Assembly (NCBI RefSeq): GCF_947499845.1
Contig: NZ_CANMPM010000010.1
Coordinates: 1-64,000 of the forward strand
Reading direction: 5' to 3'
Source: an uncultured Pseudokineococcus sp.
GTDB lineage: Bacteria; Actinomycetota; Actinomycetes; Actinomycetales; Quadrisphaeraceae
DNA length: 64,000 bases
Shown: positions 1 to 64,000 of the stretch, piece by piece
Layout: each line of letters begins with the position of its first letter
Numbering within the stretch: the first letter of the stretch is position 1
Notes under the pieces: model-generated
Database searches by the model: none
What the model was told of the DNA's origin: nothing
The model's input: only the letters and a program-made list of their open reading frames with translations
Made by a program: the position numbers and the translations under genes

Positions 1-53
1 CCATGCTCCGCAACGCCACCCTCTACGAGCCCCGCCCCGCCCGCGCGGCTTGA
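1..53 (+). CDS. 3' end of a truncated gene, product unrecognised
   Basis: Only the last codons of a rightward gene are inside the window. In frame 3 they read LRNATLYEPRPARAA and end at a TGA at 51-53. The gene converges on the phosphatase gene that ends at 110. The tail is too short to assign a family. An alternative is that the frame is open by chance, because GC-rich sequence keeps frames open. Confidence 0.35.
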   Translation, partial: MLRNATLYEPRPARAA

Positions 54-109
54 CCAACCTCATAGGGACACCCCCCCGGCGAGCCGGTGCCGCAGGAGCG
101 GGGCGGGCG

Positions 110-2584
110 TCAGGCCGGCAGGTCCGGCGGCACCTCGGGCGGCACGACCTCCGGGCCCGCCTCGGCCGGGCGGGGGCCGTCCTGCGGGTGCAGGCGGACG
201 GCGAGGAGCGCGACGTCGTCGTGGCTCGCCTCCGGGCGCAGCCGCTCGAGGAGCTCGTCGAGCACCTCCTCGAGCGGCAGGTGCGCGACGTCGGACAGCT
301 CGCGCCGCAGGCGCGCCAGGCCCTCCTGCAGGCCCTGGTCGCGGCGCTCGACGAGGCCGTCGGTGTAGAGCAGCAGGGTGCTGCCGCGGTCGACGACGGC
401 GGTGCCCTCGTGGCGCCGGGTGTCGGGCAGGATCCCGAGCAGCAGGTCGGTGCGGGCCGCCAGCAGCTGGTGCACCTCGCCGTCGGGCGTCGCGAGCATG
501 GGCGGCGGGTGCCCCGCGTTGGACCACCGCAGGCGGGTCAGGCCCTCGGCGCGCATGTCCGGCGTCTGCTCGACGCGCACGACGACGGCGGTCGCCGTCG
601 TCTCCAGCAGGAGGCCCTCCATCGCCGCGTCGAGGCCGGCCAGGGTCTCCGCCGGGCCGGCGCCGTGGTGGAAGGCGATGCCGCGCAGCAGTCCGCGCAG
701 CTGGCCCATCGCCGCGGCCGCGGCCGTGTCGTGGCCGACGACGTCGCCGATGACGACGACGGTGTCGCCGCTGCGCTGGAGGAAGGCGTCGTACCAGTCG
801 CCGCCCACGCGCGCGGCCTCCGCGGCCGGCACGTAGCGCACGGCGATCTCGGTGTGGTCGGGCGCCGGCGGCGCCGTGAGGAGGCTGCGCTGCAGCTCCT
901 CCGCCAGCGACAGCTGGGCCCGGTAGAGCCGCGCGTTGTCGAGGCCGACGCCGGCGCGCTCCGCGAGCTGCCGGGCCACCGCCATGTCCTCCTCGCCCGG
1001 ACCCTCGCGCCCGGCGCCGCGGAAGACGGTGAGGACGCCGAGCGTCCGCCCCCGCGCCACGAGCGGCACGATCGTCGCCCAGCGCGGCGCCAGGGTCGCC
1101 AGGACCTCCGCCGCACGGCCCGGCCGCAGGACCCGCGCGATGGACACGTGCGCCGGCTCGGGCACCTCGACCAGCTGCCCGACCGCGAGGGCGCGGTCGA
1201 GGTAGCTCGCGTCGTCGAGCGCCTCGAGCCGGTGGCGGGCGTAGACCTCGACGAGGGGCCGGAGGTCCTCCTCGGCGTGCCACCAGCCGACGTCCTGCAG
1301 GCGGCCGTCGTCGCGCACGAGGGTGACGACGGACCAGTCGGCGAGCAGCGGCACGACGAGGCGGGCCAGGCGCGCCACCGCCGCCTCGGGGTCCAGCGTC
1401 GCGGCGAGCTCGGCGCTGACGCGGGAGAGCACCTCGCGCCGCGCCGCCTCCTGGACCTCCCGCTCCTGCAGGGCGCGGCGCTCGGTGACGTCGGTGAAGT
1501 ACACCGACAGCCCGTCGTCGACGGGGAAGGCGCGCACCTCGTACCAGCCGTCGAGCGGTGCCGGGTAGTACGCCTCGAAGGTGCGCGGACGCCCCTCGGC
1601 GACAGCGCGTCGGTACTCGACGTCGAAGGGGCTCCCCGGCTCGGCGGCGGCCGGGAAGAGGTTCCAGACGACCCGGCCGAGGAGCTCGTCGCGCCGGCGC
1701 CCGAGGAGCCGCTCGGCCTCGGCGTTGACGTAGGTGAAGCGCCACTCCCGGTCGACGGAGTAGAAGGCCGCGGACATGGACTCGAGCACGCGCCGCACGC
1801 CCGCCTCGGCCGACTGGACGTCGGTGACGTCGTAGGCGGCGCCGAGGAGGCGCAGGCGCCCGTCACCGCCGTGCAGCGCCCGGCCGCGCGCGGAGATCCA
1901 CCGCACCACCCCGCCGGGGAGCACGATGCGGTACTCCGAGGCGAAGTCGCCGACCGCCTCGACCGCCGCCGTCACGTCCGCCATGACGCGGTCGCGGTCC
2001 TCCGGGTGCAGGCGAGCCTCGAAGTCGGCGAGGGAGCGGCCGAAGGTGGCCGGGTCGTAGCCGAAGATGGCGATGAGGCGGTCGTCCCACTCGAGGTGCG
2101 ACGTCGCCACGTCGAGGTCGAAGCCGCCGACGCCGGCGGCCTCGATGGCGAGGCCCCAGCGCAGGCGGCTGCTCTCGAGCTCGTCGGCGAGGTCCCCGCG
2201 CTCGCCCTCGGTGACGACGGCGGCCGCCAGCTCGACGAGCACCGCCACCTCGTCCTCGGTCCACGGCCGCGGTGACGCGCTGTGGACGGCGAGCGCCCCC
2301 ACCGGTCGGTCGCCCGCCAGGAGCGGGACGGCGAGCAGGGCGCCGACGTCGCCCGCCAGGACCTCGGGCGCCGCGGCGGTCCGCGCGTCGAGGACGGCGT
2401 CGGTGACGACGAGGGGTCCGTCGACGGCGGGCGCGAGCAGCGCGTCGGCGCGCAGGGCCGCGAGGTCGCCGTGGAGCCGCACGCCGTCGGCCGCGAGCAC
2501 GCGGCGGGCGAGGCCGGCGAGCCGCTCGCGCGGGCTGGGGCCCTCCGGGGCCGGGGAGCCCGGGGGCGACGTCGGCGTCGTCAT
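110..2584 (-). CDS. PAS/GAF sensor protein with SpoIIE-type PP2C phosphatase domain
   Basis: This 824-residue protein is probably a cytoplasmic serine/threonine phosphatase (RsbU/SpoIIE class), the kind that dephosphorylates anti-anti-sigma factors in partner-switching stress pathways. Domains in order are a GAF-like domain (about 20-125), a PAS with PAC segment (145-255, containing LEWDDRLIAIFGYD), a second PAS (265-375), a second GAF (390-550) and the phosphatase (575-800). Metal-binding PP2C motifs are visible as GGDWYD (594-599), IGDVVGHD (612-619) and SHDDVALL (787-794). No transmembrane segment is seen, so the sensed signal is probably intracellular. The start is ATG. No anti-sigma or STAS gene lies beside it, so its target is not shown by context. 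The family call is secure and the substrate is inference. Confidence 0.9.
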   Translation of the reverse strand: MTTPTSPPGSPAPEGPSPRERLAGLARRVLAADGVRLHGDLAALRADALLAPAVDGPLVVTDAVLDARTAAAPEVLAGDVGALLAVPLLAGDRPVGALAVHSASPRPWTEDEVAVLVELAAAVVTEGERGDLADELESSRLRWGLAIEAAGVGGFDLDVATSHLEWDDRLIAIFGYDPATFGRSLADFEARLHPEDRDRVMADVTAAVEAVGDFASEYRIVLPGGVVRWISARGRALHGGDGRLRLLGAAYDVTDVQSAEAGVRRVLESMSAAFYSVDREWRFTYVNAEAERLLGRRRDELLGRVVWNLFPAAAEPGSPFDVEYRRAVAEGRPRTFEAYYPAPLDGWYEVRAFPVDDGLSVYFTDVTERRALQEREVQEAARREVLSRVSAELAATLDPEAAVARLARLVVPLLADWSVVTLVRDDGRLQDVGWWHAEEDLRPLVEVYARHRLEALDDASYLDRALAVGQLVEVPEPAHVSIARVLRPGRAAEVLATLAPRWATIVPLVARGRTLGVLTVFRGAGREGPGEEDMAVARQLAERAGVGLDNARLYRAQLSLAEELQRSLLTAPPAPDHTEIAVRYVPAAEAARVGGDWYDAFLQRSGDTVVVIGDVVGHDTAAAAAMGQLRGLLRGIAFHHGAGPAETLAGLDAAMEGLLLETTATAVVVRVEQTPDMRAEGLTRLRWSNAGHPPPMLATPDGEVHQLLAARTDLLLGILPDTRRHEGTAVVDRGSTLLLYTDGLVERRDQGLQEGLARLRRELSDVAHLPLEEVLDELLERLRPEASHDDVALLAVRLHPQDGPRPAEAGPEVVPPEVPPDLPA

Positions 2585-2665
2585 CGGCCCTCCTCGCTCG
2601 TCGGCCGCCCGTCATCCTGCCCGACGGGGCGGCCCACCGGGATCAGCCGGCGGGCCGCGCCCGCG

Positions 2666-3313
2666 CTACGACCGGCGTGGCACCGCACCGGCCCGCACCT
2701 CGACGTGGCCGCGGGCCAGGGTCGCCGCCCCGACGTCCTCGAGCTCCTCCTCGACGGCCCGCCAGGGGCGCGCCGCGACGTCCACGCCCCCGAGCGCGCA
2801 CGCGGCCCGCGACGCCAGGCGCACCGGCAGCGTCCCCCGCGCCACCGTCGTGTCGACGACGGCCGCGCGGGCACCGGGCCGGGCCGCCGCGAGGGCCGTG
2901 GCCCACGCCCCCCGCCAGTCCGGCATGAGCGAGAGGCTGTAGGGCGCCAGCACCGCGTCGGCGGGCCCGCCGAGGACGTCCCGCAGGCGCGCGGCCGGCA
3001 CCCGCTGCGCGTCGGCGAGCAGGAGGCGGACGCGGTCGGGGCCGAGGCGGGCGGCGCGTCGGCGCGCGGCGCCGAGCATGCTCGCGCTCGCGTCCAGCCC
3101 GAGCACGACGCCGTGGGGCCCGGCGGCGGCGAGGAGGGCCGGCAGGTCCGGGCCGGTGCCGCAGCCGACGACCAGGACCCTCGCGCCCGGTTCCACGTGG
3201 ATCATCTCCACCGCCACCTCGCGGCCGGGGGCGTACAGCGGCTCGGCGGAGACGAGGTCGTACCAGCGGCCGAGGAGGGCGTAGCGCGTGCGCCCGGCGT
3301 CCGGTGCGGCCAC
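2666..3313 (-). CDS. Class I SAM-dependent methyltransferase
   Basis: This protein of about 215 residues has the Rossmann-type SAM-binding motif VLVVGCGTGPD followed by GLDASASML, the motif I and post-I arrangement of small class I methyltransferases. The N-terminus (YALLGRWYDLVSAEPLY) resembles UbiE/phospholipid methyltransferase-like proteins, but nothing here identifies the substrate. The GTG at 3313 is preferred because GAGGAGG sits five bases upstream. A GTG at 3340 would add nine residues and has a weaker, more distant GGGAGG. A parS-like sequence with one mismatch lies inside the gene at 3190-3203. The gene is divergent from the flavoprotein gene and probably transcribed alone. Confidence 0.8.
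   Translation of the reverse strand: MAAPDAGRTRYALLGRWYDLVSAEPLYAPGREVAVEMIHVEPGARVLVVGCGTGPDLPALLAAAGPHGVVLGLDASASMLGAARRRAARLGPDRVRLLLADAQRVPAARLRDVLGGPADAVLAPYSLSLMPDWRGAWATALAAARPGARAAVVDTTVARGTLPVRLASRAACALGGVDVAARPWRAVEEELEDVGAATLARGHVEVRAGAVPRRS
3190..3203. other. parS-like site, one mismatch
   Basis: GTTCCACGTGGATC differs at one base from the perfect palindrome GTTCCACGTGGAAC found three times around parAB. It lies in the coding sequence of the methyltransferase gene, about 30 kb from the main cluster. It could be an outlying ParB site or a chance match. Confidence 0.4.
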
Positions 3314-3536
3314 GGGCGCCTCCTCGGGTCGGTGCCGCACGCACGGCCGATGCCTCCCGACGCCGTGGGTGAGGTCAGCGGGAAGAGGGCCCCAGCCTGC
3401 CGCCCGGCGCCCGCGCCGTCACGACGAGCGCTCCGGGGGGTCGTCCGCGAGACTGACGTCCCGACTCGTGGACGCCCCTCGACCTCCCGTCGACGGGAGC
3501 GACGACGGCGCCGCGGCGCCCGGAGGGAGAGCGAGC

Positions 3537-5069
3537 GTGACGTCACCGTCCGTGCGCCCCGACGACGACCCGTTCGACGTGCCCCGGGACGAGCCCGACC
3601 CCGCCGCGCGGACGTGGCCGGCGGGCTCGCGGCTCGACGACGCCGACGCGGCGACCGCGTGGGACCTCCTCGTCGTCGGCGGCGGGACGGCGGGGCTCGT
3701 GGGCGCGCAGACGGCCGCGGCCCTGGGAGCCCGGGTGCTGCTCGTCGAGCGCGACCGCACGGGCGGGGAGTGCCTGTGGTCCGGCTGCCTGCCGTCCAAG
3801 GCGCTGCTCGCGGCCGCCGCCGCGGCCGCGGACGCGCGCCGTGCGCACCGTCTGGGCGTGCGGGCCGAGGTCTCCGTCGACTTCCCCGCCGTCATGGCGC
3901 ACGTGCGAGCGGCGGTCGAGGAGATCCGGCCGGTCGACGCCCCGGAGGCGCTCGAGGCCGCCGGGGTCCGCGCCGTCCGGGGCACCGTGCTCTTCACCGG
4001 CCCGACCACCGCCGCGGTGGACGGCCGGGAGGTGCGCTTCGCGCGCGCCCTCCTGGCCACCGGCTCGCAGCCGGCCGTCCTCACGCTGCCCGGCACCGAC
4101 GGCGCCGCACCCCTCGTGCCCGACGACGTCTGGGACCTCGACGAGCTCCCCGACCGCCTCGCCGTCGTCGGCGGGGGCACCACGGGCGCCGAGATGGCCC
4201 AGGCCTTCGCCCGGCTCGGGTCGCGCGTCGTCCTCGTCGAGGCCGGCCCCCGCCTCCTGCCCGGCGAGGACGCCGACGCCGCGGCCGTCGTCGCGGACGC
4301 CCTGCGCGCCGACGGCGTCGACGTGCGCACCGGCGCCCGGGCCTCCTCCGTCCAGCCCGGCGCCGGCGGCGCGGGGGCGCTCGTCCTCGCCGACGGCACC
4401 GAGGTCCCCTACGACCGCCTGCTGCTCGCCGGCCCGCGCCGTCCCCGGCTCGAGGGCCTCGGGCTGCGCGCGGCCGGCGTCGAGGTGGGCGACGACGGGC
4501 AGCTCGTCCTCGACGGGCTGCGGACGACCAGCCCGCGCGTGTGGGCCGCCGGTGACGTCACGGGCGAGGACACCTACACCCACACGGCAGGCGTGCGCGG
4601 GTCCGACGCCGCCGTCGCCGCGGTGCTCGGCCTGCCCCGTCGCCCCAGCCCCGTGGTCCCCCGCGTCACCTTCACCGACCCCGAGCTCGCCGCCGTCGGC
4701 GAGCCCACGACGGGCGCACGGCCGGGACGGCGCGTGCTGCACCAGGCGCACGACCACGTGGACCGCGCCGTCGCCGAGGGCCGCACCGAGGGCTTCACGC
4801 GCGTCGTCGTCGACCGCCGCGGCCGGGTGCGCGGCGCCACCGTCGTCGGCCCCCGCGCCGGCGAGGTGCTCGCCGAGCTCACCGCCGCCGTCGTCGACGG
4901 GACGACGACCAGCGCCCTCGTCGCGCGCACCCACCCCTACCCCACGTACGGCGACGGGCCGTGGAACGCGGCGATCGCCGACTACCGGCGCTGGCTCGGC
5001 ACCGCCCCGGTGCGGGCGGTGACGGGAGCGCTCGTCGCCGTCCGGCGGCGGCTGCCCGTGCGGGACTGA
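3537..5069 (+). CDS. FAD-dependent pyridine nucleotide-disulfide oxidoreductase (MerA/Lpd-like)
   Basis: This 510-residue flavoprotein belongs to the class I disulfide oxidoreductases. It has an FAD-binding GGGTAG (48-53), a redox pair CLWSGC (79-84), a second Rossmann motif VVGGGTTGAE for NAD(P)H (about 209-219), and the C-terminal dimerisation domain starting near VPRVTFTDPELAAVGEP. The C-terminal HxHPTxxE motif of dihydrolipoamide dehydrogenases reads HPYPTYGD here, so the catalytic second histidine is tyrosine and the glutamate is aspartate. That argues against a true Lpd and favours a mercuric-reductase-like or undefined reductase. The N-terminal MerA heavy-metal domain is absent. GTG 3537 is chosen because GGAGGG lies nine bases upstream. 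The substrate is unknown. Confidence 0.85.
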   Translation: MTSPSVRPDDDPFDVPRDEPDPAARTWPAGSRLDDADAATAWDLLVVGGGTAGLVGAQTAAALGARVLLVERDRTGGECLWSGCLPSKALLAAAAAAADARRAHRLGVRAEVSVDFPAVMAHVRAAVEEIRPVDAPEALEAAGVRAVRGTVLFTGPTTAAVDGREVRFARALLATGSQPAVLTLPGTDGAAPLVPDDVWDLDELPDRLAVVGGGTTGAEMAQAFARLGSRVVLVEAGPRLLPGEDADAAAVVADALRADGVDVRTGARASSVQPGAGGAGALVLADGTEVPYDRLLLAGPRRPRLEGLGLRAAGVEVGDDGQLVLDGLRTTSPRVWAAGDVTGEDTYTHTAGVRGSDAAVAAVLGLPRRPSPVVPRVTFTDPELAAVGEPTTGARPGRRVLHQAHDHVDRAVAEGRTEGFTRVVVDRRGRVRGATVVGPRAGEVLAELTAAVVDGTTTSALVARTHPYPTYGDGPWNAAIADYRRWLGTAPVRAVTGALVAVRRRLPVRD

Positions 5070-5076
5070 GCCCACC

Positions 5077-5148
5077 GCGCGTCCGGTCGGGTCCGCGCGT
5101 CCGGTCGGGTCCGCGCGTCCGGTCGGGTCCGCGCGTCCGGTCGGGTCC
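5077..5148. repeat. Four tandem 18-bp repeats
   Basis: The unit GCGCGTCCGGTCGGGTCC is repeated exactly four times directly after the flavoprotein stop codon. No gene overlaps it. It is the first of several short tandem arrays placed at gene 3' ends in this window. Confidence 0.95.
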
Positions 5149-5149
5149 G

Positions 5150-5255
5150 CGGGCGGGGTCGCGCGCGCTCCGGCACTGGCTCGGCGCTCTGCGGCCGGGT
5201 GCCGCTGGGGTCCGGGCGCCGGCCTGACGTGCACTCCGCGCACACGGCCCCGACC
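5150..5255 (-). repeat. Degenerate fourth copy of the 105-bp palindromic element
   Basis: Read on the minus strand, the core (5171-5234) begins GTGCACGTCAGGC and ends AGCCAGTGCCG, matching both ends of the copies at 42.6, 42.8 and 51.0 kb. The middle has diverged but can still fold, with GGCGC facing GCGCC. The outer arms differ in sequence from every other copy, yet GTGTGCGC still faces GCGCGCGC when two G-T pairs are allowed. It sits in the convergent gap between the flavoprotein gene and dnaB. Confidence 0.6.
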
Positions 5256-5366
5256 GCTCGTGCATCCCTCCGGGCCTGGGGTGCTCCCCGCGCGCGTGCC
5301 CCGCCCGCTCGTGCATCCGTCCGGCCTCGGGTGCTCCCCGCCCGCACCGCCCGCCCACTCGTGCGC
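5256..5366. repeat. Imperfect tandem repeat, 51-bp pitch
   Basis: GCTCGTGCATCC recurs at 5256 and 5307 and a decayed CTCGTGCG at about 5358. The units are about 51 bp and share GGGTGCTCCCCGC-type blocks. Together with the 18-bp array and the palindromic element this fills the roughly 350-bp convergent gap before dnaB, where I see no gene. Confidence 0.75.
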
Positions 5367-5399
5367 CGAGCGGGTCGCCGGCGCCGCCGCTCGCCCCGA

Positions 5400-5414
5400 G
5401 AGGGCCGCGCCCTC
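5400..5414 (-). terminator. Short hairpin after dnaB
   Basis: GAGGGC and GCCCTC form a 6-bp stem with a 3-base loop just beyond the dnaB stop codon. There is no T tract. It is a weak candidate for the end of the dnaB transcript. Confidence 0.35.
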
Positions 5415-5420
5415 CGTCTC

Positions 5421-6797
5421 TCAGCCGCCCTGGGCCATGTCGACGAAGCGCGAGTAGTGGCCCTGGAAGGCGACGGTGATGGTGTCGGTGGGCCCGTTGC
5501 GGTGCTTGGCGACGATGAGGTCGGCCTCGCCGGCGCGCGGGGACTCGCGCTCGTAGGCGTCCTCGCGGTGCAGGAGGATCACCATGTCGGCGTCCTGCTC
5601 GATCGAGCCCGACTCGCGCAGGTCGGACATCGCGGGCCGCTTGTCGGTGCGCTGCTCGGGTCCGCGGTTGAGCTGCGAGATGGCGATGACGGGCACCTCG
5701 AGCTCCTTGGCGAGGAGCTTGAGCGCGCGGGAGAACTCCGAGACCTCCTGCTGGCGGCTCTCCACGCGCTTGCCGGAGCTCATGAGCTGCAGGTAGTCGA
5801 TGACGACGAGCTTGAGCCCGTGCCGCTGCTTGAGCCGGCGGCACTTCGACCGGATCTCCATGAGCGACATGTTGGGCGAGTCGTCGATGAACAGCGGCGC
5901 CTCGCTGACCTTGCCCATGGTGCGGGCGAGGCGCGTCCAGTCCTCCTCGCGCATCGTGCCCTTGCGCATGTGCTGCAGCGAGACCGTCGCCTCGGCCGAC
6001 AGCAAGCGCATGGTGATCTCGTTGCGGCTCATCTCGAGCGAGAAGACGACCGCGGGCAAGCCATTCTTTATCGCCGCAGAACGCGCAATATCTAATCCCA
6101 CAGTCGATTTCCCGATCGCTGGCCTCGCGGCGATGACGATCATCTGGCCGGCGTGGAGGCCGTTGGTCAGCTGGTCGAGGTCCGCGAAGCCCGTCGGCAC
6201 GCCCACCATGCCCTCGCCGCGGTGGCTCGAGGCCTCGATCTCGTCGATCGTGCCCTCGATGATGTCGGCGATGGGCAGGTAGTCCTCGCTGCTGCGCCGC
6301 TCGGTGACCTTGTAGACCTCCGCCTGCGCGGAGTCGACGATGCCGTCGACGTCGCCCCCGCCCGCGGCGTAGCCCATCTGCACGATGCGGGTGCCGGCCT
6401 CGACGAGGCGCCGCAGCACGGCGCGCTCGCGCACGATCTCGGCGTAGTAGCCCGCGTTGGCCGCCGTGGGGACCGACGCGATGAGGGTGTGCAGGTAGGC
6501 CGCGCCGCCGACCCGGCCGAGGTCGCCCCGGCGGTTGAGCTCGGCGGCCACCGTGACGGCGTCGGCGGGCTCGCCCCGCCCGTAGAGGTCGGTGATGGCC
6601 TCGAAGACGCTCTCGTGGTTCGGCCGGTAGAAGTCGGTGCTGCGGAGCACCTCGACGACGTCGGCGATGGCGTCCTTGCTGAGCATCATGCCGCCGAGGA
6701 CGCTCTGCTCCGCGGCGACGTCCTGCGGCGGCGTGCGCCCCAGGTCCTCCGACGGCGGACCGGACGTCTCGAACCTGTCGACCTCCGCCAGGCTCAT
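5421..6797 (-). CDS. dnaB: Replicative DNA helicase DnaB
   Basis: This 458-residue protein is the hexameric helicase that unwinds DNA at the fork, near the usual length for the family and with no intein. The N-terminal primase-interacting domain (about 20-125, AAEQSVLGGMML) is followed by the RecA-like domain with Walker A ARPAIGKST (224-232), and DLRESGSIEQDAD is present intact. The ATG at 6797 is preceded by GGGAGAGGG. Codons 224-247, covering Walker A and the next helix, use codons foreign to the rest of the gene (AGG, CCA, AAA, ACT, GGA, TTA, GAT, ATT, CGT, TCT, ATA, AAT). Local GC falls to about 50% there, while the protein sequence stays normal. The gene is monocistronic. Confidence 0.97.
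   Translation of the reverse strand: MSLAEVDRFETSGPPSEDLGRTPPQDVAAEQSVLGGMMLSKDAIADVVEVLRSTDFYRPNHESVFEAITDLYGRGEPADAVTVAAELNRRGDLGRVGGAAYLHTLIASVPTAANAGYYAEIVRERAVLRRLVEAGTRIVQMGYAAGGGDVDGIVDSAQAEVYKVTERRSSEDYLPIADIIEGTIDEIEASSHRGEGMVGVPTGFADLDQLTNGLHAGQMIVIAARPAIGKSTVGLDIARSAAIKNGLPAVVFSLEMSRNEITMRLLSAEATVSLQHMRKGTMREEDWTRLARTMGKVSEAPLFIDDSPNMSLMEIRSKCRRLKQRHGLKLVVIDYLQLMSSGKRVESRQQEVSEFSRALKLLAKELEVPVIAISQLNRGPEQRTDKRPAMSDLRESGSIEQDADMVILLHREDAYERESPRAGEADLIVAKHRNGPTDTITVAFQGHYSRFVDMAQGG
6057..6128 (-). other. Low-GC codon island over the DnaB P-loop
   Basis: These 72 bases encode residues ARP to GL around GKST. Almost every codon differs from the choices used on both sides, including the rare TTA, ATA and AGG codons. 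The edges are sharp. Mycobacterial DnaB proteins can carry an intein at the P-loop, so the tract coincides with a known homing site. Confidence 0.85.
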
Positions 6798-6935
6798 GCG
6801 CCCACCCGCCCTCTCCCACCTCGGTGCCCCGCGCCGACCGTCTCCGGCACCGGGCTGCGCGGGCCTCCGGGAGGTCCGCCCGCCGGACGCTAGGGGCGGC
6901 CACCGACAGCCGTCGAACCGCGCACGCACACCCCC

Positions 6936-7099
6936 TGTGCACAGCGCTGTGAACACCTGTGGACAGGCTCGGCGCGGCGTCCACAGGCCGTGGACAGAGG
7001 TGTGGACGGTCGCCGCCCGCCACGTCCGCGCACGGCCCGTGACCAGCACCGACGTCGTGCACCGGGTGTGGACGCCGACGTGACGAGCATGTGTCCACG
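6936..7099. promoter_or_regulatory. Cluster of DnaA-box-like sites upstream of dnaB
   Basis: In the 419-bp gap between dnaB and the TetR gene there are several 9-mers one or two bases from TTGTCCACA. They include CTGTGCACA (6936-6944, minus), CTGTCCACA (6958-6966, minus), GCGTCCACA (6977-6985), CTGTCCACG (6989-6997, minus), CCGTCCACA (7001-7009, minus) and GCGTCCACA (7067-7075, minus). No gene is seen in this gap. The sites could couple dnaB expression to DnaA or titrate DnaA. Confidence 0.5.
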
Positions 7100-7216
7100 C
7101 CTCGGACGCGCGGTGTCCGTCCGGTCCGGGCGGCGCGGTCCTGGCGCGCTCGTGGCGCGCTGCGGGCGCGGTGGGCGGACCGACCGGCGTCACGGAGGGT
7201 CGCCCGACGGCGGAGG

Positions 7217-7906
7217 TCAGGGGGCCGCTCGGAGGAGGGCGTCGACGTCGGCCCGCAGGACGGCGTGGGCGGTCGCCACGTCCGGCACCGTGCCGCTGAG
7301 CAGCCCCAGGGCCAGGCCGTCCGCGCGGGTGAGGAGCGCCGTCACGGCGGTCGCCGCGCGCCCCGCGTCGAGGGCCCCCTCGTCCACGAGGCGGTCCACC
7401 CACGTGCGGACCCGCTCCGCCGTCGCCTGCACGCCGCCCTCGAGCAGGGCCCGGCCCAGCGGCGTGGCGCGTGGGCCGACGGCGTCGGTGAGCAGCGCCG
7501 CCCACGGCTCGAGCAGGTGGAGCTGCGCGTCGTCCGCCGGGAGGAGCTGGGCGACGCACTCGGCGAGGCGGTCCGCGGCCGGCACGTCCCGCTCCGCGAT
7601 GCGCCGGTCGTCGAGGTGGGGGTCCACGGCCCGCCGGGCCACCGCGACGAGGAGGTCCTCCTGGCGCGGGAACCAGTAGCGCAGCGTGCTGGCGCCGAGT
7701 CCGGCGCGCTGCGCGACGGCGCGCACGGACACCGCCGCGTAGCCGGCCTCGGCGACGAGCTCCTCGGCGGCGCGCAGCAGCTGCTCGCGGCGGTCGACCG
7801 CGCTGCGCACGCCGGCCGGGGCGCCCCCGGCCGGGTCCGCGGCGAGGGGTCCTCCGGCGCCCCGCCCCCCGGCGGTCACGTCGTCCGCGTCCCGGGCGCC
7901 GTCCAC
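7217..7906 (-). CDS. TetR family transcriptional regulator
   Basis: This 229-residue protein has a TetR-type helix-turn-helix (about residues 40-85, VRAVAQRAGLGASTLRYWF) and a helical ligand-binding half. The GTG at 7906 is placed by a GAGGG six bases upstream. The start lies just before the stop codon of the upstream membrane-protein gene, so the two overlap in organisation and are probably translationally coupled. A GTG at 7810 would give a shorter form without the 32-residue Gly/Ala-rich N-terminus, but lacks a nearby ribosome site. Its likely targets are its own operon and the divergent MATE gene, whose starts flank a palindromic sequence. The ligand is unknown. Confidence 0.88.
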   Translation of the reverse strand: MDGARDADDVTAGGRGAGGPLAADPAGGAPAGVRSAVDRREQLLRAAEELVAEAGYAAVSVRAVAQRAGLGASTLRYWFPRQEDLLVAVARRAVDPHLDDRRIAERDVPAADRLAECVAQLLPADDAQLHLLEPWAALLTDAVGPRATPLGRALLEGGVQATAERVRTWVDRLVDEGALDAGRAATAVTALLTRADGLALGLLSGTVPDVATAHAVLRADVDALLRAAP

Positions 7907-7908
7907 CG

Positions 7909-8388
7909 TCAGCCCTCGACGGCGTAGAGGCCCGCCGTCGCCAGCCCGCCGAAGGCGAGGCCCCAGAGCACGATGGACACGACCTGCCACAGCACCACCT
8001 GGCGCCGGTCGGCGCCGAAGGCGACGAGGGCGCCCGAGGTGATCTGGCTGGGGAGCACCGTCTGCCCGAGCAGGCTCACGCCGGGGACCCCGAAGCGGTC
8101 GAACCGGCGGCGCAGCTTCTCGGTCCGCGGCGACGGCGGGCGCGGCTCCCGCCGCGAGCGCAGGCGCCGGCGCACCGCGTCCCCGGCGGTGACGACGAGC
8201 ACCATGCTGAGGACGTTGCCCGCCACCGCCGCCACCAGGGCGATGGCGAACGGGACGCCGACGACGACGCCCACCGCTGTCGCGCCGTAGCTCTCGACGA
8301 AGGGGATCGCCCCTCCGACGAGCAGCACCACCCACTGCCACACCGCGTCGGTGGCCTCCACCCGCGCCTGGACCTCTTCGAGCCCCAC
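7909..8388 (-). CDS. Small multi-pass membrane protein (Sm_multidrug_ex-like)
   Basis: This protein of about 159 residues has roughly four hydrophobic segments. The N-terminal motif GGAIPFVESYGATAVG resembles the family annotated as putative small multidrug export proteins (PF06695), for which transport has not been firmly shown. GTG 8388 has an ideal AGGAGG five bases upstream. A GTG at 8424 would add twelve acidic residues and would have to be leaderless. It is co-transcribed with the TetR gene that follows it and divergent from a MATE exporter, which suggests an efflux or envelope-stress module. Family assignment is by pattern only. Confidence 0.7.
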   Translation of the reverse strand: MGLEEVQARVEATDAVWQWVVLLVGGAIPFVESYGATAVGVVVGVPFAIALVAAVAGNVLSMVLVVTAGDAVRRRLRSRREPRPPSPRTEKLRRRFDRFGVPGVSLLGQTVLPSQITSGALVAFGADRRQVVLWQVVSIVLWGLAFGGLATAGLYAVEG

Positions 8389-8418
8389 GTCGTCCTCCTC
8401 GTCTGCGTCCTGCGGTCG

Positions 8419-8454
8419 TAGCACACCGTACTAGCGATTGGCGCAGCGTGCTAG
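8419..8454. promoter_or_regulatory. Candidate TetR operator in divergent promoter
   Basis: TAGCAC (8419-8424) and GTGCTA (8448-8453) form an inverted repeat between the divergent membrane-protein/TetR and MATE genes. GTACTAGC at its centre could serve as a -10 element in either direction. The position suits a TetR-type operator, but this is inference from symmetry and context. Confidence 0.45.
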
Positions 8455-9848
8455 AGGGCGATGCGTCCACGGCTGCGACCATCTCGCCCGTGCCGCGACT
8501 GCCCTCCGCCCTCCGGCCGCGAGCGCTCGACCGGGAGGTCGCGCGCCTCGCCGTCCCGGCCTTCGCCGCGCTCGTCGCCGAACCGCTGTTCCTCCTGGCG
8601 GACTCGGCGGTCGTCGGCTCGCTCGGCGTCGTCCCGCTCGCCGGCCTGGGCGCCGCCGGGACGGTCCTGACGACGGCCGTCGGCGTGTTCGTCTTCCTCG
8701 CCTACGCCACGACGGCCGCGGTGGCCCGCCGCCTCGGGGCGGACGACCTCCCCGCGGCCCTGCGCCAGGGCGTGGACGGGATGTGGCTGGCCCTCGTGCT
8801 CGGCCTCGTCACCGCTGCCGCGGCGTGGCCGCTGGCCCGGGACCTCGCCCTCGCGCTGGGGACGAGCCCCGAGGTCGCCGACGCCGCCGCGACGTACCTG
8901 CGCGCCTCGCTGCCGGGCCTGCCGGCCATGCTCGTCGTCCTGGCCGCCACCGGGGTGCTGCGAGGGCTGCAGGACACGCGGACGCCGCTCGTGGTCACCG
9001 TCAGCGGGGCGCTCGTCAACGTGCCGCTCAACGTGGTCCTCGTCCTCGGCCCCGGGCCCTTCCCCGCCCTCGGCATCGCCGGCAGCGGCCTGGGGACGGC
9101 GGTGGCCCAGCTCGGCATGGCCGCGGCGCTCGTGGTCGTCGTCGTCCGGGGCGCGCGGCGCCACGGCGTCCCCCTGGCCCCCGGGGGTGCGGGCGTGCTG
9201 CGCTCGGCGCGCGACGGCCTGCCGCTGCTCGCCCGGACCCTCACGCTGCGCGCCACCCTCCTGCTGACGACCGCGGCGGCCGCCCGCTCCGGCGACACGG
9301 CCCTGGCGGCCCACCAGGTCGTCGTGACGATCTGGTCGGCCCTGGCGCTGGGCCTCGACGCCCTCGCCATCGCCGGGCAGGCGATCACCGGACGCACGCT
9401 CGGGGCGGGGGACGTCGGCGCGACCCGCGACGTCCTGCGGCGCCTCGTCGGCTGGGGCGCGGTCCTCGGCGTCCTCAGCGGCGTCGTCGTCCTCGCCGGG
9501 CGCGACCTCGTGGCCCCGCTCTTCTCGCCGGACGACGGCGTCCGGACGGCGATCGCCGCCGCGCTCGTCGTCGTCGCCCTGGCCCAGCCGCTGGCGGCGT
9601 ACGTCTTCGTCCTCGACGGCGTCCTCATCGGCGCCGGCGACGGGCGCTACCTCGCGCTCGCCGGGCTCGTGGGGCTGCTCGCCTACGCGCCCCTCGTCGT
9701 CGCCGTCGTCACGTGGGCGCCGGAGAGCGCGGCGGGGCTCGTCTGGCTCTGGGTCGCCTTCGCCGGCGGCTTCATGGCCGTCCGCGGCGTCACGCTCTGG
9801 CACCGCGCCCGCGGTGACGCCTGGGCCGTGACGGGCGCCGTCCGCTGA
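8448..9848 (+). CDS. MATE family efflux transporter (DinF-like)
   Basis: This 466-residue polytopic protein has about twelve hydrophobic segments in two repeats. The N-terminal half opens with ARLAVPAFAALVAEPLFLL, typical of the DinF branch of the MATE family. MATE proteins export cationic compounds in exchange for H+ or Na+. The residues that would fix the coupling ion cannot be judged here. The start is uncertain because neither GTG 8448 nor GTG 8490 has a ribosome-binding site; a leaderless transcript is possible. The longer form is given. The gene is divergent from a TetR regulator operon, so ligand-controlled expression is likely. Confidence 0.88.
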   Translation: MLEGDASTAATISPVPRLPSALRPRALDREVARLAVPAFAALVAEPLFLLADSAVVGSLGVVPLAGLGAAGTVLTTAVGVFVFLAYATTAAVARRLGADDLPAALRQGVDGMWLALVLGLVTAAAAWPLARDLALALGTSPEVADAAATYLRASLPGLPAMLVVLAATGVLRGLQDTRTPLVVTVSGALVNVPLNVVLVLGPGPFPALGIAGSGLGTAVAQLGMAAALVVVVVRGARRHGVPLAPGGAGVLRSARDGLPLLARTLTLRATLLLTTAAAARSGDTALAAHQVVVTIWSALALGLDALAIAGQAITGRTLGAGDVGATRDVLRRLVGWGAVLGVLSGVVVLAGRDLVAPLFSPDDGVRTAIAAALVVVALAQPLAAYVFVLDGVLIGAGDGRYLALAGLVGLLAYAPLVVAVVTWAPESAAGLVWLWVAFAGGFMAVRGVTLWHRARGDAWAVTGAVR

Positions 9849-9867
9849 GCGCCCCCGGCCGGGTGCT

Positions 9868-10050
9868 CTGACGACGGAGCGCCCCCGTAGAGGCCCCCGC
9901 CGTGCACCCTGACGACGAAGTGTCGGGAAGGAGAGCTCCTGGCGGGCAGAGTGACGACGAAGTGCCCGGTCAGCGCCCGCCGCCCCGGCACGGTGACGAC
10001 GAAGTGCCCGGGGGGACCGCGGGCCGGTGCTCTGGCGACGAGGTGCGAGG
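9868..10050. repeat. Array A: five repeats at about 41-bp pitch
   Basis: A 19-base motif with best form GTGACGACGAAGTGCCCGG occurs at 9868, 9909, 9951, 9993 and 10032, so the steps are 41, 42, 42 and 39 bp. The outer copies are degenerate and the spacers are unrelated. It fills the convergent gap between the MATE gene and rplI. The pitch is close to four helical turns and matches the arrays at 16.5 and 55.2 kb. Confidence 0.85.
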
Positions 10051-10060
10051 GCCGGCGGAC

Positions 10061-10101
10061 GACGACGGCCCCCTCGCCGCGGGGGCGAGGGGGCCGTCGT
10101 C
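10061..10101 (-). terminator. Strong hairpin after rplI
   Basis: GACGACGGCCCCCTCGCC (10061-10078) pairs perfectly with its complement at 10084-10101 across a 5-base loop. It lies 20 bp beyond the rplI stop codon. There is no T tract, as is common in high-GC actinobacteria. Confidence 0.8.
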
Positions 10102-10121
10102 GGTGGTGCTGGTGCGGCGCG

Positions 10122-10571
10122 TCAGGCCGAGGGGACGACCTCGACGTCGACGCTGGCCTGCACGTCCGGGTGGAGCCGGACGGTGACCGTGTAGCTGCCG
10201 AGGGACTTGATCGGCTGGCCGATCTCGACCTTGCGGCGGTCGACGTCCTTGCCGGTGGCGGCGCGGACGGCCTCGGCCACGTCGGCCGGGGTGATGGCGC
10301 CGAAGAGGCGACCGCCCTGGCCCGCGTTGGCGGACAGGCGCACGGGCTGCTCCTGCAGGGTGGCGCGCACGCTCTGCGCCTCCTCGACCGACGCGATCTC
10401 GCGGGCGCGGCGCGCACGGCGGATGTCGTCGACCTGCTTCTGGCCGCCCTTGGTCCAGGGCGTCGCCAGGCTGCGCGGGAGCAGGTAGTTGCGCCCGTAG
10501 CCGTCCTTGACCTCGACGACCTCGCCGGGCTCGCCGAGGCCGGAGACCTCCTGCGTCAGGATGAGCTTCAT
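10122..10571 (-). CDS. rplI: 50S ribosomal protein L9
   Basis: The 149-residue sequence begins [19 protein letters not shown] and has the L9 N-domain signature ([13 protein letters not shown]) joined by the long helix to the C-terminal RNA-binding domain. L9 binds domain V of 23S rRNA at the base of the L1 stalk. It is the last gene of the rpsF-ssb-rpsR-rplI operon, 14 bp after rpsR, with GGGG-rich ribosome-binding sequence upstream of the ATG. Length and order are standard for actinobacteria. Confidence 0.97.
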
Positions 10572-10585
10572 CTCGTGCCCCTTCC

Positions 10586-10822
10586 TCAGCGCGCGGAGCT
10601 GCTGTAGGGCAGCAGCGCCATCTCGCGGGCGTTCTTGATCGCCTTGGCCACCTGGCGCTGCTGCTGGACGGAGACGCCCGTCACCCGGCGGGCGCGGATC
10701 TTGCCCCGGTCGGAGATGAACTTCCGCAGCAGCGCGGTGTCCTTGTAGTCGACGTAGCTGATCTTCGCCGCCTTGAGCGGGTTCGACTTCTTCTTCGGCT
10801 TGCGGAGAGCCGGCTTGGCCAT
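10586..10822 (-). CDS. rpsR: 30S ribosomal protein S18
   Basis: The 78-residue protein ([20 protein letters not shown], then [20 protein letters not shown]) is S18, which binds the small subunit as a heterodimer with S6. It has no cysteines and is therefore a zinc-free C-minus type. Some actinobacteria carry a second, zinc-binding S18 elsewhere. The ATG at 10822 follows GAGGAGCTCCACG. It sits between ssb and rplI in the conserved operon. Confidence 0.96.
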
Positions 10823-10998
10823 CGTGGAGCTCCTCGTCTGGAGCCCGGGTCCTGCCGAGGGCCCGGGATGGGGGTGGGGAGGGCCGACGGGACCGGGTGG
10901 TCCCGAGGGCCGGCGGCGGCGCGTGCGCGCCGCCGCGGGGAGCGGCACCGGCGGGCCGGTGCCGCGCGCGACCGAGGTGGTGGGTCGCGGACGTCGGG

Positions 10999-11571
10999 CT
11001 AGAAGGGCGGCTCGTCGCTCTGGCCGCCGCCCCAGCCGCCGCCGGAGGGCTGCTGCCCGCCGCCGGAGGACGGGCCGGTGGCCCACGGGTCGTCCTGGCC
11101 GTAGCCGCCGGACTGCTGGCCGCCGCCCTGCTGCTGGCCGCCGCCGTAGCCGCCGCCCTGCTGGCCACCGCCGCCGCCGAAGCCGCCACCACCGCCGCCG
11201 CCGCCGCGCTGCGTGCGCTGGGCCTTGGCCGTGGCGTAGCGCAGCGACGGGCCGACCTCGTCGGCCTGCAGCTCGTTGACGGTGCGGTTCTCGCCCTCCT
11301 TGGTCTGGAAGGACCGGGAGACGAGGCGGCCGGTGACGATGACGCGCTGGCCCTTGCCGAGCGACTCGGCGACGTTCTCCGCCGCCTCGCGCCAGATGGA
11401 GCAGCGCATGAACAGCGTCTCGCCGTCCTTCCACTCGTTGCTCTGGCGGTCGAACTGCCGGGGCGTGGAGGCGACGGTGAAGTTGGCCACGGCCGCCCCC
11501 GAGGGGGTGAAGCGCAGCTCGGGGTCGGCGGTCAAATTCCCGACCAGGGTGATCTGGGTCTCGCCTGCCAT
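10999..11571 (-). CDS. ssb: Single-stranded DNA-binding protein
   Basis: This 190-residue SSB protects single-stranded DNA and recruits repair and replication proteins. The OB fold spans about 1-110 ([34 protein letters not shown]). A glycine/glutamine-rich linker follows, and the C-terminal tip is DEPPF, a variant of the partner-binding DDIPF tail. The ATG at 11571 follows GGAGGAGCC. The position between rpsF and rpsR is the conserved one, and a gap of about 175 bp separates it from rpsR. Confidence 0.96.
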
Positions 11572-11712
11572 GGCTCCTCCTCGCGGGGTGGACGGTGCCC
11601 GGGTGGGCGCGGACCGCCGGGGGGCGGGCCGCTCGGTCGCCCGGAGGCTAGGGCCGGGGGCTGACGACGCGCAGGCGCCGTGCACACCCCCGCCCGACCG
11701 GGCGGCGAGGGG

Positions 11713-12003
11713 TCAGTGGAGCTCGGGGCGGACGAGCTTGGTCCGCAGGACCGACTCGTTGAGGTTGAGCTGGCGGTCCAGCTCCTTGGCGACGTCGGGC
11801 TCGGCCTTCATGTCGACGACCGCGTAGATGCCCTCGGCCTTCTTGCCGATCTCGTAGGCCAGCCGGCGCTTGCCCCAGATGTCGACCTTGTCGATCGAGC
11901 CGCCGCCGCGGCGGACGACGTCGAGGAACTTGTCGAGCGACGGGGCGACGGTGCGCTCCTCGAGCTCGGCGTCCAGGATGATCATCATCTCGTAGTGACG
12001 CAT
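11713..12003 (-). CDS. rpsF: 30S ribosomal protein S6
   Basis: The 96-residue sequence [17 protein letters not shown] is S6, the partner of S18 on the platform of the small subunit. It is the first gene of the rpsF-ssb-rpsR-rplI operon. Its Shine-Dalgarno AGGAGG lies inside the stem of a hairpin that also carries a bulged CCG, the layout of the S6:S18 autoregulatory leader. Length and sequence are ordinary. Confidence 0.97.
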
Positions 12004-12015
12004 GCGAGTACCCCA

Positions 12016-12058
12016 CCTCCTGTGGTCTTCGCGGCCACGGTCTCTCCGTGGCAGGAGG
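12016..12058 (-). promoter_or_regulatory. Candidate S6:S18-responsive leader of rpsF
   Basis: On the transcript, CCTCCTG pairs with CAGGAGG, which holds the rpsF Shine-Dalgarno. Nested within is the hairpin CCACGG-AGAGA-CCGTGG, followed directly by CCG in the asymmetric loop. S6:S18 complexes are known to bind leader structures with such a CCG and repress their own operon. The match is by eye. Confidence 0.55.
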
Positions 12059-12127
12059 GTGTCTGCGTCGCGGACCCGGGCCTCCCGCGCTCAGGGCGCA
12101 CGGGTGCCGCGGGGCCGGTCGGGCACC

Positions 12128-12133
12128 AGGGTA
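12128..12133 (-). promoter_or_regulatory. Possible -10 box of the rpsF operon
   Basis: TACCCT on the minus strand fits TANNNT and lies about 125 bp upstream of rpsF, leaving room for the folded leader. No convincing -35 is visible. Confidence 0.35.
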
Positions 12134-12164
12134 GCGGCCCGGCGGAGCGGCTCCGGCCGCCGCC

Positions 12165-13745
12165 TCAGGCGGGGTCGCCCGGCGCTGCGCCCGCGACCTC
12201 GTGCTCGGGCGGGCGCGCCGGGTCGTCGGCGCCCAGGTGCGGCGCCGCGCGGGGCGCCCGGACGACGTCGTGCTCCGGCTCGAGCGACGCGAGGACGGCG
12301 CCGCGGGCCAGCACGACCAGCATCCCGAGCCGGGCGACGACGAGCACGGCGTAGGCCCACGGCGGCAGCCCGCGGTCGGGCACGGAGAGGCCGTAGAGGT
12401 AGAGCCAGGTGCCCGTGGCCGCCGCCGCCTCGACCGCGCCCCAGACGAGCAGGAGCCGCCAGCGCGGCAGCGCGAGGACGGCGAGGGGCAGGACGAGCAC
12501 GGCCGCCTGGGGCGGGAGGGCCGGGGCGGGCGCGAGGACGGCGAGCAGCAGCAGGAGGGCGAGGACGGGCACGCGAGGGGCCCGGGGCGCCCGCAGCGCG
12601 AGGACGGCGGTCCCGGCGACCCCCGCGGCCGTGAGCAGCACCGAGCCCGCCGTCGTCGTGACGTCGGCGGGCGGGGCCCCGGCGAGGTCGCCGAGCAGCC
12701 AGGCCGAGCCGTAGCCGGGGCCGGCCGTGACGCGCGCCGTCACCGCGCCGGCCCAGACCTCGGGGCTGCGCAGGAGGACCGGCAGCCCGCCCACCACCCA
12801 CACGAGCAGGGCGACGAGCGCCGTGCGGACCTCCGGGGCGACGAGCGGCTGGCGCACCTCGTCGTCCTCGTCGCCGTCGATGTCGTCGCCCGGGCCGGCC
12901 GCCGCGCCCGCCTCCGGCCGCTCGGCGCGGGCCGCCGCGTCGTCGCGCCGGCGGCGCCAGCGCACGAGCAGCAGGGCCCCGCCGACCGCGAGCCCGACCG
13001 GCGGCGCGACGAGCGCCGCCAGCCCCAGCAGCATCCCCGCCGCGAGCGCGCGCCCCCGCGAGGAGGCCCACAGGGCGCCCACCGCCAGGGCGGCGGGCAG
13101 GAGCTGGACGCCGACGAGGGCGCACGCCAGGACGACCGGCGAGGCGCCCACGAGGACGGCGTCGTAGGGGCGGCGCCCCGACAGGTGGGCCACCCCGGCG
13201 ACGAGGACGACGAGCGCCACCGCGCCGAGGACGACGGAGGCGTCGAAGACGTCGCGCGGCCCGTCGGCGCCCTCCGCGCCGACGAGGCGCCCGAGGCCCC
13301 ACAGGAGCCAGCCCACGCCGAGGGGCGCCGTCAGCGGCGCGTCCTCGGAGAAGCGCTCGAGGTAGGGCACCACCTGGTCCAGGGACGCGGTGGCGAAGAG
13401 GGCCGGCACGTCGCTGTAGCAGGCGTGGGTGTAGACGCCGGGCGAGGCCCACAGCGTCTCCCGGCAGTGCTCGCGCAGCAGCACGGCCGCCGCCAGCACG
13501 ACGAGGCCGAGGGCGCTGCCCGCCGCGAGGGCTCCCCGCAGGGGCCGCCGGCCCGTGCGCACGCGCCGTCCCGCCGGCCCTCCGAGGACGGGCGAGGCCG
13601 CGGCCACCACGGCGTCGTCGTGGGTGGGCAGCACGACCGCCGCGCCGTCGTCGTCCGACGCGCGCGCCCCCACGGACGCGCGCCCCTCCACCGGGTCGCC
13701 CCGGTGCGGGGCCCGGCGCGCGACGACGTCGTCCTGCGGGCTCAC
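12165..13745 (-). CDS. Polytopic membrane protein, GT87/DUF2029-like glycosyltransferase
   Basis: This 526-residue protein has roughly ten hydrophobic segments, a cytoplasmic N-terminus of about 60 charged residues and an early extracytoplasmic segment HCRETLWASPGVYTHACYSD. Position between a class A PBP gene and rpsF matches the mycobacterial Rv0051-type membrane protein, which resembles polyprenyl-phosphate-sugar-dependent GT-C enzymes. A long acidic loop (DDIDGDEDDEVR) interrupts the middle. The GTG at 13745 has GAGG nine bases upstream. It follows the PBP gene after about 34 bp, so the two probably form one transcript. Enzymatic activity is inferred from resemblance only. Confidence 0.65.
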   Translation of the reverse strand: MSPQDDVVARRAPHRGDPVEGRASVGARASDDDGAAVVLPTHDDAVVAAASPVLGGPAGRRVRTGRRPLRGALAAGSALGLVVLAAAVLLREHCRETLWASPGVYTHACYSDVPALFATASLDQVVPYLERFSEDAPLTAPLGVGWLLWGLGRLVGAEGADGPRDVFDASVVLGAVALVVLVAGVAHLSGRRPYDAVLVGASPVVLACALVGVQLLPAALAVGALWASSRGRALAAGMLLGLAALVAPPVGLAVGGALLLVRWRRRRDDAAARAERPEAGAAAGPGDDIDGDEDDEVRQPLVAPEVRTALVALLVWVVGGLPVLLRSPEVWAGAVTARVTAGPGYGSAWLLGDLAGAPPADVTTTAGSVLLTAAGVAGTAVLALRAPRAPRVPVLALLLLLAVLAPAPALPPQAAVLVLPLAVLALPRWRLLLVWGAVEAAAATGTWLYLYGLSVPDRGLPPWAYAVLVVARLGMLVVLARGAVLASLEPEHDVVRAPRAAPHLGADDPARPPEHEVAGAAPGDPA

Positions 13746-13779
13746 GCGGGTGATCCTCGCAGGCGCGGGTGCGCGCGGG

Positions 13780-16125
13780 TCAGCCGTCCGCTCGAGAGGC
13801 GTCGCTGCCGGGGCCCGGGGCCGGTGGGGTCTGCGGCCCGTCGCCCGGCCGGGCCACCTCGCCCGCGGCACCGGCCTCCCCCGTGGAGGGCGTCACCGGC
13901 GGCGGCGACGGCTCCTGCGGCGCGGGCGGCCGCGTCGCCGTGGGACGCGGGGCCTCCGGCTGCTGCGTGGGCTCAGGGGCGGGCTCGGGCTCTGCGGGCG
14001 TCGTCGCCGTCGGCGCGGGCGCCTGCGTGGGCTCCGGCGCCGCGGTGGTGGGCGCGGCGGAGGGCTCGGACGTCGGCTCGGGCGCCGGGGCGGGCGCGGG
14101 CGCCGGGCGCGAGGACGACCCCGACGAGCTGTCGCGCTCGCGCTCGGAGGAGCTGCTGCGCGACCGCGAGGTGCTCGTCGAGCCGATGTCGGCGCGCTCG
14201 GGGAAGTCGACGACCGGCATCCCGGCGGTGGCCGTGGCCATGTAGGCCTGCCAGATGCGGGTGGGGTAGGAGGAGCCGGTGACGGAGCTGACGTCGTCCG
14301 ACCAGGGCTCCATGCCGCCCTCGCTGCCCGGCTTGGTCGTGAAGACGGACACGACCGTGGCGAGCTGGGGGGTGTAGCCGGCGAACCACGCCGACCGCGC
14401 CTCGTCCGTCGTCCCCGTCTTGCCCGCCGCCGGACGGCCGAGGTCGATGGTCCGGCGCACGGACCCCTCCTCCACGACCTGCGAGAGCGCGTACGTCGTG
14501 TCCGCCATGACGGCCTCGTCGAAGACGCGCTCGCCGCCCGTCTGGGCGCGGAAGACCTCCTCGCCGTCCTGCGTGACGGCGCTGACGACGTGCGGCGTCG
14601 TGCGCACGCCCTGCGCGGCGAAGGTGGCGTACGCCCGCGCCATGTCGACGACCTTGGGCGAGGGGGTCCCGAGGACGTTGCTCAGCACCGGCGGCTCGAG
14701 CTCCTCCGTGTCCGCCGGCAGGCCCGCCCGCTCCGCGACGTCGGCCGTCGCCTCGGCGCCCACCTCGATGTTGAGCGGCACGAAGATCGTGTTGGTGGAG
14801 TCGACCGTCGCCTCGACGAGGCTCTGGCGCCCGTGGCTCTCGCCCCCGAAGTTGCCGACCCGCACCCGCTCCCCCTTGCCGTCGCGGTACTCGTCGAAGT
14901 ACTGCGGGCTGTAGCCGGGGAAGCGCGTGCGCAGCGAGATGCCGTCCTCGAGCGCGGCGACGAGGGTGAAGGGCTTGAAGATGGAGCCGGCCTGCACGTT
15001 CTCCTGGGTCGCCATGTTGAGCTGGCGCTGCAGGTAGTCCGGCCCGCCGTACATGGCCCGGACGGAGCCGTCGGCGGGATCGATCGACACCAGGGCGGCG
15101 GCGACGTCCTCCGGCCGGCCTTCCGACGGGAAGGCCTCCGGGTCCTGCATCGCCGCGACCGCGGCCGCCTGCATGCCGGCGTCGAAGGTCGTCGTGATGG
15201 ACAGCCCCCCGCCGTCGAGCTCGTCCTCGGTGAACCCGCCGCGGGTCGTCAGCTCGTCGCGCACGGCCTGCAGGAGGTGGCCGGTGGGGCCGGCGTAGGT
15301 CTGCTCGTCCTGCTGCTGGACTGTCTCGGGGAGCTCGAGGCCGTCGCGCTCGGCCTGCGTGACGGCGCCCGTCTCGACCATGCCGTCGACGACGTACTCC
15401 CAGCGGCGCTCGGCCGCCTCCGGGTCGACCGCGGGGTCGTAGGCCGACGGCGCCGGGACGATCCCGGCGAGGAGCGCGGCCTGCGCCGTGGTCAGCTGGC
15501 CGACGTCGACGCCGAAGTAGGCCTGCGCCGCCTCCTGCACCCCGTAGGCGCCCCGGCCGAAGTAGATGGTGTTGAGGTAGTCGGTGAGGATCTGGTCCTT
15601 GTCGAGCTCGTTGTCGACCTTGAGGGCGATGAAGGCCTCGCGGACCTTGCGCTGCAGCGACTGCGTGTCGTCGCCCGTGTAGTAGTTCTTCACGTACTGC
15701 TGGGTGATCGTCGAGCCGCCCTGCGTGGCGTTGCCCCGGAGGTTCGAGACGAAGGCGCGGGCGATGCCCGTGGGCGAGACCCCGCGGTTCTCGTAGAAGC
15801 TCCGGTCCTCCGCCGCGATGATCGCGTCCCTCATGTCCTGCGGGATCGCGTCCGTCGTCACCGGCGTGCGGTTGACGTCGGCGAAGGTGCCGAGCACCGT
15901 CGTCCCGTCCGCGTAGTAGACGGTCGTCGTCGCCTTCTGCCCCAGCTCGGTCGGCTCCGGGACGTCCGTCGTCGCGTAGCCGTAGGCGAACGCCGCCCCG
16001 CCGAGCACCGCGCCCCCGAGGAGGAGGGCGAGGAGCACCAGCAGGACGCGGCGGCCGGTGGAGCGGCGCCGCCGCGGCGCGGGGCGTCGGGCGGGGCGGG
16101 AGGTGGGTCGGGGGGCTGCTGCCAC
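13780..16125 (-). CDS. Class A bifunctional penicillin-binding protein
   Basis: This 781-residue protein polymerises and cross-links peptidoglycan at the outer membrane face. An Arg-rich cytoplasmic tail and one transmembrane anchor (27-50) lead into a GT51 glycosyltransferase with the catalytic Glu in AAEDRSFY (104-111) and GGSTITQQYVKN. The transpeptidase domain carries SIFK (381-384), STN (443-445) and KTG (569-571). The last 150 residues are a Ser/Pro/Thr-rich disordered tail; no PASTA domain is present. GTG 16125 follows GAGGGACGACCACCT. Gene position corresponds to ponA1 of mycobacteria. It probably heads the transcript that continues into the GT87-like gene. Confidence 0.95.
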   Translation of the reverse strand: MAAAPRPTSRPARRPAPRRRRSTGRRVLLVLLALLLGGAVLGGAAFAYGYATTDVPEPTELGQKATTTVYYADGTTVLGTFADVNRTPVTTDAIPQDMRDAIIAAEDRSFYENRGVSPTGIARAFVSNLRGNATQGGSTITQQYVKNYYTGDDTQSLQRKVREAFIALKVDNELDKDQILTDYLNTIYFGRGAYGVQEAAQAYFGVDVGQLTTAQAALLAGIVPAPSAYDPAVDPEAAERRWEYVVDGMVETGAVTQAERDGLELPETVQQQDEQTYAGPTGHLLQAVRDELTTRGGFTEDELDGGGLSITTTFDAGMQAAAVAAMQDPEAFPSEGRPEDVAAALVSIDPADGSVRAMYGGPDYLQRQLNMATQENVQAGSIFKPFTLVAALEDGISLRTRFPGYSPQYFDEYRDGKGERVRVGNFGGESHGRQSLVEATVDSTNTIFVPLNIEVGAEATADVAERAGLPADTEELEPPVLSNVLGTPSPKVVDMARAYATFAAQGVRTTPHVVSAVTQDGEEVFRAQTGGERVFDEAVMADTTYALSQVVEEGSVRRTIDLGRPAAGKTGTTDEARSAWFAGYTPQLATVVSVFTTKPGSEGGMEPWSDDVSSVTGSSYPTRIWQAYMATATAGMPVVDFPERADIGSTSTSRSRSSSSERERDSSSGSSSRPAPAPAPAPEPTSEPSAAPTTAAPEPTQAPAPTATTPAEPEPAPEPTQQPEAPRPTATRPPAPQEPSPPPVTPSTGEAGAAGEVARPGDGPQTPPAPGPGSDASRADG

Positions 16126-16702
16126 AGGTGGTCGTCCCTCGGTCGTCCGTCGTCGGCACCGGTCGCGTGCCTGGTCGGCCCGGGCCGGGGCCGGCGGGGG
16201 ACGGCGGCGCCGTCCTCGTGGACGACCCCGTGACGGGGCGTCCTCGTCGTGCCGGACCGGTCGACGCCGGTCCCGTCGTGCGGGGCCGTCACCCGTCAGG
16301 GTGATCGGCACGGGCGCTCGGGTGCTTGAGCGCCGTGTCCTCACCGCGCTCGAGCGCGGTGCCCCGGCCCCCGGCGGCGCTCGTCGCGACCCGCCGGCGC
16401 CCGAGAGTATGCGCACCCAGCCTGGGCGGACGCTGACGGCGAGCCCCGGTCGTCCCGGGACCCGCGCGTCCGGGCGGCATCGACAACGCCCCTCGGGCGC
16501 GCCGTCATCCCGCAGGCCCCGGCGGCTCACAGGGCGACATGGCCACACATCGCCCACCCCCCGCCCCCCCGAGGGGCGACATGGCCACACATCGCCCACC
16601 CCCCGACGCCCAAGGGGCGACATGGCCACACATCGCCCACCCGGCGCGCCCGGGGCGACACGACCGCACCTCGCCGCCGGGGCCGAGGGGGACCATGGCG
16701 TC
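16126..16702. other. Divergent gap between PBP and MFS genes
   Basis: This 577-bp stretch separates the divergent PBP and MFS genes and holds array B in its right third. I see no gene. Sequence such as CGGTCCGGCACGACG near 16250 may contain the PBP promoter, but no clear -10/-35 pair can be named. Confidence 0.6.
16532..16675. repeat. Array B: four short palindromic repeats at about 41-bp pitch
   Basis: Each 24-base unit starts GGGCGA, contains CATGGCCACACA and ends TCGCCC, so six-base arms are perfectly inverted. Units begin at 16532, 16574, 16615 and 16653 (steps 42, 41, 38 bp). The first three are identical and the last is degenerate. The same repeat recurs at 55.2 kb. Confidence 0.9.
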
Positions 16703-18115
16703 GTGGACGCGACCCCGGCCCCGCCCCGGGGCGAGCCGCCGGACGCGGCGAGGGGGAGGGGGCGGGGGCGGGCCACGGCCGGGCTCGCCGCGCTGCCGCG
16801 GCTGGTGCGCGGGCGCGGCCTGCGGCGGCTGCTCGTCGTCCGCCTCCTGTCCCAGTCGGGGGACGGGGCCTTCCAGCTCGGCCTGGCGGGGCTCCTGCTC
16901 TTCTCGCCCGAGCGCGCGCCGACGTCGCTCGCGGTCGCGGGCCTGCTCGCCCTGGTCCTGCTGCCGTACACGCTCGTCGGGCCGCTCGTCGGCACGCTGC
17001 TGGACCGCTGGCGGCGCCGCTCCGTGCTCGTCGGCGCCGGCGCGCTACGGGCGCTCGCCGTCCTCGCGACGGCGGGCGTGGTCCTCGCCGGCCCGGCCGT
17101 CTCGGACGCGCTACTCGTGCCGGCCGTCCTCGTCGTCCTGTCCGTCAACCGCCTCGTCCTCGCGGCCCTGGGCGCGGGGCTGCCCGCCGTCGTCGCCGGC
17201 CGCGACCTCGTCCTCGCCAGCGCCGTCGTCCCGACAGTCGGCACGCTGGCGCTGGCCCTCGGCGCCGGGGCCGGCACGGCGGTGCGGCTCGGGGCCGGCG
17301 GCGCAGGCGCCGACGGCCTCGTGCTCGTGCTCGCCGCCGCCCTCGTCGCCGCGTCCGCCGGGGCGGCCGCGCGCCTGCGGCCCGCCGAGCTCGGCGGGGG
17401 CGGGCCCCCGACGACCGGCCCCCGGGCCGCGCGGGGGCCGGCCGGCGCCCTGCGGGAGCTGCGCGACGGCCTCCGCCACCTCGCCGCTCGGCCCGCCGCC
17501 GCCCGCGCCGTCGTCGCGCTGGGGGCGTCGCGGGCGGCCTACGGCGTCCTGCTCGTGCTCGTCGTCGTCCTCGCCCGCACGCGGCTGGCCCCCGTGGACG
17601 ACGCGGACGCCGCCCTCGCGCTCACCGGCCTCGTCCTCGGCGGGGTGTCCGTCGGCGTCGCGGTCGCCGTCGCGGTGACGCCGAGCGCCGCCGCGCGCTG
17701 GGGCCCGCGCCCCTGGGGCGCGGCCTGCCTCGCGCTCGGGGCGCTGGCCGCGGCGGCGCTCGCCGCGGCCCTGCCGGTCGGCGCCGTCGCCGTCGCCGCC
17801 CTCGTCGGGGGCGGTGCCCTGCTCGGCCTCGGCGGGCAGGGGCTGAAGATCTGCGTGGACGCCGTCGTGCTGCGGGCCGTCGACGAGGAGCACCGGGGCC
17901 GCGTCGTCGCCGTCCACGACGCCGTCTTCAACGGGTGCTTCGTCCTCGGCGCCCTCGTGGCGGCGCTCGTCCTGCCGCTCGGGCCGTCGGACGCCGCCGT
18001 GGCGGGCCTGCTGGTGCCGCTCGCGGCGCTCCTCGTGGCCGCGTCCGCGCTCATGGGCGGGCGACGGCACCGCGCGCCAGCGGCAGGCGCCGCCCCCGGC
18101 GACGCGCAGGGCTGA
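16703..18115 (+). CDS. MFS-type membrane transporter
   Basis: This protein of about 470 residues has eleven to twelve hydrophobic segments. LLSQSGDGAFQLGLAGLLLF and PLVGTLLDRWRRRSVLVGAG give the TM1 and loop 2-3 pattern of major facilitator proteins (the D-RWRRR loop is the family's motif A region). The substrate is unknown. GTG 16703 is chosen with GAGGGG twelve bases upstream; the 5' boundary is uncertain because the frame stays open further upstream through array B. It converges on pcnA. Confidence 0.8.
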   Translation: MDATPAPPRGEPPDAARGRGRGRATAGLAALPRLVRGRGLRRLLVVRLLSQSGDGAFQLGLAGLLLFSPERAPTSLAVAGLLALVLLPYTLVGPLVGTLLDRWRRRSVLVGAGALRALAVLATAGVVLAGPAVSDALLVPAVLVVLSVNRLVLAALGAGLPAVVAGRDLVLASAVVPTVGTLALALGAGAGTAVRLGAGGAGADGLVLVLAAALVAASAGAAARLRPAELGGGGPPTTGPRAARGPAGALRELRDGLRHLAARPAAARAVVALGASRAAYGVLLVLVVVLARTRLAPVDDADAALALTGLVLGGVSVGVAVAVAVTPSAAARWGPRPWGAACLALGALAAAALAAALPVGAVAVAALVGGGALLGLGGQGLKICVDAVVLRAVDEEHRGRVVAVHDAVFNGCFVLGALVAALVLPLGPSDAAVAGLLVPLAALLVAASALMGGRRHRAPAAGAAPGDAQG

Positions 18116-18153
18116 CGGCGCCCGGCCGGCGCGACGGCGCCGCGCCCGCCGGG

Positions 18154-19725
18154 TCAGCTCCCGACCGCCTCCGGCTGCTCGGCCCACCACGCGAGCAGCG
18201 CCTCGCGGGCCGCCTCCTCGCCCAGCGGCCCGCGGTCGAGGCGCAGCTCGAGCAGGTGCCGGTAGGCGCGGCCGACGACGGGGCCGGGCGGGACGCCGAG
18301 CGCCGCCATGATCTGGCCGCCGTCGAGGTCGGGGCGCACCGCGGCGAGCTCCTCGGCCTCCTGCAGCTCGACGATGCGGTGCTCGAGGGAGGCGTAGGCC
18401 GCCGCGAGCCGGGCCGCCTTGCGGCGGTTGCGGGTCGTCGAGTCCGAGCGGGTCAGCCGGTGCAGGCGGCTCAGCAGCGGCCCGGCGTCGGTGACGTAGC
18501 GGCGCACCGCCGAGTCGGTCCACTCCCCGCCCGCGTACCCGTGGAAGCGCAGGTGCAGCTCGACGAGGCGCGCCACCTGCTTCGTCGTCGCCGAGTCGAA
18601 GCGCAGGGCCTTCAGGCGCCGCGCCGTCATCTTGGCGCCGACGACCTCGTGGTGGTGGAAGCTCACGCCGCCGCCGGGCTCGAAGCGCCGCGTCGCGGGC
18701 TTGCCGACGTCGTGCAGCAGCGCCGCGAGCCGCAGGACGAGGTCGGGGCCCGGGACCGCGCCCTCGCCGTCCGCGCCGGCCGGGTCCTCGAGGGCGATCG
18801 CCTGCTCGAGCACCGTCAGCGTGTGCTCGTAGACGTCCTTGTGGCGGTGGTGCTCGTCGATCTCCAGCTGCAGGGCGGGCAGCTCGGGCAGCACGTGCTC
18901 GGCCAGGCCGGTCCCGACGAGCAGCTCGAGCCCCTCGCGGGGCGATGCGCCGAGGAGCAGCTTCTCCAGCTCCACCCGCACGCGCTCGGCCGAGACCATG
19001 GCGACGGTGCCGGCCCGCTCGGTCATCGCCTCGACGACCGCGGGGGCCACCCGCAGCCCGAGGGTGGAGGCGAAGCGGGCGGCGCGCATCATCCGCAGCG
19101 GGTCGTCGGCGAAGGAGTCCTCCGGCGAGCGCGGCGTGTGCAGCGCCCGGTGCGCGAGGTCGCGCAGCCCGTCGCACGGGTCGACGAAGGCGCCGTCGGG
19201 CAGGCGCACCGCCATGGCGTTGACCGTGAAGTCGCGGCGCACGAGGTCGTCCTCGAGCGAGTCGCCGAACTCGACGACGGGCTTGCGGCTCTGCCGGTCG
19301 TAGAGGTCGCTGCGGTAGGTCGTCACCTCGACGACGACGTCGCCCCGGCGCGCGCCGACGGTGCCGAAGGCCGCGCCCACGTCCCACGTGGCGTCGCCCC
19401 ACGCCGCGAGCAGCCGCGCCGTCGCCCCGGGGCGGGCGCTCGTGGCGAGGTCGAGGTCGACGTCGGCCGGCCCGGTGAGCCGCCCCAGCAGCGCGTCACG
19501 GACCGGCCCGCCGACGAGCGCGAGCTCGTGGCCCTCGGCGGCGAAGCGGCGCCCCAGCTCCACGGCGTCCGGCGCGAAGGCCAGGAGGGCGGCCACGGCC
19601 TCGTCGCGCGCGCCCGCCACGGCGGCGGCCACGCCGCCGGCGCCCTCGGAGGACGAGCCCGGGGGAGCCTCGGTCGGGGCCTGCGGCCGGGCCTCGGGTC
19701 GGGCGTCGTCGGAGGCGTCGGGCAC
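18154..19725 (-). CDS. pcnA: CCA tRNA nucleotidyltransferase
   Basis: This 523-residue enzyme adds or repairs the CCA end of tRNAs. The nucleotidyltransferase domain shows LVGGPVRDALLG and the metal motif DVDLDLAT, then RRDFTVNAMAVR and RMMRAARFAS. An HD domain with LLHDVGKPATR follows at about 320. Order next to a NUDIX gene, DUF6049 protein and murJ matches mycobacteria (Rv3907c-Rv3910). The start is uncertain: GTG 19725 has no Shine-Dalgarno, and GTG 19758 would add eleven residues. A disordered segment of about 40 residues precedes the fold. The two tRNA genes at 54.9 kb do not encode a full CCA, consistent with a need for this enzyme. Confidence 0.93.
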   Translation of the reverse strand: MPDASDDARPEARPQAPTEAPPGSSSEGAGGVAAAVAGARDEAVAALLAFAPDAVELGRRFAAEGHELALVGGPVRDALLGRLTGPADVDLDLATSARPGATARLLAAWGDATWDVGAAFGTVGARRGDVVVEVTTYRSDLYDRQSRKPVVEFGDSLEDDLVRRDFTVNAMAVRLPDGAFVDPCDGLRDLAHRALHTPRSPEDSFADDPLRMMRAARFASTLGLRVAPAVVEAMTERAGTVAMVSAERVRVELEKLLLGASPREGLELLVGTGLAEHVLPELPALQLEIDEHHRHKDVYEHTLTVLEQAIALEDPAGADGEGAVPGPDLVLRLAALLHDVGKPATRRFEPGGGVSFHHHEVVGAKMTARRLKALRFDSATTKQVARLVELHLRFHGYAGGEWTDSAVRRYVTDAGPLLSRLHRLTRSDSTTRNRRKAARLAAAYASLEHRIVELQEAEELAAVRPDLDGGQIMAALGVPPGPVVGRAYRHLLELRLDRGPLGEEAAREALLAWWAEQPEAVGS

Positions 19726-19932
19726 GCGCCGAGGGTGCCAGACCCCGCGCGCCCCCACGGCCTCGCCGCCCGGCCGCCCGCCCGGCCGCCCGCCCGGGCG
19801 TCCCGGGGTGGGCGGCGGGTGGTCAGCACGGGGCGGGTGGCGGCCCGCCGGTCCGGCCGGTCCGTGTGTTCCGAAGCGGTCACGACTGGTCGGGCACCCC
19901 CGTCGCGCCCCGGTCCGGCGCAGGGGCCGTCG

Positions 19933-19939
19933 TTACAGT
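19933..19939 (+). promoter_or_regulatory. -10 box positioned for a leaderless NUDIX transcript
   Basis: TTACAGT contains the TANNNT hexamer TACAGT, and the ATG of the NUDIX gene follows seven bases later at 19946. No Shine-Dalgarno precedes the ATG. The spacing puts the transcription start on or next to the start codon. Confidence 0.55.
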
Positions 19940-19945
19940 GCTGGC

Positions 19946-20650
19946 ATGCCCGTCCCGCCTGGCCGTCCGCTGCCGCGGGCGCGTGCGCCGCGGGAGGACG
20001 ACGGCCTCCGGGCCCCCCGCGACGGGGGCGGCGCGACCTCGTCCGGGGGCGGGGGGCACCCCGTCGTCGAGGCGGACGACGCGGCGCGCGCCGAGGCCCC
20101 CGTCGGGAGCCGCGCCGCCGGGTCGGCGCACGAGCGGCCGCTGCCGGGCCGCAGCGGGCCGCGCGAGCACGGGCGGGCGCCCCGGTCCCGTGGGCCGCGC
20201 GCCCGCGGTGCCACGGTGGAGGAGACGTCGGCCGGCGGCCTCGTCGTCCGCGAGGCCGACGGCGTCGCGCAGGTGGCCCTCATCGCGCGCGTCAACCGCG
20301 CCGGCCGGCTCGAGTGGTGCCTGCCCAAGGGGCACCTCGAGGGCGAGGAGACGCCCGTCGAGGCCGCCGTCCGCGAGATCGCCGAGGAGACCGGCATCGT
20401 CGGCGACCCGGTGCGCCCCCTCGGCACCATCGACTACTGGTTCACCGCCGAGGGCCGCCGCATCCACAAGACCGTGCACCACTTCCTCCTGCGCGCCACC
20501 GGGGGCCGGCTCGGCGTGGAGGGCGACCCGGACGCGGAGGCCGTCGAGGCGGCGTGGGTGCCGGCTCCCGAGCTGGAGCGCCGCCTGGCCTTCCCGAACG
20601 AGCGCCGCATCGCCCGGGCGGCCGGGGACCTCCTCGGCGACGGTGGCTGA
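19946..20650 (+). CDS. NUDIX hydrolase (MutT4-like)
   Basis: This 234-residue protein has a complete Nudix box, GX5EX7REUXEEXGU, seen as GHLEGEETPVEAAVREIAEE followed by TGI near residues 130-153. About 90 disordered residues come first. NUDIX enzymes hydrolyse nucleoside diphosphate derivatives; the place beside pcnA and a DUF6049 gene corresponds to mycobacterial mutT4. The substrate cannot be read from sequence. It is divergent from pcnA, seems leaderless, and overlaps the next gene by eight bases, which makes it the first gene of the rightward envelope operon. Confidence 0.9.
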   Translation: MPVPPGRPLPRARAPREDDGLRAPRDGGGATSSGGGGHPVVEADDAARAEAPVGSRAAGSAHERPLPGRSGPREHGRAPRSRGPRARGATVEETSAGGLVVREADGVAQVALIARVNRAGRLEWCLPKGHLEGEETPVEAAVREIAEETGIVGDPVRPLGTIDYWFTAEGRRIHKTVHHFLLRATGGRLGVEGDPDAEAVEAAWVPAPELERRLAFPNERRIARAAGDLLGDGG

Positions 20651-23399
20651 GGCGCGGCGCGGTCGCGCCGCCGTGGCCCTCGTCGCCCTCGCCGCCGGGG
20701 CGGCGGGAGCGCTGGGGTGGGCGCCCGCCGCGCGCGCCGGCGCCGTCCCGACCCTCCCGCCGACGCAGCAGCCGGGCCCGTCCGGCACCCAGGACCCCGG
20801 CACACAGGACCCCGGCGCCAAGGACGTCGAGGCCCAGGGCCTCGAGCAGCAGGCGCCCGCCCCCCAGCGGCCGGCCGAGGCCCCTGCCGCCGAGGACGCC
20901 CCGGACGCGGTCGACGTCGACATCACGGCGCTGACCAGCGCGCCGCTGCGACCCGACGACGTCCTCGCCGTCGGCGTCCGGGTGACCAACGGCACCGACG
21001 AGCCCGTCGAGGGCCTGACGGCGGAGCTGCGGCTGCAGCCCGACCTGCTGCGCACGCGCGACGCGCTGGGCGCGTGGAGCGGGGCGCCCGACGACGCGGC
21101 GGCCGGTGAGGTCCTCCTGGGTGAGCCCCTGCTGCAGCCCCTGGCCCCCGGCCGCTCGCGCGACCTGGTCCTGCGCCTGCCGGCGGACGGGCTCGGGTTG
21201 CCCGGTGACGACGCCTCCTGGGGCCCCCGCGGCGTCGCGGTGGACGTCGTCGACGCCCGGGGCTCGCGCCTGTCCGCCGACCGGGGCCTCGTCGTCTGGT
21301 ACCCGGTGGCGGACGGCGCCGCGGTGCCGGACGTGGACGACCCGGCCCGCGTCGGCGTCGTCGTGCCGCTGACGGGCGCCGCGCCCGACGTGGGGACGGC
21401 GCTCGTCCCCGACGCGGAGATGGCCGACCTCGTCGACGGCGGCTCGGAGGGCTCGCGCGAGGGGCTCCTGGGGCGGCTGCTCGAGGTGGCTGCGGTCCCC
21501 GGGACCACCTGGGCGCTCGACCCGCTCCTGCTCGACTCGTCGGACCCCGGGACGGGCGAGCCGTCCGCGGACCAGGGGTCCGACGGCGCCGACGCCGGCG
21601 CCGAGCCGGGGCAGCCGGGCGCGGACGACGCGGCGGGCGACGCGGCGGGCGGGGCCGCGACGACGGCTGCCCCCGACGGCGCCGCCGCACCCCCCGCGGG
21701 CGCGCCCCGCGCCGTGACCGCGGCGGAGCCGACCGCGAGCGTGGCCGCGTGGCGCGCGGACCTCCTCGCCGCCGCTCCCGACCACGAGGTCCTGGCGCTG
21801 CCGCGCGGCGACGTCGACCTGCTCTCCGTGGCCGCCGCCGAGCAGCCGTCGCTGTGGGCCGCCGGGCTCCGGCAGGGACGCGCCTCCCTGGCGCGCGCCG
21901 GGCTCGTCGGGTCCCCCCAGCAGACGGACCCCCAGCAGGAGGACCCGCCGGCGGGCGGCGAGGCCGGCGCGGGCGTGCGCACCGACGTCGTCTGGCCGGC
22001 CCGCGGCGAGCTGGGCGAGCGCGGGGCCGCCCTGGCGGCGGGGCGGGGCGCGGTCGCCGCCCTCCTCGCCCCTCCCGGCGGCGGGACGTCCGACGGCGCG
22101 GCCGCTGTGCCCCTCGACCCGGGCGCCGGCACGGCGGACGGCGGCGAGCAGGGGGCGCTCACCGGCCTCGTCGCCGACGCGGACCTCACGACGCTGCTCG
22201 AGCGGGCCGCCACCCGGGGCGAGGACGACCCGCGGGCCGCCGCCCGCCTCCTGGCCGAGACGGCCGTGCTCGCCCGGGGCGGCGCGCCCGACCGCTCGGG
22301 CGGCCCGGCGGGGGCCCTCGTCGTGGCGCCGCGCGGCTGGGACGTCGACCCCGGGGCCGCGACCCGCGCGCTCGGCGCCCTCCTCGACGCGCCCTGGACC
22401 CGGGCGGCGCCCGCGACCGACCTTCCGGGCGGGCCCGGCGACGCCGACGCGGCAGCCGGGTCGGGGCGGGAGGGGGCCCTGCCCGACCGCGCGGACGGCG
22501 CACCGCCGCCGCCGCTGGACCCGGGCGTGCTGACGGCCGTCGCGGGCGCCCTCGCCACGACCGACGCCCTCGACGGCACCCTCACAGACGGCGCACCGCT
22601 CACCGCGGCGCGCCGCTCGCTCGTCGCGGCCGCGGCGCTGGCGCACCGGGGCGACGACGGCTGGGCCGCCGCGGCGGGAGCAGTCGTCGACGACGTCGCC
22701 GCCCTCTCCGGCGGCGTGCAGCTGCTGCAGGGCGGAGCCGTCACCGTCGTCGGCTCGCAGGCCTCCGTGCCGGTGACGGTCGCCAACGACCTCGGGCAGG
22801 ACGTGCGCGTCGTCGTCGCGGCCGCGTCCTCCTCCCCCCGCGTGCGGGTGCGCGACGACGTGGCGACGACCGTCGCGGCGGCCTCCCGCACGCAGGTGCT
22901 CGTACCCGTCGAGGCGGTGGGCGGCGGCGACGCGCGCCTGCTGCTGCAGCTGCGCTCCCCCGACGGCGGCGCCCTCGGCCCGCAGGTGGCCGTGCCCGTG
23001 CGCGTCCGGCTGGAGTGGGCCGAGTGGGGCACCGCCGGGGTGGCCGCCCTCGGCGGCCTCGTCCTGCTCGCCGGCCTCGTGCGCAGCGTCCGCCGCGTGC
23101 GACGGCGACCCCCCGGCGAGGGGCCGCGGTCGTCCGAGCCGGTCGTCGCGGCCGGTGCGGGGCCCCCGCCGGGTGCGACCGCCGAGCCCCGCGCCGCAGC
23201 GGGTCCGCCCGCCGGCCCGGGCGCCGGCACCCCTCCCTCCCGCACGTCACCACCGGGCCGCCCGCCCCCGGGGTCCGACACCCCCGAGCCCCACCCGGCC
23301 GACGACCCGCAGACCCGCCCCCGCCGACCCGGCGCCCCTCCCGCCCGCCGGGCCGGTGGAGCCGCCCGCACGGGCGCCCCCGTCGAGGAGTCCCCATGA
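20643..23399 (+). CDS. Secreted, membrane-anchored DUF6049 family protein
   Basis: This 918-residue protein has an N-terminal signal segment (RAAVALVALAAGAAGALGWA) and one transmembrane helix near 795-815, followed by an Arg- and Pro-rich cytoplasmic tail of about 100 residues. Most of it would therefore be extracytoplasmic. Position between a NUDIX gene and murJ matches the Rv3909 family, whose function is undefined but which neighbours the lipid II flippase. The ectodomain contains long Gly/Ala/Asp-rich insertions and a C-terminal immunoglobulin-like section (VPVTVANDLGQDVRVVVAAA). It begins inside the NUDIX gene and its stop overlaps the murJ ATG (ATGA), so coupling is likely. Role in cell-wall export is inference. 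Confidence 0.8.
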   Translation: MAEARRGRAAVALVALAAGAAGALGWAPAARAGAVPTLPPTQQPGPSGTQDPGTQDPGAKDVEAQGLEQQAPAPQRPAEAPAAEDAPDAVDVDITALTSAPLRPDDVLAVGVRVTNGTDEPVEGLTAELRLQPDLLRTRDALGAWSGAPDDAAAGEVLLGEPLLQPLAPGRSRDLVLRLPADGLGLPGDDASWGPRGVAVDVVDARGSRLSADRGLVVWYPVADGAAVPDVDDPARVGVVVPLTGAAPDVGTALVPDAEMADLVDGGSEGSREGLLGRLLEVAAVPGTTWALDPLLLDSSDPGTGEPSADQGSDGADAGAEPGQPGADDAAGDAAGGAATTAAPDGAAAPPAGAPRAVTAAEPTASVAAWRADLLAAAPDHEVLALPRGDVDLLSVAAAEQPSLWAAGLRQGRASLARAGLVGSPQQTDPQQEDPPAGGEAGAGVRTDVVWPARGELGERGAALAAGRGAVAALLAPPGGGTSDGAAAVPLDPGAGTADGGEQGALTGLVADADLTTLLERAATRGEDDPRAAARLLAETAVLARGGAPDRSGGPAGALVVAPRGWDVDPGAATRALGALLDAPWTRAAPATDLPGGPGDADAAAGSGREGALPDRADGAPPPPLDPGVLTAVAGALATTDALDGTLTDGAPLTAARRSLVAAAALAHRGDDGWAAAAGAVVDDVAALSGGVQLLQGGAVTVVGSQASVPVTVANDLGQDVRVVVAAASSSPRVRVRDDVATTVAAASRTQVLVPVEAVGGGDARLLLQLRSPDGGALGPQVAVPVRVRLEWAEWGTAGVAALGGLVLLAGLVRSVRRVRRRPPGEGPRSSEPVVAAGAGPPPGATAEPRAAAGPPAGPGAGTPPSRTSPPGRPPPGSDTPEPHPADDPQTRPRRPGAPPARRAGGAARTGAPVEESP

Positions 23400-25135
23400 G
23401 CACGCCCAGCACGAGCCCCGCCGGGGGCGCCGCGCCCCCGCCCGACGCCGGTCCCGACGCCGCAGCCAGCACGAGCGGCGCCGGCGGCACCACCGGCGGC
23501 GGGCGCGGCCCCGCCGGCGTCCGCTCGCTCCTGCGCTCGAGCACCGTCATGGCGGCGGGCACCGCCGCGAGCCGCGCGCTCGGCCTCGTGCGCTCGGTCG
23601 TGCTCGTCGTGGCGATCGGCGCCGTCGGCACGGGCGCCGACGCCTTCGACGTCGCCAACCGGCTCCCGAACATCGTCTACCTGCTCATCGCCGGCGGCGT
23701 GCTCAACGCCGTGCTCGTGCCGCAGATCGTGCGCGCCTCCCGCGACCCCGACGGGGGCGCGGCCTTCGTCGACCGGCTCGTCACCCTCATCGTCACGGGG
23801 CTCGCCGCGGTCACGGCCCTGTGCATGGTGGCCGCGCCGCTCCTCGTGCGCGCCTACGCGTCGGCGTGGGGCCCGGACGAGCTGCGCCTCGCCACGGCCA
23901 TCGCCCTGTGGGTCCTGCCGCAGCTCTTCTTCTACGGCCTCTACACGGTGCTCGGGCAGGTCCTCAACGCCCGCGGCAGCTTCGGCCCCTACATGTGGGC
24001 GCCCGTCGTCAACAACGTCGTCTCCATCGCGGGGCTCGCGGTCTTCATCGGCCTCTTCGGGCGCGCGGACGAGACGACGGGGCTCGACACCCTCGACCCC
24101 ACGCAGGTCGCCGTTCTGGCGGGGACGGCGACGCTCGGCGTCGTCGCCCAGGCGCTCGTGCTGCTCGTGCCGCTGCGCCGGCTCGGTTTCACGTGGACCC
24201 CGCGCTTCGGCGTCCGCGGCGTGGGCCTGCGCAGCGCCGGGACGGTGGCGCTGTGGACCTTCGCCGGCATCCTCGTCTCCCAGGCCGGGTACCTCGTCAC
24301 CGTGCAGGTGGCGGTCTACGGCTCGCAGGGGGCCGGGGAGCCCGTGCCGGAGGGCGTCGTGCTGCCCGGCCCGGCCGTGCTCGGGTACGCCTACCTGCTG
24401 TACGTCCTGCCGCACTCGCTCGTCGCCGTGTCCGTCGTGACGGCCCTCTTCACCCGCCTCTCGGGGCGCATCACCTCCGGTGACGTCGACGGCGCGCGGG
24501 CGGACATGTCCCTCGGCCTGCGGCTCCTCGGCGTCGTCTCGGTCCTGTCCGCGACGGGGCTGGTGGTGCTCGGCGCGCCCGTCGGCGTCCTGCTCTTCGG
24601 CCCGGGCGGCGGCGACGTCATCGGCGCGACGGCGGGCGCGATGGCGCTGGGTCTGCCCTTCTACAGCGCCCTCTACCTCGTCCAGCGCGGCTTCTACGCC
24701 CGCGAGGACGGCAAGCGGCCGTTCATCGGCGTCGTCGTGGCCGGCGTCGTGTCGGTCGTGCTCAACGTCGTCGTGGCGCTCGTGGTGCCGGCGGAGCTCG
24801 TGGTGGTGGGCCTCGGCGTCTCGCAGAGCGTCGGCAACGTGGCGGGCCTCGCCACCGCCCTCGTGCTCCTGCACCGACGGACGGGCTCCTTCGACGGCGC
24901 CCGCGTCCTGCGCCTGCACGTGCGCGTGCTCCTGTCGGCCGTCGTCGCCGGGCTCGCCGGCTGGGGCGCCAGCAGCGGCGTCCAGGCGCTCCTGTCCGGC
25001 ATCACGAGCCGGCCCACCGCGCTCGCCGTCGTCCTCGTCGCGGGCGCCGTCGTCGTCGGCGTCTACGTCCTCATGCTCCGGGCCACGCGGGTGCGCGAGC
25101 TCGACGACGTCCTCGCGCAGGTCCGCCGCCGCTGA
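23396..25135 (+). CDS. murJ: Lipid II flippase MurJ (MviN)
   Basis: This 579-residue protein has fourteen or so hydrophobic segments and the MviN pattern (ASRALGLVRSVVLVVAIG, DAFDVANRLPN, VLVPQIVRA). MurJ flips lipid-linked peptidoglycan precursor across the membrane. The first 45 residues are disordered. In mycobacteria MviN is fused to a C-terminal pseudokinase; here MurJ stops after the last helix and the pseudokinase is a separate downstream gene. The ATG overlaps the upstream stop codon. Confidence 0.95.
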   Translation: MSTPSTSPAGGAAPPPDAGPDAAASTSGAGGTTGGGRGPAGVRSLLRSSTVMAAGTAASRALGLVRSVVLVVAIGAVGTGADAFDVANRLPNIVYLLIAGGVLNAVLVPQIVRASRDPDGGAAFVDRLVTLIVTGLAAVTALCMVAAPLLVRAYASAWGPDELRLATAIALWVLPQLFFYGLYTVLGQVLNARGSFGPYMWAPVVNNVVSIAGLAVFIGLFGRADETTGLDTLDPTQVAVLAGTATLGVVAQALVLLVPLRRLGFTWTPRFGVRGVGLRSAGTVALWTFAGILVSQAGYLVTVQVAVYGSQGAGEPVPEGVVLPGPAVLGYAYLLYVLPHSLVAVSVVTALFTRLSGRITSGDVDGARADMSLGLRLLGVVSVLSATGLVVLGAPVGVLLFGPGGGDVIGATAGAMALGLPFYSALYLVQRGFYAREDGKRPFIGVVVAGVVSVVLNVVVALVVPAELVVVGLGVSQSVGNVAGLATALVLLHRRTGSFDGARVLRLHVRVLLSAVVAGLAGWGASSGVQALLSGITSRPTALAVVLVAGAVVVGVYVLMLRATRVRELDDVLAQVRRR

Positions 25136-25277
25136 GGCCCCTCGTCCGCGGACGCGCCTCACGGACGGGTCGCCCCGCGCCGCCTACCCTGGCGCCGGCG
25201 GGGAGCAGCGGGGGCGAGGGGCCGTCGGCGGCCCCGGGCGCGGGCACGACCCGCGCGGACGACGGAGGTGGCACGCG

Positions 25278-27335
25278 GTGGAGGCAGGCAGCCCGCTCGT
25301 CGAGGGCGGCGTGCTCGGAGGGCGCTACCGGCTGGTGCGGCCCGTGGGAGGCGGCCGGGACGCCGAGGACGGCCGGCCGGCCGGGCGCCGGGGGGCCCGC
25401 ACGTGGCGGTGCCACGACGTCGTCCTCGACCGCCCCGTCGACCTCCTGCTCGTCGCCGGGGGCGCCGAGCTCGTCGTCGACGCGGCCCGCCGCGCGGCCC
25501 TCGTGGACGACGCCCGGGTGCTGCGGGTCCTCGACGTCGGCGAGGACGCCGGCTGGGCCTACGTCGTCACCGCCGTGGTCCCGGGCGAGACCCTCGCCGC
25601 GCTCGTGCACCGCCGTGGGCCCCTGCCGCCGGCGCTCGCGCGCACCCTCGTCGGCGAGGCCGCGCAGGCCCTCGAGCGCGCCCGCGCGCTAGGCCTGCAC
25701 CACCGCCGCCTCACGCCCTCCTCGCTGCTGCGCGCGGCCGACGGCGGCGTCGTCGTGGCCGGCGTCGAGGTGCACGCCGCCGTCGTCGAGGACGTGTCCC
25801 CCGGCGCCGCCGCGGCCGGCCACCGCAGTGACGACCACCGCGGCGAGGACCCCCGCGGCGGGGGGCGGGCCGGTGACGGCCGGGACGGCGACGTCGACCC
25901 CGCCGTCGCCGCGCGGGCCGACGCGGTGGGCCTCGTGGCGCTGCTGCACGCCGCGCTGACGGGCCGCTGGCCCGGCCCCCTGCGCGCCGAGGAGCCCGCC
26001 GGCGCCGGTGACGCGCTGGAGGACGCCGACGCCCCGCCGCTGCCGCTGGCGCCCCGCGCGGAGGACGGCCCGGTGCCGCCCGGCGACCTCGTCGACGGCG
26101 TCCCCGCCGACCTCGACGTCCTCTGCGCCGTCACGCTCGGCCCGCACGAGGACGGCCCGCGCACGCCCGGCGAGCTCGCCGAGCAGCTGGCCCCCTGGGT
26201 CTCCCCCTACGGCGACGGGCGGCCCGCCGGTGGCGCGCAGCGCGCGGGCCTCGGGCGCCTCGTCGCCGGGGGCGTGCCCGGCGCCCGGCGCCCCGACGAG
26301 CCGGCGCCCGGGCCGCGGCCCGACGGCGTCGTCCCGTGGGCCGGCGGCGGTGACGGCGGGGCGAGCGAGGAGGAGGTCCAGGACGTGCGGACGGAGGAGG
26401 AGCGCACCCGCGAGGTGGCCGCCGTGCGCGAGCCGGCGGCGGCGCTGGCCGGCTCCGGCACGGTCGCGCCCGCGGTGGTCGCCGGCGGCGGTGCGACCGG
26501 GGCGATGACGGCCTCGGCCGCCGCGCCGGGCGCCTCCGCGCTGCCCGGGGCCCGGTCGGCCCGCCCGGGCCGCTCGGGCCGACCCGCCCGCCCGGGGGCG
26601 GGCTCCGTCGGGGCCGGCGGCGCCGGGCTCTCCGGCGGGGACGGGGCTGGCGGCGTGCCCCGCGGGGGCGACGCCCTCGCGGCCGAGCCGCCCGAGCGGC
26701 CGGCGCGGGCCCAGACCGCCGTCGTCCTCGTGCTCGTCCTCGTCGCCGTGGTGGTGGCGGCCTGGCTCGCGCTCGGCGTCCTGCGCGACCTCGGCGGCGG
26801 CGGGGACGCGGCGCCCGCGCCCGGGGCGACGTCGTCCCCCGCGCCGAGCGCTTCGGCGCCGGCCGCGGACGGCCAGCAGCCCTCGCCGGAGCCGGCTCCC
26901 GCGCCGGCACCCCCCCAGGTCGTGGGCGCGCAGTCGATCGACCCCCTGGGCGACGGCGAGGAGGGCGACGACTCGGTCGGCGCCGCGCTGGACGGGGACC
27001 CGGCCACGGCCTGGACCTCCTCGACCTACACGACGGAGGAGCTCGGCAACCTCAAGGAGGGCTTCGGCTACGCCCTGCAGCTCGGCGAGGGCTCCACGGT
27101 GAGCGGCGTGGCCCTGACGACCGCGGGCTCCGGCGGGACGGTCGAGGTCCGCACCGCACCGGGCCCCGACCTCGACGGATCCCAGGTCGTCGCCACCGTC
27201 GACCTCACGGGCGGGACCACCGACGTCGCGCTGCCGCAGCCCGTCCAGACGCCGTACCTGATGCTGTGGTTCACGCGCCTGCCCGACGTCGGGGACGGCT
27301 TCCGCGTGGAGATGTCCTCCGTCCAGGTGCGGTGA
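25278..27335 (+). CDS. Membrane pseudokinase with extracytoplasmic discoidin-like domain
   Basis: This 685-residue protein begins with a kinase-like fold (GGRYRLVRPVGGGRD) whose catalytic residues are gone. The VAVK lysine position reads PVDLLLVAG, HRDLKP reads HHRRLTPSS, and no DFG is found. A disordered stretch (about 250-470), a single transmembrane helix (about 479-502), a Pro/Ala-rich linker and a C-terminal sandwich domain (about 545-685, VGAALDGDPATAWTSSTY) resembling F5/8-type carbohydrate-binding domains follow. It corresponds to the C-terminal part of mycobacterial MviN, which is phosphorylated by PknB and then bound by FhaA. GTG 25278 follows GGAGGTGGCACGCG. It probably links MurJ to Ser/Thr signalling; the ligand is unknown. 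Confidence 0.82.
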   Translation: MEAGSPLVEGGVLGGRYRLVRPVGGGRDAEDGRPAGRRGARTWRCHDVVLDRPVDLLLVAGGAELVVDAARRAALVDDARVLRVLDVGEDAGWAYVVTAVVPGETLAALVHRRGPLPPALARTLVGEAAQALERARALGLHHRRLTPSSLLRAADGGVVVAGVEVHAAVVEDVSPGAAAAGHRSDDHRGEDPRGGGRAGDGRDGDVDPAVAARADAVGLVALLHAALTGRWPGPLRAEEPAGAGDALEDADAPPLPLAPRAEDGPVPPGDLVDGVPADLDVLCAVTLGPHEDGPRTPGELAEQLAPWVSPYGDGRPAGGAQRAGLGRLVAGGVPGARRPDEPAPGPRPDGVVPWAGGGDGGASEEEVQDVRTEEERTREVAAVREPAAALAGSGTVAPAVVAGGGATGAMTASAAAPGASALPGARSARPGRSGRPARPGAGSVGAGGAGLSGGDGAGGVPRGGDALAAEPPERPARAQTAVVLVLVLVAVVVAAWLALGVLRDLGGGGDAAPAPGATSSPAPSASAPAADGQQPSPEPAPAPAPPQVVGAQSIDPLGDGEEGDDSVGAALDGDPATAWTSSTYTTEELGNLKEGFGYALQLGEGSTVSGVALTTAGSGGTVEVRTAPGPDLDGSQVVATVDLTGGTTDVALPQPVQTPYLMLWFTRLPDVGDGFRVEMSSVQVR

Positions 27336-28243
27336 GCGCGGTGCGCCCCGGCGCGCTCGGCCCCCCGGGGCCGCGCGACGAGGGCGGACCCGGCGCGGCG
27401 GGCCAGGACGTCAGGGACCAGGACGACGCGGCCCTCCTGCGCGCCCACGTGCGGGGGGAGCCCGACGCCTTCGCCGAGCTGGTGCGCCGCCACGGCCCGC
27501 GGCTGTGGGCCGTGGCGCTCGGTGTGCTGGGGGACCGGGAGGAGGCGGCCGACGCCGTGCAGGACGCCTTCGTCTCGGCGCTGCGGGGCGCCGACCGCTT
27601 CCGGGGCGAGGCGGCCGTCACCACCTGGCTGCACCGGATCGTCGTCAACGCCAGCCTCGACCGGCTGCGGCGGGCGCGGGTGCGGCGGACCGTGCCCCTG
27701 GACGCGCCGGCGCCCGGCGGCGGGGACGCCCCGCGCGGCGCCGTCGAGCGGCTGGCCGCCCGCGGTGACGCGGCGGCGGACGTGGACCTCGAGGTCGACG
27801 TCCGCGCCGCGCTCGACCGCCTGCCCGACCACCAGCGCGCCGCCCTCGTCCTCGTGGACCTGCACGACCTGCCCGTGGCGGAGGCCGCCGGAGTCCTCGG
27901 CGTCGCGGTGGGCACGGTGAAGTCGCGGTGCGCCCGCGGACGGACGGCGCTCGCCGCGCTCCTGCGCGAGCGCGGCCTCGACCCCCGCGCCCCCGCGGCT
28001 CCTGCGCGCCCCTCGGGGCCGTCGGGGTCGGGCGCCGCGGCCGGCGGGGCCGGGAGCGGTACCGGGGGGAACCGCACCGGCCGGCGCGACGTCCGAGAGG
28101 GCGGGGCGGCCTCCCGTCGGGAGGAGCCCGCCGGGACCGGCGTCCGCGACCGGGTGGCCCCCGACGCCGCCCCGCACGACCCCGCCCCGCACGACCCCCG
28201 TCCGCCTGATCGAGACCCCCGCGACCCCGAGGAGGTGCCGTGA
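27332..28243 (+). CDS. ECF sigma factor, SigM-like
   Basis: This 303-residue protein has sigma region 2 (AFAELVRRHGPRLWAVALGV to TTWLHRIVVNASLDRLRRAR) and region 4 (ALDRLPDHQRAALVLVDLHD to VGTVKSRCARGRTALAALL). Place between murJ/pseudokinase and an anti-sigma factor followed by trxB matches mycobacterial sigM. About 90 low-complexity residues follow region 4, more than usual. The GTG overlaps the previous stop codon (GTGA); GTG 27341 is an alternative three codons in. It is likely held inactive by the product of the next gene. Confidence 0.92.
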   Translation: MSAVRPGALGPPGPRDEGGPGAAGQDVRDQDDAALLRAHVRGEPDAFAELVRRHGPRLWAVALGVLGDREEAADAVQDAFVSALRGADRFRGEAAVTTWLHRIVVNASLDRLRRARVRRTVPLDAPAPGGGDAPRGAVERLAARGDAAADVDLEVDVRAALDRLPDHQRAALVLVDLHDLPVAEAAGVLGVAVGTVKSRCARGRTALAALLRERGLDPRAPAAPARPSGPSGSGAAAGGAGSGTGGNRTGRRDVREGGAASRREEPAGTGVRDRVAPDAAPHDPAPHDPRPPDRDPRDPEEVP

Positions 28244-29436
28244 GCGACCGGCCCCTCCCCGCCGACCCGTCGGACGACGACGAGCGCCCCGACGGCCTCT
28301 CCGACGACGTCCCCCACGGCGCCCCGGGCGACGTCCCCGGTGACGTCTCGCGGGCCCCGAGGGACGGCGACGAGCCTGCCGCGGACGTCCACGGCCCCGG
28401 AGGGCAGGCGCAGGAGCAGCCGCGCGAGAGCCCCGGCACGTCGTCGGAGGCCCGCCCGAGCGCCCACCCCACGGAGGAGGAGGTCGACGCGCTCCTCGAC
28501 GCCGACCTCGTCGCGGTGCGGGAGCGCCGCGAGCGCGCGGACGGCGCGCCCCCGCCCGAGGCGCTCACGGCGGCGCACGTCCTGGGCTGCTCACGCTGCC
28601 AGGGCGTCCTCGCCGACATGCGGGCCGTGCGGGGCCTCCTGCGCCGCCAGGGGGCGGGCGCACCTCCCCCGCCCGACGACCTGGCGGACCGCATCGCCCG
28701 CGCCGTGGCCGACGACGCCGCCCGGGAGCGCCGCGCCGCCCGCTCCCGCCGCCGCCGCGCCGTCCTGACCCTCGCCGCCTCCGCGGTCGTCGTCGGCGGC
28801 CTCGGCACGGCCGTCGCCCTCCAGGTGCGCCCCCTCCAGGAGCGCGGGGCCCCGGCCGGGTCGGACCTCGCTGCCGCCCCCGCCGCCGCCGAGCCGCTGG
28901 TGATGGCCTCGGGCACCGACTACGGCCTCGGAACCCTGGGCGCGCAGGTCCGCGCCGTGCTGGCGGCGCCGACGACGGCCTCCGGAGCCGCGCCCGACCG
29001 CTCGGCGTCGTCGCTCGACGACCCCGCCGGGCCCGGTGGTGACACCTCCGGCGACGACGCGACCGGCGGACGGCCGGACGCCGGGCGGGCCGACAGCGCC
29101 CCGGCGGAGGGCGGCACCGGAGCGGGGGCCGAGGGGGGCGACGCGGCGCCGGCGAGAGGCGGCGACGCAGCACCGACGGCCCCCAGCGGGCTCGCGCGGG
29201 CCGACGAGCTCGAGCCCTGCCTGGCGGCGCTGGGGCGGCCGGACGCACGGGTCCTCGCGGTGGACACGGCGCGGTGGGAGGGACGCGCCGCCGACGTCCT
29301 CGTGCTCGACGGGCCGGCGACCGGCGGGACGGACGCCGGGGACCCCGCGTCCGCGCCGCTGGCCGTCTGGGTGGTCCGCCTCGGGTGCCGCGGGGGCGAC
29401 GACGCGCTGCTGCACTACGAGGTCGTCCCGCGCTGA
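28240..29436 (+). CDS. Membrane anti-sigma factor (RsmA-like)
   Basis: This 398-residue protein has an acidic disordered N-terminus (about 1-75), then a helical segment with HVLGCSRC (about 113-120), which fits the HxxxCxxC zinc-associated anti-sigma signature. A transmembrane helix (about 173-194) and an extracytoplasmic Ala/Gly-rich region follow. The last 70 residues look folded and contain two cysteines. GTG 28240 overlaps the sigma gene stop codon and has GAGGAGG upstream, so sigma and anti-sigma are translated together. Context says it binds the SigM-like sigma factor; whether the cysteines sense redox state is untested. Confidence 0.85.
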   Translation: MSDRPLPADPSDDDERPDGLSDDVPHGAPGDVPGDVSRAPRDGDEPAADVHGPGGQAQEQPRESPGTSSEARPSAHPTEEEVDALLDADLVAVRERRERADGAPPPEALTAAHVLGCSRCQGVLADMRAVRGLLRRQGAGAPPPPDDLADRIARAVADDAARERRAARSRRRRAVLTLAASAVVVGGLGTAVALQVRPLQERGAPAGSDLAAAPAAAEPLVMASGTDYGLGTLGAQVRAVLAAPTTASGAAPDRSASSLDDPAGPGGDTSGDDATGGRPDAGRADSAPAEGGTGAGAEGGDAAPARGGDAAPTAPSGLARADELEPCLAALGRPDARVLAVDTARWEGRAADVLVLDGPATGGTDAGDPASAPLAVWVVRLGCRGGDDALLHYEVVPR

Positions 29437-29494
29437 CGACGGGAGCGGCTGTGCCACCGGACGAGCAGGGCCACCGCGGGGGGCCTCGTGGCGC

Positions 29495-29522
29495 GGGAAC
29501 AGCCGCGGCCCCGCGCGGCGTT
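29495..29522 (+). promoter_or_regulatory. ECF-type promoter for trxBA
   Basis: GGGAAC (29495-29500), 18 bases, then CGTT (29519-29522) resembles the GGGAAY-N17-19-CGTT promoters of SigR in Streptomyces and SigH in mycobacteria, both known to drive trxBA under thiol stress. It lies about 155 bp upstream of trxB. Confidence 0.5.
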
Positions 29523-29677
29523 GGACGCGTCGACCGAGCAGGACCTCCGGCGGCCCCGACGGGGCCGGGGTGCTGGGAGCATGAGCGCGGGCGGCCTCCG
29601 CCCGGCGCCGGCGTCCGACGCACCACCGGGGCCCCGTCCGACCAGCGAGCACACCAGCAGCGAGGAGCGCAGCCAGC

Positions 29678-30691
29678 GTGACCGACGACGTCCGCAACGT
29701 GATCATCGTGGGCAGCGGCCCGGCGGGGTACACGGCCGCCATCTACGCGGCCCGGGCCAACCTGCAGCCGCTCGTCGTGGCGGGCTCCGTGACCGCCGGC
29801 GGGGCGCTCATGAACACCACGGAGATCGAGAACTTCCCGGGCTTCCCCGACGGGCTCATGGGGCCCGACCTCATGGACAAGATGCAGGCGCAGGCCGAGC
29901 GCTTCGGCGCGGAGGTCGTCTTCGACGACGCCGCGGAGATGCACCTCGAGGGCGACGTCAAGACGGTCGTGCTCGGCAGCGGCGCGGTGCACCGCGCCCG
30001 CACCGTCGTCCTGGCGCTCGGGTCGGCCTACCGCGAGATCGGCCTGGAGAACGAGAAGCGGCTCTCGGGCCGCGGCGTCAGCTGGTGCGCGACCTGCGAC
30101 GGCTTCTTCTTCAAGGACCAGGACATCGCGGTCGTCGGCGGCGGCGACTCGGCCGTCGAGGAGGCCACCTTCCTCACGCGCTTCGCGCGGTCGGTCACCC
30201 TCGTCCACCGCCGCGACGAGCTGCGCGCCTCCAAGGTCATGCAGGACCGCGTCTTCGCCAACGAGAAGATGCGCTTCGCGTGGGACACCGAGGTCGTGGA
30301 CGTGCTCGGGCAGGACAAGGTCACGGGCCTGCGGGTGCGCAGCACGACCGACGGCTCCGAGCGCGACATGGACGTGACGGGGCTCTTCGTCGCCATCGGC
30401 CACGACCCGCGCGTCGAGCTGGTCCGCGACCAGGTGCGCATCAACGACCACGGCTGCATCGACGTGGACGGCCGCTCGTCGCGCACCAACCTGCCGGGCG
30501 TCTTCGCCTGCGGCGACGTCATCGACCACGAGTACATGCAGGCCATCACCGCCGCGGGCAGCGGGTGCGCCGCAGCCCTCGACGCCGAGCGCTACCTCGC
30601 CGAGCTCGGCGACGCGGGCGGCCCGACGCCCGACGCCGCCCTCACCGAGGAGAAGCCGGAGATGGCCGGCACGGCGGGCAACCGCCCCTGA
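29678..30691 (+). CDS. trxB: Thioredoxin-disulfide reductase
   Basis: This 337-residue flavoenzyme reduces thioredoxin with NADPH. It has FAD motif [11 protein letters not shown], the active-site pair WCATCDG (Cys 138 and 141), the NADPH motif [12 protein letters not shown] and the C-terminal FAD segment [10 protein letters not shown]. The N-terminus fits the family, so GTG 29678 is accepted, with GAGGAGCGCAGCCAGC upstream. An extra tail of about 25 residues follows the fold. It is followed by trxA after 56 bp and preceded by an ECF-type promoter. Confidence 0.97.
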
Positions 30692-30747
30692 CCCCGGCCC
30701 CCGGCCGACCCCCCGCAGCACCCCACCGCAGGAGAGCAGGAGCACCC

Positions 30748-31071
30748 GTGAGCACGAAGACCGTCACCGACGCCACGTTCGACGCCGAGGTCCTCCAGGC
30801 CGGCAAGCCCGTCCTGGTCGACTTCTGGGCCCCCTGGTGCGGCCCGTGCCGCCAGGTCTCCCCGATCCTCGAGGAGCTGGCGACCGAGTACGCCGACAAG
30901 ATCGACGTGGTCAAGGTCAACACCGACGAGAACCCGCGCATCGCGGCGAGCTACGGCATCACCTCGATCCCCACGCTCAACGTGTACTCGGGCGGCGAGC
31001 TCGTGAAGTCCGTCGTCGGCGCCAAGCCGAAGCCGACCCTCGTGCGCGAGCTGTCCGACTTCCTCGCCTGA
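30748..31071 (+). CDS. trxA: Thioredoxin
   Basis: The 107-residue protein contains the active site [11 protein letters not shown] (Cys 31 and 34), the cis-proline loop [11 protein letters not shown] and normal family length. It is the general disulfide reductant supplied by TrxB. The GTG at 30748 has GCAGGAG upstream. A strong hairpin 17 bp after the stop codon ends the trxBA unit. Confidence 0.97.
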
Positions 31072-31087
31072 GCGCACCCGCACCACC

Positions 31088-31119
31088 GACGGCCCCCGGC
31101 CCTCCGGCCGGGGGCCGTC
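31088..31119 (+). terminator. Hairpin terminator after trxA
   Basis: GACGGCCCCCGGCC pairs perfectly with GGCCGGGGGCCGTC across CTCC. It separates trxBA from the amidase gene. Confidence 0.8.
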
Positions 31120-31286
31120 GTCGTCCGCCGGGGCACCCGGCCCCGCCCGTCGTGGTACGACACCCTCCGGGCCGGCCGCCGACCGCCCCCGTCCCACGGG
31201 CACCCGCTCGACCCGCGCACCCGCCCGACCGCCCGCCGGACCGACGCCCCCGGCTCGACATCCCGGCTCGACACCCTGGAGGACCC

Positions 31287-32447
31287 GTGCCCGTCCCCCC
31301 GCACCTGCTGCGCCGCGGCGACACCGGACCGCGCGTGGTCGGCCTCCGCGAGGAGCTGGCGCGCGCCGGCGCACCCGCCGGGGCCGACCCGGAGGAGGAC
31401 GTCTTCGACGAGGCGCTCGAGCGGGTCGTCCGGGCCTTCCAGCAGGAGCGGGGGCTGCGGGCCGACGGCGTCGTCGGGCCGCAGACCTCCCGGGCCCTCG
31501 ACGGCGCCCGCTGGCGGCTCGGGGACCGCGTCCTGCGCTTCGTCCCCGGCCACCTGCTGCACGGCGACGACGTCACGGCCCTCCAGGACCGCCTGCTGCA
31601 GCTCGGCCTGCTCGACGACCGCCGGGACGGGCGCTACGGGCCGCGCACCGAGGCGGGCGTGCGCGAGCTGCAGCGCAGCAGCGGCACCGCCGTCGACGGC
31701 GTCCTGGGCCCCGAGACGCTGGCCGCCCTGCGCCGCCTGGACCGGTCCGTCGGCGGGGGGGACGCGAGCGGCCTGCGCGACCTCGAGCGGACCGCGCAGG
31801 CCCGGCGGCGGGCCAGCGGCCGCGTGGTGCTCCTCGACCCGGCCCACGGCGGCGCGGACCGCGGCGCGGTCGGGCACGGCTTGGAGGAGGCCGAGGTCGT
31901 CCTCGACCTCGCCCAGCGCCTCGAGGGCCGTCTGGCCGCCTCCGGCACCACCGCCGTCCTCTCCCGAGGCGCCGACCAGCGGCCGTCCGCGGAGGAGCGC
32001 GCCGAGCTGGCCGAGTCGGTGGCCGCGGACGTCGTCCTGTCGCTCCACTGCGACGCGCTCGTCCCCGCCGGCCTGGACGCCGGGCAGGCCCTCCCGCCGG
32101 CCGCCGCCTCCGGTCTCGCGACCTTCTCGTGGGGCTCGGCCACCGCTCGCTCGACGGAGGGCGCGCGTCTCGCCGGGCTCGTGCACCGCGAGCTCCTCGC
32201 GCGCACCGGTCTGGTCGACTGCCGGACGCACACGTGGAACACCGACCTGCTCCGGATGACGCGGATGCCTGCCGTCCGCGTCGAGGTCGGCTACCTCACC
32301 TCGTCCGACGACGCCGCGCTCGTCCGTGACCCGGCCTTCCGGGACCGCTGCGCCGAGGCCCTGGCGGTGGCCCTGCACCGCTTCTTCCTCGAGGAGGAGG
32401 ACGACGTGCCGACCGGCCTGCTGCCCGTCGTCGGTGCCGGCGCCTGA
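31287..32447 (+). CDS. cwlM: Peptidoglycan-binding N-acetylmuramoyl-L-alanine amidase, CwlM-like
   Basis: This 386-residue protein has two PG_binding_1 domains (about 5-75 and 85-150, FQQERGLRADGVVGPQTSRA and LQRSSGTAVDGVLGPETLAA) and an Amidase_3 domain. Zinc-ligand motifs are visible as LLDPAHGG, EEAEVVLDLA and SLHCDA, with the late Glu in VEVGYLTS. There is no signal peptide. Downstream-of-trxA position matches mycobacterial CwlM, a cytoplasmic PknB substrate that activates MurA rather than acting as a hydrolase. The same regulatory role is plausible here because pknB lies in the window, but this is inference. The GTG follows GGAGGACCC. Confidence 0.88.
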   Translation: MPVPPHLLRRGDTGPRVVGLREELARAGAPAGADPEEDVFDEALERVVRAFQQERGLRADGVVGPQTSRALDGARWRLGDRVLRFVPGHLLHGDDVTALQDRLLQLGLLDDRRDGRYGPRTEAGVRELQRSSGTAVDGVLGPETLAALRRLDRSVGGGDASGLRDLERTAQARRRASGRVVLLDPAHGGADRGAVGHGLEEAEVVLDLAQRLEGRLAASGTTAVLSRGADQRPSAEERAELAESVAADVVLSLHCDALVPAGLDAGQALPPAAASGLATFSWGSATARSTEGARLAGLVHRELLARTGLVDCRTHTWNTDLLRMTRMPAVRVEVGYLTSSDDAALVRDPAFRDRCAEALAVALHRFFLEEEDDVPTGLLPVVGAGA

Positions 32448-32591
32448 GGCCCCCGTCGCCGGGTCGCCCCGCGCTGACGCGGTCGCGCCCCTCCTGACCC
32501 GCTCCCACGGCGTCGTGCGCCTCCCTGTGGGTCCTCGCCTCGTCGACGCCGACGAGAGCGGGGGCACCACCCCGGACCGTCCAGGGGACCC

Positions 32592-32614
32592 GCGCCCGCG
32601 GGACGCGCGGGCGC
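32592..32614. terminator. Hairpin between convergent cwlM and GNAT genes
   Basis: GCGCCCGCG and CGCGGGCGC form a 9-bp stem with a 5-base loop. It could serve both converging transcripts. Confidence 0.5.
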
Positions 32615-32637
32615 CGGTGCGGCTCGCCCCGCCGGGC

Positions 32638-33318
32638 TCAGCCCAGAGCCGGTACGCGCAGGTCGGCGAGGATGCGGTCGAGCGCCCGCTCGACGTCCTC
32701 GCGCCAGGCGAGCGCCGTCCGCAGCTCCAGGCGCAGGCGAGGCCAGCGCGGATGGTCTCGCACCACCTCGAAGCCGACCTCGAGGAGGAAGCCCGCCGGC
32801 ACGTGGCACCCGCCGCCGAGGCGGGCGGCGGGGACGTCGAGGCTCTTCCGGGGGGAGCCCGGTGGCGGCGCGTCGGCAGCCGTCCCCTCCTCGCCGCCGG
32901 CCTCGGCGAAGGCCTCGACCGCCCGCACGCCGCGGCGGGTCAGGTCCTTCGCCGCCGCCTGGACGAGCATCCGCCCGAGGCCGCCCCCGCGGTGGCCGGG
33001 CAGCACGCCCGCCGTCATGAGGAGCACCGCGTCGGCGCTGACGGGGGACGTGGGGTACTGGAGCGAGCGCGGGACGAGGTGCGGCGGGGCGTACGTCACG
33101 AACGCCGCGAGCTCCCGGTCGACGTGGACGACGCGCCCGCACGACCCCCACTCGAGGAGCGTCCTCGACAACCACGCCTCCTTCTCGAAGGCCGGGTCGC
33201 CCGACCGCCGCGCGGCGTCCGCCGCCGGGGCGTCGAGCTCCCAGCGCACGCAGGAGCGGCACGGGTCAGGGAGCGCGGCCACGTGCTCGAGGGACAGCGC
33301 GCTGATCGACCGGCTCAC
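32638..33318 (-). CDS. GNAT family N-acetyltransferase
   Basis: This 226-residue protein has the acetyl-CoA-binding segment of GNAT proteins, [20 protein letters not shown] (R/Q-x-x-G-x-G/A), preceded by VLLMTAG. A cysteine-containing N-terminus (PDPCRSCVRWEL) is notable. Homologous genes lie beside parB in other actinobacteria; the substrate is unknown. The GTG at 33318 has only a weak ribosome site. A perfect parS palindrome sits 32 bp upstream, so ParB spreading could affect its promoter. Confidence 0.82.
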   Translation of the reverse strand: MSRSISALSLEHVAALPDPCRSCVRWELDAPAADAARRSGDPAFEKEAWLSRTLLEWGSCGRVVHVDRELAAFVTYAPPHLVPRSLQYPTSPVSADAVLLMTAGVLPGHRGGGLGRMLVQAAAKDLTRRGVRAVEAFAEAGGEEGTAADAPPPGSPRKSLDVPAARLGGGCHVPAGFLLEVGFEVVRDHPRWPRLRLELRTALAWREDVERALDRILADLRVPALG

Positions 33319-33349
33319 GGCCGGACCACCCCCCGTCGCCGCACGCCGC

Positions 33350-33363
33350 GTTCCACGTGGAAC
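33350..33363. other. parS site
   Basis: GTTCCACGTGGAAC is a perfect palindrome, extended to CGCGTTCCACGTGGAACGCG over 33347-33366. It lies between the GNAT gene and the small membrane ORF. It is a ParB-binding centromere site by sequence and by context beside parAB. Confidence 0.9.
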
Positions 33364-33394
33364 GCGTGCGGCGTCGCGATCACGGCGCCCACGG

Positions 33395-33541
33395 TCAGCG
33401 CGGTCGTCGCGGGTCGTAGCCCGCGCCGCGCCGGCGCGGCTGCAGGAGGGCGCCGAGGAAGGCCGCGGAGGCGCCGAGCGAGAGGCCGAGACCGACCGCC
33501 GCGGCCGTCGTGCGACGGCGACGGGCGCGCTCGCCCGCCAC
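33395..33541 (-). CDS. Small single-pass membrane protein
   Basis: This 48-residue ORF begins at GTG 33541 with GGAGGG five bases upstream. It has an Arg-rich start, one hydrophobic segment (TTAAAVGLGLSLGASAAFLG) and a basic tail. The frame extends upstream to a GTG that overlaps the parB stop codon, so coupling to parB is possible. I do not recognise a family. It could be a chance ORF, though the ribosome site and transmembrane pattern argue otherwise. Confidence 0.5.
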   Translation of the reverse strand: MAGERARRRRTTAAAVGLGLSLGASAAFLGALLQPRRRGAGYDPRRPR

Positions 33542-33585
33542 GGGGACCCTCCGCGCCCCGGCCCGCCCACCCCCCGCCGCCCGGG

Positions 33586-34683
33586 TCACGCCGCGCCGCC
33601 GCCGTCCGCGGAGGGGACGCCCTCGAGGGCGAGCACGCCGAGGATGCGCTCGAGGTCCTCGCGGCCGGCGAACTCGACGGTGAGGCGGCCCTTGCGGCGT
33701 CCGACGTTCACGGTGACGCGCGTCTCCAGCCGCTCGGACAGGGCCGTCGCGACGGCGTCGGCCCGCTCGTCGCGTGCGGCCGGGGCGGCGGAGCGCCGCG
33801 GCCCGGGGACGGCGTCGCCCGCCGCCACCGCCTCCTCCGTAGAGCGGACGGAGAGCCCCTCGGCGACCACGCGCTGGGCCAGGCGCTCCATGGCCGCCGC
33901 GTCCGGGAGGCCGAGCAGCGCGCGGGCGTGGCCCGCCGAGAGGACGCCGGCGGCGACGCGGCGCTGGACGAGCGGCGGCAGCTTGAGGAGCCGCAGCGTG
34001 TTGGAGATCTGGGGACGGGAGCGGCCGATGCGGCGCGCCAGCTCCTCGTGCGTGCAGCCGAAGTCCTCGAGCAGCTGGCCGTAGGCGGCCGCCTCCTCGA
34101 GGGGGTTGAGCTGGCTGCGGTGGAGGTTCTCGAGCAGCGCGTCGCGGAGCAGGACGTCGTCCTCGGTGCCGCGCACGATGGCCGGCACGACGTCGAGCCC
34201 GGCGCGACGGCTCGCCCGCCACCGGCGCTCGCCCATGACGAGCTCGTAGAGGACGCCCTCCGCGGCTGCCTCGCCGGCCGGCACGGGCCGGACGACGACG
34301 GGCTGCAGCACCCCGACCTCGCGGATGGACTGCTCGAGCTCGGCCAGCTCGTCCTCGTCGAAGACCTGCCGCGGCTGGCGGGGGTTCGGCCGCACGGCGC
34401 CGACCGGCACCTCGGCGAGCCGGATCCCGGGCACCTCGACGAGTGTCCCGTCGTCACGCGCGCCCGTCCCCTCGCTGTTCCACGTGGAACGCGCGTCGGC
34501 GTCCGACGCCCCGGCCGTCGGCTGCGCGCTCGCGGGGGTGCTGCCATCGGCGCCCTCGACGCGCGCCGCCACCTCATCGCGCTCGGCGGCGGGCCAGAAC
34601 ACGTCGCGGGGACGCTCGCCCTCCGGTCCGGAGGGGATGAGCGCGCCGAGGCCGCGCCCCAGACCGCGTCGTCGTTCCGTCAT
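33586..34683 (-). CDS. parB: Chromosome partitioning protein ParB
   Basis: This 365-residue CTP-dependent clamp protein binds parS and spreads along DNA to segregate origins. It opens with the ParA-stimulating peptide [14 protein letters not shown], has the CTP-binding domain with GERRWRAS and [19 protein letters not shown], a helix-turn-helix ([20 protein letters not shown]) and a C-terminal dimerisation domain. A parS site lies inside its own coding sequence, read as RSTWN. It is in the same orientation as parA with about 110 bp between. Confidence 0.97.
34477..34490. other. parS site inside parB
   Basis: A perfect GTTCCACGTGGAAC lies in the disordered N-terminal part of the parB coding sequence. 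The surrounding codons are compatible with the protein, so site and gene coexist. Confidence 0.9.
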
Positions 34684-34792
34684 GCTGCTGCCCGTCCTGC
34701 TCGTCGCTGATGCTCGTCGTCCTCGCGCCCCGGCCCGGGCCGGTCGCCGCCGGAGCGACGACCGTCCCCGGCCGCGGCGGCACCGCGGCGGC

Positions 34793-36490
34793 TCAGCGCC
34801 GGCTCGTGGAGGTGCCGCCCGCCGCGGTCGCCGGGGTCGGCCGCTCGGCCAGCTCCTGCGCCGCGGCGAGGTACGACAGGGCCCCGCTGGACCCAGGGTC
34901 GTAGGTCATCACGGTCTGCCCGTAGGACGGCGCCTCCGACACGCGGACGGAGCGCGGGACCGTCGTCCGCAGCACCGAGCGGGGGAAGTGCTCCCGCACC
35001 TCCTCGGCCACCTGCGCGGCCAGCCGCGTCCGCGCGTCGTACATCGTCAGGAGGATGGACGAGACGTGCAGCTCCGGGTTGAGGTGCCGCGTGATCATGT
35101 CGATGTTCTTGAGGAGCTGGCTCAGCCCCTCCAGCGCGTAGTACTCGCACTGGATCGGGATGAGCACCTCCTCGGCGCACACGAAGGCGTTGAGGGTGAG
35201 CAGGCCGAGGCTCGGCGGGCAGTCGACGAAGACGTAGTCGGGGCGGGGCTCCCCGCGCGCCTCGCAGCGCTCGAGGTAGCCGCGCACGGCGACCCGCAGC
35301 CGCGTCTCGCGGGCGACCATCGAGACGAGCTCGATCTCCGCGCCGGCCAGGTCGATCGTCGCGGGGGCGCACAGCAGGCCGGGGACGTCGGGGCACGGCT
35401 GCAGGACGTCCTCCAGCGGCACCTCCTCGACGAGCACGTCGTAGAGGCCCGGCACCTCGGCGTGGTGCTCGACCCCCAGGGCCGTCGAGGCGTTGCCCTG
35501 CGGGTCGCTGTCGAGGACGACGACGCGGAGCCCGGCCTGCGCCAGGGCCGCTGCGAGGTTGACCGTCGTCGTCGTCTTGCCGACGCCGCCCTTCTGGTTG
35601 GCCACGGTGAGAACCCGCGTCCGCGGCGGCGGCGCGAGCGGGCGCCCGGCCAGGGCGATCCTCCGTCGGGCGTCGTCGGCCACCTCCCGGGCGAGCGGCG
35701 TGGAGTCGTCCACCTCGGGCAGCGACCCGGCGACCTCGGCCCTCTGCGCGTCGTCCCCGGCGGCGACCACCGCCACGCCGCCGTCGGACGCGGCCGGCAC
35801 CGGGGGCGAGGCCGAGGCCCGGGAGGAGGACGCGGAGGAGGCCCGCGAAGAGGTCGGGGCGGGGACGTCCGCGTCCTCCGGCGCTGCGGGCCCGTCGGGG
35901 TCACCGCCGGAGCCATCGGTCGGGTCCTCGGACCGGCCGGCGTCGACGACGACGTGGTGGAGCTCGGCGCGAGCGACCGCGGGGTCGCCGGTGCTCGGCG
36001 CGACGAGGGGGACGTCGGTCACGTCGGCAGGGGGACGCCCGTGCGCCGCCGGCCCGGTCGGGGCGGGGTCCTCAGGGCTCGCGGGCGTGTCGACGTCGTC
36101 CTCCACGGGCGTCGGGGCGGGTGCGTCCGGGGCGGGCGAGGGCGCGTCCTGCGCCGCGTCGGCGGCCGGTGCGACCGCCGCGCCCGCCCCCGCCTCCGCG
36201 TCGGCCTCCGGCTCGTGCTCCGACGCCGGCTCGACGACGGGTGCGTCGCCCACGTCCTCCGTCGGGTCGGCGTCACCCGGATCGGCCTCGCCCGTGGCCA
36301 CCGCCTCGGTGCCCCGGGAGCCCTCCGCGTCGGACGCCGGACCCGCGGACGGCTCCGGCACCTCGCGGCCGTGCGGCGGCGTCGGCACGCTCACGACCTC
36401 AGTTCCACGTGGAACGGCCGGCCACCCGAGGGCCCCATCGACCTGCTCGACCTGCCGGCCGGGCCAGCCCGGTGCCGTCGTGGTGCGCAC
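34793..36490 (-). CDS. parA: Chromosome partitioning ATPase ParA with long N-terminal extension
   Basis: The C-terminal 270 residues are a standard Par[21 protein letters not shown] (deviant Walker A), [21 protein letters not shown]. It positions ParB-parS complexes for origin segregation. Before this lies an extension of about 290 residues rich in Asp, Glu, Ala and Pro without recognisable fold, whereas most actinobacterial ParA proteins start shortly before the Walker motif. GTG 36490 has GGGAGG nine bases upstream; a GTG at 36388 with GAGG would start downstream of the in-gene parS and still leave about 255 extra residues. The extension may be a partner-binding tail, for example for a polar scaffold, but this is speculation. 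Confidence 0.93.
36402..36415. other. parS site at the start of parA
   Basis: A perfect GTTCCACGTGGAAC overlaps the first codons of parA if GTG 36490 is used, or lies in the leader if GTG 36388 is used. It could allow ParB to regulate parAB. Confidence 0.9.
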
Positions 36491-36550
36491 CCGCGCCCGC
36501 CTCCCTCTCTCGTCGATCGCGGGCAGCGCCCCCGCGCCGACGACCGAGGG

Positions 36551-37225
36551 TCAGCTGCGGCGGCGCGCCCGCGCGCTGCGGGCCCCGACCCTAGCTCGGA
36601 CGACGGTGGTGACCTCGTCCAGCAGGCCGTCGCCGCAGGTGAGCACCTCGGGGTCGAGGAGACCGGCGCGGACGAGGGCGCCGCCGTGCGCGGCGACCTC
36701 GTCCGCCGCCGTGCCGCCCTTGACCGCCAGCAGCTGTCCGCCCGGCGCCACCAGGGGCGCGCACCAGCGCGCCAGGCGGTCGAGCGGGGCGACCGCGCGG
36801 GAGGTGACGACGTCCGCCTCCTCGTGGCCGGCGAGCTCCTCGGCCCGCGCACGGACCACCCGCACGCGGAGGTCGGGGCCCGGTACCGCCGCGTCGAGCA
36901 CCTCGACGGCGTGCTCCAACCAGCGCACGCGGCGCAGGGCGGAGTCGACGAGCACCAGCTCGAGGTCCGGCCGGGCGAGGGCCAGCACGAGCCCCGGCAG
37001 GCCGGCACCGCTGCCGACGTCCAGCACCACCGCGTCCTCGGGCACCAGCTCGGCGACGACGGCGCAGTTGAGGACGTGGCGGCTCCAGAGCCGGGGCACC
37101 TCCCGGGGGCCGATGACGCCCCGGACGACGCCCTCGCCGGCCAGCTCGCGGACGAGCACCCTGGCCCCCTCGAGGCCCGGTCCGAGCACCTGCGCCGCGA
37201 CCTCCGGCTCGTCGGGCAGCTCCAC
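36551..37225 (-). CDS. rsmG: 16S rRNA (guanine-N7)-methyltransferase RsmG
   Basis: This 224-residue SAM enzyme methylates G527 of 16S rRNA. Motif I is VLDVGSGAGLPGLVLALA, followed by the SxAVAPLDRLARW and PGGQLLAVKGG segments typical of GidB. The GTG at 37225 lacks a good ribosome site and may be served by coupling with jag, whose stop codon is about 60 bp upstream. It belongs to the leftward rpmH-rnpA-yidD-yidC-jag-rsmG set and is followed by parA. Loss of RsmG is known to give low-level streptomycin resistance. Confidence 0.95.
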   Translation of the reverse strand: MELPDEPEVAAQVLGPGLEGARVLVRELAGEGVVRGVIGPREVPRLWSRHVLNCAVVAELVPEDAVVLDVGSGAGLPGLVLALARPDLELVLVDSALRRVRWLEHAVEVLDAAVPGPDLRVRVVRARAEELAGHEEADVVTSRAVAPLDRLARWCAPLVAPGGQLLAVKGGTAADEVAAHGGALVRAGLLDPEVLTCGDGLLDEVTTVVRARVGARSARARRRS

Positions 37226-37287
37226 GGCGCCCCGCGGGCGCCGGTCGACGAGGTGCTCCGGGGCCGCGTCCTCCGGCGGCGGGGCGG

Positions 37288-37863
37288 TCAGGACGCCGCC
37301 GTGACGACGACGTGGCGGTCGGCGGCGACGCCCTCGGACTCCGAGCGCAGGCCGGCCTCCGCGACGGCGTCGTGGACGATCTTGCGCTCGTACGGGTTCA
37401 TGGGCTCCAGGTGCACGGCCTCGCCGCCGGCGCGGACCTGCTCGACCGCCTCGTTCGCCAGGCCGGTGAGGACGACGCGCCGCTGGGCGCGGTAGCCGGC
37501 GACGTCGAGCACGAGGCGGCTCCGCTCGCCCGTGCGGGCCTGGACGGCCAGGCGCGTCAGCTCCTGCAGCGCCTCGAGCACGCGACCGTCGTCGCCGACG
37601 AGGCGGCGCAGGGAGCCCGGCGCGGCGTCGTCCTCGAGCACCGAGACCGACGCGCGGCCGTCCTCGACGTCGATGTCGAGGTCGCCGTCGAGATCGGCGA
37701 TGTCGAGGAGCTCCTCGAGGTAGTCGGCGGCGACGTCGCCCTCCTCCTCCAGGCGCGCGCGGCGCGTGGGCGCCTCCTCGCCGGTGCCGGGGTGGGTGCC
37801 CTCGCCCGCCTCCGCTGCCGACGCGTCCACCACGGCGCCGTCCGTCGAGCCCTGAGTCGTCAT
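37288..37863 (-). CDS. jag: Jag/KhpB-like RNA-binding protein (KH and R3H domains)
   Basis: This 191-residue protein has an acidic N-terminus, a KH-type central domain (about 75-125, LRRLVGDDGRVLEALQELTR) and a C-terminal R3H domain with HLEPMNPYERKIVHDAV. Jag/KhpB proteins bind RNA and influence cell elongation and division in Gram-positive bacteria. It follows yidC, as in most actinobacteria. The ATG at 37863 is preceded by GGAGGCAGC. Confidence 0.93.
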   Translation of the reverse strand: MTTQGSTDGAVVDASAAEAGEGTHPGTGEEAPTRRARLEEEGDVAADYLEELLDIADLDGDLDIDVEDGRASVSVLEDDAAPGSLRRLVGDDGRVLEALQELTRLAVQARTGERSRLVLDVAGYRAQRRVVLTGLANEAVEQVRAGGEAVHLEPMNPYERKIVHDAVAEAGLRSESEGVAADRHVVVTAAS

Positions 37864-38107
37864 GCTGCCTCCTCCACCGCGCGGCGGTCGCCGCAGTCGT
37901 CGGGGGACCGTCGTGGGTCCTGCCCCGGTTGGTCCTGCCCCGGTCGGTCGTGCCCCGGTCGGTCGGACATCGACGCGGCGGTCGCCACCTCGCGGTCCAC
38001 CGTCCCGTCGGCCCTCACCGGTCGCCCGTCGGGAGCCGTCCCGTGGACCGCACTCCCGGACCGCCTGCGCCGTCCGGGGGCGGTCGTGGCCGGCCCGGGC
38101 GGGGGCG

Positions 38108-39382
38108 TCAGCTCCCGCGCGAGGGCCGCTTCGCCGCCGGCCGCGAGCCCTGCCGGCCCCGCTGGCCGTTCCGGCTGGCGCTGCCCGTCGGGCGACGGCG
38201 CCCCGGCGCGTGCGCCGCGCCCGTGCCGTTCGCCCCTCCCGGGGCTGCGCCCGCGGCTCCGGCGCCGTCCCGGCGCGCCGCGGGGGCGGCGTCCGGGCCC
38301 GCGGCGTCGCCGTCGGCGTCGCCCTCCCCGTCACCGCTCTTTTGGGCGTCCTCCTCGGGGCCATCCTTCTTCTGGCCACCGCTCCTCTCACCGCCGTCCG
38401 TGCCGCCGGCGGGCTTCTCACCCGCGGCCGGCTCGCCGGGGCGCCGCTGGCGGTCCTTGCGCCGGGGCTGCACGCGCTGCCCGCGCGGTGCGTCGCCGGC
38501 GGCGGCCGGCCCGGTGGCGGTGCCCTTGGTCAGGTCCTCGACGGTGGTGCCCTGCTTGCGCGCCTTCCGCTCGAGGAGCTTCGCCTCGGCGGCCGAGCCC
38601 GGGGCGGGCATGTTGCGGATGACGTAGAACTGCTGGGCCATCGACCACACGTTCGTCGTGAGCCAGTACAGGAGCACGCCGATGGGGAAGTTGACGCCCG
38701 TGACGGCGAAGACCAGCGGCAGGACGTACATGATGATCTTCTGCTGCTGCGCCATGGGGTTGTCGGCCATGGACGCCGGCATGTTCTTCGTCATCAGCTG
38801 GCGCTGGGTCGTGAAGGTCGTCACCGACATCAGCACGATGAGCAGCACGGTCACGAGCTTGGTGACCAGGTCGTCGCTGCCGAGGAAGGTCGACGACAGG
38901 GGCGCGCCCAGCAGGCTGGAGGCCTCGGCCTGCGCCGCCACGTCCTGCGTCATGCGGCCGATGGGTTCGCGGTCGCCCGCGGCGATGGCGCTGAGGCCGT
39001 TGAGCACCTGGAACAGCGCGAAGAAGATCGGCATCTGCAGCAGGATCGGCAGGCAGGACGCGAAGGGGTTGGTGCCGGCCTTCTTGTAGGCCGCCATCGT
39101 CTCCTCGGTCATCTTCTGCCGGGAGGCGGGGTCGGTCTTCCCCTTGTACTTCTGCTGGATCTTGCGCACCTCGGGCGCGACGATCTGCATGCCGCGCGAG
39201 GCCTTGATCTGCTTGACGAACAGCGGGATCAGGACGACGCGGATCACGACGACGAGGGCCACGATCGAGAGCGCCCACGTCCAGCCGGACGTGGGGTCCA
39301 TGCCGGCCGAGGTGAGCAGGTCGTGCGCCGTCACCATGATCCAGGCGACGACGTACTCGATGGGGCGGAGGATCTCGAGCAT
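38108..39382 (-). CDS. yidC: Membrane protein insertase YidC
   Basis: This 424-residue Oxa1/YidC protein inserts and folds membrane proteins. The five-helix core spans about 10-270 (VVLIPLFVKQIKASRGMQIV, GTNPFASCLPILLQMPIFFA, GVLLYWLTTNVWSMAQQFYV) and includes the membrane-embedded Arg of VVVIRVVLIP. A basic, disordered C-terminal tail of about 130 residues follows. The gene sits between yidD and jag. Confidence 0.96.
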   Translation of the reverse strand: MLEILRPIEYVVAWIMVTAHDLLTSAGMDPTSGWTWALSIVALVVVIRVVLIPLFVKQIKASRGMQIVAPEVRKIQQKYKGKTDPASRQKMTEETMAAYKKAGTNPFASCLPILLQMPIFFALFQVLNGLSAIAAGDREPIGRMTQDVAAQAEASSLLGAPLSSTFLGSDDLVTKLVTVLLIVLMSVTTFTTQRQLMTKNMPASMADNPMAQQQKIIMYVLPLVFAVTGVNFPIGVLLYWLTTNVWSMAQQFYVIRNMPAPGSAAEAKLLERKARKQGTTVEDLTKGTATGPAAAGDAPRGQRVQPRRKDRQRRPGEPAAGEKPAGGTDGGERSGGQKKDGPEEDAQKSGDGEGDADGDAAGPDAAPAARRDGAGAAGAAPGGANGTGAAHAPGRRRPTGSASRNGQRGRQGSRPAAKRPSRGS

Positions 39383-39454
39383 GGGCTCCTGCCGTGGTGG
39401 GCGTGGGTGGTGCCGGTCCGTCGTGCGCTCCGGCGGGGGGCGCCGGCGGGTCTC

Positions 39455-39811
39455 TCAGGCGGGGGGCGCCCCGCCCGGCGGGTCCTCGGCGCGGCCGCCC
39501 ACCGGTGGGACGTGGTCGACCCCGCCGGGGTTCCAGGGGTGGCACCGCAGGAGGCGCCGAGCGGCGAGCCACCCCCCGCGCGCCGCGCCGTGGCGGTCCA
39601 GCGCCTGCACGGCGTAGGACGAGCACGACGGGTAGAAGCGGCAGACCGGCGGGTACCAGGGCGAGACGACCAGCTGCCACGTCCGGACGAGGAGCACGAG
39701 GACGCGGCGCGGCCACGTGCGCGGGTCCGCCGCCCCGCGCACGGCGCTGCCGCGGGGGGCCGAGGAGCCCTCGGTTCCGGCCCGAACGCCGTCGGTCACG
39801 GGGGCGCTCAC
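39455..39811 (-). CDS. yidD: Membrane protein insertion efficiency factor YidD
   Basis: The 118-residue protein carries the YidD signature YPPVCRFYPSCSSYAVQAL with its conserved cysteines and RLLRCHPWNPGG. It assists YidC-dependent insertion. Its start codon overlaps the rnpA stop codon by four bases. About 35 low-complexity residues precede the usual start. Confidence 0.93.
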   Translation of the reverse strand: MSAPVTDGVRAGTEGSSAPRGSAVRGAADPRTWPRRVLVLLVRTWQLVVSPWYPPVCRFYPSCSSYAVQALDRHGAARGGWLAARRLLRCHPWNPGGVDHVPPVGGRAEDPPGGAPPA

Positions 39812-40269
39812 GCGCCCACGCCCGCGGGCCGCGGAGCCGACCGACCAGCACCCGACCGAGACCCACCCGACCGAGGTCCACCAGGACGACCGGCCCCGGA
39901 CCGGCCGCCACGGCGAGCGCGGCGCAGGGCGTCGTCGAGGTCGAGCGCCAGGTCGGCGGAGGTGGCCCCCGCCGAGGGCGGCAGGGCCCTGACGACCAGC
40001 TCGGTCCCGGCGGGCAGGCCCTCGAGGCGGTCGGCCACGAGGTGCCGCAGGCGACGGCGCACGCGGTTGCGGACGACGGCGCCGCCGACCGCCCGGGAGA
40101 CGACGAACCCCGCCGCCGCGGGACGCGGAGACGGGGTGGCGTCGTCCGCCGCCGCCCCGGAGGGGATCAGGACGTGGACGACGAGGGTCGGGCGGCCGGC
40201 CCGGGCGCCGCCGCGCACCGCGCGCCCGAAGGCGTCCGCGGTGCGCACACGACGACCGGCCGGCAGCAC
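39808..40269 (-). CDS. rnpA: Ribonuclease P protein component
   Basis: This 153-residue basic protein is the RNase P subunit that helps process the 5' ends of tRNAs. It starts MLPAGRRVRTADAF like other RnpA proteins and has the RNR motif VVRNRVRRRLRHLV. An Arg/Gly-rich tail of about 35 residues extends beyond the fold. It lies 8 bp after rpmH, in the standard rpmH-rnpA-yidD order. Confidence 0.95.
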   Translation of the reverse strand: MLPAGRRVRTADAFGRAVRGGARAGRPTLVVHVLIPSGAAADDATPSPRPAAAGFVVSRAVGGAVVRNRVRRRLRHLVADRLEGLPAGTELVVRALPPSAGATSADLALDLDDALRRARRGGRSGAGRPGGPRSGGSRSGAGRSAPRPAGVGA

Positions 40270-40276
40270 GGCCGGC

Positions 40277-40414
40277 TCAGGCGGAGAGCTCGCCGCGGCC
40301 CTTGCGGCGGCGGGCGGCGAGGATGGCGCGACCGGCGCGGGTGCGCATGCGCAGGCGGAAGCCGTGGGTCTTGGACCGACGGCGGGTGTTCGGCTGGAAG
40401 GTGCGCTTGCTCAC
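40277..40414 (-). CDS. rpmH: 50S ribosomal protein L34
   Basis: The 45-residue protein ([20 protein letters not shown]) is L34 at its usual length. GTG 40414 is the only sensible start. It opens the leftward operon rpmH-rnpA-yidD-yidC and is divergent from dnaA across the 577-bp gap. A matching promoter lies at 40544-40573. Confidence 0.97.
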
Positions 40415-40543
40415 GTCTGCTCCACGGGGGTCTGGCGCGCTGCCGGCCAGCGCACGGAGGTCTCTGGTCAGCGCTCCGGCGCTCCCGCGCGCCACCCCGG
40501 TGGGGCGGACGGCGTCACTGGTGGGCCGGGCTCAGACCGCAGC

Positions 40544-40573
40544 ACGGTACGGGCGCGCCGAGCCCCCGGTCAA
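40544..40573 (-). promoter_or_regulatory. rpmH promoter
   Basis: On the minus strand TTGACC (40568-40573) and TACCGT (40544-40549) are 18 bases apart, a good housekeeping sigma promoter about 130 bp upstream of rpmH. Confidence 0.65.
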
Positions 40574-40839
40574 ACCACCGGCGCGCTGCGGGGTGACAGC
40601 GCCTCCGGCGCCCGCGCGCGGCCCCGTCCTGCGGGGGCGCCGCGAGTCCTCCCGACCTCCTGCGCGACGAGGCTCCCGATCGTCCCCCTCGTGGGGGTAG
40701 TGTCCGCGGACCGACACGCCGCCGGTCCGTCGAGGGCCCGGCCGGTCGTGCCGGATCCACCCCGGCGACCGTCGGTCGCACCGGGGCCGGAGGCGGGGGC
40801 CGACCCGGGGGTGCGTGGCCCCGACCGGGTCCCGGTGTG

Positions 40840-40871
40840 CTACCCACAGGTGTGGACAACTCTGTGGACCG
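40840..40871. promoter_or_regulatory. DnaA boxes upstream of dnaA
   Basis: A perfect TTGTCCACA (40851-40859, minus strand) is flanked by CTACCCACA (40840-40848) and CGGTCCACA (40863-40871, minus). These lie about 120 bp before dnaA and suit autoregulation or origin function. Confidence 0.75.
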
Positions 40872-40991
40872 CGCCGTCCGGCTCGGGCGCGCCCTCGTCG
40901 CGGGGCTGCACGGCCCCCGACCGGGGGCGCTGGCCGCCCCGACCGGGGCGGGACGCACGAGCGGCGCGGGCGCCGGACGGGGAGAGGGCGC

Positions 40992-42476
40992 GTGAGCACC
41001 GACGGCGGCGAGCAGCCCGACCTGCCCCTGGCCTGGTCGCGGGCGATGCAGCGCTTCCGCGGCGACGAGCGCATCACCGCCTCGAACCTGGGCTTCCTGC
41101 GCCACACGCGACCCCTCGGCCTGCTCGACGGGACGCTGCTGCTGGTCGTGCGCGACGACCTCACGAAGAGCGTCCTCGAGCAGCGGGTCCGCGACGTCGT
41201 CGTCGGCGTCCTCGGCGAGGAGCTGGGCCGCCCGGTCCGGCTGGCCATCACGGTCGACCCCTCGCTCGACGTCGACGCCCTCGACGGCCCGGCCGACGGC
41301 AGCGTCGAGGCCGGGGTCGACGGGACCTCGCCCACGGACGACGACGAGGGCACCGCCGCGACGGGGGGCCTGGAGCGGGCGGTCGACGAGCTGCCGCCGC
41401 CCGTCGGGGTGCGCCCGCGCGACCCGGGCCGTCCGAGCGAGCCCACTCGGCTCAACCCCAAGTACACGTTCGACAGCTTCGTCATCGGCGCCTCCAACCG
41501 CTTCGCCCACGCGGCGGCCGTGGCCGTGGCCGAGGCGCCGGCGAAGGCGTACAACCCGCTCTTCGTCTACGGGGAGTCGGGGCTCGGCAAGACGCACCTG
41601 CTGCACGCCATCGGCGACTACGCCGCCAAGCTCTACCAGGGCGTGCGCGTGCGGTACGTGAACTCGGAGGAGTTCACCAACGACTTCATCAACTCCATCC
41701 GCGACGACAAGGCGTCGGCCTTCCAGCGCCGGTACCGCGACGTCGACGTCCTGCTCATCGACGACATCCAGTTCCTGTCGAACAAGGTGCAGACGCAGGA
41801 GGAGTTCTTCCACACCTTCAACACGCTGCACAACGCGGACAAGCAGGTCGTCGTCACGAGCGACCTGCCGCCCAAGCAGCTGTCGGGCTTCGAGGAGCGC
41901 ATGCGCTCGCGCTTCGAGTGGGGGCTCATCACCGACGTCCAGCCGCCCGACCTCGAGACGCGCATCGCCATCCTGCGCAAGAAGGCCGCGGGCGACGAGC
42001 TGCAGGCGCCGGACGACGTCCTCGAGTTCATCGCGAGCAAGATCTCGACGAACATCCGCGAGCTCGAGGGCGCCCTCATCCGCGTGACGGCCTTCGCCAA
42101 CCTCAACCGCCAGGGCGTGGACCTGCCGCTCGCCGAGGTGGTGCTCAAGGACCTGCTGACCGACACGGGCACCGGCGTCGTCACCGTCGCGACGATCATG
42201 GCGCAGGCCTCCGACTACTTCGGCGTCACGATGGAGGACCTCGCCGGCGCCTCGCGCTCGCGCACCCTCGTGACGGCCCGCCAGACGGCCATGTACCTGT
42301 GCCGTGAGCTCACCGACCTCTCCCTGCCCAAGATCGGGCAGGCGTTCGGCGGTCGCGACCACACCACGGTCATGCACGCCAACCGCAAGATCCGCGAGCA
42401 GATGGCGGAGCGCCGCTCGACCTTCAACCAGGTCACCGAGCTCACCAACCGGATCAAGCAGCAGCACCGCTCCTGA
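40992..42476 (+). CDS. dnaA: Chromosomal replication initiator protein DnaA
   Basis: This 494-residue AAA+ protein binds DnaA boxes and opens the origin. It has the N-terminal DnaB-interaction domain (about 10-85), a variable acidic linker, the ATPase domain with GESGLGKTHLLHAIG (about 194-208) and LLIDDIQFL, and the C-terminal DNA-binding domain with GGRDHTTVMHANRKI. GTG 40992 is preceded by GGAGAGGG. The boxes on both sides of the gene are probably its binding sites. Confidence 0.98.
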   Translation: MSTDGGEQPDLPLAWSRAMQRFRGDERITASNLGFLRHTRPLGLLDGTLLLVVRDDLTKSVLEQRVRDVVVGVLGEELGRPVRLAITVDPSLDVDALDGPADGSVEAGVDGTSPTDDDEGTAATGGLERAVDELPPPVGVRPRDPGRPSEPTRLNPKYTFDSFVIGASNRFAHAAAVAVAEAPAKAYNPLFVYGESGLGKTHLLHAIGDYAAKLYQGVRVRYVNSEEFTNDFINSIRDDKASAFQRRYRDVDVLLIDDIQFLSNKVQTQEEFFHTFNTLHNADKQVVVTSDLPPKQLSGFEERMRSRFEWGLITDVQPPDLETRIAILRKKAAGDELQAPDDVLEFIASKISTNIRELEGALIRVTAFANLNRQGVDLPLAEVVLKDLLTDTGTGVVTVATIMAQASDYFGVTMEDLAGASRSRTLVTARQTAMYLCRELTDLSLPKIGQAFGGRDHTTVMHANRKIREQMAERRSTFNQVTELTNRIKQQHRS

Positions 42477-42578
42477 CCGCCCCCGGGGGCAGCAGCCCAC
42501 GAGGCCGCGACCGGGACACGCTCGCCCGGACGGGGCTGCGCCTGCGAGGGCGCCGCGCGTGGCGGTGACGTCCGCCCA

Positions 42579-42683
42579 GGTGGGGGCGGGTGGTGTCCGG
42601 GGCACGTCAGGCGTGCGCCCGTGCTGGGCGCCAGCCCCAGCGAGGGAGCGTAGCCAGTGCCCCGGGCGGCGCCCGCGCCCACC
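42579..42683 (+). repeat. Palindromic element, copy 1
   Basis: A 63-bp core (42600-42662) starting GGGCACGTCAGGCG and ending GCGTAGCCAGTGCCC is enclosed by 21-bp arms. Of 21 arm pairs, 16 are Watson-Crick, 3 are T-G and 2 are G-G. Inside, GCTGGG and CCCAGC form an inner hairpin. GGTGACGTCCGC precedes it. Confidence 0.85.
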
Positions 42684-42772
42684 GGTCCAGCCACGACGGA
42701 CCAGCCACCCAGGCCCCGGGCACGGACCAGCGCGGCAGGCCCACCGCCACGACGGCCGGTGACGTCCGCGCA

Positions 42773-42877
42773 GGTGGGGGCGGGTGGCGTGCGGGGCACG
42801 TCGGGCGAGCGCCCGTGCTGGGCGCCAGCCCCAGCGAGGGGGCGTAGCCAGTGCCCCGCACGCCACCCGCGCCCACC
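42773..42877 (+). repeat. Palindromic element, copy 2
   Basis: The 63-bp core (42794-42856) is nearly identical to copy 1. The 21-bp arms pair at 20 of 21 positions; the exception is the same G-G pair seen in the other well-preserved copies. It is in the same orientation as copy 1, 194 bp further on, again preceded by GGTGACGTCCGC. Confidence 0.88.
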
Positions 42878-42882
42878 CACCC

Positions 42883-42987
42883 AGCCACGAGACACCCAGC
42901 CACGAGACACCCGGCCACGAGACACCCGGCCACGAGACACCCGGCCACGAGACACCCGGCCACGAGACACCCGGCCACAGATCACCC
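42883..42987. repeat. Seven 15-bp iteron-like direct repeats in oriC region
   Basis: The unit GGCCACGAGACACCC is repeated head to tail seven times. The first two units start AGCC and the last is degenerate (GGCCACAGATCACCC). The array sits between the palindromic elements and the DnaA boxes. Such iterons usually bind an initiator or regulator; no such protein is identified. Confidence 0.92.
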
Positions 42988-43026
42988 GGACGACGGTCAC
43001 GACGACGCCGCGGCCCCGGCAAGCGC

Positions 43027-43225
43027 CTCCCCACAGGTGTGCACAACCCTGTGGACATCTGTGGAGATCCCCCCGTGCGCGTCCACACCCCCGTGGACGG
43101 AGAGCCGGGGCCGCACCGGCGTGCACACCCCCGGGTCGACCCGGCGGACGGGCGCCCCCACGGCGTCCCGAGGGCGACACGCGACGTGACCTGCGGCGCC
43201 GTCCCGTCCTCCACAGCGTCCACAG
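43027..43225. promoter_or_regulatory. DnaA-box cluster in oriC candidate
   Basis: Sites close to TTGTCCACA include TTGTGCACA (43038-43046, minus), ATGTCCACA (43050-43058, minus), ATCTCCACA (43060-43068, minus), GCGTCCACA (43079-43087), TCCTCCACA (43207-43215) and GCGTCCACA (43217-43225). The first three are tightly packed at about 11-bp steps, in helical phase. Confidence 0.75.
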
Positions 43226-43511
43226 CACCGATGACGAGGACGAGCCTCCCCGGTGAAGAGGAGATCCGCGCACAGCTGGTGGAGGGCCTGTCTGGGGACG
43301 AGCGCCTCGAGGCCGGCGACGCGGGAGGTGGGCGAGCCCGGGAGCGACGCGCCGTCGCTGGTGCGACCCGGGAGGGGACGGTGGAGCGGGCCCTCGCCGC
43401 GAGCCGCGTCTGCCGTAGGGTCGGCGACCGCGCCCGCGCGTCCGCCGGGCCGCACCAGCGGACGCACCCCTGCAGCGAGCAGCGCGGGGGCGCCGGGAGG
43501 GGTCGGTCGCC

Positions 43512-44654
43512 GTGAGGTTCAGGGTCGAGCGCGACGTGCTCGCGGAGGCGGTCACGTGGACCGCGCGCTCCCTCCCCACCCGTCCGCCGGTGCCGGTGCT
43601 CGCCGGTCTGGTGCTCGACGCCGACGCGAGCGGGACGCTGTCGTTCGCGGGCTTCGACTACGAGGTCTCGGGGCGCGTCGAGGTGGCCGCGGAGGTCGAG
43701 GACGCGGGCCGGGCGCTCGTGTCGGGGCGCCTGCTGGCCGACATCGCGCGGAGCCTGCCGAGCCGGCCGGTGGAGGTCGTGAGCGAGGGCTCGAAGGTGA
43801 CGCTGACGTGCGGCGCCAGCCGCTTCCAGCTGCTGACGATGCCCGTCGAGGAGTACCCGGCGCTGCCGGAGATGCCCGCGTCCAGCGGCGTGGTGGCGGG
43901 CGACGTGCTGACGCAGGCGGTGGGCCAGGTCGTCGTCGCCGCGAGCCGCGACGAGACGCTGCCGATCCTCACCGGCGTCCGCATGGAGATCGAGGGCGAC
44001 CGGCTGACGCTGCTGGCCACGGACCGCTACCGGCTCGCGATGCGCGAGCTGGCGTGGTCCCCCGCGACGCCGGGGGCGTCCACGACGGCGCTCGTCCGCG
44101 CCCGCACGCTCTCGGAGGTGGCGCGCTCGCTCGGCTCGGGCGGGGGGGACGTCGTCGTCGCGCTGTCCGACGGCACGAGCGGCACGGGCACGGCGATGAT
44201 CGGCTTCGAGGCGGGGGGCCGGCGCACGACGTCGCTGCTCGTCGACGGCGAGTACCCGAAGGTGCGCTCGCTGTTCCCGGCCGAGTCGGCCGTGCGCGCC
44301 GTCGTCGGGCGCGAGGAGCTCGTCGACGCGGTGCGGCGCGTGTCGCTCGTGGCGGAGCGCAACACCCCGGTGCGGCTGTCTTTCACCGAGGGCCAGGTGG
44401 TCCTCGAGGCCGGCGCCGGGGACGACGCGCAGGCGAGCGAGGCCCTGCCGGCGACGCTCGACGGCGAGCCGCTGGAGATCGCCTTCAACCCGGCGTTCCT
44501 CCTCGACGGGCTGGGGGCGCTGCCGACGCCGCACGTGCGCCTGTCCTTCACCCAGCCGACGAAGCCGGCGGTCCTCACGGGCCAGCAGGAGCCCGAGGGC
44601 GACGACGACCCGGGCTACCGGTACCTGCTCATGCCCGTCCGGATGGCCGGCTGA
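43512..44654 (+). CDS. dnaN: DNA polymerase III sliding clamp, beta subunit
   Basis: This 380-residue protein forms the ring that tethers polymerase to DNA. The three clamp domains are present (MRFRVERDVLAEAVTWTARS; ILTGVRMEIEGDRLTLLATD; VRLSFTQPTKPAVLTG) and it ends YLLMPVRMAG as usual. GTG 43512 follows GGGAGGGG. It is the first gene after oriC, followed by gnd rather than directly by recF. Confidence 0.97.
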   Translation: MRFRVERDVLAEAVTWTARSLPTRPPVPVLAGLVLDADASGTLSFAGFDYEVSGRVEVAAEVEDAGRALVSGRLLADIARSLPSRPVEVVSEGSKVTLTCGASRFQLLTMPVEEYPALPEMPASSGVVAGDVLTQAVGQVVVAASRDETLPILTGVRMEIEGDRLTLLATDRYRLAMRELAWSPATPGASTTALVRARTLSEVARSLGSGGGDVVVALSDGTSGTGTAMIGFEAGGRRTTSLLVDGEYPKVRSLFPAESAVRAVVGREELVDAVRRVSLVAERNTPVRLSFTEGQVVLEAGAGDDAQASEALPATLDGEPLEIAFNPAFLLDGLGALPTPHVRLSFTQPTKPAVLTGQQEPEGDDDPGYRYLLMPVRMAG

Positions 44655-44790
44655 GCCTCCCCCGCGGGGGAGCCGAGCGGCGCGAGCGGCGGCGCGGCAC
44701 CACGCTGGGGGCCGTGCGCGGCCGGCGCACGCGGGCGGCCGCCGCCCGGGACGTCCAGGCAGCACCGCGGGAGCGGTGGGGAGGAGCGGC

Positions 44791-45840
<1,050 letters not shown>

Positions 45841-45850
45841 CCCTCGCCCA

Positions 45851-45886
45851 CCGAGGCCGCCCGTCCTCCCGGACGGGCGGCCTCGG
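45851..45886 (+). terminator. Hairpin terminator after gnd
   Basis: CCGAGGCCGCCCGTC pairs perfectly with GACGGGCGGCCTCGG across a 6-base loop, 10 bp after the gnd stop codon and before recF. Confidence 0.8.
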
Positions 45887-45932
45887 AGCGGGACGAGGAC
45901 GGGGACGGGGACGGAGGACGGAGGTCGGCGCG

Positions 45933-47315
45933 GTGCACGTGGCGCACCTGTCGCTCGCCGACTTCCGCAACTACGAGCGCGCCGAGCTCCCGCTCGAGCC
46001 CGGGGTGACGGCGCTCGTCGGCCCCAACGGCCAGGGGAAGACGAACCTCGTCGAGGCGCTCGGCTACGTCGCCTCCCTGTCGAGCCACCGCGTCGCGAAC
46101 GACGCCCCGCTCGTGCGGGCGGGCGCCGAGCGGGCGGTCGTGCGCGCGAGCGTGGTGCGCGACGGCCGCCCGCTGCTCGCGGAGGTCGAGATCAACCCGG
46201 GGCGCGCGAACCGGGCGCGGCTGGGGCGCTCGGCCCTGCCGCGGGCGCGCGAGCTCGTCGGCACGCTGCGCACCGTGCTCTTCGCGCCGGAGGACCTCGC
46301 CCTCGTCAAGGGCGACCCCGAGGGCCGGCGCCGCTTCGCCGACGACCTCCTCGTGCTCCTCGCCCCGCGCCTGGCCGGCGTCCGCGCCGAGTACGACCGG
46401 GCGCTGAAGCAGCGCAACGCCCTGCTGCGCTCGGCGGGCGCGACGAGCGCGGCGCGCCGCGGCGCGGGCCCGCTGCCCGGCATCGAGGTGTGGGACCACC
46501 AGCTGGCGGCCCTGGGCGCCGACCTGCTGTCCGCGCGGCGCTACCTCCTGGCGCGGCTCGCGCCGTACGTCGCGCGCGCCTACGACGCCGTCGCGGAGAC
46601 GGCGCCCGGCGGGACGGGCGCGGGCGCCGCGGCGGAGGGCGGCGCCGCCGACGTCGTCCGGCTCGCCTACCGCGGCTCGCTCGCCGAGCACCGCGGCGAG
46701 GGCGAGGAGGACCTGTCCTCCGAGGCGGCCCGGGAGGCGGGCGCCGCACCGCGGGACGTCCTGGCCGCCCAGCTCGTCGAGGCGATGGAGCAGTTGCGCC
46801 GCCGTGAGGTCGAGCGGGGGCTGACGCTCGTGGGCCCGCACCGCGACGACGTCGTGCTCTCCCTGCGCGGGCTGCCCGCGCGGGGGTACGCCAGCCACGG
46901 GGAGTCGTGGTCCTACGCGCTCGCGCTGCGGCTGGGCGCCTACGAGCTGCTGCGCAGCGAGGGGCCGGGGACGCCGTCCGAGCGCGAGCCCGTGCTCGTC
47001 CTCGACGACGTCTTCGCCGAGCTCGACGCGCGCCGGCGCTCCCGGCTGGCCGAGCTGGTGGCGGGCGCCGAGCAGGTCCTCCTCACCGCGGCCGTGCCCG
47101 AGGACGTGCCCCCTCAGCTCACCGGGCGCCGCGTGCACGTGCGCGCCGGCGCCCTGCAGCTGCCGCCCGACGGCGGACGGGCCGAGGACGCCGTCGCCGA
47201 CGGCGGTCCCGCCGCCGACGAGGGGTCCGTGCCCGAGGAGGCCGCTCAGGAGGGCTCCGCCGACGAGGGCTCCGCCGCGCAGGGCTCCCCCGGTGGGAGG
47301 GACGGGCGTGGCTGA
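45933..47315 (+). CDS. recF: DNA replication and repair protein RecF
   Basis: This 460-residue SMC-like ATPase helps load RecA at gaps. It begins [19 protein letters not shown] with Walker [17 protein letters not shown], has the signature [20 protein letters not shown] and Walker [14 protein letters not shown]. About 65 acidic, disordered residues follow the fold, longer than usual. The GTG at 45933 has GGAGG upstream. It overlaps the DUF721 gene by eight bases. Confidence 0.96.
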
Positions 47316-47934
47316 GCGTCCCGGCGAGCCCGAGCCCCCCGAGCCCCCCGGGGGCCCCGGCGGTCCTCCCGACCCGCCGGCCGACGGCGACGCCGCGCTC
47401 TCCGCGGACCCGTCCGCGGACGCCGTGCGCGCGGCGCTGGGCCGCGCGCGGGCGGCGGCCCGCGCCCGCGGCGTCCTGCCGGGGGCCCCCGGCAGCGGCG
47501 GGAAGAGCTCGGACCAGCGGCGCCGCGAGGAGCGCCGCCGCCGCGGCACGGCGATGTCCGGCGCCGGGCCGGACGACCGCGACCCCCAGACGGTGGGCCG
47601 CAGCGTCGACCGGCTCGTCGGCGAGCTGGGCTGGTCGGCGCCCGTCGCCGTCGGCGGCGTCGTCGGCCGGTGGGAGCAGGTCGTCGGCCCCGAGGTGGCG
47701 GCCCACGCGACGCCCGAGCGGTTCGCGGACGGCGTCCTCGTCGTCCGCGCCGACTCGACGGCGTGGGCGACCCAGCTGCGGCTGCTCGAGCCGGTCATCG
47801 CCCGCCGCCTCGACGAGGAGCTCGGCGCCGGCGTCGTCGTCAAGCTGCAGGTCCGCGGCCCCGGCGCCCCCTCGTGGCGGCGCGGGCCCCGCCGGGCGCC
47901 CGGCGGCCGAGGACCGCGCGACACCTACGGGTGA
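47308..47934 (+). CDS. DUF721 family protein (RecF-GyrB interval)
   Basis: This 208-residue protein has a Pro/Gly-rich N-terminus and a C-terminal DUF721 domain (about 95-180) with [20 protein letters not shown] and [19 protein letters not shown]. Genes of this family lie between recF and gyrB in nearly all actinobacteria. Resemblance to DciA, the widespread helicase loader, makes a role with DnaB possible. GTG 47308 is chosen for the GGGAGGG upstream. Confidence 0.9.
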
Positions 47935-47941
47935 GGGTCGG

Positions 47942-48241
47942 TCAGCGGACCGGGCCGCTCCCGGCGGCAGGACCGGTGGGTTCACCGGTGGGGCGCGCCG
48001 GGGGTGGGCGCAGCGCGGCCAGCACCGTCCCCGCGAGGGCGAGGAGCAGCAGCGCGGGCGCCGCCGCGAGCGCCGCGCCGACCGGCTGGCCGCCGGCCAG
48101 CGCCCCGACGCCCACCCCGAGGACGGCCGCCCCGAGTGCGGCGGCGACGACGGCCAGCACCGCGACGCCCCGCCGCTGCGCGCCGTCGACCGTCGCGAGC
48201 GCGCGGCGGACGCCGTCGACGGGACCGGTCGGACGGCTCAC
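47942..48241 (-). CDS. Small two-helix membrane protein
   Basis: This 99-residue protein starts at GTG 48241 behind an excellent GGAGGAGGA and has two hydrophobic segments (AVLAVVAAALGAAVLGVGV and LAAAPALLLLALAGTVLAAL). It converges on DUF721 and is divergent from gyrB. I do not recognise a named family. Confidence 0.7.
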   Translation of the reverse strand: MSRPTGPVDGVRRALATVDGAQRRGVAVLAVVAAALGAAVLGVGVGALAGGQPVGAALAAAPALLLLALAGTVLAALRPPPARPTGEPTGPAAGSGPVR

Positions 48242-50907
<2,666 letters not shown>

Positions 50908-50914
50908 CGGTGCC

Positions 50915-50928
50915 GGTTCACGTGGAAC
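50915..50928. other. parS-like half-degenerate site
   Basis: GGTTCACGTGGAAC retains one perfect half-site of GTTCCACGTGGAAC and has two mismatches in the other half. It begins eight bases after the gyrB stop codon. Confidence 0.4.
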
Positions 50929-50963
50929 GTCTGCTCGGGGCCGGGTGCCTCTCGGCTGGGGGC

Positions 50964-51067
50964 GCCGGGCGCCGGACCCGCCGAGGGCACTGGCTACGCA
51001 CCCGCGCTGGGCTGCTGCCCAGCACGGATGCTCGCCTGACGTGCCCCCGGCGGGTCCGCCCCCCGGC
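50964..51067 (-). repeat. Palindromic element, copy 3 (inverted)
   Basis: On the minus strand the core (50985-51046) starts GGGCACGTCAGGCGAG and ends GCGTAGCCAGTGCCC. The arms (GCCGGGGGGCGGACCC type) differ from copies 1 and 2 but pair at 18 of 21 positions plus one G-T pair, and keep the G-G mismatch at the same place. TGCACGAGC precedes it, as for the copy at 5.2 kb. Confidence 0.85.
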
Positions 51068-51376
51068 GCTCGTGCACGTCGCCCGGCCGCAGGCGTCCTC
51101 CCTCGTGGCTCCGGCGCCGCGGTCGGATGACCGGGCGCGGACGTCGTCGGCGGGCGGGAGCCGGAGCGGCCGGCTCGCCGAGGGCGGTCTCGACGCGACC
51201 ACGGGGGTGGTGACCTCCCCGAGCGCGAGGGGAGGCAGCCGCCTCGCGCCCCCGGCCACGACGACGGTGCGCCCCACGCCCCCCGCCCGGACGACGGCGA
51301 CCGCAGCGCACCCAGCCGCAGCACAGACCCCGACGGTGCCCCAGCACGTGCACCGCCTCCTCGACGAAGGACTGAC

Positions 51377-54175
51377 GTGAGCGAGACGACGCCCCCGGGC
51401 CCGGAGACCGACCGCATCGAGCCGGTCGACCTGCAGCTCGAGATGCAGCGCAGCTACCTCGACTACGCGATGAGCGTGATCGTCGGGCGCGCGCTGCCCG
51501 AGGTGCGGGACGGGCTGAAGCCCGTGCACCGGCGGGTGCTCTACGCCATGTACGACGGCGGGTACCGGCCCGACCGCGGGTTCAACAAGTGCAGCCGCGT
51601 GGTCGGCGACGTCATGGGGCAGTACCACCCTCACGGCGACAGCTCGATCTACGACACCCTCGTGCGGCTCGCGCAGGACTGGACGCTGCGGTACCCGCTC
51701 GTGCAGGGGCAGGGGAACTTCGGGTCGCCCGGCAACGACCCGGCCGCGGCGATGCGGTACACGGAGTGCCGTCTGGCGCCGCTGGCCATGGAGATGGTCC
51801 GCGACATCGACCAGGACACGGTCGACATGGGCCCGAACTACGACGGGCGCACCGAGGAGCCGGTGATCCTGCCGAGCCGGTTCCCCAACCTGCTCGTCAA
51901 CGGCAGCGCCGGCATCGCCGTCGGCATGGCGACGAACATCCCACCGCACAACCTCCGCGAGGTCGGGTCGGGTGTGCAGTGGTTCCTCGAGAACCCCACG
52001 GCCAGCCGCGAGGAGCTGCTCGAGGCGCTCCTCGAGCGCATCAAGGGCCCCGACTTCCCGACGGGGGCGCTCATCACGGGGCGCCGGGGCATCGAGGACG
52101 CGTACCGCACCGGGCGCGGGTCCATCACGATGCGGGCGGTCGTCGAGGTCGAGGAGATCGCCGGGCGCACGTGCCTCGTCGTGAAGGCGCTCCCCTACCA
52201 GGTCAACCCCGACGACCTGGCGCAGAAGATCGCCGAGCTCGTCCGGGACGGGCGGATGGCCGGCATCGCCGACATCCGCGACGAGACGTCGGGCCGCACC
52301 GGGCAGCGGCTCGTCATCGTGCTCAAGCGCGACGCCGTCGCGAAGGTCGTCCTCAACAACCTGTACAAGCACACGGCGCTGCAGCAGAGCTTCGGCGCCA
52401 ACATGCTGGCGCTCGTCGACGGGGTGCCGCGCACGCTCTCGCTCGACGGCTTCGTGCGGCACTGGGTCGACCACCAGATCGAGGTCATCGTCCGGCGCAC
52501 GCGCTACCGGCTGCGGCAGGCCGAGGAGCGGGCCCACATCCTGCGCGGGCTCGTCAAGGCGCTCGACGCGCTCGACGAGGTCATCGCCCTCATCCGGGCG
52601 GCGGCGACGGTCGAGGTGGCGCGCGACGGGCTCATCGAGCTGCTCGACATCGACGAGCTGCAGGCCCGCGCCATCCTCGACATGCAGCTGCGGCGCCTCG
52701 CGGCCCTGGAGCGGCAGCGGATCGTCGACGACCTCGCGGCGCTGGAGCTCCAGATCGCCGAGTTCCGGGCGATCCTCGAGAGCCCGCAGCGCCAGCGCGA
52801 CATCGTCTCGGCCGAGCTCGCGGAGATCATCGAGAAGTACGGCGACGACCGGCGCACCGAGATCATCCCCTTCGACGGGGACATGTCGGCCGAGGACCTC
52901 ATCCCCGAGGAGGAGGTCGTCGTCACCATCACGCGCGGCGGGTACGCCAAGCGCACGCGCACCGACGCCTACCGCTCGCAGCGGCGCGGCGGCAAGGGCG
53001 TGCGCGGGACGGCGCTGCGGGGCGACGACGTCGTCGAGCACTTCTTCACGACGACGACGCACCACTGGCTGCTCTTCTTCACGAACCTCGGCCGGGTGTA
53101 CCGCGCCAAGGCGCACGAGCTCCCCGAGGGCTCGCGGGACGGTCGGGGCCAGCACGTGGCCAACCTCCTGGCCTTCGCGCCGGGCGAGCAGATCGCCCAG
53201 GTGCTCGACATCCGCGACTACGAGCAGGCCCCCTACCTCGTGCTGGCCACGCGGCGGGGCCTCGTGAAGAAGAGCCGCCTGTCCGACTACGACTCCCCGC
53301 GCGCCGGCGGCCTCATCGCCATCAACCTGCGGGGCGCCCAGACGGCGGAGCTGGACGTCGCCGCCGACGGCGGGGACGCGGACGGTGACGGCGAGGGCGC
53401 CGCGGCCGTGGCGGTCGGCGGGGACGAGCTGGTCTCGGCCGTCCTCGTCGAGGCGACCGACGACCTCCTCCTCGTGTCCCGCAAGGGGCAGTCGCTGCGC
53501 TTCACGGCGACCGACGAGGCGCTGCGGCCGATGGGCCGGGCGACGTCCGGCGTCACGGGCATGCGCTTCCGGGAGGACGACGACCTGCTCGCGCTCGGCG
53601 TCGTGCCCGAGGGCAGCCGGCGCGAGGTCTTCGTCGTCGTCGAGAACGGCACGGCCAAGCGGACGCCGGTGGACGCCTACCGGGTCCAGGGCCGCGGCGG
53701 GTACGGCATCAAGGTGGCGCGGCTGGCCGAGCGCGGCGGCGACCTCGTGGGGGCGCTGCTCGTCGAGGACGGCGACGAGGTGCTCGTCGTCATGGGCCGC
53801 GGGCGCATCGTGCGCAGCCGGGTCGACGAGGTGCGCCCGACCGGGCGCGACACGACGGGCGTCCGCTTCGCGACGCCGGACGACGGCGACGCGATCATCG
53901 CCGTCGCCCGCAACGCCGAGCGGGTCATCGAGGACGAGGTCGCGGCGGCTGACGCCGAGGGCGTGGCGCCGTCCGACGGCACCTCCACGGGAGGGTCACA
54001 GGTCGGCGACACCGGGGGGTCCGCGCGCGGGGACGCCGGTGCGGCCGGTGGTGATGGCGTAGCGTCCGCCGTCGAGGCAGGCCCCGGCGGCGGGACCGAC
54101 GACGACGCCGCGAGCGACGTCGACGACGGCGCCGGGGACGACGGGGCGGACGACGACCGAGGGAGTGGCGCGTGA
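51377..54175 (+). CDS. gyrA: DNA gyrase subunit A
   Basis: This 932-residue subunit cuts and rejoins DNA. The catalytic Tyr is in [13 protein letters not shown] (about 128), the quinolone region shows [20 protein letters not shown], with Ser and Asp at the usual resistance positions unchanged in type, and the beta-pinwheel begins with the GyrA box QRRGGKG. About 85 acidic, Gly-rich residues follow the last blade. GTG 51377 follows GAAGGACTGAC. The stop codon overlaps the DUF3566 start. Confidence 0.97.
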
Positions 54176-54720
54176 GCGCGAGCGAGGCGCGGACCCAGCA
54201 GTCGACCGCCGGAGGTGCTCGCGCGACGTCCGCGGAGCGCAGCGCCGACGGCGGTGAGCAGCGCAGGCCGGGCGAGGCCCGCGCGGGCCAGCAGCGCCCG
54301 GCGGGCGGCGCGGGCGCCACGACGGCGGAGGGGCGCCGCGCCGGCGCCCCCGCGGGCAGCACCCAGCGGCGGGTGCGGCTGAGCGTCTCGCGCATCGACC
54401 CGTGGTCGGTCCTGAAGCTCTCCTTCCTCCTGTCGGTGGTCATCGGCATCGCCGTCGTCGTGGCCGCGGCAGCCCTGTGGACGGTGCTCGACGCGGTCGG
54501 GGTCTACGACAGCGTCAACAACGTCATCGGCGACTTCACGGGGACGGGCAGCGTCGACGTCACGACGTACGTGGGCTTCTCCCAGGTCGTCTCGGCCGCC
54601 ACCGTGCTGGCCGTCGTCGACGTCGTGCTCCTCACGGCGCTCTCCACCCTGGGCGCGGTCGTCTACAACGTCGCCTCCGCGCTCGTCGGCGGGCTCCGCG
54701 TCACGCTGACCGACGACTGA
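54172..54720 (+). CDS. DUF3566 domain membrane protein
   Basis: This 182-residue protein has a 65-residue disordered N-terminus, then [20 protein letters not shown], the DUF3566 hallmark, and two transmembrane helices. The family always sits after gyrA in actinobacteria and is of unknown function. The GTGA overlap with gyrA indicates coupling. Confidence 0.92.
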
Positions 54721-54823
54721 CGCCGACCGACCGGGGTGGCTGGTCCGGGCACCGCGATCCGGCCACCCGGGGACCGCGGAGGGGTGGGGCGCCCGCCGTT
54801 CGCGCCTCCCCCCGGTGCTGGGG

Positions 54824-54829
54824 TAACCT
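54824..54829 (+). promoter_or_regulatory. -10 box of the tRNA unit
   Basis: TAACCT fits TANNNT and lies 50 bp before tRNA-Ile. A TTCGCG about 19 bases upstream is a poor -35. Confidence 0.5.
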
Positions 54830-54878
54830 CCCGGCTGCACGGCGCGACCGCCTCCGGGTGGTGGCGCCGCGGCGTCCC

Positions 54879-54952
54879 GGGCCTATAGCTCAGTCGGTTA
54901 GAGCGCTTCCCTGATAAGGAAGAGGCCAGAGGTTCAAGTCCTCTTAGGCCCA
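54879..54952 (+). tRNA. tRNA-Ile (GAT)
   Basis: The acceptor GGGCCTA pairs with TAGGCCC, the anticodon loop CTGATAA gives GAT, and the T arm has GGTTCAAGTCC. The encoded 3' end continues CCG, so CCA must be completed by the nucleotidyltransferase. Confidence 0.97.
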
Positions 54953-54981
54953 CCGCTGGCGCCCCTGCGCCGGTCGCCCCC

Positions 54982-55054
54982 GGGGGCGTGGCGCAACTGG
55001 TAGCGCACCTGCTTTGCAAGCAGGGGGTTAGGGGTTCGAGTCCCCTCGCCTCCA
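54982..55054 (+). tRNA. tRNA-Ala (TGC)
   Basis: The acceptor GGGGGCG pairs with CGCCTCC with one G-T pair, the anticodon stem-loop CCTGCTTTGCAAGCAGG gives TGC, and the T arm has GGTTCGAGTCC. CCA is not fully encoded. It is transcribed with tRNA-Ile. Confidence 0.97.
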
Positions 55055-55076
55055 CCCCGAGCCCTCGAGGGCTGCC

Positions 55077-55117
55077 CGACGAGAGCCCCGGACCCCCGCG
55101 GTCCGGGGCTCTCGTCG
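55077..55117 (+). terminator. Hairpin terminator after the tRNA genes
   Basis: An 18-bp perfect stem (CGACGAGAGCCCCGGACC and complement) with a 5-base loop lies 22 bp after tRNA-Ala, followed by TCGTCC. Confidence 0.85.
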
Positions 55118-55188
55118 TCCCGCCCGCCGCCTCCACCACCGTGCCGGCCCACGTCTGTCTCCGCGTCCGCCGACCGGTGCCCTATGAC

Positions 55189-55382
55189 GGCGACGTGTGG
55201 CCATGTCGCCCTCCGAGGGCGCCTCGTGGGGGCGACATGGCCACACGTCGTCCTGCCCGGGTGGTCGGAGGGGCGACGTGGCCACACGTCGCCGTCGGGC
55301 TCGGCGGGGTGAGGGCGACATGGCCACACGTCGCCGTCGGGCTCGGCGGTGCGCCTCGGGGCGACGGAGCCGCACGTCGCCC
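55189..55382. repeat. Array C: five short palindromic repeats at about 41-bp pitch
   Basis: Units with GGCGAC and GTCGCC arms around ATGGCCACAC begin at 55189, 55230, 55271, 55313 and 55359 (steps 41, 41, 42, 46). The first is inverted and the last degenerate. The unit is the same family as array B. It fills the 331-bp convergent gap between the tRNA terminator and the next gene. Confidence 0.9.
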
Positions 55383-55448
55383 GGGGGCGGACGCACGACG
55401 GCCCGCCCCCGGTCGGGAGCGGGCCGTCGGTCGGGCTGGAGCCGGGGG

Positions 55449-56279
55449 TCAGGACGAGCTGCCGCCCTGCTTCTCCTCGGCCTTCGCCTGGCCCTTGTCG
55501 ATGTTCTGCTGCGCCGTGCCGGACGCCTTGTCGGCGCCCTCCTTCACGGTGTTCGCGCTCTTGTCCGCCGCGCTCTTGGCCTGGTCGGCGGCCTTGTCGG
55601 CCGCCTCCTTCACCGAGGCGGTGGCGGACGCCGTCGCGGAGCGGGCCTTGTCGCCGGCGTCGGCCGGGGACGTCGAGCCGCTCGTCGCCGTGGTGCTCGT
55701 CGACGTGGCCGCGCCGCCGGGGGCACCGGAGTAGGCCGAGCCGCCGGTGCTCGCGGCCCACGGGTCCTGCGAGGGCTGCGAGGAGCGCCACGCGGCGTAG
55801 GCCGCGCCGCCGGCCGCGCCCAGGACGCCGAGGACGAGGAGGACCTTGCCGACCCCGCCGCTGCGCTGGTTGCGCTTGGCCTTCTTCTCGACCTTCTTCA
55901 GCGACTTCTGCTGCTTCTTCAGCGAGCCCTTGACGGGCTTGTAGGCCTCGTCGACCTTGTCCGACGCCGCGCCGGCGGCGGCGTTGAGGGACTCGACGAT
56001 GCGGGGCAGCAGGTCGTCGACGAGCTTGTCGTGCGCGGCGTCGACCGCCGGCACGAGCCCGCCGGCCGCCGCGGCCACGCGCGGCGCCGTGACCTCGAGG
56101 CTCTTGTCGCGGGCGCGCTCGTAGTGGGGCGTCGCCCAGTCGCGGGCCGCGCCCGCGTAGTTCGTGGCGCTCTTGCGCGCGGAGTCGGCCGCCGGGCCGA
56201 CGCGGTCCTTGAGCGCGGCCGTCTGGTCGCGCAGCTGCTTGGCCGCCTTCTCGCTGCGGGTCTTCGTCCCGAAGTGCAC
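55449..56279 (-). CDS. Membrane protein with coiled/Ala-rich helices (DUF5324-like)
   Basis: This 276-residue protein has a long, Ala/Lys-rich helical N-terminal half, one transmembrane helix (VGKVLLVLGVLGAAGGAAYA) and a Ser/Thr-rich then Lys/Ala-rich helical tail. GTG 56279 is preceded by AAGGAGGACCGC, a near-perfect ribosome site. It is divergent from ppiA. Streptomyces has DUF5324 proteins of similar design next to a cyclophilin gene, so I suggest that family without certainty. Function is unknown. Confidence 0.75.
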   Translation of the reverse strand: MHFGTKTRSEKAAKQLRDQTAALKDRVGPAADSARKSATNYAGAARDWATPHYERARDKSLEVTAPRVAAAAGGLVPAVDAAHDKLVDDLLPRIVESLNAAAGAASDKVDEAYKPVKGSLKKQQKSLKKVEKKAKRNQRSGGVGKVLLVLGVLGAAGGAAYAAWRSSQPSQDPWAASTGGSAYSGAPGGAATSTSTTATSGSTSPADAGDKARSATASATASVKEAADKAADQAKSAADKSANTVKEGADKASGTAQQNIDKGQAKAEEKQGGSSS

Positions 56280-56504
56280 GCGGTCCTCCTTGCGGGTCAG
56301 GGCCACCGCCGGGAAGGGCGGTGGCAGGTGGCTGCGGTGGTGCGCGGGCCGTGCTGGCGCCGGCCGCTGGTGCTCGAGTCGGTCCTGTCCGGCCGCCGCC
56401 GCGGACGGCGGACGTGTCGGTGGATCATCCTGCCCTCCACGCGGCCCGCGCGCCGCTCGGGGACGGCGATCGTCGCGCGCGAGCCCCCGTGGGAGGATCG
56501 CCGC

Positions 56505-57032
56505 ATGTTCGCGACCCTGCACACGTCCGTCGGTGACATCCGCGTCGAGCTCTACGAGGACCGCGCCCCGAAGACCGTCAAGAACTTCGTGGGCCTGGCC
56601 ACCGGGGAGCAGGAGTGGAGCGACCCCCGCACGGGGAAGCCGTCCTCCGAGCCCCTGTACTCCGACGTCGTCTTCCACCGCATCATCAGCGGCTTCATGA
56701 TCCAGGGCGGCGACCCGCTGGGCACCGGCACCGGCGGCCCCGGCTACACCTTCGACGACGAGATCCACCCGGGTCTCGACTTCACGCAGCCGTACGTCCT
56801 CGCCATGGCCAACGCGGGTACCCGTGGCGGCAAGGGCACCAACGGCTCGCAGTTCTTCATCACCCTGGCGCCCACGACGTGGCTGCAGGGCAAGCACACG
56901 ATCTTCGGCGCCGTCGCCGACGACGAGTCCCGCGCCGTCGTGGACGCCCTGGGCGCGGTGCCCACCGGCGCCGGCGACCGCCCGCGCGAGGACGTCGTCC
57001 TGCGCAGCGTCGAGGTCGAGCGCTCCGCGTGA
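56505..57032 (+). CDS. ppiA: Peptidyl-prolyl cis-trans isomerase, cyclophilin type
   Basis: The 175-residue cytoplasmic cyclophilin has VVFHRIISGFMIQGGDP (catalytic Arg), MANAGTRGGKGTNGSQFFIT and HTIFGAV in order. It speeds proline isomerisation during folding. ATG 56505 has GGGAGGATCGCCGC upstream. The gene overlaps the rhomboid start (GTGA). Position after the tRNA genes matches mycobacterial ppiA. Confidence 0.95.
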   Translation: MFATLHTSVGDIRVELYEDRAPKTVKNFVGLATGEQEWSDPRTGKPSSEPLYSDVVFHRIISGFMIQGGDPLGTGTGGPGYTFDDEIHPGLDFTQPYVLAMANAGTRGGKGTNGSQFFITLAPTTWLQGKHTIFGAVADDESRAVVDALGAVPTGAGDRPREDVVLRSVEVERSA

Positions 57033-57940
57033 GCACCGCCGGTCCCGGCTCGCCGGGTGCGCCCGGCGAGCCGGACCGGCCCGGCGCGGGCGACCAGCAC
57101 GGCCCCGGCGGGGGCGCCGGGGTGCCCGTCTGCCCCCGCCACCCCGACCGCGAGTCCTACGTCCGGTGCCAGCGCTGCGGGCGCCCGACGTGCCCGGAGT
57201 GCCAGCGCGAGGCCCCCGTCGGCGTCCAGTGCGTCGACTGCGTCGCGCAGGCCCGGCGCGAGGCCCCCACCGTGCGCACCGCCCTCGGGGGGCGGGCCCG
57301 CGGTGGCCGGCCCGTCGTCACCCTCACGCTCATCGGTGCCTGCGTGGCCGTGTACGTCCTGCAGGTCGCCAGCCGTGGCGTCGTCACCAACTACCTGGCC
57401 TTCTTCCCGCCCGTCGCGGGCGCCGAGCCCTGGCGCTACCTCACCTCGGCGTTCCTCCACTCCCAGGGCGGCCTGCTGCCGCTGCACCTGCTGCTCAACA
57501 TGTACGTCCTGTACGTCGTCGGTCCCCCGCTCGAGCAGCTCCTCGGCCGCGGTCGCTTCCTCGCGCTGTACCTGCTGAGCGCCTTCGGCGGGTCGGTGGC
57601 GTTCCAGCTCGTGTGGGCCGTCTTCGACACGCCGACGAACTTCGCCGTCGGCGCCTCGGGAGCCGTCTTCGGCCTCTTCGGCGCCCTGCTCGTCGTGCAG
57701 CGCCGCATGCGCGTGCCGGTCGGCCAGATCGGCGTGGTCCTCGGCATCAACCTCGTGCTGTCCTTCGTCATCCCCGGCATCGCCTGGGAGGCCCACCTCG
57801 GGGGCCTGGCGACCGGTGCCGCGGCCGCCGCCCTGCTCGTGCGCGCCCCCCGCCGGCCCGCCGCGCAGGCCGCCGGCCTGGCCGGCCTGGCCGTCCTCTG
57901 GGTGGCCCTCGCCGTCGTCGCGACCCTGCTCCGCGGCTGA
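57029..57940 (+). CDS. Rhomboid family intramembrane serine protease with N-terminal zinc finger
   Basis: This 303-residue protein has a cysteine/histidine-rich N-terminus (CPRHPDRESYVRCQRCGRP, then CPECQREAPVGVQCVDC) resembling a B-box zinc finger, followed by six hydrophobic segments. The rhomboid catalytic pair is present as GASGAVFGLFG (Ser near 210) and EAHLGGLATG (His near 254). Such proteases cut single-pass membrane proteins. The finger-rhomboid fusion is common in actinobacteria beside ppiA. It is translationally coupled to ppiA. Confidence 0.93.
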   Translation: MSTAGPGSPGAPGEPDRPGAGDQHGPGGGAGVPVCPRHPDRESYVRCQRCGRPTCPECQREAPVGVQCVDCVAQARREAPTVRTALGGRARGGRPVVTLTLIGACVAVYVLQVASRGVVTNYLAFFPPVAGAEPWRYLTSAFLHSQGGLLPLHLLLNMYVLYVVGPPLEQLLGRGRFLALYLLSAFGGSVAFQLVWAVFDTPTNFAVGASGAVFGLFGALLVVQRRMRVPVGQIGVVLGINLVLSFVIPGIAWEAHLGGLATGAAAAALLVRAPRRPAAQAAGLAGLAVLWVALAVVATLLRG

Positions 57941-58451
<511 letters not shown>

Positions 58452-58748
58452 TCAGCGCCAGCGAGTCGTCATGAGGAAGCCGACGAGGACGATGGCGAAG
58501 CCGGCCACGAGGTTCCAGCTGCCGATGCCGGGCACGGGGAAGCGGTTCTCGGTGACGTACCAGACGACGATCCACGCCAGGCCCAGGACCATGAGGCCGA
58601 GCATCACCGGCACGTACCAGCGGGGGTTGGGGGCGGCGGGGCGCGCCGTCCGGGTGCCGCCCACGGGGCCGTCCGGGGTGCGCGCGGCCGCGCCCTCGGG
58701 GGTGCGGGGGGCGCTCTTGCGACGTCGTCGGCCTCGGGACTCCGGCAT
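58452..58748 (-). CDS. crgA: Cell division protein CrgA
   Basis: The 98-residue protein has a basic N-terminus, then NPRWYVPVMLGLMVLGLAWI and a second transmembrane helix (LVAGFAIVLVGFLMTTRWR), the CrgA two-helix pattern. CrgA links FtsZ, FtsI and wall synthesis at the septum in actinobacteria. ATG 58748 follows CAGGAGCCCCCG. It is divergent from the DUF881 gene. Confidence 0.95.
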   Translation of the reverse strand: MPESRGRRRRKSAPRTPEGAAARTPDGPVGGTRTARPAAPNPRWYVPVMLGLMVLGLAWIVVWYVTENRFPVPGIGSWNLVAGFAIVLVGFLMTTRWR

Positions 58749-58854
58749 CGGGGGCTCCTGCGGTCGGGTGCGGTGGCGTGCTCGCCCCCCGCGTCCGCGC
58801 CCGGTGGCGGAGGTCGCCTCCCGCGGCGCCCGGCGCGGGCGGCGGAGCGGTGCG

Positions 58855-58860
58855 TAGCCT
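58855..58860 (+). promoter_or_regulatory. -10 box positioned for a leaderless DUF881 transcript
   Basis: TAGCCT fits TANNNT and ends seven bases before GTG 58868, so transcription should start at or next to the start codon. No Shine-Dalgarno is present. Confidence 0.5.
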
Positions 58861-58867
58861 AGTGGCC

Positions 58868-59617
58868 GTGGGGGCGAGGGCACGGGAGGGACGGCGCCGG
58901 GGCACCCGTGCGCGCTCGCGCGCGGGCACCGCGGCCGTGACGGCGGTGCTGTGCCTCGCGGGCCTGCTGTTCGCCACGAGCGCCGACACCGCCGACGGCA
59001 CCGACCTCCGCCAGGAGGACGAGGACCTGCGCGCCGTCGTCGCCGACGAGTCCCACCGGGTCGCCGTCCTCGAGGAGCAGGTGTCGGCCCTGCGCGTCGG
59101 CGTCGACGAGCTCTCGGGCGACGAGGCCCCGGGAGCCGGCTCCGCGGCGGCGGACGCCCTCGCCGTCGCGAGCCAGACGGCTCCCGCGACCGGGGAGGGC
59201 CTCGTCGTCGTCCTCGCCGACGCGCCCCGCGAGACGGCGCTCGCCCCCGGCTACGCCCTGCAGGACACCGTCGTCCACTCCCAGGACGTGCAGGCCGTGG
59301 TCAACGCCCTGTGGCAGGGCGGCGCCGAGGCCATGGGCGTCATGGACCAGCGCGTCATCGCCACGACGGCGGTGCGCTGCGTGGGCAGCACCCTGCGCGT
59401 CCAGGGCCGCTACTACCCGCCGCCGTACCGCATCGAGGCCGTCGGCGACCCCGAGGAGCTGCGTGCCGCCCTGGAGTCCTCCGCGCAGGTCCAGCTGTAC
59501 CGGGCGGCCGCGCGCGACCTCGGCCTCGTCTACGACGTCTCCGAGGACGACCTCGAGCTGCCGGCCTACGGCGGCTCGCTGCGCATGTCCTACGCGAGCG
59601 TGCCGCCCAGCGCCTGA
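58868..59617 (+). CDS. DUF881 family membrane protein
   Basis: This 249-residue protein has a basic N-terminus, one transmembrane helix (AVTAVLCLAGLLFATSADTA), a coiled-coil (LRQEDEDLRAVVADESHRVA) and the DUF881 fold containing LVVVLADAPRE and VVNALWQGGAEAMGVMDQRV. The family is of unknown function but is linked to division and sporulation genes. It lies between crgA and a class E sortase, as in Streptomyces and mycobacteria. GTG 58868 is chosen for the leaderless promoter; GTG 58862 is in frame. Confidence 0.92.
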   Translation: MGARAREGRRRGTRARSRAGTAAVTAVLCLAGLLFATSADTADGTDLRQEDEDLRAVVADESHRVAVLEEQVSALRVGVDELSGDEAPGAGSAAADALAVASQTAPATGEGLVVVLADAPRETALAPGYALQDTVVHSQDVQAVVNALWQGGAEAMGVMDQRVIATTAVRCVGSTLRVQGRYYPPPYRIEAVGDPEELRAALESSAQVQLYRAAARDLGLVYDVSEDDLELPAYGGSLRMSYASVPPSA

Positions 59618-59786
59618 CCCGCCGCCCCGTCGCCGGCTCCGCGCTCGTCGGGCCGTCCCACCGGGCCGGGACCTCGGCTCCAGCGGGCGACCCGGCGTGC
59701 CGATGGTCCGGGTGAGGACGGCGCCCCGCGGGGCTCCCCGTCCTCTCACGGACGGCGGGCATCACGGGAGGCGGGGAGGGGCGCGC

Positions 59787-60557
59787 GTGGCGGCAGCGGT
59801 CGTCGTGGTGGGCGGGACCTCCCGCGGCAGCACCCCCGGGGAGCGGCCGTCGGTCCCGGCCGTCGTCGCCGCGCTCCTCGGCGAGCTGCTCGTCACGGCC
59901 GGCGTCCTCGTCCTGCTCTTCACCGCCTGGCAGCTGTGGTGGACCGACGTCGTCGCCGGGCGCGAGCAGGCGGTCACGACGGCGACGCTCGTCGACGACT
60001 GGCGCAGCCTCGCCGACGGGCGCCCCGCGCCCCCCGTCGCCGCGGCGTCCGCCGTCCCGCCCGCGCTCGCCGACCCGGCCCCGGGCGCCCCCTTCGCCCT
60101 CGTCCACGTGCCCCGCTTCGGCCCGGACTGGGACCCGCGCCCGGTCGTGGAGGGCACGTCCGTCGACGACCTCCAGGCGGGCGTCGGCCACTACCCCGGG
60201 ACGGCGCTGCCCGGCGAGGTCGGCAACGTGGCGCTGGCCGGGCACCGCAACACCTACGGCCGGCCCTTCCACGAGATCGCCGAGCTGCGCCCCGGCGACC
60301 CCGTGGTGCTCGAGACGGCGGAGGGCTGGTTCGTGTACCGCGCCACGACGGCCGAGGTCGTGCCGCCCTCGCGGGTCGAGGTCGTCGCGCCCGTGCCCGG
60401 CGACCCGTCGGCCGTCCCCGTCGAGAGGCTCCTCACCATGACCGCCTGCCACCCGATCGGGTCGGCCCGGGAGCGCTACGTGCAGCACGCCGCCCTCGAC
60501 CGCTTCGTGCCCCGCGCCGTCGGCGCGCCGGCCGAGCTCGCCGGCGGGGCCGCGTGA
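59787..60557 (+). CDS. Class E sortase
   Basis: This 256-residue transpeptidase has one N-terminal membrane anchor (LLGELLVTAGVLVLLFTAWQ) and the sortase fold with His in LAGHRNTYGRPFHEI (about 151), Cys in LLTMTACHP (about 217) and Arg in RERYVQ (about 229). Class E sortases in high-GC Gram-positives attach LAxTG-type proteins to peptidoglycan. GTG 59787 follows GGGGAGG. The stop codon overlaps the next gene. Confidence 0.94.
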   Translation: MAAAVVVVGGTSRGSTPGERPSVPAVVAALLGELLVTAGVLVLLFTAWQLWWTDVVAGREQAVTTATLVDDWRSLADGRPAPPVAAASAVPPALADPAPGAPFALVHVPRFGPDWDPRPVVEGTSVDDLQAGVGHYPGTALPGEVGNVALAGHRNTYGRPFHEIAELRPGDPVVLETAEGWFVYRATTAEVVPPSRVEVVAPVPGDPSAVPVERLLTMTACHPIGSARERYVQHAALDRFVPRAVGAPAELAGGAA

Positions 60558-60784
60558 GCGTCTACGGCGCCCTGTGGCGCCGCCTGCCGGGCCCCACCGC
60601 GGTCCGCGTCCTCCTGGCGCTCGCGCTGGCGCTCGCCGTCGTCGCCGTCTGCTTCCGGTGGGTGTTCCCCGCGGTCGCGCCCTCCGTACCCTGGAACAGC
60701 GGGACGGTCGAGGTCGCTGCACCGATGACCGCACCCGTGCCGGCAGCACCCGCACCACCACCGGCAGACCGACCACCGTCCTAG
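60554..60784 (+). CDS. Small membrane protein coupled to sortase
   Basis: This 76-residue protein has one transmembrane helix (AVRVLLALALALAVVAVCFR), a short WVFPAVAP segment and a Pro/Ala-rich tail. It begins in a GTGA overlap with the sortase gene. Small proteins with a similar WVFP motif lie beside class E sortases in other actinobacteria; their role is unknown. Confidence 0.8.
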   Translation: MSVYGALWRRLPGPTAVRVLLALALALAVVAVCFRWVFPAVAPSVPWNSGTVEVAAPMTAPVPAAPAPPPADRPPS

Positions 60785-60850
60785 CCGCCCGCCGCCATCG
60801 TGCTCGGGCCGGCCGGGTCGGCCCCGACACCGGACCCCGGAGCGCCCCGC

Positions 60851-61486
60851 ATGAGCTCGTCCTCGAGCAGGATCCTCGTCGTCGACAACTACGACAGCTT
60901 CGTGTGGACCATCGTCGGGTACCTGCAGCAGCTGGGCGCGGAGTGCGAGGTCGTCCGCAACGACGAGGTCGGCGCGTCCGCGGTCGGGGAGGTCGACGGC
61001 GTCCTCGTGTCGCCCGGGCCGGGGGCGCCCGCCGACGCCGGGTCGAGCCCGGAGCTCGTGCGGGCCTGCGCGGCGACGTCGACCCCCATGCTCGGGGTCT
61101 GCCTCGGCCACCAGGTGCTCGCCGAGGTGCACGGCGCCGTGGTCACGCACGCCGAGGAGCTCATGCACGGGCGCACGAGCGAGGTGCACCACGGCGGCCG
61201 GGGGGTCCTCGACGGGCTGCCGGCGCCCTTCACGGCCACCCGGTACCACTCCCTGGCCGTCGTCGACGCGACGGTGCCCGACGAGCTCGTCGTCACCGCC
61301 CGCACGCCGGGCGGCGTCGTCATGGCGCTGGAGCACCGGGACGCGCCGCTCTACGGCGTCCAGTTCCACCCCGAGTCGGTGCTGACGCAGGGGGGCCACC
61401 GCCTGCTCGCCAACTGGCTCGCGGTGTGCGGTGACGAGGGGGCGCCCGCCCGCTCGGAGGGCATGGCGCCGCTCGTGCGCCGGTAG
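60851..61486 (+). CDS. Glutamine amidotransferase, anthranilate/aminodeoxychorismate synthase component II
   Basis: This 211-residue class I amidotransferase supplies ammonia for anthranilate or aminodeoxychorismate synthesis. It has VVDNYDSFVWTIVGYL, SPGPGAP, the catalytic Cys in GVCLGHQ (about 83) and the His-Glu pair in FHPESVLTQGG (about 173). A lone trpG/pabA gene near pknB is typical of actinobacteria, where it may serve both pathways. ATG 60851 has GGAG upstream. The last codons, including the stop, are the first unit of a 27-bp tandem array. Confidence 0.93.
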   Translation: MSSSSSRILVVDNYDSFVWTIVGYLQQLGAECEVVRNDEVGASAVGEVDGVLVSPGPGAPADAGSSPELVRACAATSTPMLGVCLGHQVLAEVHGAVVTHAEELMHGRTSEVHHGGRGVLDGLPAPFTATRYHSLAVVDATVPDELVVTARTPGGVVMALEHRDAPLYGVQFHPESVLTQGGHRLLANWLAVCGDEGAPARSEGMAPLVRR

Positions 61487-61588
61487 GGCGGAGGGCCGCT
61501 CGTGCGCCGGTAGGGCGGAGGGCCGCTCGTGCGCCGGTAGGGCGGAGGGCCGCTCGTGCGCCGGTAGGGCGGAGGGCCGCTCGTGCGC
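61469..61588. repeat. 27-bp tandem repeat starting inside the trpG/pabA 3' end
   Basis: Four full units (61469, 61496, 61523, 61550) and a partial fifth begin CCGCTCGTGCGCCGGTAG. The first unit encodes the C-terminal PLVRR and stop codon. The extra units duplicate the end of the gene into the intergenic space before pknB. Confidence 0.95.
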
Positions 61589-61618
61589 GGCGGAGCGCCG
61601 CTCGGCAACCGCTGAGGA

Positions 61619-63844
61619 TCAGCCCCCGGGCGGGGTCTGCGTGGCCGTGGGCTCGGGCGTCGTCGGCTCGGGCGTCGTGGGCGCCTCGGTGGGCTCGGGC
61701 GTCGTGGGCGCCTCGGTGGGCTCCGCCGTCGTGGGCGCCTCGGTCGGCTCGGCCGTCGTCGGGGCCTCGGTCGGCGTCGGCACGGGAGGCGTCGTCGGCG
61801 TGGGCGGCGGGGGCGTCGCGACGACGAGGACGACCGTGGAGCCCTGCGGCACGGGCCCGGCACCGGGGTCCTGCCGCACGACGGTGCCCTCGGCGGCGTC
61901 GCTCTCGGCGAACTGGACCTCGGACTGCAGCTGCAGCGCGCTGAGGGCCCGCTGCGCCTCGGTCTGCGGCAGCCCCCGGTAGTCCTCGATCTCCACGGTG
62001 CCGTCGGAGACCACGAGGTCGACCGCGGAGCCGGGCGCGGCGCTGGCCCCGGACGACGGGTCGCTCGTGAGGACGACGCCCTCGGGCGCGCTCGGGTCGG
62101 GTCGGCGCTCGACGTCGCCGACGCGCAGCCCCGCCGCCGCGAGGTCGGAGGCCGCCTGCCCCTCCGTGCGCCCGGCGAGGGCGGGGACGGCGACGGCCGT
62201 GGGGCCGGTGGAGACGACGACGGTGACGGTGCTCCCGCGGGCGGCCGTCCCGCCCGCGCCCGGGTCCTGCTCGGCCACGCGCCCCTCGGACACGTCCTCC
62301 GACGGCGCCGACTCCTCGGCGTAGGCGAGCCCCGCCCGCTCGACGGCCGCCCGTGCGGCCTCGGCCGTGCTGCCGACGACGTCGGGGACGGTCGCCGTGG
62401 GCGCCGGGTCGTCACCGGTGAGGCGGGGCACGAGCACCGCCGCCAGCGCGACGAGCGCCAGGGCCACGAGGGCGGCGAGCACGACGACGGCGCGGCGGCC
62501 GCGGCGCCCCTCCTCCTTCCCCGGCTCCTCGTCCCCCAGCGGCACGGGAGGGAGCGGCACGGGGCCCGGGGAGGGGGGAGGGGGCGGCGGCACCGGCGGG
62601 ACGACGGTCGTGCTGGCCGCCGCCACGGCGGCCGGGCCGGCGACGTCGAGCCCGCGCGCGGCGTCCTCGAGGTCGCGCCGGAAGGCCTCGGCGTCGGGGT
62701 AGCGGTCCGCCGGCTCCTTGGCGAGAGCCCGGAGCACGACGCGGTCCAGGGCCGGGGGCAGCCCGGCGCGGTGGGCCGACGGCGGGTCGGGCACCTCGCC
62801 GACGTGCTGGTAGGCGAGGGACACGGCGGAGTCACCCTGGAACGGCGGTCGACCCGTGAGCAGCTCGTAGAGCAGGCAGCCGGTCGAGTAGAGGTCGGTG
62901 CGGGCGTCCACCGGACGGCCGCGCGCCTGCTCGGGCGAGAGGTACTGGGCCGTGCCGAGCACGGCGGAGGTGTGCGTGGCCGTCGCGCCGGCGTCCGCGA
63001 GCGCCCGCGCGATGCCGAAGTCCATGACCTTGACCTGGCCCTCGGGCGTCAGCATGACGTTCGCGGGCTTGATGTCGCGGTGCACGATGCCGGCCCGGTG
63101 GCTGTAGGCCAGGGCGCCGAGGACGCCGGTGGTGACGGCGACGGCCGTCTCGAGGTCCACGCCGGGCCGCCCGTCGCGCTCACCCCGTCCGCCCCGCCCG
63201 TCACCGGCCGAGGGGTGCTCGCCGACGCTCGTGCCCGGGGGAGGTCGGCGCTCGTCGGAAGGGTGGTGCTGGTCGGGAGGGCGGTGCTGGTCGGGAGGGC
63301 GGTGCTGGTCGGGAGGGCGGTGCTGGTCGAGCAGGTCGCGCACGGTGGCGCCGCGGACGAGCTCCATGACGAGGAAGGGGGTGGTGGTGCCCCCGTCGCG
63401 CCCCGGCTCCTCGCCGACGTCGTGGACGCCGACCACCGCGGGGTGGTTGAGCGCGGCGACGGAGCGCGCCTCCCGGCGGAAGCGCGCCAGCACCTCGCCG
63501 TCCTCCGCGAGGTCGCTGCGCAGCAGCTTGACGGCGACCTGGCGCCCGAGGAGGCGGTCGTGCGCCTCGTGGACGACCGCCATCCCGCCGCGACCCAGGA
63601 CGCGCCCCAGCTCGTAGCGCCCGCCGAGGACGCGAGGAGCCCTGGTCGTCGCCTCGGTCCGGGCCTCGGTCGGCGCCCCGCTCGGGGCCTCGGTCGGGGC
63701 CTCGTCCGTCCCGTCCGCTGTCGCGTCCGAGGCCCCGCCCGGTGAGGGGGTCACGGGCAGGGCGGCGGTCGGCTCATCCTCCTGCGCCCCCTCGTCCCGA
63801 CCCGTCGGGCGGCGGTCCCGGCCGCCCTCGTCGCTGCTCGTCAC
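61619..63844 (-). CDS. pknB: Serine/threonine protein kinase PknB with three PASTA domains
   Basis: This 741-residue membrane kinase senses wall fragments and phosphorylates growth and division proteins. The kinase domain (about 76-400) has GRGGMAVV, VAVKLL (Lys 106), HRDIKPANV (255-263) and MDFGIA, so it should be active. Between the hinge and helix E an insert of about 55 residues (172-228) starts with DQHRPP repeats. A transmembrane helix (451-473) and three PASTA domains (about 486-546, 552-613, 616-676) follow. The tail is a PTEAPTT-rich repeat. About 70 disordered residues come first. The GTG overlaps the stop codon of an upstream gene. Confidence 0.95.
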   Translation of the reverse strand: MTSSDEGGRDRRPTGRDEGAQEDEPTAALPVTPSPGGASDATADGTDEAPTEAPSGAPTEARTEATTRAPRVLGGRYELGRVLGRGGMAVVHEAHDRLLGRQVAVKLLRSDLAEDGEVLARFRREARSVAALNHPAVVGVHDVGEEPGRDGGTTTPFLVMELVRGATVRDLLDQHRPPDQHRPPDQHRPPDQHHPSDERRPPPGTSVGEHPSAGDGRGGRGERDGRPGVDLETAVAVTTGVLGALAYSHRAGIVHRDIKPANVMLTPEGQVKVMDFGIARALADAGATATHTSAVLGTAQYLSPEQARGRPVDARTDLYSTGCLLYELLTGRPPFQGDSAVSLAYQHVGEVPDPPSAHRAGLPPALDRVVLRALAKEPADRYPDAEAFRRDLEDAARGLDVAGPAAVAAASTTVVPPVPPPPPPSPGPVPLPPVPLGDEEPGKEEGRRGRRAVVVLAALVALALVALAAVLVPRLTGDDPAPTATVPDVVGSTAEAARAAVERAGLAYAEESAPSEDVSEGRVAEQDPGAGGTAARGSTVTVVVSTGPTAVAVPALAGRTEGQAASDLAAAGLRVGDVERRPDPSAPEGVVLTSDPSSGASAAPGSAVDLVVSDGTVEIEDYRGLPQTEAQRALSALQLQSEVQFAESDAAEGTVVRQDPGAGPVPQGSTVVLVVATPPPPTPTTPPVPTPTEAPTTAEPTEAPTTAEPTEAPTTPEPTEAPTTPEPTTPEPTATQTPPGG
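63265..63318. repeat. 18-bp tandem repeat within pknB
   Basis: GGTGCTGGTCGGGAGGGC occurs three times in a row, with decayed flanking units. On the coding strand it encodes the DQHRPP repeats of the kinase insert. Confidence 0.9.
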
Positions 63845-64000
63845 GGGCCGCCGACGCCGGCCCCGGCGCGCACCGGGGCACCGCGCCCGCCGCCGGGCGC
63901 CGCGGCCTCCGCGCCGCCACGGCCCCGCTCCTCGCCCGCGCCCTGCGCCCCCTCGCGCGCCTGCGCGGCCACGTCCTGGCCCGCGGCGCCGGGGCCGGAG
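63841..64000 (-). CDS. 3' end of a gene upstream of pknB, truncated by the window
   Basis: A leftward frame enters at the window edge and stops at 63841-63843, overlapping the pknB GTG by four bases. The 52 visible codons are Gly/Ala/Arg-rich and disordered (AREGAQGAGEERGRGGAEAA). In related genomes pbpA or pknA precedes pknB, so this may be the tail of one of them; the sequence itself does not tell. Confidence 0.5.
   Translation of the reverse strand, partial: SGPGAAGQDVAAQAREGAQGAGEERGRGGAEAAAPGGGRGAPVRAGAGVGGP

Follow-up and report, generated by a model that had tools for sequence, protein, structure and literature searches.

A dispersed family of covarying intergenic hairpins confined to the genus Pseudokineococcus

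What are the two long palindromes that stand between dnaA and dnaN in an uncultured Pseudokineococcus, and does their position beside a replication gene matter? The stretch analysed, hereafter the window, comprises 64,000 nucleotides (64 kb) of this genome (G000), with dnaA at 40992-42476 (forward strand, orthologue L091) and dnaN at 43512-44654 (forward strand, orthologue L101). A first-pass annotation made from the letters alone had described two 105-bp elements with a nearly invariant 63-base core in this gap, read them as a structured RNA family or a selected hairpin close to replication genes, and named no described family that matched. Both elements are present on the forward strand, copy 1 at 42579-42683 (105 bases, 72 bits) and copy 2 at 42773-42877 (105 bases, 79.5 bits), and their cores differ at 3 positions. 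They form a tandem duplication with a 194-base step that is found in G000 and is missing from the sister genome G001. The paired changes reported between them are also as described: arm pair 19 is C-G in copy 1 and G-C in copy 2, pairs 13, 16 and 18, T-G in copy 1, have become Watson-Crick pairs in copy 2, and a G-G mismatch at pair 7 occurs in copies 1-3. Pair 15, absent from that description, has a G-G mismatch in copy 1 where copy 2 has G-C. The third copy (50963-51068, reverse strand, 81.9 bits; arms 50962-50990 and 51041-51069) lies between gyrB (48604-50907, forward strand) and gyrA (51377-54175, forward strand, start codon predicted; orthologue L098 for both genes) and is antisense to both. 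At least nine arm pairs had been described as exchanged against copy 3: nine have changed on both sides with pairing kept between copies 2 and 3, and six between copies 1 and 3. The base-level details of that description hold wherever they were checked. A fourth hairpin, of a second subfamily, is located at 5149-5256 (reverse strand, core 5173-5232) between a pyridine nucleotide-disulphide oxidoreductase gene (by orthologue L120) and a DnaB-like gene. The window thus holds four hairpins of the family, three of subfamily T1 and one of T2.

These hairpins are predicted to be very stable, and they match no described family in Rfam. At the gathering cut-off, a search of the whole window returned two tRNAs and nothing at the hairpins, and a search of 42500-43000 with E up to 1 gave no match. 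The core pattern with up to 3 mismatches has 2 matches in the window, against 0.00 expected by shuffling.

The family is dispersed, intergenic and confined to Pseudokineococcus. A covariance model built from 24 copies found matches in 4 of 119 genomes of the order, which are the four Pseudokineococcus genomes (G000-G003). Because the model was made from those four genomes, it is the lack of matches elsewhere that carries information. When 84,980 species were scanned for the T1 pattern, a set from which records of the window's own genome may be excluded, 14 stretches matched, all from Pseudokineococcus (P. marinus JCM 14547 and an uncultured species). A generic motif covering T1 and T2 has 67 matches in the four genomes (21 in G000, 20 in G001, 11 in G002 and 15 in G003), where its reversed form has none. 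Among 393 other genomes of the class, two have one match each to the generic motif and four have one match each to the reversed control; the matches outside the genus are therefore chance. Beyond the genus, BLASTN with copy 2 yielded nothing but partial alignments 24-46 bases long, viral contigs held no exact match to the T1 or T2 pattern, and we found no description of the family in the open-licence literature on Pseudokineococcus and on REP-like or covarying repeats.

We typed 70 copies: 26 T1, 37 T2 and 7 other. These are what is left of 77 motif places after seven were dropped, namely two places that match by chance within genes, two from other genera, the pair of long-loop variants at rpsD, and one T1 copy at a contig end that is cut by a run of C. 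The copies fall into 33 distinct loci, of which 14 carry an element in at least two species and two in all four (L090 not included). Whole T2 hairpins also occur in tandem, four at L148 1028-1415 in G001 (steps of 137, 95 and 95 bases) and three at L156 1505-1802 in G000 (119-base steps).

Each unit is about 105-130 bases long. The outer stem of about 20-28 pairs is variable in its letters and retains its pairing. Common to both subfamilies is a clamp, GCAC/GTGC and mostly GGCAC/GTGCC (the longer form in T1, the shorter in T2), followed by an internal loop in which GTSA faces a single A. In copy 2 the 5′ side of this loop (42800-42803, forward strand) reads GTCG and faces the A at 42850, and its third base is the lineage-specific C/G base discussed below. 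Inside the GTSA loop is a three-pair clamp, GSC/GSC, which in T1 is GGC/GCC in 17/26 copies and GCC/GGC in 9/26. T1 then adds a second loop, GA against GTA (42807-42808 on the forward strand, facing 42844-42846, in copy 2), and a long variable inner stem. T2 has instead a bulged A, a CGGCGC/GCGCCG stem and an open loop. The internal loops are thus nearly fixed (GTSA against A, and in T1 also GA against GTA) while the stems vary.

The variation in the stems is paired. The first-pass annotation had proposed a covariance model as a check, and strong covariation is what the homologues contain. In an alignment of 24 T1 copies from the four genomes, 89.1% of cells pair, compared with 69.1% after shuffling and 39-47% when the arms are slid. 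Both sides change in 33 of 44 pairs, and none of 500 shuffles reaches any of five measures. For T2, both sides change in 14 of 26 predicted pairs (alignment of 33 of the 37 copies).

Short motifs flank the cores. Allowing up to one mismatch within 60 bases, GGTGACG is found 5′ of 21/26 T1 cores, and ACCCRRCC 3′ of 26/26 T1 and 28/37 T2 cores; in GC-rich DNA, part of these counts may be chance. The role of GGTGACG, which precedes copy 2 at 42758-42764 (forward strand), is uncertain because the window contains 64 exact occurrences of it. The dnaA and T2 copies of the window are adjoined by short tandem arrays built of flank motifs. A 15-base array (CACCCGGCCACGAGA; 42878-42989, forward strand) begins with ACCCRRCC, and an 18-base array of the T2 3′ flank motif (GGACCCGACC) occupies 5075-5151 on the reverse strand. 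The window contains other repeats as well. At 5221-5364, tandem repeats of about 50 bases, made of the 5′ half of the T2 hairpin, adjoin the full copy. A different family of palindromic tandem repeats, with GGGCGACATGGCCACACATCGCC-like units of about 41-42 bases, is present at 16532-16675 and 55186-55349; the latter array directly follows two tRNA genes and contains the top-scoring inverted repeat of the window scan. A perfect 27-base tandem array of 4.5 copies (61468-61588) carries on its reverse strand GCACGAGCGG, a word of the T2 5′ flank, and has no hairpin of this family.

The T-G pairs had been noted as compatible with pairing on one strand only. This claim is confirmed and strengthened by the full set of mismatches. 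In the arms of T1 (26 copies, 23 arm pairs) there are 22 G·T and 24 G·G mismatches against 3 A·C and 3 C·C, or 46:6. The arms of T2 (33 copies, 16 arm pairs) have 22 G·T and 24 G·G against 4 A·C and 2 C·C, again 46:6. The binomial p of about 1e−8 per subfamily is overstated, since copies at the same locus in different species are not independent. Without copy L098:2992, whose arms are out of register, the T1 ratio is 42:2. Copies antisense to both neighbouring genes have the same bias, 19:2 in T1 (12 copies, out-of-register copy excluded) and 6:0 in T2 (6 copies). Mutation cannot distinguish the two strands of arms that are almost palindromic, and the bias therefore needs a process that sees one fold. 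Judged from these sequences, what is kept is the fold of the strand reading GCACGTSAG, whichever way the genes run.

The hairpins are also conserved in place. Between G000 and G001, 33 of 161 arm pairs differ across seven loci, with the tig locus a less certain orthologue because it is inverted between the two genomes. Fifteen of these differences are Watson-Crick to Watson-Crick changes on both sides, many of them C-G to G-C, 3 more are two-sided, and 15 are one-sided. Over 13 orthologue pairs, identity is 684/775 (88%) in the core and 532/668 (80%) in the arms, compared with 361/599 in the next 20 bases and 987/1734 in the next 60 (57-60%); these totals include the prfC pair, which is misaligned by tandem copies. 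There are exceptions: the gyr flanks are as conserved as the hairpin, and arm identity is 61% at pepO and 51% at the OYE locus. The segment between the gyrB-side hairpin and gyrA (51130-51190) is well conserved by eye in G000, G001 and G003, and is a possible gyrA promoter region.

One loop base follows the species. The third base of GTSA is G in 12/12 T1 copies of G003 and C in 16/16 of G000, G001 and G002, counts that include the cut copy L105 and L090 (gyr of G001); L090, dropped as a duplicate of the window copy, was added back here and in the arm-pair comparison of G000 and G001. G003 shares seven T1 loci with another species, with the loop base switched. The rest of the G003 core matches its orthologue at 54/58 positions at gyr and 56/59 at pepO, and at 41-49 of 59 at the other equal-length loci. 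Since the gyr and pepO cores are nearly identical to their orthologues, at these two loci at least the base changed in a copy that was inherited; for it to have been copied in from elsewhere, the tract would have to be very short. The T2 and other copies of G003 keep C (4/4). The simplest account of these alignments is a parallel change under one reader. In the T2 copies of G002 the 3′ clamp is GGC in 8/10; this switch may mark local spread, as seven of the eight loci are seen only in G002. Both partners of a head-to-head T2 pair in G002 (L123) read GTAA, not GTCA, a change limited to these two.

With genes called by a simple composition-based script, none of the 70 copies lies inside a predicted gene. 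Tandem gaps contain 48 of them and convergent gaps 19, two sit between divergent genes and one is at the edge of a contig; the hairpins in tandem and convergent gaps are mostly near stop codons. Of the tandem-gap copies, 28 are sense and 20 antisense to both genes; the 28 and the 19 convergent copies have the same direction as the gene that lies 5′ of them. Head-to-head pairs occur at four loci of the set and at rpsD, where the long-loop variants are outside it. The neighbouring genes include dnaA/dnaN, gyrB/gyrA, tig/clpP, genes for an M13 peptidase, a cobalamin adenosyltransferase and an S4-type ribosomal protein (rpsD), an M50 protease gene and ispG, pyk, a DnaB-like gene and an RF3-like gene. 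We considered a replication theme and rejected it, the neighbours being mixed. The adjacency to dnaA that first drew attention is correct but incidental, as one of the 33 loci.

Several sites point to gain, loss or movement. At L085, the G000 copy is precisely absent from G001: 222 bases are involved, with a 9-bp direct repeat (GCCCCCTGA) at the borders that includes the stop codon of the upstream gene. At the same spot G003 has both flank motifs around a short stub that by eye resembles a hairpin-less remnant, which suggests loss there. The difference between the sister genomes may therefore be an insertion in G000 or a deletion in G001 between the 9-bp repeats. No alignment was possible for a second candidate empty site (L088 of G001), because the corresponding gaps elsewhere differ too much. 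From the end of gyrB to the conserved GyrA site there are 64-82 bases in five genomes of other genera, 157 in G002, which lacks the element there, and 446-637 in G000, G001 and G003, which carry it, so that this gap is long only with an element. The contrast is weaker at dnaA-dnaN, where gaps are also long without one (637 bases in G002, and 643-685 in G005 and 785 in G006, which represent two other genera). The tig/clpP element has sense orientation in G000 but antisense orientation in G001 and G003, with 20/23 arm pairs identical; this may reflect an inversion in place or the loss of different halves of a former pair. The first-pass annotation had held that a neighbouring transposase with target-site duplications would mark a passive mobile repeat. 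One copy does have a 9-bp direct repeat and a clean empty site, but no transposase is found among the 24 annotated of 69 neighbouring protein clusters.

We lean, with modest confidence, towards genus-specific, REP/BIME-like intergenic hairpin repeats that are read strand-specifically by a putative factor, probably as single-stranded DNA. Selection would hold the fold of one strand in place. A putative trans-acting factor would read that fold through its loops and clamps and would tolerate any paired stem. The form read would probably be single-stranded DNA, as with REP hairpins; this form is the likeliest because orientation ignores transcription and no promoter box was seen. The units would have arrived as small mobile or duplicating pieces that were retained just downstream of genes. 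The covariation, the one-strand bias, the conservation of sites across species and the lineage-wide T1 loop base support this explanation, and mobility is supported by the clean absence with its 9-bp repeat, the gyr gap length, the head-to-head pairs and the tandem copies. Counted against it is that one-sided changes between G000 and G001 equal the clean paired ones, and that paired changes could also arise, with no selection involved, when replication switches template from one arm to the other. The exceptions to arm and flank conservation at gyr, pepO and the OYE locus, and the long dnaA-dnaN gaps that lack an element, weigh against it too. A search for PF01797 found no reader or transposase. 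More tentatively, the family could be a new kind of element, mainly a structural signal, in which a single strand (DNA or RNA) is read through its loops by a lineage-specific coevolving factor. Such a factor would act on all dispersed sites at once, with one loop base switched species-wide in T1 while the stems drift freely.

The main rival is a structured RNA family, either self-transcribed or part of 3′ untranslated regions, that is bound or cut by an RNA-binding protein. We regard it as unlikely, even though the G·T-rich mismatches on one strand, the conserved internal loops and the strong covariation are all expected of RNA, as is the sense orientation of the 28 tandem and 19 convergent copies. 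We also count for it the GA/GTA loop, which we take to share the letters of the bulged-G (sarcin-ricin) module. Covariation alone is no proof of RNA. A DNA hairpin is likewise disturbed less by G·G and G·T than by C·C and A·C, so the mismatch bias does not single out RNA. Both neighbours run antisense to 20 of the 70 copies, and the bias persists in the copies of this kind that were tested. None of 63 cores (26 T1, 37 T2) has a TANNNT box in the 60 bases on its 5′ side, and there is no sigma-70-like site of the E. coli-type consensus at 42400-43600. Of the original alternative between RNA and hairpin, the selected hairpin is supported, with conservation on the whole above that of its flanks; the RNA nature is disfavoured by the antisense copies and the missing box.

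It is improbable that these are bidirectional transcription terminators, for which hairpin strength alone would matter. Very stable predicted hairpins, mostly near stop codons in tandem and convergent gaps, would suit that role, but it needs neither conserved asymmetric loops nor a lineage-wide change of loop base, and a one-strand mismatch bias is unexpected of a bidirectional signal. No T-run terminator occurs at 42400-43600, the listed 3′ flanks have no T run by eye, and at one locus a different hairpin already follows the stop codon directly. At L159 and L144 a separate compact hairpin (CCCCCGTCCGCAGACCTGCGGGCGGGGG) directly follows the upstream stop codon besides the T2 hairpin, and it is likely an ordinary terminator.

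We give equally little credence to passive, functionless palindromes with arms kept alike by template switching during replication (quasipalindrome correction). Such homogenisation of arms has been described (PMC8604942), and the many C-G to G-C swaps within close orthologues fit it. The asymmetric loops, on the other hand, have not been corrected, the residual mismatches are biased to one strand, and conservation is in general higher in core and arms than in the flanks. That these are ordinary REPs mobilised by a RAYT (Y1) transposase is very improbable: the intergenic position downstream of genes, the head-to-head pairs, the conserved stem interruptions and the strand-specific reading are REP features, but PF01797 is absent from 12/12 genomes, including the four of the genus, and present in 5/14 control genomes, and units of about 105-130 bases with no GTAG/CGTC tag at the foot and no conserved stem sequence do not fit.

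REP-like repeats are usually defined by their sequence, and RAYT transposases go with the most familiar of them. In the Pseudokineococcus hairpins, which we prefer to see as REP/BIME-like repeats read on one strand, the stem sequence is free and a one-strand fold appears to be kept, in genomes without a detectable RAYT. One species offers a natural switch of specificity (C versus G in the loop), and thus a direct way to seek a reader of the folded strand. REPs of the GTAG/CGTC type are described as palindromes that lie between genes, chiefly downstream of a gene and where the neighbours run in tandem or converge; head-to-head pairs are frequent, the stems contain T-G pairs, and some REPs lie within longer palindromes (Di Nocera, 2013; PMC3733652). 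The present family resembles REP, BIME and REPIN elements in being intergenic and downstream of genes, in its head-to-head pairs and in the T-G pairs of its stems. The same source gives REPs 20-40 bases, stems of 5-13 pairs and an unpaired GTAG or CGTC tag at one end, and includes CGTC families without a transposase (PMC3733652). In contrast, the Pseudokineococcus unit has about 105-130 bases and an outer stem of about 20-28 pairs. It has no such tag at its foot; its CGTC is internal and reads CGTG in 12/12 G003 T1 copies, and the GTAG of T1 varies (e.g., GCAG or GGAG). Its stems vary and covary, and the most conserved letters are in the internal loops and short clamps. As the size, tag and RAYT tests failed, we have not filed the family as REP. 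Candidate structured RNAs of unknown class from human microbiomes are likewise covarying, palindromic and intergenic, and some are reported not to be intrinsic terminators (PMC8040213); the likeness is one of description. TnpA-REP recognises a single strand of DNA in folded form, and in E. coli the enzyme requires that the stem be interrupted by a conserved bulge (PMC8266576). Unlike that system, the four Pseudokineococcus genomes have no PF01797 gene. In integrons, attC sites combine variable self-complementary arms with conserved unpaired bases and are read as one folded strand. IntI is mentioned as acting on folded DNA (PMC8266576). No cassettes were noted with the Pseudokineococcus hairpins. 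Set beside attC by description alone, the Pseudokineococcus hairpins share its variable self-complementary arms and its conserved unpaired bases.
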